Shown here: piece after piece, positions 1-32,797 of the stretch | How the letters are laid out: each line of letters opens with the position of its first letter | How positions within the stretch are numbered: the first letter of the stretch is position 1 | Source of the DNA: Candidatus Omnitrophota bacterium | Lineage (GTDB): Bacteria; Omnitrophota; Gorgyraeia; Zapsychrales; Zapsychraceae | Assembly (NCBI GenBank): GCA_016212005.1 | Contig: JACRHP010000028.1 | Span: forward strand, 1-32,797 | DNA length: 32,797 bases | Direction: 5' to 3' | The notes under the pieces: generated by a model | The model's database searches: none | The model's input: only the letters and a program-made list of their open reading frames with translations | Told to the model about the DNA's origin: nothing | Position numbers and translations under genes: made by a program

Positions 1-33
1 GATTTTCTCCCATTGTTCATCGGTCAATTTCAT
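1..33 (-). CDS. Transposase, N-terminal fragment (cut by window edge)
   Basis: Eleven codons are visible reading out of the window on the minus strand: MKLTDEQWEKI. GGAGG lies five bases upstream of the ATG. This opening resembles the DUF4096-type N-terminus of IS5-family transposases, which commonly begin LTDEQW. No catalytic residue is inside the window and no terminal inverted repeat could be recognised, so the identification rests on the short N-terminus alone. Confidence 0.45.
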   Translation of the reverse strand, partial: MKLTDEQWEKI

Positions 34-110
34 ATCGGCCTCCAGGTTTTATGTCCCTGAGGCCATTGTATATCCAACATCGACGGTCCGCGACCACCGA
101 TTAAATTATT

Positions 111-614
111 TCAGACGAACGGTTTTGGGATGACTTCTAGTAGCCACATGCGCTTTGGCAGTAACCATATGTGATTAAATACATATTCTTTTTGTTGGGC
201 AGTATAATGACCGCCCTCACCGAGGACATAACGAAAACATTCTCCTCTCTCGTCGTTAAAAAAAGGATAATGAAATATAAAAGTTTAAGAATCGTCATTG
301 TCAATATTATCGTAATAATATCTTAAAGCTATCTGCCGATTAACTTCATCTCGCGCGGCCCTGGCCAAAAGAAAGAAAAACAATGCCCATGCCCAATGGC
401 CATAACAAAAAAATATCAAACTAATAACATAACAAATAAAGATTATCATCGATAACGTAATTGTTCCTGCAATATCAACACCTGCGTTTTTGTTGTCACC
501 CAGCCCATAAAAATCGCTCGAACAACTATAATCTGTCCGTTTGATGGGTTGATTAAGATTATTTAAAGAACGTTGTTGCCGAAATTTGTGGGCGCATAAA
601 ATCTTCTTTTTGTT
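111..614 (-). pseudogene. Decayed gene for a small membrane protein
   Basis: This reading frame opens directly after the tandem stops (TAA TAG) of the upstream PEP-CTERM gene and stays in the same frame. It has protein-like content over about 165 codons but no ATG, GTG or TTG near its beginning, and one internal TAA at 285-287. The first part holds a long hydrophobic stretch (TLSMIIFICYVISLIFF, then WALFFFLLA) that could form two membrane helices, followed by a charged tail. After the TAA the same frame continues with RGECFRYVLGEGGHYTAQQ and ends at TGA (111-113). A missing start plus an internal stop in an otherwise continuous frame suggests a degraded gene. I do not recognise the family. 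It is absent from the ORF track because of the stop and the lack of a start. Confidence 0.45.
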
Positions 615-617
615 CTA

Positions 618-1733
618 TTAAGAAAACACTGTAATTTTCCGATGCGACTTTCTAAACATTAAGATAGGCAACCCAACTCCGAGTAAAAGAAATGTTGCTG
701 GTTCTGGAATTGCACTTGATTGATCTACCGTCGCAAGATATATTTCCTTGTCGTTCTCGCCCCCTCGCCAAACGATATGATTCCCGAAAATTTTTGGATC
801 AGCATCTCCAAAATTATTATTTGTAAGTTGTGTTACGCTAAATCCATCCCAAAAATAGATTTCTTCATCATTGCCATCAAATCCTACCCACACGATATTA
901 TTGCCAGAAATTTGGGGGGCATTGACATAAAGATTGTGGTGAGGTATTTGATGGATGTTTGAGCCATCGTAATAAAATAGCTCATTGGAATCGGTTTTCT
1001 TCCAGACAATATTATTGCCTGAAATCTGGGGGGTGTAATTACTCCCATTAAAGGTCAATTGGTTGACAGCAAGGCCATCAAAAAAGAAAATTTCCATGTC
1101 GTTGCCATCGAAGCCTTCCCAAACAATTTTATTATTTGATATTTTAGGCTGTCCTACATCTATGCTATTTTGAGTTAGCTGAAAAGTTATAGAGCCGTCG
1201 AAATAGAAAATCTCTCCCGGGTTTGCACCACGCCATGTTATGTTGTTGCCAGATATTCTAGAATTACCATCAGATGTATTATTGTTGGTTAACTGGTTAG
1301 TGGTGGAACCGTTAAAAAAGAAGATCTCATAATCGTTGCCATCATTTGTTTGCCAGACAATATTGCTGCCGGAAACTTGAGGATTAGCACCATTGGCCAG
1401 TTTAGTTGTTGTTAAACCATTATACAAAAATATTTCATGTGGATTAACCGTCGTCTTTTTTTCTCCCCACCAGACAATATTATTGCCTGAAATCTGGGGG
1501 AATAAATCTTCGTAGTGATTATCTGTTAATTGAATTGTGGTTGAGCCATTATAAAAGAAAACTTCTGTATCCTCACCATTGAAATATTGATCCCAGACAA
1601 CATTATTCCCGGATATTTGTGGGTAGGCATCATCCCAGTTATTATCTGTAAGTTGAATGATTGAGAATGGGAGAGCATAGGCATAAGACACAAGAAAAAA
1701 ATTCAAAAACAAGCAAAGTGTCAACTTTTTCAT
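618..1733 (-). CDS. PEP-CTERM-anchored secreted beta-propeller-like repeat protein
   Basis: A secreted 371-residue protein. A signal peptide (MKKLTLCLFLNFFLVSYAYA) is followed by eight repeats of about 39 residues with consensus QLTnN..D..PQISGNNIVW.G.dGND.EIFfydGs.t. These resemble the short WD/TolB-like blades that fold as beta-propellers. The C-terminus carries the sorting signal IPEPATFLLLGVGLPILMF followed by a basic tail, the PEP-CTERM type processed by exosortase in EPS-forming Gram-negative bacteria. I start at the second Met (1733) because GAGG lies about nine bases upstream and the signal peptide begins there; the track start at 1754 adds MFVRKNV without a visible ribosome site. The gene is AT-rich compared with the core genes further right. 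Ligand and role are unknown. Confidence 0.85.
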   Translation of the reverse strand: MKKLTLCLFLNFFLVSYAYALPFSIIQLTDNNWDDAYPQISGNNVVWDQYFNGEDTEVFFYNGSTTIQLTDNHYEDLFPQISGNNIVWWGEKKTTVNPHEIFLYNGLTTTKLANGANPQVSGSNIVWQTNDGNDYEIFFFNGSTTNQLTNNNTSDGNSRISGNNITWRGANPGEIFYFDGSITFQLTQNSIDVGQPKISNNKIVWEGFDGNDMEIFFFDGLAVNQLTFNGSNYTPQISGNNIVWKKTDSNELFYYDGSNIHQIPHHNLYVNAPQISGNNIVWVGFDGNDEEIYFWDGFSVTQLTNNNFGDADPKIFGNHIVWRGGENDKEIYLATVDQSSAIPEPATFLLLGVGLPILMFRKSHRKITVFS

Positions 1734-1801
1734 CACGTTTTTCCTCACAAACATTTTATTATTTTACTAAATTTACTAAAGCATAGCACCGTATCAACAA
1801 G

Positions 1802-1831
1802 GTGTCAAGACGCCCAAGTCTTTATGATAAT
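1802..1831 (+). promoter_or_regulatory. Possible promoter of the XRE regulator gene
   Basis: GTGTCA (-35-like, 1802-1807), an 18-bp spacer and GATAAT (-10-like, 1826-1831). The ATG at 1839 lies seven bases after the -10, which would give an essentially leaderless transcript. The -35 is weak. Confidence 0.3.
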
Positions 1832-1838
1832 ACACCGC

Positions 1839-2060
1839 ATGGATACGGCTATTAAACTAAAATTGGCTAAACGCTTACGGCAATTAAGACAGAAATATGG
1901 TTACACTCAAGAAAAACTTGCTGAACTTTCTGGTGTGGACTATAAGCATATTCAATTACTGGAGAGCAGCAATCCCTCTACCGCAAAACTGGATACTATC
2001 GAAAAACTCGCCAAAGCCTTCAAAATAACCCCTTCAAAATTATTGGATTTTAAAAAGTAA
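1839..2060 (+). CDS. Small XRE-family helix-turn-helix regulator
   Basis: A 73-residue DNA-binding protein made almost entirely of one HTH_3 (Cro/C1-type) domain: an N-terminal helix LAKRLRQLRQKYG, then the helix-turn-helix TQEKLAELSGVDYKHIQLLES, then LDTIEKLAKAFKITPSKLLDF, all typical of the fold. The track start at 1824 adds MIIHR; the second ATG (1839) is preferred because a possible -10 (GATAAT) overlaps the first start and no ribosome site precedes either. It is tail-to-tail with the integrase, overlapping its 3' end by 21 bases. A regulator of this kind beside an integrase would fit control of a mobile element, but no target operator is visible. Confidence 0.78.
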   Translation: MDTAIKLKLAKRLRQLRQKYGYTQEKLAELSGVDYKHIQLLESSNPSTAKLDTIEKLAKAFKITPSKLLDFKK

Positions 2061-3080
2061 TTTATCCACCGCCTCATCTACATGCTTCTCCGTCAAATGG
2101 CTGTAGATCATCGTCGTGTCAATGTCCGCATGCCCCATCAATTTTTTGACCGTGGCCAGATCAACGCCTTTCATCACAAGGTGAGAGGCGAAGGTGTGGC
2201 GCAGGGAGTGGACGGTGTTCGCCTCGCCGAAATTCAGCTTCTTGGCCAGAGTTTTATATCTCTTCAGGAGGCGGTTTTTGTAAATCCTGTTTCCGTCCTC
2301 GTCCGGGAACACATACTGGCTGCCGTTGACTTTGGCCCGCTGATCCTTGAGGACCTTCAAAAGCCCGTCGTTAACGGGGATCTCCCGCTCGTTGGTCTTG
2401 GGCGTCCAGTCGTCTTTGACGGCGATCTTTATTTTCCGGCGGTCAAAGTCCACGTCCCGCCATTCGAGGTTTTCCAGCTCGCTTTTTCTCATGCCTGAAT
2501 TGAGAAACGCGAAGAATACCGGACGCAGCCAATCGTCGGACGCTTCCAAAAGCTGTTTGCATTGCTCTTCGGTGAGAAACTTGGGGGCAACGGTAGTGGG
2601 AACCCGGAGCCGGGACACGCCGTCCGTCGGGTTGGCTTTCTGATAACCCCACGTTATGGCCAGACGGAACATCATCCGGAGGACGATCATTTCAGCGTTG
2701 ACCGTCCGGTTTTCCGCGCCTTCCGACTTGCGAAACTGTTTAAAATCCTCAAAGGCTTTCGGCGCGAATTGCGATAATTTTTCCAAGCGGATCGGACTTT
2801 GGGAAAGAAACCTCAAAAAATTATCCAGGATGGCCCCGTATCTTTTCCGGGTGCTCGGGGCGAGGTTGGTTTGGCAATAGGCTTTAAATTCGGAGAGAAG
2901 CTTCTCAAAGGACTGATCGGCTTTGAGAAAGCCCAATTCGTTCTTGGCAAGTTTGACTTCGAGGTCTTTTAAAGCAAGCTCGGCGATCTTCCTGGAACGG
3001 CCAACACCCTTGCGGACACGTCTGCCATTGACCCGATAGTCGATAAAATAGGTGTTCCCTTTTTGACGGAGAGTAGCCAT
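2040..3080 (-). CDS. Tyrosine recombinase / phage-type integrase
   Basis: A 346-residue site-specific recombinase. An N-terminal arm-binding-like region (ATLRQKGNTYFIDYRVNGRR) is followed by a SAM-like core-binding domain (about 60-150) and the catalytic domain. All expected catalytic residues are present in the 346-residue numbering: R198 (NSGMRKSEL), K228, H291-x-x-R294 (HSLRHTFASH), H317 (LMGHAD) and nucleophile Y326. The track start at 3188 is too early: it runs through the upstream ORF6N gene. ATG 3080 is preferred because the upstream gene stops at TAA one base before it (TAATATG), so translation is probably coupled. The gene points away from the ssrA 3' end at 3923, a common integrase target. 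Length and residues suggest an active enzyme. Confidence 0.92.
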   Translation of the reverse strand: MATLRQKGNTYFIDYRVNGRRVRKGVGRSRKIAELALKDLEVKLAKNELGFLKADQSFEKLLSEFKAYCQTNLAPSTRKRYGAILDNFLRFLSQSPIRLEKLSQFAPKAFEDFKQFRKSEGAENRTVNAEMIVLRMMFRLAITWGYQKANPTDGVSRLRVPTTVAPKFLTEEQCKQLLEASDDWLRPVFFAFLNSGMRKSELENLEWRDVDFDRRKIKIAVKDDWTPKTNEREIPVNDGLLKVLKDQRAKVNGSQYVFPDEDGNRIYKNRLLKRYKTLAKKLNFGEANTVHSLRHTFASHLVMKGVDLATVKKLMGHADIDTTMIYSHLTEKHVDEAVDKLLFKIQ

Positions 3081-3081
3081 A

Positions 3082-3609
3082 TTACGGATGCTGGTGAAAA
3101 CCGATTTTTCCCTTCGGCTTTTCGGGCTCTGAAATAAGCCGTTTAATAATTTCAACGATTGCGATAATCTCTTTATCGTGCTTACCAACTTTTTCTTCCA
3201 GCTCCTTCATTCTTTGAGCAAGCTCTTTATGAGTGTTTATAAATTCTCTTAAGCGGATAAAGGTTTTAACAATATGGATGCTTATTTTCACGGCTCTTTC
3301 GCTTTTAAGGACACTGGCTAACATGGCGACGCCGTGTTCCGTAAACGCTCTTGGTCTTACCGTCGAATGCTTCAAGCTTTTGAACCGGTCACAATTTGTG
3401 ACCAGTTCCTTTGTTTCTTCTTCACTTAACCGGAACATAAAGTCCGGGAACCTCTCCTCATTTCGATTAACGGCCTGGTTCAAGACTTTTGTTCCTACAC
3501 CATAAAGTTCCGCCAGATCTCGATCAACCATCACTCTTTGACCACGAATTAAGAATATTCTGCTCTCGACCTCTCCTGATGCTATAAAAACGATTGATTT
3601 CTTATTCAT
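3082..3609 (-). CDS. ORF6N-domain DNA-binding protein
   Basis: A 175-residue protein with an N-terminal ORF6N domain (about 10-95): IFLIRGQRVMVDRDLAELYG, RNEERFPDFMFRL and FTEHGVAMLASVL are hallmark stretches of this phage/mobile-element domain, related to KilA-N. The C-terminal half (about 105-160) is a charged helical, probably coiled-coil segment (ELAQRMKELEEKVGKHDKEI). AAAGGAG sits five bases before the ATG. It is the first gene of a two-gene unit with the integrase, separated by one base. ORF6N proteins are frequent beside integrases; their exact function is not established, and DNA binding is inferred from the domain. Confidence 0.87.
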   Translation of the reverse strand: MNKKSIVFIASGEVESRIFLIRGQRVMVDRDLAELYGVGTKVLNQAVNRNEERFPDFMFRLSEEETKELVTNCDRFKSLKHSTVRPRAFTEHGVAMLASVLKSERAVKISIHIVKTFIRLREFINTHKELAQRMKELEEKVGKHDKEIIAIVEIIKRLISEPEKPKGKIGFHQHP

Positions 3610-3724
3610 AGGTCTCCTTTAAACAAAAGAAATAAAAAAAGACAATCTCCTCAAATAGAGAAGACTGCCTTATTGGTTTGCTTGACGAAATTCTCGGCCA
3701 CTATTTCCTCGCATCTTCAATCAG

Positions 3725-3773
3725 TCCCGATGCCGATCAATTGTTTTACTTCGTAAAACAGTAGGCATCGGGA
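3725..3773. repeat. TCCC...GGGA-bounded hairpin
   Basis: Outer arms TCCCGATGCC and GGCATCGGGA are perfectly complementary and enclose an inner hairpin TGTTTTAC-TTC-GTAAAACA. It lies between the ORF6N gene and ssrA, and its ends match the hairpins around smpB and tRNA-Leu. Confidence 0.8.
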
Positions 3774-3785
3774 TAAACTCAATCA

Positions 3786-3817
3786 GCAATTTACGTTCGT
3801 TTCACTCCGTAAATTGC
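3786..3817. repeat. Inverted repeat (hairpin)
   Basis: GCAATTTACG and CGTAAATTGC form a perfect 10-bp stem with a 12-base loop, twelve bases after the previous hairpin. Confidence 0.7.
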
Positions 3818-3829
3818 GATTTCGTTTTA

Positions 3830-3849
3830 GGCACCATTTGGGCACCAAA
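3830..3849. promoter_or_regulatory. Direct repeat, possible recombinase arm site
   Basis: GGCACCA occurs twice, ten bases apart, between the integrase operon and the ssrA 3' end. Short direct repeats in this position can be integrase arm-type binding sites; that role is inferred from position only. I saw nothing else in 3610-3922 beyond this and the two hairpins. Confidence 0.3.
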
Positions 3850-3922
3850 GCGTTAAAGAAATAGTAGCAAAATTACAAACTATTGTCAAATAATATATTT
3901 ACAACACATAAAAATAAAGAAG

Positions 3923-4329
3923 TGGAGGTGCCGGGAATCGAACCCGGGTCCTTGGGTCACTGGATATAAGCCTCTACATGCGTAGTCTATCTTTTGGTCT
4001 TACCCTAATTCCTCCGCTAGACAGGATCCTTAGGGCCAGTCTCTAGAGTCTTATTAAAAACGCCGAGACACTCGTTTCTAACCAGCCTGCTAGGGTCCCC
4101 TTGTCAAGCCCGCAGGCGAGACCTGCAAGAGGGCTTAGCTAATTATATAGCTAAGGCTGGTGCAACCGGAAGCATCGGAGCCGCGAAGATCGGGGCCACG
4201 ATGGCTTCAGCTGCCGCTAACGTTGGATCGTTTGCGTTTATTGTGTGCCTGGATTGTTAACGGGGCCGACCAAGCTTCCCCGGCATGCCACCTATACCCT
4301 ACTAACTCAAGTCGAAGCCGATCACCCCC
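3923..4329 (-). ncRNA. ssrA: Transfer-messenger RNA (tmRNA)
   Basis: About 407 nt. The 5' end GGGGGUG pairs with CACCUCC at the 3' end to form the acceptor stem, with A as discriminator and no encoded CCA. The TPsiC arm GGGTTCGATTCCC is intact. The messenger part follows the typical UAAACGCA context: resume codon GCA, then ANDPTLAAAE... for 30 codons ending ...PVAPALAI and UAA. The UAA sits in the loop of a hairpin (CTTAGCT/AGCTAAG), as in other tmRNAs. tmRNA with SmpB rescues stalled ribosomes and tags nascent proteins for proteolysis. smpB lies just upstream on the same strand. The long, Ala/Pro-rich tag ending ALAI rather than ALAA is unusual. Confidence 0.95.
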
Positions 4330-4384
4330 ATATCTAGAAATGAACGGATACGCAGTGTATGGTTTAGCTATGAAAAAGAACGGT

Positions 4385-4608
4385 TATCCCAAATTTTGCG
4401 AAAGCAAAATTTGCCCCGAAGGGGTTGCACGACAAAATCCGATTAGGATTTTGTCGGCTTGCAAGGTAATCCCAGATTTTTCGTCATAAAATTTTGTGAC
4501 TGCACAAAATTTGGGATGCCCCGCAAAACAGGACAAACTCTCGTTGAGTTTGTCCTTGCGGCCTCTCGCTGTCGCTCGAGGCAGATTTTTCTATCGAAAA
4601 ATCTGGGA
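4385..4608 (+). repeat. Multi-hairpin element, copy 1 (224 bp)
   Basis: A chain of about seven consecutive hairpins occupying nearly the whole space between smpB and ssrA. Stems include CAAATTTTGC/GCAAAATTTG, GACAAAATCC/GGATTTTGTC, GGACAAACTC/GAGTTTGTCC and CAGATTTTTC/GAAAAATCTG. It starts TATCCC and ends GGGA. An inverted copy of identical length lies at 5158-5381. By hand I count 21 differences and no gaps, roughly 91% identity. Nothing else is visible in 4330-4646. Confidence 0.9.
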
Positions 4609-4646
4609 CAATTATAGCTGATTTTTCGATGGGAGGCAAACTTTTC

Positions 4647-5102
4647 TTACCGTCGGGACTTCTTCACCCGCCGGCTCAAGTCGCGCTGGAGATCTTTCTT
4701 TTTAATCGCCTCGCGCTTGTCGTAGGACTTCTTGCCCGTGCCCAGGGCTATCTCGACTTTGACAAACCCGCGATTATTGAAATACATTTTGGTAGGCACC
4801 AGGATCAGGCCGCGCTGGGTGGTGTATCCGAAGATCTTCTTGATCTCTTGTTTATGGAGCAGCAGTCGCCGCGGGCGCTCGGGCTCCTCATTAAGGTAAC
4901 TGGCCTGCCGGTAAGGCTCGATCTGCAGATTATAAAGGAACAACTGGCCTTCGGAAACCCGGGCAAAGCTGTCTTTAAAGTTGACATGCCCCGCCCGGAC
5001 GGACTTGACCTCCCCGCCCTTAAGCTCAATCCCGCATTCCCAGCGGTCGGTGAGGGCATAATCCCGGAACGCCTTCTTGTTGGTCGCGATCGTCTCTGCC
5101 AT
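4647..5102 (-). CDS. smpB: SsrA-binding protein SmpB
   Basis: A 151-residue SmpB, the obligate partner of tmRNA in trans-translation: it binds the tRNA-like domain and mimics the missing anticodon arm. Family landmarks are present in order: NKKAFRDYALTDRWECGI near the N-terminus, LKGGEVKSVRAG, FARVSEGQLFLYNLQIEPY, ERPRRLLLHKQEI and PTKMYFNNRGFVKVEIALG, then the basic tail (KKSYDKREAIKKKDLQRDL...) that enters the mRNA channel. Length is normal (about 150-160). It is on the same strand as ssrA, 317 bases upstream, which links the two functionally. An extended -10 (TGTTATAAT) only nine bases before the ATG implies a nearly leaderless mRNA. Inverted copies of a multi-hairpin repeat sit on both sides. 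Confidence 0.97.
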   Translation of the reverse strand: MAETIATNKKAFRDYALTDRWECGIELKGGEVKSVRAGHVNFKDSFARVSEGQLFLYNLQIEPYRQASYLNEEPERPRRLLLHKQEIKKIFGYTTQRGLILVPTKMYFNNRGFVKVEIALGTGKKSYDKREAIKKKDLQRDLSRRVKKSRR

Positions 5103-5111
5103 GGCGGGTCA

Positions 5112-5117
5112 ATTATA
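5112..5117 (-). promoter_or_regulatory. Extended -10 promoter of smpB
   Basis: TATAAT preceded by TG-T (extended -10) on the minus strand, nine bases before the smpB ATG. No good -35 was found, which is usual for extended -10 promoters. The start site would lie two to four bases before the ATG. Confidence 0.5.
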
Positions 5118-5157
5118 ACACAAAAGGTTCCGCGCTCCCCTAATTTAAATAAGGATA

Positions 5158-5381
5158 TCCCGGATTTTTCGATAGAAAAATCCGCCTCGAGCAATAGCGA
5201 GAGGCCGCAAGGACAAACTCGACGAGAGTTTGTCCTGTTTTGCGGGGTATCCCAAATTTTGTGGCCGCACAAAAGTGTACGACGAAAAATCCAGGATTAC
5301 CTTGCAAACCGACAAAATCCTCGTCGGATTTTGTCGTGCAACCCCTCCGGGGCAAATTTTGCTATTGCAAAATTTGGGATA
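5158..5381 (-). repeat. Multi-hairpin element, copy 2 (inverted, 224 bp)
   Basis: Reverse complement of the element at 4385-4608, same length, no gaps. Most differences fall in loops. In the last hairpin both arms change together: CAGATTTTTC/GAAAAATCTG in copy 1 becomes CGGATTTTTC/GAAAAATCCG here, a compensatory A-T to G-C exchange. It fills the space between the smpB promoter and the plus-strand promoter at 5392. Confidence 0.9.
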
Positions 5382-5391
5382 ATACGAATTG

Positions 5392-5420
5392 TTGACACCA
5401 AAACCCTTTATGGATATACT
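5392..5420 (+). promoter_or_regulatory. Strong sigma-70-type promoter ahead of tRNA-Leu
   Basis: TTGACA, a 17-bp spacer and TATACT: near-consensus at both boxes with optimal spacing. It faces tRNA-Leu, 196 bases downstream, and aceE beyond it. Confidence 0.7.
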
Positions 5421-5469
5421 GGGAACCATCTTTGCGGATTAAAAGGCGGGCCGTGGTACGCTTTGGCCG

Positions 5470-5513
5470 ATTCTGCTTCGCCCCAAAATTTTCATTGGGG
5501 GGCTACGCAGAAT
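5470..5513. repeat. Nested hairpin in the tRNA-Leu leader
   Basis: ATTCTGC/GCAGAAT outer arms and CCCCAA/TTGGGG inner arms. Confidence 0.6.
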
Positions 5514-5535
5514 AACGCCCCATCATTTCTGTATT

Positions 5536-5599
5536 GCTTTCGCGTCGAATTTCCGCTCAAGCCTAAAGAGCAAGGCCCGGCGAAATCCAACGCGAAAGC
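5536..5599 (+). other. Long imperfect hairpin, possible structured leader RNA
   Basis: GCTTTCGCGT pairs with ACGCGAAAGC and the stem continues to 16 pairs in 18 positions, with an inner GCTC/GAGC hairpin. It lies between the strong promoter at 5392 and tRNA-Leu, so it would be transcribed. It could be a processing signal, a small RNA, or another member of the local hairpin family. Confidence 0.45.
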
Positions 5600-5615
5600 C
5601 TTTGGACGAAGACGG

Positions 5616-5699
5616 GCCGAAGTGGCGGAATTGGTAGACGCGCGGCGTTCAGGGCGCCGTGGGATCACTCCCATAAGAGTTCAAATCTCTTCTTCGGCA
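5616..5699 (+). tRNA. tRNA-Leu (anticodon CAG)
   Basis: A complete 84-nt class II tRNA. The acceptor stem GCCGAAG/CTTCGGC has discriminator A and no encoded CCA. The anticodon loop TTCAGGG is closed by CGGCG/CGCCG, giving anticodon CAG at 5650-5652, which reads CUG. The long variable arm (TGGGA...TCCCA) and TPsiC arm AGAGTTCAAATCTCT fit tRNA-Leu. Confidence 0.96.
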
Positions 5700-5722
5700 T
5701 TAATTTCCCAGAAGGAAATTAA
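5700..5722. repeat. Hairpin directly after tRNA-Leu
   Basis: TTAATTTCC-cagaa-GGAAATTAA, starting one base after the tRNA discriminator. There is no following T-run, so it is not a typical terminator; a tract of nine C follows. Confidence 0.7.
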
Positions 5723-5746
5723 TGCCCCCCCCCACGCTTGTTTTGT

Positions 5747-5807
5747 CCCAGTAAAGGCAAGCCTTTACTGGGATTAATCCCCGAAATTGCAAAGCAATTT
5801 CAGGGGA
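5747..5807. repeat. Two adjacent TCCC...GGGA hairpins upstream of aceE
   Basis: CCCAGTAAAGGC-AA-GCCTTTACTGGG (5747-5772, flanked by T and A) and CCCCGAAATTGC-AAA-GCAATTTC-A-GGGG (5779-5806, flanked by T and A). Both carry the TCCC/GGGA ends seen in the smpB-flanking elements. Nothing further is recognised before aceE. Confidence 0.8.
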
Positions 5808-5907
5808 CGACTTACTATCAATATCAAGGAGCAAAACAGTGGGGACAACCCGAGACATACAAAAATAGTTGTCCAACACAACCGTCGCAGCACAGAAAAG
5901 GAACCAT

Positions 5908-8589
<2,682 letters not shown>

Positions 8590-8619
8590 AAGTGTCAAAA
8601 CCGCATCTTGGAGAAGACC

Positions 8620-10134
8620 GTGATTAAGCTTCCCCTCCGGGCCCAGGCTTTCGCCACACCCCTGTTTTTGTTCCTCGCGAGTTTTCTCCTGCGCTTGGCT
8701 CTGATCAGTAAAGGGCCCTACCACATTGATGGCCTCGGTCTGGCGATCCAGTCCGAAGCCACGCTGGCGATGGGCCAACTCCAGCCCTTCCTGTGGATAG
8801 GGTACACCATGACTTTGCTCCTGGGAACGTTTTCTGTCTGGCTGGCCAAACTGTCAGGACAAAACGACCCCGTCGCGGCCGTCAATCTGATGACGGTGAC
8901 GCTCAGTTCCTTGACCATCCCCACCGCTGGGGTATTCATCAGAAAGGTTCTCAATCCGCAGGCCGCATTCACAGCCTGCGTTCTGCTCTCGGTGTTCCCC
9001 CTGTTCCTCAGCCTTTCAACGTTTGCAAACAGCCATATCCCGACGCTATTCTTCCTGTTCCCTGCGCTGATCGCCTTGACGGAATATAAAACAACAAACC
9101 ATCCGGCAGGCCTTCTCCTTGCCGGTATCCTCCTGGGGCTGACGGGTGCAAGCCGCCTGCAGGACATCGTCCTTCTGTTTGTGCCAATCAGTTGCTTTTT
9201 CTTTATGCCCCTGGAGGGGCGCCGGGATCATGGCCGTCAGATATTGCCGTTCGCGGGACTCTGGGGCTTGGCAGGTCTCACGATTCTACTGGTCTACTTG
9301 CCGATGCAATTGACCAGCGGAACACCGGGTTATCTCCCCTTTTTCAACGCCTATCAAAAGGCGTGCCTGCATACCAACACCTTCCTCCCGAAATTCAACA
9401 TTCACATGATCCAGAAAAGCCTGTTAATTATCAAGAACGAACTCTCTTTTCCGGGAATCGCGGCGGCCGCCGCCGGGCTCGTCCTCATGGGAAGACACAA
9501 ACCAGGAGCCCTGTGCTTCTTTTTGCTCTGGTTCCTCTGCCCCCTGGCCTTTTACGGAAACATCTTCACCGCGACTTCCCGTTACCTCATGCTTTCCCTG
9601 CTACCGCTCATCATCGGCGCCGGGTATGCTTTCTCTTTTCTCCTCTCATCCCAAAACCGGGTCAACCGGATCGCCGCTCTTACCCTGTTTCTATTCTTGA
9701 ACATCGCATTTCTCGTCAAAGCCATCCCCGTCTTGTACTTCCGCCATCAATACGCCCTCACCCCGGATTTTGCCCGATGGGTAGGGACCGTCACCGAACC
9801 GCAGGCGGTCATTGTCGGAGAAGACGAGAATTATTTTGTAAGCCATTATGCGGAACGCGCAACCTTCCCCTGGCCCCACGAGGCCCCGGGCCGCATTGAT
9901 CCGGCCCCCTTCGCCGCCTGGCTCAACGGCCAACTCGCCCGACAACAGCCCGTTTATGTCACCGTCACCAACAACATCAGAGTCCCGGAGGACAGGGATT
10001 TTTATCATTTCCTGAAGAATCATTACCGTTTGACCCTCATCGGCCGGCCCCTCTATGAAGACTGGCACCATTCCACGACCAGCCTTCAAATCGAACGAAT
10101 CTGCTTTTATAAGATTGAAGGCCCCAACCCCTGA
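8620..10134 (+). CDS. Multi-pass membrane glycosyltransferase (GT-C fold, PMT/ArnT-like)
   Basis: A polytopic membrane protein of 504 residues with roughly ten or more hydrophobic segments over the first 370 residues and a soluble C-terminal part. The first periplasmic loop holds acidic residues after transmembrane helix 1 (SKGPYHIDGLGLAIQSEATL), the position of the catalytic Asp/Glu in GT-C enzymes that use polyprenyl-phosphate sugars. Sugar and acceptor cannot be told from sequence. I choose the GTG at 8620 because GGAGA lies about six bases upstream; the track start (TTG 8608) overlaps that ribosome site. It lies 30 bases after aceE and before aceF, so it is probably cotranscribed with aceE although unrelated to pyruvate dehydrogenase. 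Confidence 0.75.
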   Translation: MIKLPLRAQAFATPLFLFLASFLLRLALISKGPYHIDGLGLAIQSEATLAMGQLQPFLWIGYTMTLLLGTFSVWLAKLSGQNDPVAAVNLMTVTLSSLTIPTAGVFIRKVLNPQAAFTACVLLSVFPLFLSLSTFANSHIPTLFFLFPALIALTEYKTTNHPAGLLLAGILLGLTGASRLQDIVLLFVPISCFFFMPLEGRRDHGRQILPFAGLWGLAGLTILLVYLPMQLTSGTPGYLPFFNAYQKACLHTNTFLPKFNIHMIQKSLLIIKNELSFPGIAAAAAGLVLMGRHKPGALCFFLLWFLCPLAFYGNIFTATSRYLMLSLLPLIIGAGYAFSFLLSSQNRVNRIAALTLFLFLNIAFLVKAIPVLYFRHQYALTPDFARWVGTVTEPQAVIVGEDENYFVSHYAERATFPWPHEAPGRIDPAPFAAWLNGQLARQQPVYVTVTNNIRVPEDRDFYHFLKNHYRLTLIGRPLYEDWHHSTTSLQIERICFYKIEGPNP

Positions 10135-10193
10135 CGTCCTTCCTGAATGCGCCCGTCCCAATATCTTTTTCCTTTCCCGGAAAGAATTTCTCC

Positions 10194-10222
10194 TTGCGCA
10201 CGAATTTATTCCGTAATACAAT
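10194..10222 (+). promoter_or_regulatory. Probable promoter of aceF-lpd
   Basis: TTGCGC, a 17-bp spacer and TACAAT, followed by about 37 bases of leader and AAAGGA before the aceF ATG. It suggests aceF-lpd can be transcribed independently of aceE. Confidence 0.45.
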
Positions 10223-10266
10223 AAACAAGTTTTTATTTTGGTTACGCACAATTAAAGGAATCCCTA

Positions 10267-11556
10267 ATGATCGATTTTAAATTACCCGAGGTTGGTGAGA
10301 ACATCAAATCCGGTAGCATCGTTGCCGTCCTGGTGGCGGCCGGCGATGTGGTCAAAAAAGACCAGCCGCTTCTGGAGATGGAAACGGACAAGGCCTCGCT
10401 GGAAATCCCTTGTCCCTGCGACGGGACCATTAAAGAGATTTTGATCAAAAAAGGCGACGACGTTAAGATCGGCCAGGTGGTGATGCGCATTGATGAGGGA
10501 AAGACCTCCAACGCTGCCAAGACCGCGCCAAAACAAGCCGCTCAACCCGCGCCGATCGGCGCCGTTACCGGGGCAAAAGAAAGTCCCCGGCCTGCCGTTG
10601 CGCCAGCTATTTATGCCGCGCCGGTGCAAACAGCGGCCGCTGTTCTGCCGGAAACTCCCATCGATGTCCCGGCCGCGCCTTCCGTACGACGTTTCGCCCG
10701 CGAGATCGGCATTAATATCGCCCAGGTTTCCGGGACAGGCCCCGGAGGCAGGATCTCCATTGAAGACGTCAAAGCCTTTGCCAAAGCGCTCAACACTTCC
10801 CGCGCAACCATGGCGCCGGCGGGTGTCGCGGTCAAGCCATTGCCGGATTTCAGCAAATGGGGCGCGATCGAACGCCAGCCGATGAACAACATCCGCAAAA
10901 AAACCGCGGAACACATGACACTGTGCTGGACAACGATCCCGCACGTCACCCAATTCGACAAGGCGGACATCACCAGCCTGGAACAATTGCGCAAAAAATT
11001 CTCCACGCCCGAACGCAAACTGACCGTCACACCGTTCCTTTTAAAGGTCATCGCCGCGGCCCTGAAAACATTTCCCGAATTTAACGCCTCAATCGACATG
11101 ACGGCCCAGGAAATCATTTATAAAAAATATTGTCATATCGGTGTCGCCGTTGATACCGACCGCGGGCTGATCGTGCCGGTCATCCGGGACGTCGAGCGCA
11201 AGACCATCTTGCAGCTGGCGGATGAACTTAACGCGACCGCCCAGCGCGCGCGGGACAAAAAAATCTCTCTGGAGGAACTTCAGGGCGGATCCATGACGGT
11301 CACCAATCTCGGCGGCATCGGGGGAACGCAGTTCACCCCCATCGTCAACTGGCCCGAGGTCGCGATCCTCGGTGTAGCGCGCGCGCAATGGGAACCGTAT
11401 TATGTAGACGGCAAGCTGTCACCTGCGCCGCGCTTTATGCTGCCTCTTTCTCTTTCCTACGACCACCGCCTCATCGACGGCGCCAACGGCGCGCGCTTCC
11501 TGCGCTGGGTCTGCGAGGCCGTCGAACAGCCTTTTACGACGGAACTTGAAAAATGA
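10267..11556 (+). CDS. aceF: Dihydrolipoamide acetyltransferase, E2 of pyruvate dehydrogenase
   Basis: The 429-residue core of the complex: it carries the acetyl group on lipoyl-lysine and passes it to CoA. Domain order: one lipoyl domain (1-78) with the modified lysine at K42 in METDKASLEI; an Ala/Pro-rich flexible linker (about 82-135); a peripheral subunit-binding domain (about 138-175: SVRRFAREIGINIAQVSGTG...GRISIEDV); and the catalytic 2-oxoacid dehydrogenase acyltransferase domain ending with the active-site motif H400-RLID-G (SLSYDHRLIDGANGARF). E. coli AceF has three lipoyl domains; one is common elsewhere. AAAGGA lies eight bases before the ATG. lpd follows after a 96-bp gap filled by an octameric repeat. 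Confidence 0.96.
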   Translation: MIDFKLPEVGENIKSGSIVAVLVAAGDVVKKDQPLLEMETDKASLEIPCPCDGTIKEILIKKGDDVKIGQVVMRIDEGKTSNAAKTAPKQAAQPAPIGAVTGAKESPRPAVAPAIYAAPVQTAAAVLPETPIDVPAAPSVRRFAREIGINIAQVSGTGPGGRISIEDVKAFAKALNTSRATMAPAGVAVKPLPDFSKWGAIERQPMNNIRKKTAEHMTLCWTTIPHVTQFDKADITSLEQLRKKFSTPERKLTVTPFLLKVIAAALKTFPEFNASIDMTAQEIIYKKYCHIGVAVDTDRGLIVPVIRDVERKTILQLADELNATAQRARDKKISLEELQGGSMTVTNLGGIGGTQFTPIVNWPEVAILGVARAQWEPYYVDGKLSPAPRFMLPLSLSYDHRLIDGANGARFLRWVCEAVEQPFTTELEK

Positions 11557-11563
11557 ACCTCGC

Positions 11564-11645
11564 CAAGTCACAATGTCGTAGAATCACCACGTCACACATA
11601 AAAGCTTTAACTGGTGACCTTGTGACCTGGTGACATTGAGACCAG
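11564..11645. repeat. Facing repeat arrays with 8-bp period (aceF-lpd)
   Basis: The left arm has TCAC/TCGT cores every 8 bp (11564-11597). The right arm has GTGA/GAGA cores every 8 bp (11611-11645; units TGGTGACC, TTGTGACC). The arms are partly complementary and could form a long imperfect hairpin. It fills the whole aceF-lpd spacer. Confidence 0.75.
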
Positions 11646-11652
11646 ATAATTT

Positions 11653-13071
11653 ATGAACGATCAAAAAACACAACTTGTTGTCATCGGCGCCGGGCCCGGC
11701 GGTTACGCGGCCGCGTTTTACGCGGCGGACCTGGGGATGCAGGTCACCGTCGTTGACATGGAGCAAAATCCCGGCGGCGTTTGCCTTTACCGCGGCTGCA
11801 TTCCCTCCAAAGCTCTGCTTCATGCCGCTAAAGTCGTCAGTGAATCCAGGGACGCCAAAGAATTCGGCATCACCTTCAATGAGCCCCGCATCGAGGTCGA
11901 AAAATTACGCGCCTGGAAAAATAACATTGTATCAAAAATGACGGGCAACCTGGGATTGTTGGCCAAAAGCCGCAAGGTCACATTCCTCCAGGGTAAAGCA
12001 ACCTTTGTTGATTCCAATACCGTCAAAGTGCAAAAGACGGACGGCTCATCGCAAAACATACAGTTTGAACACGCGATCCTGGCGACGGGTTCACGTCCGA
12101 TCACTCTACCTAATGTACCGGATTCGCCGTTCGTCCTTAATTCCACAACGGCCTTGGATCTCCAGAATATCCCTGCCTCGCTTTTGGTCGTCGGCGGCGG
12201 GTACATCGGGCTGGAGTTGGGGACGGTCTACGCCGAATTAGGCAGCGCGGTTTCCGTCGTGGAAATGACGCCAGGACTTCTCCCCGGGGCCGACCGTGAC
12301 CTGGTCACGGTGCTGGAAAAGCGCCTAAAGACCATCTTCAAGTCGACCATGCTCGGCACAAAAGTCGCCAAAGTGGAGCCAACGGCCAAGAACGTGAAGG
12401 TTACCTTCGAAAATCCGGATGGTAAAACCAGCCAAGAGATATATGACAAAATTTTAATAGCCGTCGGCCGCAAACCGAATTCCAGCGATCTAGGGTTGGA
12501 GAATACGAAAGTAAAAATTACTCCAAAAGGATTTGTCCAGGTGGACCTTCAGCGGCGAACGACGGACCCGGCGATCTTTGCCATCGGCGATGTGGCTGGA
12601 GAACCCATGCTCGCGCACAAGGCCTCGCATGAAGGGCGCGTGGCTGTCGACGCGATCGCCGGCAAAAAAACCGTTTTTGAACCTAAAGCTATTCCCGCGG
12701 TCGTTTTTACCGATCCGGAGATCGCCTGGTGCGGCTTGACCGAAACGCAGGCCAAACAGGAAAACCGCAACGTCGCGGTCGCCAAATTCCCGTGGGGCGC
12801 GTCCGGGCGGGCCATGACCTTAAACCGAACGGATGGATTGACAAAACTGATCCTTGATCCGGACACCCAGCGCGTTTTAGGGATGGCGATTATCGGGCCC
12901 GGCGCCGGGGAATTGATCTCGGAAGGTGTCCTCGCCGTTGAAATGGGCTCCGTCGCCGAGGACGTCAAGCTGGCTATTCACCCTCATCCCACCACCTCGG
13001 AGACGATCATGGAAGCCGCCGAAAGCTTCTTCGGCCACGCCACGCACATCCACCGGCCTAAAAAGCATTAA
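11653..13071 (+). CDS. lpd: Dihydrolipoyl dehydrogenase (E3)
   Basis: A 472-residue FAD/NAD disulfide oxidoreductase that reoxidises dihydrolipoamide on E2 with NAD+. An N-terminal FAD-binding motif (VIGAGPGGYAAA) is followed by the redox-active disulfide GGVC44LYRGC49IPSK, an NAD-binding GGGYIGLELG motif and the second FAD motif (FAIGDVAGEPMLAHKASHEG). The C-terminal dimerisation domain supplies the HPHPTTSE His-Glu pair. Length is typical. The ribosome site is weak (GAGA about eleven bases upstream). It is the third PDH gene in this direction. Its 3' end overlaps the convergent DUF192 gene by 14 bases, and no terminator hairpin is visible there. Confidence 0.97.
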   Translation: MNDQKTQLVVIGAGPGGYAAAFYAADLGMQVTVVDMEQNPGGVCLYRGCIPSKALLHAAKVVSESRDAKEFGITFNEPRIEVEKLRAWKNNIVSKMTGNLGLLAKSRKVTFLQGKATFVDSNTVKVQKTDGSSQNIQFEHAILATGSRPITLPNVPDSPFVLNSTTALDLQNIPASLLVVGGGYIGLELGTVYAELGSAVSVVEMTPGLLPGADRDLVTVLEKRLKTIFKSTMLGTKVAKVEPTAKNVKVTFENPDGKTSQEIYDKILIAVGRKPNSSDLGLENTKVKITPKGFVQVDLQRRTTDPAIFAIGDVAGEPMLAHKASHEGRVAVDAIAGKKTVFEPKAIPAVVFTDPEIAWCGLTETQAKQENRNVAVAKFPWGASGRAMTLNRTDGLTKLILDPDTQRVLGMAIIGPGAGELISEGVLAVEMGSVAEDVKLAIHPHPTTSETIMEAAESFFGHATHIHRPKKH

Positions 13072-13522
13072 GACGAAATTCCGCTGTCTCTCCAAGTTGC
13101 AATCCCAATCTTACAGCGTATCCAGCATTGATCTCCAAGACGTAAAGCGCTTCGTGCCCCGGAGGGTATCGCGGACAAGGATCCGCCACGCACGGCGGGA
13201 CGTTATGTTCGACATGGACAATCCTTCGGCCGGAATCTATCCAAATCATATCTAAGGGGATCAGCGTGTCTTTCATCCAGAACGTGTATGGTTCACTTTT
13301 CTGAAAAACAAACAACATCCCGCTACCGGGATCGAGGGATCGTCTAAACTGCAGCCCGCGATGTAACTCCTCTTCTTTCTGCACAACCTCCACCTTGACG
13401 CATTTGTCCTTAAAACAGACTTGACCAATCCTGGAAGAAGTATTTTGAGAACAACTTATGCTGGAAATCCCAAACAACAAACCACAAATTACAAACAATA
13501 AACTGGATTTGTTCATTACCAT
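13058..13522 (-). CDS. DUF192 family secreted/lipoprotein
   Basis: A 154-residue protein with a hydrophobic N-terminus ending in a weak lipobox (GISSISC, Cys near residue 24) followed by a DUF192 domain. Recognisable DUF192 stretches are EEELHRGLQFRRSL, GMLFVFQKSEPYTFWMKDTLIPLDMIWID and a C-terminal EALYVLEINAGYAVRLGL. The family is a small beta-barrel of unknown function, usually exported. It is the last gene of the minus-strand run and starts by TAATG overlap with the M48 gene (GGGGG upstream), so translation is coupled. The signal peptide is encoded by a 7-bp repeat array (units like GTTTGTT on the coding strand), a feature shared with two other lipoproteins in this window. Confidence 0.88.
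   Translation of the reverse strand: MVMNKSSLLFVICGLLFGISSISCSQNTSSRIGQVCFKDKCVKVEVVQKEEELHRGLQFRRSLDPGSGMLFVFQKSEPYTFWMKDTLIPLDMIWIDSGRRIVHVEHNVPPCVADPCPRYPPGHEALYVLEINAGYAVRLGLQLGETAEFRLNAF
13468..13502. repeat. Heptameric array inside the DUF192 signal-peptide codons
   Basis: Five tandem 7-bp units of the form NNNCAAA/NNNTAAA (CAACAAA, CCACAAA, TTACAAA, CAATAAA). On the coding strand they read as the hydrophobic SLLFVICGLLFGIS segment. Confidence 0.75.
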
Positions 13523-14406
13523 TATTCCCCCATCAAATTCAAATAATCCTTAAAATCCAGTTTGCCCGTGATAGCCTGGTTGACCGCGGAGATCCTCTGC
13601 GGAATAAACGGGTGCGTGCGCCAGTAACTGTACTCGCGGCTGGGTTGTTTGTCCTCTTCCTTCTTTAATTTCTTAAGAAACGTGACCATGGCATCGGGGT
13701 TATATCCGGCGAGCCTCATGTATTTGACGCCCAGACGGTCGGCTTCGAATTCATCCTGCTGGGAATAGGCCGAGAACAAGGAAAGCAGCGCGAAGTTCAC
13801 CCCCTGCGCGACCCGGGTGCTGGATTGCGTCGCCAGGCCCTGGAGGATCAGCGCCCCGTAAGCGTTCTGGATGCGTTTGACGGCGTGCCGGGCGGTGATG
13901 TGGGCGACTTCATGGGCGATCACCCCGGCCAATTCGTCATCATTCTCCGCTTTATCCAGTACGTCCTTGAAAATGTAAACGTACCCGCCGGGCAGGCTGA
14001 CCGCGTTCATCAGGTCTTTGTCGATCACTTTGATAAAATAGACGATGTCTTTACGGTCGCAGACGGCAACGACCCGGCCGAGGATTTTTTGCACCCGTTC
14101 GTTGAGATCCACATCGGTCGCGGTTTCATACTGCGCTTCCATTTTCGCGGCCACGGCCTCGCCGATGGCGACCTCCTTGTCGGTCCCGTAGATCAGCGTT
14201 TCCTGTTGCTGGGTCGCGAGATTGTATTCAGTCGAACAACCAGCCAGCGCACAACAAAACAACATCAAGATAAAACTCGAAATCCGAAATCCGAAATCCG
14301 AAACAATTTTCAAATTCAAAATCCAAACAAACAAACTGTTTTGAACATTTGAATTTAAGGCTTTGAATTTGTTTCGGGTTTCGTGCTTCGAATTTCGGAT
14401 TTTCAT
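13522..14406 (-). CDS. M48 family metalloprotease lipoprotein
   Basis: A 294-residue zinc metalloprotease of the BepA/LoiP type, likely periplasmic and lipid-anchored, with a presumed role in outer-membrane protein quality control. The zinc motif is H165-E-V-A-H169 within AGVIAHEVAHITARH, and the third ligand lies in the EFEAD motif near 219-223. A conserved substrate-side stretch is LPGGYVYIFKDVLD, and the C-terminal THPFIPQRI matches the family. The lipobox is LAGC57. The first ~45 residues (KIRNSKHETRNKF..., IVSDFGFRISS) are not typical protein: they are the translation of two facing heptameric repeat arrays, so the leader preceding the lipobox is repeat-derived. The start at 14406 is supported by an ATGA overlap with maf; a later start leaves too short a signal peptide. 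Confidence 0.9.
   Translation of the reverse strand: MKIRNSKHETRNKFKALNSNVQNSLFVWILNLKIVSDFGFRISSFILMLFCCALAGCSTEYNLATQQQETLIYGTDKEVAIGEAVAAKMEAQYETATDVDLNERVQKILGRVVAVCDRKDIVYFIKVIDKDLMNAVSLPGGYVYIFKDVLDKAENDDELAGVIAHEVAHITARHAVKRIQNAYGALILQGLATQSSTRVAQGVNFALLSLFSAYSQQDEFEADRLGVKYMRLAGYNPDAMVTFLKKLKKEEDKQPSREYSYWRTHPFIPQRISAVNQAITGKLDFKDYLNLMGE
14276..14405. repeat. Facing heptameric arrays inside the M48 gene 5' end
   Basis: Left arm: four units TCCGAAA-like (14276-14303). Right arm: five units ATTTCGG-like (14371-14405). The arms are complementary and enclose about 67 bases of A/T-rich sequence. Both arms are translated. Confidence 0.85.
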
Positions 14407-14981
14407 AGTATCGAAATACCTACTTTCTTAAGCATGCTGGCCAATTTCGCCATCGGGAGGCCGATGACGTTCGCGTAGCAACCTTCAATGCGGTGGATAA
14501 AAATGCTCCCCCAGCCTTCGATCTGAAACCCGCCCGCCTTGTCGAAAGGATTGACCCGGCGGTGATATTGGGTGATTTCTTTCTCCGTGAGGGGGATCAT
14601 GAAAACGCGGGTTTTTTCATAATCCACCAGCGTCTTGCCGCGCGCCGCGTCGATGACCGCCACCCCCGTGTAGACCCACGAAGGGCGGGAAAAAAGGATT
14701 TTTAATATCCGCCGGGCGTCCGCGGAATCGCGGGGCTTGCCGATGATCTGTTTGTTGCCGGCGTAAACAAGCGTGTCCGCGCCGATGACAACTCCGCTCT
14801 TAAGGCGCGCCGCGACATCTTGGGCCTTGCGCCGGGCGTTCTCCATGACCAGCGCCGCGCACGTCGTTTTGATGTTGTGGAGTTCCGCCGCACGGCTGGG
14901 CTTGACGGTAAATCGCAGACCAAGAAATTTGAGCAACTTTCGCCGCTGCGGAGATTGCGAGGCGAGAATGAGTTTTTTCAT
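14403..14981 (-). CDS. maf: Maf-family nucleoside triphosphate pyrophosphatase
   Basis: A 192-residue Maf/YhdE-type enzyme that hydrolyses non-canonical or excess nucleoside triphosphates (dTTP/UTP type or m7GTP type; subclass not decided) to the monophosphate. Motifs in order: N-terminal LILASQSPQRRKLL, substrate-binding GADTLVYAGNKQIIGKP, TGVAVIDA, and the C-terminal PFDKAGGFQIEGWGSIFIHRIEG and YANVIGLPM. Length is normal. It overlaps the M48 gene by ATGA. No Shine-Dalgarno is visible: the upstream space is a heptameric array. Confidence 0.93.
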   Translation of the reverse strand: MKKLILASQSPQRRKLLKFLGLRFTVKPSRAAELHNIKTTCAALVMENARRKAQDVAARLKSGVVIGADTLVYAGNKQIIGKPRDSADARRILKILFSRPSWVYTGVAVIDAARGKTLVDYEKTRVFMIPLTEKEITQYHRRVNPFDKAGGFQIEGWGSIFIHRIEGCYANVIGLPMAKLASMLKKVGISIL

Positions 14982-14987
14982 TGATTC

Positions 14988-15049
14988 GGTAAATAGTAAA
15001 TGGTCAATGGTGAATGGTCGTTTTTCCTATTTACCATTAACTATTAACC
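14988..15049. repeat. Facing heptameric arrays between pyrE and maf
   Basis: Left arm: four units of form (G/A)GTNAAT (GGTAAAT, AGTAAAT). Right arm: three units of form ATTNACY (ATTTACC, ATTAACT). The arms are complementary and separated by GGTCG plus a T-run, so they could form a hairpin just upstream of the maf start. Confidence 0.88.
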
Positions 15050-15055
15050 ATGCAC

Positions 15056-15610
15056 CTACGGATGGATTTCAGAAATGTTAAAGAGTGCCACAAGTGGAAC
15101 ACCTTTTTGGGCGAGGGCTTGTTTAGCACCCTCGTTACGGTCGAGCACGCATACGGCCTTGAGGACGTGAATCCCCATCGGCGTCAGGACATCCAGCGAC
15201 TCCAAGAAGGCCTTGCCGGTTGTGGCGACATCATCAATCAAGATAACCCGGCCCCCTTTTCTTAATTCAGGGCCTTCGACCTGCTGCTGTTTGCCGTGGG
15301 TTTTCGGCGCTTTGCGGATGATGAACGTGTTGACCGGGTTTCCGGCCTGAAGACTCACCACACCGATGGCGCCCACCATCGGGTCCGCGCCCAGCGTCGG
15401 GCCGCCGATAGCATCGTACGATTCCCCCCTGACCGCGTCCAGGATCAGGCGCGCGCACAGATACGCGCCCCTGGCCGTCAAGGTCACCCGCCGGGCGTCC
15501 ACGTAATAATCGCTTTCTTTGCCCGAGGAAAGGATGACCTTGCCTTTGGCGTAAGCGTCTTTAGTCAGAAGATCGAGGAGATCCTGACGTTCTTTGTGTA
15601 GCTCAATCAT
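15056..15610 (-). CDS. pyrE: Orotate phosphoribosyltransferase
   Basis: A 184-residue PRTase catalysing orotate + PRPP to OMP, the fifth step of pyrimidine synthesis. It carries the PRPP-binding signature VILIDDVATTGKA, the SSGKESDYYVDARRVTLT segment typical of PyrE, GGPTLGADPMVGA, and the basic loop RKAPKTHGKQQQVEG. I start at the ATG at 15610 because GGAGAG lies seven bases upstream; the track start at 15634 is a GTG inside a heptameric repeat. No other pyrimidine gene is nearby. The stop codon lies six bases from the next heptameric array. Confidence 0.95.
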   Translation of the reverse strand: MIELHKERQDLLDLLTKDAYAKGKVILSSGKESDYYVDARRVTLTARGAYLCARLILDAVRGESYDAIGGPTLGADPMVGAIGVVSLQAGNPVNTFIIRKAPKTHGKQQQVEGPELRKGGRVILIDDVATTGKAFLESLDVLTPMGIHVLKAVCVLDRNEGAKQALAQKGVPLVALFNISEIHP

Positions 15611-15622
15611 TAAACTCTCTCC

Positions 15623-15650
15623 GTTACCTATCACCCATCAACTATCACCC
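15623..15650. repeat. Heptameric array between pilT-like gene and pyrE
   Basis: Four 7-bp units (ATCACCC, ATCAACT types). Only one arm is present here, so no facing partner is seen. Confidence 0.65.
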
Positions 15651-16733
15651 TTATGAATCGGTATACCGCTTGAGCCCTTTGAGCTCCAGGTCAAACTCGT
15701 CCTTGCTGTCGGCGTAATTGCGCGCCTCCGCGGCGTCCACGAGGCCGTCTTTGACAAGCTTGACCAGCGATTTCTTGAACGACTGCATGCCGAAGAGCTC
15801 CCCCTCGTCGATGTACGTCTGGATCTCGCGGATCTGGCCGTCGCGGATCAGGCGCGCGACCGTGGGAGTCACCACCATCGTCTCGGTCGCCGGGACGCGG
15901 CCCTTGCCGTCGCGCCGCGGTAAAAGCCGGATCGAAAGCGTGCCTTTTAAAATGAGCGAAAGCTGCATGCGCACCTCATCGTGCAGGTGGGGCGGAAAAA
16001 AGTTCACCATCCGGATGATCGTCTGGACCGCGTTGATCGTGTGGAACGTCGTAATGACGAACGTCCCCAGCTCGGTGGCCGTGATGGCCGCCCGCATGGT
16101 CGGCTCGTCGCGGATGTTGCCGATAAAAATAATGTCCGGGCTCTGCTGGGTGACGTGCTTGAGGGCCATCGGGTACGACTGGACGTCGAGGCCCAGCTCG
16201 CGCTGGTTGATGATGCTTTTCTTGTCCTGGAACAGGAACTCGATGGGGTCCTCGATCGTGATGATATGTTTGGCGTACAGGACGTTGATGTATTCGATCA
16301 TGCTGGCGATGGCCGTCGATTTGCCGTTACCCGCCGGCCCGCAGACCAAAAACAACCCCTTGGACTCCTCGCAAAATTTCTTCAGGACATCGGCGGGAAG
16401 GTTGAGCTGGTCGAAATTCTCGACCTGCATGTGGACGTGCCGGGCGACGATGGCGGGGGTCCCGCGCTGCATGAAGATGTTGACCCGGAAACGCCCGATA
16501 TGCGGCTCTTCATGGATAAAATCGATATCGCAATTTTCCAAAAAATGTTTTTTGCGGGATTCGCTGACCAGCAGGAGGTTCGTGATGCCCTGCATGTCGC
16601 TTTTGGTCAGGGGTTCCGTCGCGATCGTCTCGACCTTGCCGTTGATACGCGCGCGCGGGATGGCGTGGGTCCTCAAATAAAGGTCCGAAGCCTCTTTTTC
16701 GCACATGAGCTGGAATAATTGCTGGATATTCAT
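15651..16733 (-). CDS. PilT/PilU-like type IV pilus ATPase with altered Walker B
   Basis: A 360-residue secretion-type ATPase of the PilT family, which powers retraction of type IV pili. An N-terminal PAS-like domain with the IR(G)F-type strands (about 1-100) precedes the RecA-like core. Walker A is GPAGNGK138ST, the Asp box HIITIEDPIEF is intact, and the His box reads TTFHTINA. In the Walker B region PilT proteins have GEMRD, where Glu is the catalytic base. Here the sequence is IFIGN206IRD, so the glutamate is replaced by Asn. The protein may be a non-hydrolysing partner (PilU-like accessory) or a diverged enzyme. No other pilus gene is in the window. The start overlaps the ogt stop (ATGA). 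Confidence 0.88.
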   Translation of the reverse strand: MNIQQLFQLMCEKEASDLYLRTHAIPRARINGKVETIATEPLTKSDMQGITNLLLVSESRKKHFLENCDIDFIHEEPHIGRFRVNIFMQRGTPAIVARHVHMQVENFDQLNLPADVLKKFCEESKGLFLVCGPAGNGKSTAIASMIEYINVLYAKHIITIEDPIEFLFQDKKSIINQRELGLDVQSYPMALKHVTQQSPDIIFIGNIRDEPTMRAAITATELGTFVITTFHTINAVQTIIRMVNFFPPHLHDEVRMQLSLILKGTLSIRLLPRRDGKGRVPATETMVVTPTVARLIRDGQIREIQTYIDEGELFGMQSFKKSLVKLVKDGLVDAAEARNYADSKDEFDLELKGLKRYTDS

Positions 16734-17110
16734 ATTGTCTTTCGTCGGTTCAGATGTCGATTCTTTTTTATTGTACTTCGCGCAACCGGTTGATTCAACA
16801 GAAAAGGCTTCGTTTTTTCTATTTCCGCTGCTATCCGGCGTTCCCGGGCAAGCAGCCGCGCCTTGCGTGTGCCGTAACGGCCCGCGTAAGCCCCCAAAGA
16901 CCCGTCTTCATGGATGACCCGGTGGCACGGGATGATCACGGGATACGGGTTGCGGCGCAAGGCCTGCCCGACGGCACGCACCGCTTTGGGCGAACCAATT
17001 TTTCGGGCGACCCATTGGTAAGACCTGGTTTCTCCCAATGGGATCGTCATGGTCGCCGCCAGGACTTTCCATAGGAACTTTGTTAGCGTGATTTCTGATT
17101 TATTGTTCAT
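16730..17110 (-). CDS. ogt: Methylated-DNA-protein cysteine methyltransferase (C-terminal domain type)
   Basis: A 126-residue suicide DNA-repair protein that accepts alkyl groups from O6-alkylguanine. The active-site motif is IIPC62HRVI, preceded by the DNA-binding helix-turn-helix and arginine-finger region (RSYQWVARKIGSPKAVRAVGQALRRNP). It lacks the N-terminal ribonuclease-like domain of full-length Ogt, a length shared by other single-domain MGMT proteins. The catalytic Cys separates it from alkyltransferase-like proteins, which carry Trp there. GGAGG lies six bases before the ATG. It overlaps the pilT-like gene by four bases and follows uvrC, so two DNA-repair genes adjoin. Confidence 0.92.
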   Translation of the reverse strand: MNNKSEITLTKFLWKVLAATMTIPLGETRSYQWVARKIGSPKAVRAVGQALRRNPYPVIIPCHRVIHEDGSLGAYAGRYGTRKARLLARERRIAAEIEKTKPFLLNQPVARSTIKKNRHLNRRKTI

Positions 17111-17120
17111 TCTGGCCTCC

Positions 17121-17169
17121 AGTCTTCAGACAAAATCTGACGACTGAAGTCTGATGTCTGATGACTCAA
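17121..17169. repeat. Facing heptameric arrays between uvrC and ogt
   Basis: Seven 7-bp units: AGTCTTC and AGACAAA types on the left; GACTGAA and GTCTGAT types on the right. Short complementary segments (AGTCTTC, GACTGAA) could pair. The uvrC stop codon lies at its edge. Confidence 0.75.
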
Positions 17170-18443
17170 ACTCCAAATACATTCTTATGCCGCAGCTTAC
17201 GGTGATACGAAACCGCGAAGCGGTGCGCCTCGTCGCGCACGCGCTGCAAAAGCTGCAGGGCCAGGGAATCCGGCGGCAGCTTCAGGGAATCTCTTTTACG
17301 CGGGACAAAGATTTCCTCCTCCCGCTTGGCAATCGATACGACCGGGATCTCCACCTGCAGCGCTTCCAGCGCGCGGCAGGCCGAGGACAACTGCCCCTTG
17401 CCGCCGTCGATGACGACAAGGTCCGGAAAGACCCGGCCCTCCCTTTGAAGCCGGCCGTAGCGGCGCCGGACGACCTCGGCGATCATTTCGAAATCATCGA
17501 TGCCCGCCACGTCCCTAATACGGAACCGCCGGTAATTACTCTTGTCCGGCCGGCCGTTCCAGAACGCCACCATCGCCCCGACGGCCTGGTCGCCCATGAT
17601 GTTGGAGATATCAAAAGTTTCGATCCTCTCCGGCATCCGCGGCAGACCCAGGACCCGCTGCAGCTGCTCGGCCTCTTTGAAATAGTTGATGTCTCTGGTC
17701 CCGGAATACAAGGCGCCGATGGCCCGGATCTGGTCGCGGACCTTGGCCGCCTGCTCGAACTGCTGCTCGCGGGCCATTTCTTCCATGTCCTGCTTCAGGC
17801 TTTTGTAGAGCGTGTCCTTTTTGCCCTCCAGGACCAACCGCACCCGGCGGATGTTCCTGGCGTAATCCCGACGGCTGATATTTTGGATACACGGGGCGTC
17901 GCAGAGCCCGATATGATAGTCCAGGCAAGATTGATGGGGAAACGGGTCGCAGGTGCGGAAATGAAAAATCTTGCGGATGATGGCCAGCGCTTCGCGGACC
18001 AGCCCCGCGCTGACGTAAGGCCCGTAATAGACGCTCGCTTTCTTGCGGCGGTCGTTCGGTCCCGGCACGCCGCCACGGACAAGGGCGATGCTGCGCACCA
18101 GCGCGACCCGCGGGAACGGCTCCGCGGTGATCTCGATGTACGGATAACTTTTATCGTCCTTGAGCTCGACGTTGTATTTGGGCCGGTATTTCCTGACGAG
18201 GCTCGCCTCCAGCAGAAGCGCCCCGGCCTCGCTGGGCGTGAGGATATAATCGATATCGGCTATTTCGGCAACCAGCATCTGTGTCTTGCCGAAAGCGGCC
18301 GGGCCGCGGGGACGAAAATACGACTGCACGCGCTTGCGCAGCGAAACGGCCTTGCCCACATAGATGACCCTGCCGGCGGCGTCCTTCATCAGATACACGC
18401 CGCTAGTCAATGGCAGCGCGTTGATCTTTTCTTTGATATCCAT
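17166..18443 (-). CDS. uvrC: Excinuclease ABC subunit C, short form
   Basis: The nuclease of nucleotide-excision repair that makes both incisions with UvrA/UvrB. Domains: GIY-YIG nuclease (about 10-95: SGVYLMKD...VIYVGKAVSLRKRVQSYF); a four-Cys cluster (RTCDPFPHQSCLDYHIGLC...C) like the iron-sulfur site of UvrC; a UVR helix pair (EEMAREQQFEQAAKVRDQI); and the RNase H-like 5' nuclease with FDISN, VIDGGKGQL and DEAHRFA supplying the acidic/His residues. At 425 residues it is much shorter than the usual ~600 and ends soon after the RNase H domain, so the C-terminal tandem helix-hairpin-helix domain is missing. No remnant of it follows the stop. The upstream space is a heptameric array and no ribosome site is evident. 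Confidence 0.94.
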   Translation of the reverse strand: MDIKEKINALPLTSGVYLMKDAAGRVIYVGKAVSLRKRVQSYFRPRGPAAFGKTQMLVAEIADIDYILTPSEAGALLLEASLVRKYRPKYNVELKDDKSYPYIEITAEPFPRVALVRSIALVRGGVPGPNDRRKKASVYYGPYVSAGLVREALAIIRKIFHFRTCDPFPHQSCLDYHIGLCDAPCIQNISRRDYARNIRRVRLVLEGKKDTLYKSLKQDMEEMAREQQFEQAAKVRDQIRAIGALYSGTRDINYFKEAEQLQRVLGLPRMPERIETFDISNIMGDQAVGAMVAFWNGRPDKSNYRRFRIRDVAGIDDFEMIAEVVRRRYGRLQREGRVFPDLVVIDGGKGQLSSACRALEALQVEIPVVSIAKREEEIFVPRKRDSLKLPPDSLALQLLQRVRDEAHRFAVSYHRKLRHKNVFGV

Positions 18444-18455
18444 GCTGCGTATTTC

Positions 18456-18510
18456 GTGAAGCGTGAAACGTGAAGCGCAAGCTAGATACTCTTCACGAGA
18501 TACTCTTCAC
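18456..18510. repeat. Facing heptameric arrays between murJ and uvrC
   Basis: Left: GTGAAGC, GTGAAAC, GTGAAGC. Right: an exact 14-bp duplication, (T/G)AGATACTCTTCAC, which is 2 x 7. The arms are complementary (GTGAAG/CTTCAC). The last codons of murJ (…VKSIS) are read from the right arm. Confidence 0.85.
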
Positions 18511-20073
18511 GCTTTTTATCCAGTCCCATATCTTGCGTGCCTGTTCGATCTTCAGGGCCAGACAAACCGCTCCGTAAAGGCAAACCCAGACCACGGCGAT
18601 TATCCCCAGCCGGACGGCCTCCGGGACAAAACCCAGGTAATACCAAAGCCCGAAGCCGACCAGACCCGTGGCGACGGAAGCGGCGAGCACCTTGACAAAA
18701 TACCGGCGCAGATCACCGTCAAACCCGCCGAGCCGCCGGTTCAGGATATAAAAGAGCATCAAAAAATCGACCGTGCCGGCGACCGCGCTGGCCAGGGCGA
18801 TCCCCCCCACCTTCAGCGGGAACATGAGGATAAAATTCAGGGCCGCGTTGATCGTCAGGCAAAACGCCGCGACTTTCACGGGCGTTTTCGTATCCTGCAG
18901 GGCGTAAAAGGCCATCACCAGGATCTTGATCCCGCCGAAACTGAAAAGCCCCAGCGCGTAATACGCCAGCGCCGAGGCAGTGATCGTCGTCGAATAGACA
19001 CCGAACTCGCCGCGCTCGAAAAAAACCCGGATGACGGGGTCCGCCAGCAGAACAAGCGCGATCGTGCTCGGACACATGACAAAGAATATATTCTCCAGGG
19101 AGAACATGACCGTGCGCTTGAATGAACCGGTCTCTTGGCGCTGGACAAAACCGGAAAGGGTCGGCAACAGCGCCGTGGCCATCGCCACCCCGAAGATCCC
19201 CATCGGGCACTGGATGATCCGGTTGGCGTAATAGACGGCGGAGATCCCGCCCTGCCCGACGATCGAGGCAAGCGACGCGCAAAAGGTGTCCAGCAGGACC
19301 GACAGCTGGTACACCCCGCCCCCTACCATCCGCGGGACCAACAGCTTCCCCATCTGCGCGGCGCCCGGATGATACAGCTTCTTCGGCCAGCCGCGCGGCA
19401 TGCCGACGGCAACCAAAGGTTTTAATTGAACAACCAGTTGCAGGACGCCGCCGATCAGGACCCCCACCGCCAGGCCCAGGACGGGGTCGTCCATCGTCCG
19501 CGTATAGATCAACGCGCAAACGATCATGGCGATGTTCAACAGGCACGGGCTGAACGCGGGCACGGTAAACGAACGGAAGATGAAAAGGACCGCCATGCTG
19601 TAGGCGATCAGCCCGATGAAAACCAGATACGGGAACACGAACCGCGTCAGGTTGATGGTCAGCGCCAATTTTTGGGGGTCGACGATAAACCCGGGCGCCA
19701 TCACCCGGACAATGACCGGGGCGAACACGATCCCCAGGATGGTGATCGCGCTTAAGATGATCAAAGCGAGCGCCAGCAAGACGCTGTTAAGCTCCCAAAA
19801 ATCCCTGGTGTCTTTTTTCTCCTTGTATTCGGAAAGGACCGGGACAACGGCCGCGTTGGCCGCCCCCTCACCGACCAGATCCCGGAAAAGGTTGGGGATC
19901 CTGAAAGCCACGAAAAACGCGTCCGCCCTGAACCCGGTCCCCAGGAGCTTCGCCGTGATGACGTCACGCGCGAAACCCAAAACGCGGGAAGTCAGGGTTC
20001 CCAGCGATAAAATGGAGGTCGATTGGATCAGCGAACGATGAGAGTCCGGGTGGGGCAATTTATTGGTTGACAT
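18493..20073 (-). CDS. murJ: Lipid II flippase MurJ
   Basis: A 526-residue inner-membrane MOP-superfamily transporter with about 14 hydrophobic segments that flips lipid II for peptidoglycan synthesis. The N-terminal family signature is clear: SILSLGTLTSRVLGFARDVITAKLLG, GFRADAFFVAFRIPNLFRDLVGEGA and AAVVPVLSEY. Later conserved parts are YYANRIIQCPMGIFGVAMATALLPTLS, the ERGEF motif (VFFERGEFG) and ALQDTKTPVK. I start at ATG 20073 (AGGG five bases upstream); the track start is the TTG just before. It is the first gene of the minus-strand run and diverges from rpsT; the rpsT promoter overlaps its start. The C-terminal residues are repeat-derived. Confidence 0.96.
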   Translation of the reverse strand: MSTNKLPHPDSHRSLIQSTSILSLGTLTSRVLGFARDVITAKLLGTGFRADAFFVAFRIPNLFRDLVGEGAANAAVVPVLSEYKEKKDTRDFWELNSVLLALALIILSAITILGIVFAPVIVRVMAPGFIVDPQKLALTINLTRFVFPYLVFIGLIAYSMAVLFIFRSFTVPAFSPCLLNIAMIVCALIYTRTMDDPVLGLAVGVLIGGVLQLVVQLKPLVAVGMPRGWPKKLYHPGAAQMGKLLVPRMVGGGVYQLSVLLDTFCASLASIVGQGGISAVYYANRIIQCPMGIFGVAMATALLPTLSGFVQRQETGSFKRTVMFSLENIFFVMCPSTIALVLLADPVIRVFFERGEFGVYSTTITASALAYYALGLFSFGGIKILVMAFYALQDTKTPVKVAAFCLTINAALNFILMFPLKVGGIALASAVAGTVDFLMLFYILNRRLGGFDGDLRRYFVKVLAASVATGLVGFGLWYYLGFVPEAVRLGIIAVVWVCLYGAVCLALKIEQARKIWDWIKSVKSIS

Positions 20074-20095
20074 CAATACCCTGATTTGTTATATT
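20067..20095 (+). promoter_or_regulatory. Sigma-70-type promoter of rpsT
   Basis: TTGACA, a 17-bp spacer and TATATT, with about 50 bases of leader to the rpsT ribosome site (AAGGAG). The -35 box overlaps the first codons of the divergent murJ gene. Confidence 0.65.
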
Positions 20096-20154
20096 TAGCC
20101 TTCTCAAACGCGCCCCCAAAGGGCCGCGGAAGTCTAAAAAAAGGAGTTATCCCA

Positions 20155-20418
20155 GTGCCACAAAGAAGAACAGCCATCAAGGCCCTGCGCCAGAACCGGG
20201 TCAGACATCTGCATAACCTTGATATCGCCACGGATCTGAAGAAAACCACCAAAAAATTCCTGGCTTTGATTAAGGACAAAAACACGGCGGAAGCCCAATC
20301 GGCGTTGAAACTGATCTATAAAAAGCTGGACAAGGCCGCCAAACGGAATTTGATGCACGATAACACGGCGGCCCGTCGCAAGGCGCGTTTCAGCCGGTTA
20401 GTCAACAGCATCTCGTAA
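20155..20418 (+). CDS. rpsT: 30S ribosomal protein S20
   Basis: An 87-residue, strongly basic, helical protein that binds 16S rRNA in the 30S body. The sequence PQRRTAIKALRQNRVRHLHN...KKTTKKFL...AQSALKLIYKKLDKAAKRN.MHDNTAARRKARFSRLVN follows the S20 pattern, including the conserved K-A..K-LIH-NTAARRKSRL-type C-terminal segment. I start at the GTG at 20155 because AAGGAG lies eight bases upstream and the length then matches the family; the extra 23 residues in the track lie in the promoter leader. It is monocistronic, with its own promoter, divergent from murJ and convergent with holA. No convincing terminator is seen in the 29-bp gap. Confidence 0.95.
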   Translation: MPQRRTAIKALRQNRVRHLHNLDIATDLKKTTKKFLALIKDKNTAEAQSALKLIYKKLDKAAKRNLMHDNTAARRKARFSRLVNSIS

Positions 20419-20447
20419 CCCGCCCGGCATCCCCGGCCTTTTTCACG

Positions 20448-21149
20448 TCAAATCATCCCGGAAAGTTTTACGACCAGAAGCTCCAGGGCCTGTTCAGGTT
20501 TCAGACGGCTGCGTTTGATGTTCAAGTCCGCTTCCTCGAGGGCAACCAGCCCTTTGTGAAAATTCTCGCCGGAAATCCCCGACCGCGACTTTCCCCAGAA
20601 CCAGACGAGCCCCCCCATGATCTGCAGCGGATGGTCCCCCTGGCTGAGCAAACTGTCCAAAATTTTACACGCCCCGGCCGGATCGCGCGCCGAAAGCGCG
20701 TTGGTCATGTCAAAAACGTTCTGCTGTTTGGGGGCGGGAATAACGGTGACCTGGGCGTAACCGGCCAGCTTTTTTAAAAAAGGGTTCTTGTCCCCGGCGT
20801 CGCCGGATTCCAGGATGATGTCCTGGTCTTCCTCCCCCCGGCCAAAGGCTCCCCGCGGGGAGGGAGCCTCTGGCCGTTTTTGCCGCCCGGATCGGGTAAG
20901 GAACTGAAGGAGGGCTTCTTTCCCGGAGGCATCAAGCTTATGGACGTTGCGCAGGACGACCAGCCGTTTGGCGCCGGCAACCGGCAAGGCAAGGAGCGTT
21001 TTGCGCAGGGCCTGGACGTCCGTGTCGCAGGCGTCCAGGTTATCATAGTCAAATAGAAGAGCTTCAGAAGAGAAAGCTGCCTTCGCCTTTAATTCCGCGA
21101 TTTTTTGATCTTTGACGGCGCCGTCCGGGCCCAGCACAAGATAAATCAT
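20448..21149 (-). CDS. holA: DNA polymerase III delta subunit (short form)
   Basis: The clamp-loader subunit that opens the beta clamp. The 233-residue protein has the N-terminal HolA pattern (MIYLVLGPD.., LFDYDNLDA.., LLALPVAGAKRLVVLRNV.KL) and a C-terminal helical domain (LLSQGDHPLQIMGGLVWFWGKSR...NIKRSRLKPEQALELLVVKL). HolA proteins are usually about 330-340 residues, so roughly 100 are missing, mostly from the middle. Between residues about 90 and 105 a proline/glycine-rich stretch (RPEAPSPRGAFGRG) is the translation of a palindrome, indicating an in-frame insertion. It is the last gene after bamD and lptE. No ribosome site is seen; a heptameric array precedes it. Assignment is good for the family, moderate for activity. 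Confidence 0.8.
   Translation of the reverse strand: MIYLVLGPDGAVKDQKIAELKAKAAFSSEALLFDYDNLDACDTDVQALRKTLLALPVAGAKRLVVLRNVHKLDASGKEALLQFLTRSGRQKRPEAPSPRGAFGRGEEDQDIILESGDAGDKNPFLKKLAGYAQVTVIPAPKQQNVFDMTNALSARDPAGACKILDSLLSQGDHPLQIMGGLVWFWGKSRSGISGENFHKGLVALEEADLNIKRSRLKPEQALELLVVKLSGMI
20840..20875. repeat. Palindrome inserted in-frame in holA
   Basis: GGCCAAAGGCTCCC and GGGAGCCTCTGGCC are complementary except for one pair, separated by a CG-rich loop. The insert is translated without breaking the frame. Confidence 0.75.
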
Positions 21150-21160
21150 AAAGCAGAAAT

Positions 21161-21263
21161 ATGGTGAATGGTTAATGGTAAATGGTTAATAGACGACATC
21201 GTTAATTTTCCTGATTCAAATTTTAAAACGACTTACTATACACCATTCACCATTTACTATTTA
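21161..21263. repeat. Facing heptameric arrays between lptE and holA
   Basis: Left arm: four units ATGGTNA (21161-21188). Right arm: CCATTCA, CCATTTA, CTATTTA (21243-21263). The arms are complementary, with about 54 bases of A/T-rich sequence between. The lptE stop codon lies inside the right arm. Confidence 0.88.
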
Positions 21264-21863
21264 CCAGTCTTCGACCGTACGTTCCACGATCCGGCGGGCA
21301 AGGTCTGTGATGGCGTCATCGACGGTGGACTCTTCGGATTTGGCCTGGGCCCCGGTCGTAAAATACGTCGCTTCCCCGACAAAGCCCGGTTCCGTCCATG
21401 CGGGTCCCTGTTTGCGGGTGTTCCACAACTCCAGAAAGACCGTGATGTGGATACGGTATTCCTGGACGTCGTCGTTGTCCGTGTATCTTAAGGCGGTGCG
21501 GTCATAACTCAAAAGCTCACCCTTGAGGACCAGGTCCGCCTTGTCCTCATCGGCGATCTTCAGGTTGCCGTCGAACAAAAAGCGGCTGGCGATGGCGTTT
21601 TTGACCTTTACTTCCAGCAAGGGAAGATAAAGATTGCGTCGGCCCTCCGCGGCAAAACTGATGCTGTTTTTAAACGTCTGGATATGGACCGTCTTGAAAT
21701 CGGAAGGAAGCGTGGAACGGGTGGTGTAGCCGCAACTTGAAAGAATGACCATGGACAATAGACCATAGACCATAGACTTGAAGAATCGGGACGCCGGCCG
21801 CGGCCCATGGTCGATGGTCCATGGTCGATGGTCTAGGGTCGACGGTCTATGGTCTCTTGTCAT
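21261..21863 (-). CDS. LptE-like outer-membrane lipoprotein (LPS assembly)
   Basis: A 200-residue predicted lipoprotein: after ILSSC-GYTTRSTLPSDFKTVHIQTFKN comes the LptE/RlpB-like body (VKNAIASRFLFDGNLKIADEDKADLVLKGELLSYDRTALRYTDNDDVQEYRI..VFLELWN), ending with AQAKSEESTVDDAITDLARRIVERTVEDW. LptE plugs and assembles the LptD LPS translocon. The start at 21863 is chosen because it overlaps the bamD stop as ATGA with GGAAAG upstream; the track start at 21914 lies inside bamD. The first ~42 residues are repeat-derived: MTRDHRPSTLDHRPWTIDHG comes from a nine-unit heptameric array, and the signal core MVYGLLSMVIL from the facing array. A start at that inner Met is possible but has no ribosome site. 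Confidence 0.8.
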   Translation of the reverse strand: MTRDHRPSTLDHRPWTIDHGPRPASRFFKSMVYGLLSMVILSSCGYTTRSTLPSDFKTVHIQTFKNSISFAAEGRRNLYLPLLEVKVKNAIASRFLFDGNLKIADEDKADLVLKGELLSYDRTALRYTDNDDVQEYRIHITVFLELWNTRKQGPAWTEPGFVGEATYFTTGAQAKSEESTVDDAITDLARRIVERTVEDW

Positions 21864-21866
21864 TGG
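21745..21866. repeat. Facing heptameric arrays encoding the LptE N-terminus
   Basis: Left arm: five units TAGACCA-like (21745-21779). Right arm: nine units TCGATGG/TCCATGG/TCTATGG-like (21804-21866), the longest array in the window. The arms are complementary, spaced by 24 GC-rich bases. The lptE start codon lies in the right arm, so it could be hidden in a hairpin in mRNA. Confidence 0.92.
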
Positions 21867-22822
21867 ACTTTCCGGCTGAGTTCCTGGATCTTCTTCAACG
21901 CCTCGACGGCCCACTTCGAATTCTGGAAATCATCGACGACCGTCTGGTAATAGATCAACGCGGAGCTGTACCTTTGCGTCTTTTCGTAGAACTGGGCGAT
22001 GTGGAAGTTGCTTTCGGCCTCCTTGTCCTTGAGCGTCTGGATTTGTTTCCGGGCGTTGTCGGAGAGTTCCGCGTCAGGGTAGTTCTTGACGAAATCGTTA
22101 AATTCTTTGCTCGCTTCCTGCGTCGTTTTCTGGTCATACGGGGCGTCGGTGGAGCGTTTGGCGTCACAGATGGCGATCTGGTATTTGGCCGCCCTGGCCC
22201 ATTCACTCTCGGGATAATCGTTGACGGCCTTCTCAAATTCGTCCCGGGCCTCCTGGTACAAGCCGTTTCCCAGTAAATATAACCCGATCTTGTAGCGGGA
22301 AGGCGCGGCCAGATCCCCGTAAGGGGCGTTCTTGATGACGGCCTTGAACATATCGACGATCGCGTAATCGGCGCCGGATAAAGTTTTAGCGAGCAACCCC
22401 TGCTTGTCTTTTCCCTCCATCATCCCCACGGCAATATCATACTGTTTTTTGACGATCTCGGCGGAACGCTCGCTGAACGGATATTTGTCGACGACTTCCT
22501 GGTAACTCTTGAAGGCCTCCTGGGGGTTCCCCATGGCCTGCTGGCAGACGCCGATGTAATACTGCGCGTCGGCCGCTTCGCGGGCGCGGGGATAATGCGT
22601 GATCAACTTCCGCAACTCCTGGATGGCTTCCTTGCACTTGGCTCCCTTGTAGAAGCCCAGGGCAAACTCCAATTGCTCGGCAGGGGTATCTTTAACGGCG
22701 TATTTAGGGTTGACCCAGCGGTTGGTCTCCGGCGTCCAGACCCAGAAAGCCAGTCCTTCCCTGACGCCCGGAGCAAAAAAAGACAATAAGAAGATAAATA
22801 CTAATATTCTTAGGAAATACAT
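21860..22822 (-). CDS. BamD/YfiO-like TPR protein (outer-membrane assembly)
   Basis: A 320-residue exported protein with an N-terminal signal sequence (MYFLRILVFIFLLSFFAPG...GLA) and about five TPR-like repeats: AEQLEFALGFYKGAKCKEAIQELRKLITHYP, AADAQYYIGVCQQAMGNPQEAFKSYQEVVDKYPFS, SRYKIGLYLLGNGLYQEARDEFEKAVNDYPES and NFHIAQFYEKTQRYSSALIYYQTVVDDFQNSKW. This is the BamD pattern, part of the machinery inserting beta-barrels in the outer membrane. Unlike E. coli BamD, no lipobox cysteine is seen after the signal sequence. I use ATG 22822; the track start (GTG 22840) would lie upstream of the predicted transcription start from the promoter at 22832-22860. lptE follows by ATGA overlap, giving an envelope-biogenesis pair. 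Confidence 0.85.
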   Translation of the reverse strand: MYFLRILVFIFLLSFFAPGVREGLAFWVWTPETNRWVNPKYAVKDTPAEQLEFALGFYKGAKCKEAIQELRKLITHYPRAREAADAQYYIGVCQQAMGNPQEAFKSYQEVVDKYPFSERSAEIVKKQYDIAVGMMEGKDKQGLLAKTLSGADYAIVDMFKAVIKNAPYGDLAAPSRYKIGLYLLGNGLYQEARDEFEKAVNDYPESEWARAAKYQIAICDAKRSTDAPYDQKTTQEASKEFNDFVKNYPDAELSDNARKQIQTLKDKEAESNFHIAQFYEKTQRYSSALIYYQTVVDDFQNSKWAVEALKKIQELSRKVQ

Positions 22823-22831
22823 ATGGGTCAA

Positions 22832-22860
22832 CTTTAACACACCGCCCCGGGACTTGTCAA
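22832..22860 (-). promoter_or_regulatory. Possible promoter of bamD-lptE-holA
   Basis: Perfect TTGACA (-35), a 17-bp spacer and a weak TTAAAG (-10), nine bases before the chosen bamD ATG. It would give a nearly leaderless mRNA like smpB. Confidence 0.4.
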
Positions 22861-22864
22861 CATT

Positions 22865-22901
22865 TCCCTATGGGAATCCCTATGGGAATCCCATAGAATC
22901 C
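22865..22901. repeat. Tandem 12-bp palindromic repeat
   Basis: TCCCTATGGGAA occurs twice in tandem, followed by the partial inverted unit TCCCATAGAA. Each unit is itself a TCCC-TAT-GGGA palindrome, like the hairpins around smpB. It lies directly upstream of the bamD -35 box. Confidence 0.75.
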
Positions 22902-22942
22902 AAAAAATTTTGACCGGGCAGGGCTTGTGGGAAGTGGGGTGA

Positions 22943-22976
22943 CGCCCAAGGTATCCGCCGAACGCTACCTTGGGCG
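22943..22976. terminator. Hairpin after the toxin-antitoxin pair, possible terminator
   Basis: CGCCCAAGGTA and TACCTTGGGCG form a perfect 11-bp stem with a 12-base loop, 60 bases downstream of the antitoxin stop. No T-run follows on the minus strand, so termination is uncertain. It also overlaps the end of a gene remnant. Confidence 0.45.
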
Positions 22977-23030
22977 GATAATGACCGGCGCAAAGCCGTC
23001 AATGCCGGCGTCGAGATTGCCTGCAGCTCA
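22965..23030 (-). pseudogene. Remnant duplicate of the giant protein's C-terminus
   Basis: The frame reads AGNLDAGIDGFAPVIIRPR then TAG. The giant protein has LIDTGIDGFAPVIINITP at its C-terminus, and the DNA is close to the matching stretch near 23775-23825 (ATGACCGG.GC.AAGCCGTC shared). A TGA lies directly upstream, so this is only a fragment. It lies on the same strand about 750 bases downstream of its relative, with the toxin-antitoxin pair between them. Confidence 0.55.
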
Positions 23031-23035
23031 AAACC

Positions 23036-23302
23036 TTATGCCTCTTTAAAATTCCCTGTCACAAATTTGTGGATGATGCTGGAAACGAGGGTTTGATAAG
23101 GCATGCCGTCGCGCGCGGCCCTGGCCTGGATCCCCTCAAGGTCTTTTTGAGAAAGACGGATATTGATGCGTTTGTCCTTGCGCAGGGTCTCCCGGGCCGC
23201 TTCCCGGTAATATTTTTGGGCATGAGAAAGGCCCTTAACCGATTTCCATTCTCCGCGTTCGAAAGAGGCCAGCAGTTCCTTCTCGTTTTTATCCAATTTC
23301 AT
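23036..23302 (-). CDS. CopG-type ribbon-helix-helix antitoxin
   Basis: An 88-residue DNA-binding antitoxin. The C-terminal part RINIRLSQKDLEGIQARAARDGMPYQTLVSSIIHKFVTG is a ribbon-helix-helix: a beta strand, then two helices separated by the GMPYQTL turn. The N-terminal half (EKELLASFERGEWKSV..AQKYYREAARETL) matches the CopG/DUF-type antitoxins that pair with BrnT-like toxins. It overlaps the toxin gene by four bases (ATGA), with GGAGG nine bases upstream inside the toxin 3' end. The order toxin then antitoxin is that of brnTA-like systems. It presumably represses the shared promoter at 23592. Confidence 0.85.
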   Translation of the reverse strand: MKLDKNEKELLASFERGEWKSVKGLSHAQKYYREAARETLRKDKRINIRLSQKDLEGIQARAARDGMPYQTLVSSIIHKFVTGNFKEA

Positions 23303-23580
23303 GATTTTCCCCCTCCCTGAAGATATTCCCGGGTCGCCTTTCGGCTCGGAAAAACAGTTTTCAAAAAATAGCTTTCGCTTGTTTCCGTAAACGGGACGAG
23401 GTAAACATACCCCCCGATATCCAGGATAAGCATTTTTTGATGCCGGTATTTTGGGTTAGGATTGTCGACGATATCCAGGACCCGCCCCTGTTCGATAAAA
23501 AACACAACTTCTTCAAAAGAGATGTCCCGCCCTTGAATAAGCTTTTTATTCTTGTCGATGTCCCAATCGAATCTTTTCAT
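23299..23580 (-). CDS. BrnT-like toxin (DUF497 family)
   Basis: A 93-residue protein starting MKRFDWDIDKNKKLIQGRDISFEEVVFFIEQGRVLDI, the classic opening of BrnT/DUF497 toxins, which have a RelE-like fold and act as ribonucleases. It continues with YRHQKMLILDIGGYVYLVPFTETSESYFLKTVFPSRKATREYL, the central sheet and C-terminal helix. The track start at 23622 (TTG) lies upstream; a near-perfect promoter occupies that segment, so the ATG at 23580 is the probable start with a very short leader. The antitoxin gene follows with a 4-bp overlap. The pair sits between the giant-protein gene and bamD and may be recently acquired. Confidence 0.85.
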   Translation of the reverse strand: MKRFDWDIDKNKKLIQGRDISFEEVVFFIEQGRVLDIVDNPNPKYRHQKMLILDIGGYVYLVPFTETSESYFLKTVFPSRKATREYLQGGGKS

Positions 23581-23591
23581 CCGCCATGGAA

Positions 23592-23619
23592 AGTATATCA
23601 TTTGTGTGCCTTTTGTCAA
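23592..23619 (-). promoter_or_regulatory. Promoter of the toxin-antitoxin operon
   Basis: TTGACA, a 16-bp spacer and TATACT. The -10 ends eleven bases before the toxin ATG, so the leader is only a few bases. This excludes the earlier track start for the toxin. Confidence 0.7.
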
Positions 23620-23684
23620 CAAGACTTCGGGGAGAATTCATGTCTGATCGGGGGATTGGAACAAACGGCTCGGGGATGCGCCGG

Positions 23685-26600
23685 CTAGTTCAAACTGGAC
23701 ATTTCTAGCTCATCTTCTTTTCTCTGCGGCTCAAGGCCAAGCAGGGGTAAAACGCTCGGTAGCGGCGTGATATTGATAATGACCGGGGCGAAGCCGTCAA
23801 TGCCGGTGTCAATAAGCTCCTGCAATTCCGCGGGATCAAACTGGATATCCACTCCGGCGCCTTGACGGTCGAGGTCGATTGCGTTCATGTCGATCCCGCC
23901 GACGTCCTCGGTGTTCATATTTCGCGAAGGGTATCTCGATGTATTAGACGCTTCACTCTCTACAAGCGACGTTTCACGCTCGGCCACCGGTGAGCTGGAT
24001 ATAGCAAAGTCGTCCCCTTTTTCAGCTCGCAGATCAACGAATATCGTATCGGGAGTCGCGAGCGTGCCGCTTTCCTCTATTTCGATTCCTCTGCCCTTCA
24101 ATCCCAATATTTTAGTCACTTTTTTAAAAGGGTCTTCCTCCTCTTGAAAAACTTCCTCCAAATCTTGGGGAGAAAGATGATTTATTCCTTCAACAATTCT
24201 TTCGATAACATTAAATTCCGAATCAGAGCTGGTATCTAATTCATGGGAGAATTTAAGAACGTGTATCAGTTTTTTCTTGCTTTCTTTGACATGAACGTTC
24301 TGATAGTATTCTTCAAGACGCGAAAGAATATAAAGAAAGCGAAATACGGTTAATTTATGCGTCGGCCTTTCGGAAAATTTTCTAAGGTTCCAGATCCCAT
24401 TTTTTATATTGATCCGGGAAAGGAAATCTTCAAAATTCTTCAAATGCTTTTCCGAGACACCCCTGATTCGTTCCAACTCCGAGCTAATTTCAGAAAGATC
24501 GCCCGAAACCTCCCTGAGAACATTGGTCATGGCATTTTCCTGCATTAGCTTCCCAATAATATTGGATAAATTTCTCACCTTGGGAGTTACTATTTTCTTT
24601 TCATTGACATTCTCGGTATCGAATTTTGGAACCATTGTTCTTAACATAACTTCACCACCATCAATTTCAATAATTGAAGCAATAAACTCATTGATGGTCA
24701 ATTTTCCCCATTGAGTTTTAGCCATTTCGGTATAATGCGTGCTTATAAAACTCAACAAAATAACCATTTCTTCAAGCGTTACGCCGTCAAAAAGCTTTGA
24801 GGCCTGCTCAAGATTGATCGCATCGCGGCTCCGGCCAAATAATCCTAGAAATAACCGTATCTTACTCCAATTTTTTTCCAACAACCTGTATTTGGGCAAT
24901 TTTGTTAAATCATGCAGAAATACTAAACTTTCAATGTGATTATCGGTCGTGACACTCCTTCCCTTGGAAATCAACCAGGCGGCTGCCGTAATAGCGGCAA
25001 TTTTAATATACCGGTTCATATCCGCTAGCCGCTTGTTATCAACAATCAATTTAGAGCTGCCGGGGTCATATCCCATGTGCAGATTCCCATGGTCCTCTAG
25101 GTTTTTCATAATGGTTGCCGAATCGTTTTTGGTAAAATCGTGGATCCTTGGGATAGTATAATTTTTCATAATTTCATTGATCGGATCCGCGCTAAAAGGC
25201 GCTAGGTTTGACGGTGCTGTGAACTTAATGATATCAAAACGCTTGTTTTCATTCCCCAGACGATCACTTATGACACTTAATAAATACATCAATTTGACCA
25301 TATCCTCTGCTCGTAAGGATTGAAAAAAGAAAATGCCATAATCAAGGACTTTATATCGATCGGCATTGCCAAAATTTTCTACAATTCTCTCATAGTCCTT
25401 GGGGCGCTGGCTTTTGATTTTTCCAAGAACCTCCTTAACCTTCTGGAATTTAGGTCGGTCAAGCTCTCCCAGAGGGTCTGACGACCAGATCCGCATCCTG
25501 CGGCCGAATAGTCCCTCGCTAAATTCTCTTTCAAGATACTGATCATCAACAAGAATACCCATAAAATAATCAAAATGATCTTGATTCAAATTTAATCCGT
25601 TCCTGGTCCCGTAAACATCGGCCGTGTTAACGAGGCTCAACGCCTTTACCCATTTTGTTCTTTCTTTTGCGCCTTGTTTTGGGTCTCTAAATTTATTCTC
25701 AAAAAGTTTGCCGACAGTTCGTTCTCCAAAGCGAATGGTCCCCAGTTCGACATGACTAAGTGCCAGCCATTTGATAAAGTCCACCTCTTGCTCATTAAAA
25801 AGCAGGCCGCTTTTATCTTCCGTGTCCTGACGCACAAGCCCTAGTTGTTTCAAGATTTGAGCGATAAAAATCGCGCTTTTTTCTTCGTGCATTTCACCAG
25901 CCCCGCGGATTAATTCATATTCGCCGGTATCATGCAAGAATGCCGCCAAATAAATCAACCTGCGTTTCTTTATCCGCTCTGTACCCTCTTCCCCAAGCCA
26001 CTTATGAAATTCATTATGGTATGTATTAAAAACTTCCTGCGCAATCAATCTTCCTTCCTTATTTTTATTGATCGCATTATAAGCCTCGTGATCCCCTTTT
26101 TCGATCAGCGTAAGAAATTTTACCAATTCCATAGTATGATCAAAAATTGAAACGCCCGGACTCTTCATAAACCGTTTCTCATCTGCCAAATCCTTCATAA
26201 AAGGCATTAACGTAAACAGCCCTCCCGCCGGGATTTCTTCATTGTTTTTATCCTTTCCGAAACGAAATTTAGCTAATCCGGCATACACGTCATTAGAATC
26301 AAGGATATTGATGAATGAGCGTATCAGGGTTTCGTTGTCGCTCAGCCAAACCTCTGTTACGGGCGTCTTATTGATCCCTTTCCCTCCCTCAATTTTTGAC
26401 AGGCGGTCCTTGACTTGTTCAAAGGAAAAATTCGTGAACGAAGGGCTTCCCTCCCCGAAATAAAGCGTCCCGAAATTTCTGTGTAACGAAGTTAACGCCA
26501 TCACCTGCTCACGTTCTGAATCATTTAAACCTAATTTCACCAATAATTTTGGAATAATTTCCCAAGCATCTAATGACTCGTCCCCATGCAATATCCTTGC

Positions 26601-29600
26601 GTATTGCTGTAGGATAACGGCCAACCGCAGGATCTTTTTGGTCGAATCGTTTTTACGCGTACTGTCGTCTTTGGTCAAAGATCGGTACGTTGCGATGAAT
26701 CGTTTAATCGGCTCTTCCTTCAGCTTGTCTTTTTGGAGGCGTTTCTCGTTTAAATAATTAATAAAATCTTCTTCCTCAACTGTAGGGTTATATGCGACGG
26801 CAACGCTGTCCAAATAATTCAAAAATGTGATCGCCTCATCGACCTGGTCAAACCTTGTAGCAACGATCCCGCTTCTGTCTAAAGACTCTGGCAAGTATTT
26901 CAATTCGTCAATAAGGCTTATTTTCTTGATTTTATCCCACATTTCACTGGCCCTGGAGGAAGGTTCCTTCCATATTCTTCCAAAATCTTTGGCATCATCT
27001 TCTGCGATCGCGGCGACAAAAGCGTCAACTGTTTTGACCACTTTAGCGCGGAACCGTTCATTGTGCGGCTCGTAAAATAGTCCGTGGGAATATTGCCGGA
27101 TCGCCCCTCGATAATCGCCATTTTCGTAATAAAAATCCCCCAAAGCCATGAGCATCCGGGTAATCGCCACCCTTTCATCTTTGCGGATATATTGATCTTG
27201 ATACAAGTTTTCCAAATGAGTGTTGATGATCGCGATTTCTTCCACGGGCACCTGGACATCATTGACGATTTCTTTAAGCCGTTTTTCCTTATATTTCTTT
27301 ATTGTTGCCAGCATCGGATCAGCGATGCGATTCACGCTGCCGCTTTCCAGAAGCTTTATCAATTTATCTCGATTGCGGTTATAGTGAATAAACTCCAACT
27401 CCTTTAGAAGAATAAAAGCCTGCATGGTTTTTTCATCGACGTCATTTATATTTTGAATATATTTTAAAACATACCCAAGACCGAGATTGAGTAGTTGGGA
27501 TGCCAAGAGCAGCACGCTTCCCTCGTGATCACCGGTAGAACCGTTGCCAAGGGTAGATTCCTCGACAGTGAATATAAGACGGCTATCTTCCACTTGGCTT
27601 CTTGCCGAAACAGACCGCTTCCCCTCGTCAACAAATACATTTCTTTGCAGACGAATGATCAATTCCCGCCCGGATTGACTACCAAAGATTTTTTCTCCAA
27701 TTTTCGTTATCTTAAGATTCTCAATCGCATCTTTCAGGACTTTCGCCTTCTCTTTCCTTTGCTCCTCTGCCCCGGAGAGAGCTGCCCCCTGATACTGCGC
27801 TAAATCTTGCAAGGAAGTGAATTCTCCCAACACTAATTCTTCCTTTTTGCCATCGCCGTAAGGCCAAACACGCCAAGAAGTGACATGCTGGCCGTCATCT
27901 ATAACCGGCGAGCTGGATGGGATGATTTCAATATATTCGTAAATTGCAACATCATCCCAATTCCCTTCCCACCCCTTAGAGTATTTATCTGTGTCAACTA
28001 ATAAACGAATTTTAGGTATCCACGATTCAGGTGGCGCCCCATCAATGCCTCCAACATAATCAGCCATATTACCAATAGTTTCATAATCAACTCCTTCCTC
28101 AAAGGATCTATGGTATGATCTGTTAACAACATTAAATTTATCACTTCCAATTTGCACAACTTGCTTTACATGTTCATTCCTTATCAGATGATGATACTGT
28201 GGATCCAATTTTCCTTTAATCATCGCCTCTGCCTCTTGAGGCGTAATCGGCGAGCTGGAGCGATAATCAAAAACCGCTTCGGCAAAAGCTTTGATGTGGG
28301 GAGAAAGGCCTCGATATAAGACCTCACGGTCGTCAACGCCCATATTCCGCGCGTTTGTCTGCATGATGGCAACGAGCTTCTCTTGCTGCTCAACCGGCAA
28401 GCTGTCAAAAAGCGTTTTGGAATCTATCCAATTTTGTTTCGGGATGGATTCAAGCCCCCCTTCAAATTCCCAATCACGTCTTTGCGTAGCGGGGTCTATC
28501 TTCTGCGCGTTGGCGATGATGCGAAACATCTCCGCCACGATTTCGGTGGGGGTATTTTCTTGAGGATGGTGATCCGCCGCGAAGCTTACTCCCTGGATCT
28601 TTCCGCGGGCGATTTGCTCGGCAAAGACACTGTTGAATTGGCCTTTGGTGCGCAATTGCTGTAGTGTTTTGGGGATATAAAGAATCTTGAATGTTTTTAC
28701 TTCTCCCAGAAGGCCTTTGTTTTTAAGTAACGTCTCCGTCTTCGTGAAGTTTTCCACCGTGTAGCGGGCTTCTTTTTCCAAGAGCACGATTTTATCGTCT
28801 TGGAGTTTGCCAACCAACCCCGCCCACCGTGGGTTGCGTTGTGCCATCTGGATCATGATCGAACGGATCATCTCCGCCTCGCTGGCCATTGCGACGGAAA
28901 AACCGTTGGCATCCGCTGTCCTTTTGATATCTTCGATGAGCCTTCCTCTCCCGCCGGAAATCGCGATGTACCGCCCAATGCCTTTGCTGAACAGATCGAG
29001 GACTTTTTCATAGACCGCCAGCTCATCGTTGCCCGGGACCATCAGGACATCGATCCCCGCCTGCGCGAGCTGGTCCTCCGGCACGTCCCTGCGCGCCAAC
29101 AGCGAGACCAAAGAATCCACGACCGGTGAGCTGGATTTGGGCGTGTCCGAGGGGCCTGCCTCAGGCGAAGTCGAAGGGCTAGATTGATTGATAATTTCGA
29201 TTTTCGGAGGCTCGTAGTCGTCTCCTTTTATTTCATCCCAGTCCTCTTCACTTGTAGTGGTTCCATAAAAGCCAAGCCCACCTGCTTTATAATGATATGT
29301 TATGTTTCCCTTTTCCTTATGATACACAACATCAAATTTAACCTCTTCTTTAGGTTTATCTTTAGCAATTTCAGCAACCTGTTGCTTATGCGCATCCGTT
29401 ATTAAATTAGCAAACTCTGGATGTCCTGGATATTTCTGCGCTAATTTTTTCTTGATCATCGCTTCTGCTCCGTTGTGAGTCATATTGCCACGAACGATTT
29501 CGATTTTTTCAGGGACATCAACGACCCATTCTTCCCCATCATAAATAGGACCATTAGTGGAATATAGAGTTGGACCCCAGCTTGACGGAGAATTGGATCC

Positions 29601-31163
29601 TTGAGCCCCATCCCCCCAATATCCCCCAACTGCAGGATCATACCCTGGCACTTCTTTTGGTTTCAACTCACCGTTCTCTTTTTGATATAAAATTTCAAAA
29701 TCATATCCCTCGCCTTGGAACTTTCTTGCATCTGGTAAAAATTCAACTGTCTTATTTTCAATCCTATAGTGTTTTCCCTCTGGGATACGTTCACGCAGGC
29801 GTGTAGCTAATTTAACAATAGCACGGGCATCTGGCGTATCGAGTTTTGTAAGTATGTTAAAGCTTTTTTTACGCTTCACCAAAATTTCATTCGCATCAAA
29901 CAAAATCCTAACATGCCGCCGCGTTCTCCACTCCGCCAATATCGGTGAAGCGGCTGCGTCTTGCTTTTGCGGGGTAATGCCAAGTGCCAATTTAAAGTTC
30001 CTACCAACCCGGCCGGATTCGACGACGCTTGGATTAGTAACTCGATTGAGTGTGATTGTTTTAAAGTTCATCAGTCGATCGATGCCGCCCGAGAAATACT
30101 TGCGCGGAATGGGTTGGGTGCTTAGCTGGTCGTAGTCTTCTTTGATGTAGTTAAAGACGCCTTTTTTGTAGGCTTCCATATATTGGGCGTAGATCTGGTC
30201 TTTGAGGGTGGCGTCGTCGAGGTTGACGCCGGCGATCTTCTTTTGGTCGATATAGATCTTCGAAAGCAGGCTGTTTTTGATGGTTTCTTTGTACCATTTG
30301 GCGAGGATGAGCGAATGGTAGATCTGGCGCAGGGGCGCGAAGTTTTGGCCTTCGTTGACTTCTTTTTCGATGGCGGGAAGAATGATTTCCTTAATAATTT
30401 CACTGGGGACTGAAGACTGAAGACTAACGACTGAAGACTTTTCCCCGTTAGACTGAAGGTCTTTTGTCTTTAGTCTTTGGTCTTTAGTCTCATATTGCAT
30501 CGCTTCATAATCGCTATCCAACATCACCCGCAGTTTGGCATCCACAATATAAACCGTCTGCCCGTGCTCGTAGACGGTCGCGGTTTCGGGCAGGATCCAG
30601 ACCTTGTTAAAGGTGTTGACCGGAATTTCGGTCGTGCCGTACTTCTCTTTGGCTTGTCTGTAAACCTTGTCCCAGAACTCCTTGCCGAGCTCTTTCTCCG
30701 GGTACATCAGCGAGGCGGTCAATTGTTTGAGGATATAATCCTGCGCGAGCATGTCGCGGCCGAGTTCGGTCTTGCCCAATTCGTCGGGGATAATGCGGTC
30801 TTTTTCGTACGGTGAAAGGTTGACCCAGAGGTCGTCTTTGGGGATGGTCATGGAGGCCAGAAAATATTTGACCAGTCGCTGTGATTCGGTCTTGATTTGG
30901 TTTTCTCTGAAATTGGTATTGCCGCTGTCGATGATGAAGTCGAATTGCAGAGGATTCTCGGGGTGGATGGTCATGCCCTTCAAGAGAACCGGCACGAATG
31001 TTTGGCTGGGGCCGACCATCGCTCCCGGCACCGGAAGATTCAGCGACGCGATCGATTGGGCGTACGCCGGCGGTAGAACGGAAGTAAAGACAAACGCAAA
31101 GATGATCAAGGCAGATACCGAACGACGGGCAAAACGGGTACGGCGAGATGTCATCATTTTCAT
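23685..31163 (-). CDS. Giant secreted multidomain protein with SSSPV linkers and HD domains
   Basis: A 2492-residue protein with a signal peptide (RRSVSALIIFAFVFTSVLPPAYA, cut after 35). Residues about 37-400 form a conserved domain (PYEKDRIIPDELGKTELGRD, ELGKEFWDKVYRQA, IPVNTFNKVWILPE) that I associate with Omnitrophota giant proteins. Two related AEAMIK.KL modules lie at about 561-670 and 970-1078. Between them (about 682-870) is a DUF218/YdcF-like domain (AISGGRGRL, KEARYTVENF). A TPR lies near 1335-1370 (GDFYYENGDYRGAIRQY). An HD domain resembling GlnD lies at about 1670-1830 (FDHT, AAFLHDTGEYE, HEEKSA, SHVEL), and a second HD-like part at 2080-2150 (VFLHDLTKLP, STHYTE). SSSP linkers recur at about 676, 968, 1082 and 2388. 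GGGAGG precedes the ATG by about eleven bases. Function is unknown; phosphohydrolase-like chemistry is possible, but export makes nucleotide signalling unlikely. The frame is open throughout. Confidence 0.85.
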   Translation of the reverse strand: MKMMTSRRTRFARRSVSALIIFAFVFTSVLPPAYAQSIASLNLPVPGAMVGPSQTFVPVLLKGMTIHPENPLQFDFIIDSGNTNFRENQIKTESQRLVKYFLASMTIPKDDLWVNLSPYEKDRIIPDELGKTELGRDMLAQDYILKQLTASLMYPEKELGKEFWDKVYRQAKEKYGTTEIPVNTFNKVWILPETATVYEHGQTVYIVDAKLRVMLDSDYEAMQYETKDQRLKTKDLQSNGEKSSVVSLQSSVPSEIIKEIILPAIEKEVNEGQNFAPLRQIYHSLILAKWYKETIKNSLLSKIYIDQKKIAGVNLDDATLKDQIYAQYMEAYKKGVFNYIKEDYDQLSTQPIPRKYFSGGIDRLMNFKTITLNRVTNPSVVESGRVGRNFKLALGITPQKQDAAASPILAEWRTRRHVRILFDANEILVKRKKSFNILTKLDTPDARAIVKLATRLRERIPEGKHYRIENKTVEFLPDARKFQGEGYDFEILYQKENGELKPKEVPGYDPAVGGYWGDGAQGSNSPSSWGPTLYSTNGPIYDGEEWVVDVPEKIEIVRGNMTHNGAEAMIKKKLAQKYPGHPEFANLITDAHKQQVAEIAKDKPKEEVKFDVVYHKEKGNITYHYKAGGLGFYGTTTSEEDWDEIKGDDYEPPKIEIINQSSPSTSPEAGPSDTPKSSSPVVDSLVSLLARRDVPEDQLAQAGIDVLMVPGNDELAVYEKVLDLFSKGIGRYIAISGGRGRLIEDIKRTADANGFSVAMASEAEMIRSIMIQMAQRNPRWAGLVGKLQDDKIVLLEKEARYTVENFTKTETLLKNKGLLGEVKTFKILYIPKTLQQLRTKGQFNSVFAEQIARGKIQGVSFAADHHPQENTPTEIVAEMFRIIANAQKIDPATQRRDWEFEGGLESIPKQNWIDSKTLFDSLPVEQQEKLVAIMQTNARNMGVDDREVLYRGLSPHIKAFAEAVFDYRSSSPITPQEAEAMIKGKLDPQYHHLIRNEHVKQVVQIGSDKFNVVNRSYHRSFEEGVDYETIGNMADYVGGIDGAPPESWIPKIRLLVDTDKYSKGWEGNWDDVAIYEYIEIIPSSSPVIDDGQHVTSWRVWPYGDGKKEELVLGEFTSLQDLAQYQGAALSGAEEQRKEKAKVLKDAIENLKITKIGEKIFGSQSGRELIIRLQRNVFVDEGKRSVSARSQVEDSRLIFTVEESTLGNGSTGDHEGSVLLLASQLLNLGLGYVLKYIQNINDVDEKTMQAFILLKELEFIHYNRNRDKLIKLLESGSVNRIADPMLATIKKYKEKRLKEIVNDVQVPVEEIAIINTHLENLYQDQYIRKDERVAITRMLMALGDFYYENGDYRGAIRQYSHGLFYEPHNERFRAKVVKTVDAFVAAIAEDDAKDFGRIWKEPSSRASEMWDKIKKISLIDELKYLPESLDRSGIVATRFDQVDEAITFLNYLDSVAVAYNPTVEEEDFINYLNEKRLQKDKLKEEPIKRFIATYRSLTKDDSTRKNDSTKKILRLAVILQQYARILHGDESLDAWEIIPKLLVKLGLNDSEREQVMALTSLHRNFGTLYFGEGSPSFTNFSFEQVKDRLSKIEGGKGINKTPVTEVWLSDNETLIRSFINILDSNDVYAGLAKFRFGKDKNNEEIPAGGLFTLMPFMKDLADEKRFMKSPGVSIFDHTMELVKFLTLIEKGDHEAYNAINKNKEGRLIAQEVFNTYHNEFHKWLGEEGTERIKKRRLIYLAAFLHDTGEYELIRGAGEMHEEKSAIFIAQILKQLGLVRQDTEDKSGLLFNEQEVDFIKWLALSHVELGTIRFGERTVGKLFENKFRDPKQGAKERTKWVKALSLVNTADVYGTRNGLNLNQDHFDYFMGILVDDQYLEREFSEGLFGRRMRIWSSDPLGELDRPKFQKVKEVLGKIKSQRPKDYERIVENFGNADRYKVLDYGIFFFQSLRAEDMVKLMYLLSVISDRLGNENKRFDIIKFTAPSNLAPFSADPINEIMKNYTIPRIHDFTKNDSATIMKNLEDHGNLHMGYDPGSSKLIVDNKRLADMNRYIKIAAITAAAWLISKGRSVTTDNHIESLVFLHDLTKLPKYRLLEKNWSKIRLFLGLFGRSRDAINLEQASKLFDGVTLEEMVILLSFISTHYTEMAKTQWGKLTINEFIASIIEIDGGEVMLRTMVPKFDTENVNEKKIVTPKVRNLSNIIGKLMQENAMTNVLREVSGDLSEISSELERIRGVSEKHLKNFEDFLSRINIKNGIWNLRKFSERPTHKLTVFRFLYILSRLEEYYQNVHVKESKKKLIHVLKFSHELDTSSDSEFNVIERIVEGINHLSPQDLEEVFQEEEDPFKKVTKILGLKGRGIEIEESGTLATPDTIFVDLRAEKGDDFAISSSPVAERETSLVESEASNTSRYPSRNMNTEDVGGIDMNAIDLDRQGAGVDIQFDPAELQELIDTGIDGFAPVIINITPLPSVLPLLGLEPQRKEDELEMSSLN
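23988..23999 (-). repeat. SSSP seam 4 in the giant gene
   Basis: CGGTGAGCTGGA on the plus strand, encoding SSSP. It separates the helical body from the acidic, low-complexity C-terminal tail. Confidence 0.7.
27906..27917 (-). repeat. SSSP seam 3 in the giant gene
   Basis: CGGCGAGCTGGA, identical to seam 2. It ends the second AEAMIK module. Confidence 0.7.
28248..28259 (-). repeat. SSSP seam 2 in the giant gene
   Basis: CGGCGAGCTGGA. It separates the DUF218-like segment from the AT-rich second AEAMIK module. Confidence 0.7.
29124..29135 (-). repeat. SSSP seam 1 in the giant gene
   Basis: CGGTGAGCTGGA, identical to seam 4. It marks the boundary between the AT-rich first module and the GC-rich DUF218-like segment. 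Confidence 0.7.
29154..29179. repeat. REP-like palindrome half in the giant-gene linker
   Basis: GCCTCAGGCGAAGTCGAAGG resembles a dispersed palindrome half (…TGAGCGAAGTCGAAGGG) that I recall from many bacterial intergenic regions. Here it is translated as the linker SPSTSPEAG just before seam 1. Confidence 0.4.
30408..30493. repeat. Facing heptameric arrays inserted in the giant gene
   Basis: Left arm: five units GACTGAA/GACTAAC-like (30408-30442). Right arm: GTCTTTN units and GTCTCAT (30459-30493). The arms are partly complementary. The insert is translated in frame as TKDQRLKTKDLQ...SSVVSLQSSV, about residues 223-253, interrupting the conserved N-terminal domain. Confidence 0.88.
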
Positions 31164-31224
31164 TTCAAGAAAATCCTCCCTGGGCTTTCGGGGGAAAGCG
31201 CTTTCCTAAAACGGGGTTGCTTGA

Positions 31225-31253
31225 AGTATAAACTATTTTTCGGCAAAAGGCAA
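31225..31253 (-). promoter_or_regulatory. Promoter of the giant-protein gene
   Basis: TTGCCT, a 17-bp spacer and TATACT, starting inside the 3' end of the upstream ComEC-like gene. The leader of about 55 bases holds a perfect palindrome GGAAAGCGCTTTCC (31193-31206) and GGGAGG before the ATG. Confidence 0.5.
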
Positions 31254-32795
31254 ATTTAGCGCGGTTTGCCCGGCCTTCCGGCGCCAAAGATACAGGACCG
31301 CGCAAAGGGCCGCGTAATAAAGAACAATGACCGGGACCGGCACCCCCGGCACCCGGAAATACGCCCCGGGGATCTGGACGCACCAAAAGACAAATTTGAC
31401 CATCAACGCCAGCAGGACCCGGATGCAATCGGCAAATAGAAACGTCACGCCCGGCAGCACCAGGCCGGTCAATAAAACCCCCAAACCCAGGACAACGATC
31501 AGGGAAGACAACGGAATGACAACCAGGTTGGCAAGAATAGCGACCGGCGTGACAAACTCAAAATAATAGGCGATCATCACCGCCACCCCTCCATAGGCGC
31601 AAAAGGAAAGGATGAACGATTGGCCGATGTATTTCAAAACGGACATCACGGCACCGATCGTCTTGCCGCGCCCGGCGGCTTTAGCATCCAGCATGGATAA
31701 CACGCTTGCACATTTCGGATAAAAGACAATGATCGCCAGCACGCTCACAAAGGACAATTGAAACCCGACGTCAAAAAGGTTCACCGGATTCACGAAAAGA
31801 ATCAAGAGCGCCGCGCAGGAGAGCGTGTTGAGGGATTCCGGCTCACGTTCCAGGATAAACCCGGCCAGAAAGACCGTAGCCATGATGGCGGCGCGCACCA
31901 CCGGCGGCTGGGCGCCGGTCAAGACCGCGTAGGCCGCCAGGATCAGGATCGTCAGGATATAATGCCACCGACGGCCCAGCGGGAATATTTTGAGGAACAA
32001 AAATATCACGTACGCGACGATCCCCACGTTAAAACCCGATATGGCCAGGATGTGCACGACCCCGGCCCTTTGGAAGAGGTCATTAATATGTCGGGGGATA
32101 TTGTACCGGTCCCCCAGTAGAAACCCTTCCATGATCCCTTTCTCTGCTCCGATAAAATGATCCGCCAGAATGGCGTTGAGCCGGTGCTTGAACCGGATCA
32201 CGTGCCGGTGGAGCGGATCGCCGCGGTCCTTCCCCAAGACTTCCACCCGTCCCTGTTTCTTGACGCTCAAAATATATTTTATCCCTTTACGGTCAAGGTA
32301 GTCGCGGTAAGAAAATTTGCTGTCCGCGGAGAAGTTAAATGGTTTGTGCAGCTTCCCCTCAAGGACCAGACCATCGCCGTACTGGACGTCCTGCGCCCGG
32401 AAAAGGTTGACGAGCACCTCGCCCCGGCTTTCCTGCCAGCCTCTTTTTCCCTTGAGCCGCTTGACCTCAAGCCGAAACGTGGTTTTGCGTGCGTTCCCGC
32501 GCCGGCGCAGTTCCACGTCGGAGACGACCACACCTTCCACCAGGACGGGGGCACCGTAATAAAACCCGGCGACGCGGGAAATATGTCCGTCCGGCAAAAT
32601 TTTATGCGTCCGGAAATGGATGCCGCCCAGCAGGACAAAGGCAAAAAAAATCAAAACAAGAAAGCCGCGCGGTTTGTGAAACAGCAAACAACACAAAACA
32701 ACGCACAGGGCCGCCGCTGCGTACGCGGCAAGAACCGGGACCGGGACGTACGCGCCCAGCAAAATGCCGCCGCCAAAACACAGCGTAATCCACAA
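31233..32795 (-). CDS. ComEC/Rec2-like membrane protein (5' end at window edge)
   Basis: A polytopic membrane protein of at least 520 residues: hydrophobic N-terminal helices, a DUF4131-like soluble part (about 75-190: VLVEGVVVSDVELR...FRLEVKRLKGKRGW...YGDGLVLEGKL), then the Competence domain with its signatures HILAISGFNVGIVAYV and TGAQPPVVRAAIMATVFL and about eight further helices. ComEC forms the channel that takes single-stranded DNA across the inner membrane during transformation. It ends after the membrane domain: the C-terminal metallo-beta-lactamase domain of long ComEC proteins is absent. The TTG at 32795 is two bases from the window edge, so the true start may lie outside. The promoter of the next gene overlaps its 3' end. 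Confidence 0.85.
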   Translation of the reverse strand: MWITLCFGGGILLGAYVPVPVLAAYAAAALCVVLCCLLFHKPRGFLVLIFFAFVLLGGIHFRTHKILPDGHISRVAGFYYGAPVLVEGVVVSDVELRRRGNARKTTFRLEVKRLKGKRGWQESRGEVLVNLFRAQDVQYGDGLVLEGKLHKPFNFSADSKFSYRDYLDRKGIKYILSVKKQGRVEVLGKDRGDPLHRHVIRFKHRLNAILADHFIGAEKGIMEGFLLGDRYNIPRHINDLFQRAGVVHILAISGFNVGIVAYVIFLFLKIFPLGRRWHYILTILILAAYAVLTGAQPPVVRAAIMATVFLAGFILEREPESLNTLSCAALLILFVNPVNLFDVGFQLSFVSVLAIIVFYPKCASVLSMLDAKAAGRGKTIGAVMSVLKYIGQSFILSFCAYGGVAVMIAYYFEFVTPVAILANLVVIPLSSLIVVLGLGVLLTGLVLPGVTFLFADCIRVLLALMVKFVFWCVQIPGAYFRVPGVPVPVIVLYYAALCAVLYLWRRKAGQTALNLPFAEK

Positions 32796-32797
32796 CA

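Follow-up and report, generated by a model that had tools for sequence, protein, structure and literature searches.

A probable family of non-autonomous, multi-hairpin mobile elements in Omnitrophota, with two inverted copies flanking smpB

The smpB-ssrA locus

The window examined is a 32 797 nt stretch of DNA from a Candidatus Omnitrophota bacterium. It includes ssrA (tmRNA, 3922-4329, minus strand, matching the Rfam tmRNA family), smpB (4647-5102, minus strand, identified from its ORF and homologs) and a tRNA-Leu gene (5616-5699, plus strand). Two sequences of 224 nt, copy A (4385-4608, plus strand) and copy B (5158-5381, minus strand), form a gap-free inverted pair with an identity of about 90.3-90.6 %. 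The original prediction, made from the sequence alone, described inverted copies of equal length, gap-free and about 91 % identical, and 224 nt and 90.6 % were measured. It placed one copy in the gap between smpB and ssrA and the other upstream of smpB, and the annotation agrees. The core of each copy, TCCC...GGGA, is 222 bp long (4387-4608, plus strand, with seven hairpins, in copy A; 5158-5379, minus strand, in copy B), and both smpB and ssrA lie outside the element.

Both promoters at this locus are intact despite the two copies. The ssrA promoter (TTGCCT-17 nt-TATAAT, 4611-4639, minus strand), which is kept in the relatives G005, G003 and G021, has its -10 box only 2 nt from the start of copy A. 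The ssrA transcript would thus be expected to start within copy A and to carry about 222 nt of additional pre-tmRNA 5′ leader, which RNase P would trim off with the rest of the leader, so that the insertion would be tolerated. Copy B has the divergent smpB and tRNA-Leu promoters on either side, the latter (TTGACA-17 nt-TATACT, 5392-5420, plus strand) lying just beyond it.

Other features were observed nearby. A 62 nt double hairpin, TCCC(stem)GGGATTAATCCC(stem)GGGA, at 5746-5807 is an insertion by comparison with G005 (L062); it separates TTTTG from CGACTT and has no duplication. Homologous double hairpins are found at G005:C17:543-605 and G001:C6:4437-4502, with similar ones inside three copies of the 222 bp element (G1_69, G2_58 and G1_37); judging from these sequences, this is a second small mobile hairpin type. 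At about 5725-5880, after tRNA-Leu, CCCCCACGCTTGTTTTG...CAAAACAGTGGGG forms a larger palindrome whose conserved interior is CGACTTACTATCAATATCA; the palindrome is also found in G003 and is tandemly duplicated in G005. Just past the 3′ end of ssrA, genes for a tyrosine integrase (PF00589) and an ORF6N protein (PF10543) occupy 2040-3609 (minus strand); the pair looks like an integrated island at the tmRNA gene, and an ORF6N-like gene also follows ssrA in G021 (L064). The tag peptide encoded by the tmRNA itself, ANDPTLAAAEAIVAPIFAAPMLPVAPALAI, is long and has LAI at its end, and the tags of relatives in the same genus are likewise long and variable.

Hairpin anatomy and paired changes

Seven hairpins are found in the fold of each window copy, where a chain of about seven had been proposed, and as ssDNA copy A has a folding z-score of -11 relative to dinucleotide shuffles. 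In copy A, all on the plus strand, P1 (AAATTTTGC/GCAAAATTT, with the 5′ terminal inverted repeat TCCCRRATTTTKC) spans 4388-4413, P2 (CCCCGAAGGGG) 4414-4424, and P3 (CGACAAAATCC/GGATTTTGTCG, inside TGCA/TGCA) 4426-4463. The central hairpin P4 (GGTAATCCC.../...GGGATACC, 4465-4520) is followed by P5/P6 (GGACAAACTC/GAGTTTGTCC, inside CGCA/TGCG, 4522-4560), P6′ (CCTC...GAGG, 4561-4582) and P7 (AGATTTTTC/GAAAAATCT, with the terminal GGGA, 4583-4608). The terminal inverted repeats consist of TCCC...GGGA and an imperfect 13 nt sequence, TCCCRRATTTTKC, present at both ends.

When reverse-complemented, the 3′ half matches the 5′ half in the order of its features, namely TCCC, hairpin 1, a C-rich/G-rich hairpin 2, a long hairpin 3 and GG(GG)TA(A)TCCC, with P6′ as the counterpart of P2. 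Alignment of one half against the other gave z=7-10 over dinucleotide shuffles, a control that does not preserve hairpin content, and the order of features and the solo half units therefore carry more weight. Solo half units, each terminating in the central hairpin, are present in G162, G51, G17 and G25; within G25, one copy has a 3′ half that is the reverse complement of another copy's 5′ half. The full element thus appears to consist of two inverted half units of about 110 nt each (TCCC, hairpins 1 and 2, the long hairpin 3, GGTAATCCC), a dimer in which the central hairpin P4 is shared at the junction. Hairpin modules have been gained and lost among copies G1_37, G2_58, G1_69, G1_57 and Cm41. 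The same new hairpin, GTTCATTC...GAATGAAC, was also observed in place of the 3′ arm of P4 at two different loci (G1_67 at L028 and G1_37 at L042), indicating that this structural variant has itself spread.

Copies A and B differ at 11 of 50 loop positions and at 11 of 176 stem positions, so the concentration of differences in loops that was originally noted is real. This is also true of the A-T to G-C exchange in the last stem (P7, pair 199-220), which is one of 26 pairs changed on both sides in an alignment of 17 copies (88 pairs), compared with 11.6 (sd 2.1) in shuffles. The original prediction had looked to such covariation as a check. In the same alignment, standard pairs fill 93.7 % of cells versus 89.5 % when shuffled, and pairing falls to 51 % when partners are slid by one column. 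Among distant relatives, direct reading of the sequences established that P3 has been wholly swapped with pairing kept (e.g. CGTTCAAATCC/GGATTTGAACG, GAGAAAATCTC/GAGATTTTCTC and GGCAAATCC/GGATTTGCC). Folding energy is equal on the two strands (mean difference -0.03 kcal/mol, 11 copies), and because neither strand folds better, this argues for a palindrome at the DNA level rather than a strand-specific RNA.

The original prediction took the paired change as a mark of selection or maintenance of structure. Maintenance is borne out by the 26 two-sided pairs; selection as the sole cause is not. For the paired changes, there is an appreciable, though less than even, chance that template switching at hairpins during replication (quasipalindrome correction), and not selection for structure, is what maintains complementarity between the arms. 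Many changes affect whole blocks, such as GACA to GTTA or GTTC in P3 together with the matching arm, and palindromic modules come and go among copies, both of which favour template switching. However, the terminal TCCC/GGGA and P1 are also conserved in sequence, as expected of ends recognised by a transposase.

Distribution and insertion sites

The original prediction suggested looking for further copies in the genome and for copies without smpB, and both were found; with the covariation described above, the window copies are not an isolated pair. The source genome has three copies in total, the third being on contig C19. Within the same genus there are at least 8 copies in G001, 3 in G005 and 1 in G002, and none in G003 and G004 at the thresholds used. 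The more distant G236, from another family of the same class, has at least 7 copies, full-length ones among them, of which the one compared shares about 80 % identity with the window copies; G236 is apparently isolate DeMMO3_15, where a copy has identical contig coordinates. Variants are present in further genomes. A covariance model (R1), built from 11 copies, matched 11 of 32 genomes of the family and 31 of 285 genomes of the phylum, although the weaker matches may be other hairpin arrays. A scan of GTDB DNA with a P3 pattern gave 14 matches, 10 of them in Omnitrophota; the remaining four contain a single hairpin only, or nothing, and lack the element. The patchy distribution fits mobility or horizontal spread. 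Copies are 70-92 % identical to one another, and any recent movement is therefore hypothetical.

Recognisable genes flank the copies examined, e.g. recA, polA, pfkA and sugar permeases (names read from translations). Copies differ by hairpin-sized insertions that do not preserve a reading frame, no conserved protein frame was seen, and ORFs overlapping them are only incidental. Rfam yielded the tmRNA only and no family for the element, and nothing was found in phage records or, using the exact P2-P3 pattern, in viral contigs. A search of the genus with the pattern TNATCCCRRATTTT returned, besides known elements and chance matches, two solo palindromes in G002, and none of these was paired around a gene. 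The solo palindromes (G002:C23:1929-1964, L177, and G002:C40:6739-6774, L191) are about 30 bp long, consist of terminal arms only (TCCCAAATTTTGC/GCAAAATTTGGGA and TCCCGGATTTTTC/GAAAAATCCGGGA) and would be either leftovers of the element or its smallest mobile version. No MITE family from Omnitrophota was found in the literature searched. In the literature and collections searched, the family is new and confined to Omnitrophota.

The flanks of twelve copies were joined and used to search the genus for orthologous sites without the element. Eight empty sites were found (for G1_57, G1_67, G1_76, G1_37, G5_24, G5_67, G1_69 and G2_58, against loci in G005, G000, G002, G001 and G003), several of which contain one clean TAA/TTA. 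Thus, CTTATGCATAATGGATG (G005:C75) corresponds to CATAA[TCCC...GGGA]TAATGG in G1_57, CCAGATAATCCCC (G000:C48) to GATAA[TCCC...GGGA]TAATCCCC in G1_67, and CAACGTATTATG (G002:C103) to GTATTA[TCCC...GGGA]TTATATGG in G1_76. Comparison of empty and filled sites defines the core as TCCC...GGGA, with 3 bp, TNA, duplicated. The same TNA is present on both flanks of 18 of 23 copies (mostly TAA, with TTA once and TGA once). The two window copies are among the five with flanks that are not identical (TTA/CAA and TTA/TAT), and their duplications have probably been lost through later mutation. Their mobility is therefore argued from loci lacking the element, as tRNA-Leu, smpB and ssrA occur in the same order without it in G005 (L062), G003 (L063) and G021 (L064). 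Copy B shares 92.4 % identity with the C19 copy, against 90.3 % with copy A, and copies A and B are best read as independent insertions.

Multiple copies, TCCC/GGGA ends, TNA duplications and empty sites all bear out the suggestion, one of several originally made, that the repeats are MITE-like. The two repeats are very probably independent insertions of one non-autonomous, multi-hairpin family of MITE type belonging to Omnitrophota.

Candidate movers and alternative readings

In a MITE-type family, a transposase acting in trans would recognise the inverted ends TCCCRRATTTTKC, and insertion into AT-rich intergenic TNA sites would follow, as it does for IS1031-group (IS5 family) elements, which make a 3 bp TNA target duplication (PMC12016507). 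Because the TNA duplication here is also 3 bp, a DDE transposase of the IS1031-group kind is favoured, and we tentatively regard it as the most likely mover. Target and duplication are alike, but the single IS1031-group end examined for comparison, GAACCTGTC..., is unlike TCCC (PMC12016507). The search for a transposase covered three Pfam families in draft genomes and gave none of this kind: PF01609 is absent from G000 and G005, its matches in G001, G002 and G236 have ends unrelated to TCCC/GGGA, and PF13340 and PF13359 are absent from 8 genomes. The mover may be extinct, lie outside the drafts or belong to another family.

Like the prokaryotic MITEs Correia/NEMIS, RUP, ERIC, Nezha and QMITE (PMC2229807, PMC10969869), the element is small, gene-less, intergenic and highly base-paired, with inverted ends and a target duplication. 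It differs from them in being a seven-hairpin inverted dimer with TCCC/GGGA ends and a TNA duplication, seen only in Omnitrophota in the collections searched, and no parent IS was seen. BOX of Streptococcus pneumoniae (PMC3049150), compared by anatomy only, similarly has a modular 5′ part, a 3′ part, optional hairpin modules, and short and long forms; however, its boxA-boxB-boxC arrangement with tandem boxB is different. Mobile hairpin modules also characterise the double-hairpin or repetitive hairpin-forming elements of mitochondrial DNA, which are organellar and similar by resemblance only (PMC2800124).

On a more far-reaching view, the family would be a phylum-specific class of mobile palindromes assembled from interchangeable hairpin units. 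Every form would then still move, whether a half unit, an inverted dimer, a copy with an extra double hairpin or one with a replaced stem, so that the mobilising machinery would recognise the fold and not the sequence, possibly as ssDNA; we consider this unlikely. Mobilisation as ssDNA by an HUH/RAYT-like or IS200/IS605-like system, with the hairpins as substrate, would suit the extreme hairpin content of either strand and the related double hairpins that insert without a duplication. It is nevertheless quite improbable, as 3 bp TNA duplications together with paired TCCC/GGGA ends are usual hallmarks of DDE transposition. The short palindromes of REP/RAYT systems are tagged GTAG or CGTC; the ends here are TCCC/GGGA.

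A further reading, which builds on the structured RNAs suggested originally, is that the element is selected as RNA, either as a structured transcript or for cis-regulation (of the pre-tmRNA leader or smpB, for instance). The strong two-sided stem changes, the position of copy A inside the predicted ssrA leader and an excess of G-T over A-C cells (71 versus 32, mostly owing to P4) are in keeping with this. However, the element is absent at smpB/ssrA in relatives, other copies adjoin unrelated genes, there is no matching Rfam family, and the equal folding of the two strands speaks against a strand-specific function, making selection as RNA very unlikely. Two-way transcription terminators between genes, which would account for an intergenic, hairpin-rich element and for the transcription boundary once proposed, are highly improbable, as terminator-like matches are at chance level (3 versus 3.2 expected), the stems are not followed by a U-tract, and copy A is within the ssrA transcription unit, past its promoter. 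That the inverted copies flanking smpB form a composite unit mobilising it, as was also proposed, can practically be dismissed, since the unchanged smpB-ssrA-tRNA-Leu order at the element-free loci indicates that smpB was already there and is not cargo, and the unlinked C19 copy resembles copy B more closely than copy A does.

The MITE-type element is not specific to trans-translation, and two copies happen to flank smpB. Omnitrophota are nearly all uncultured, and the combination of RNA-like covariation with the anatomy of a mobile element is a caution for structured-RNA searches in metagenomes. The family offers a test case for what keeps hairpin arms paired, selection or template switching, and copy A would illustrate how the leader of a housekeeping RNA can tolerate an insertion.
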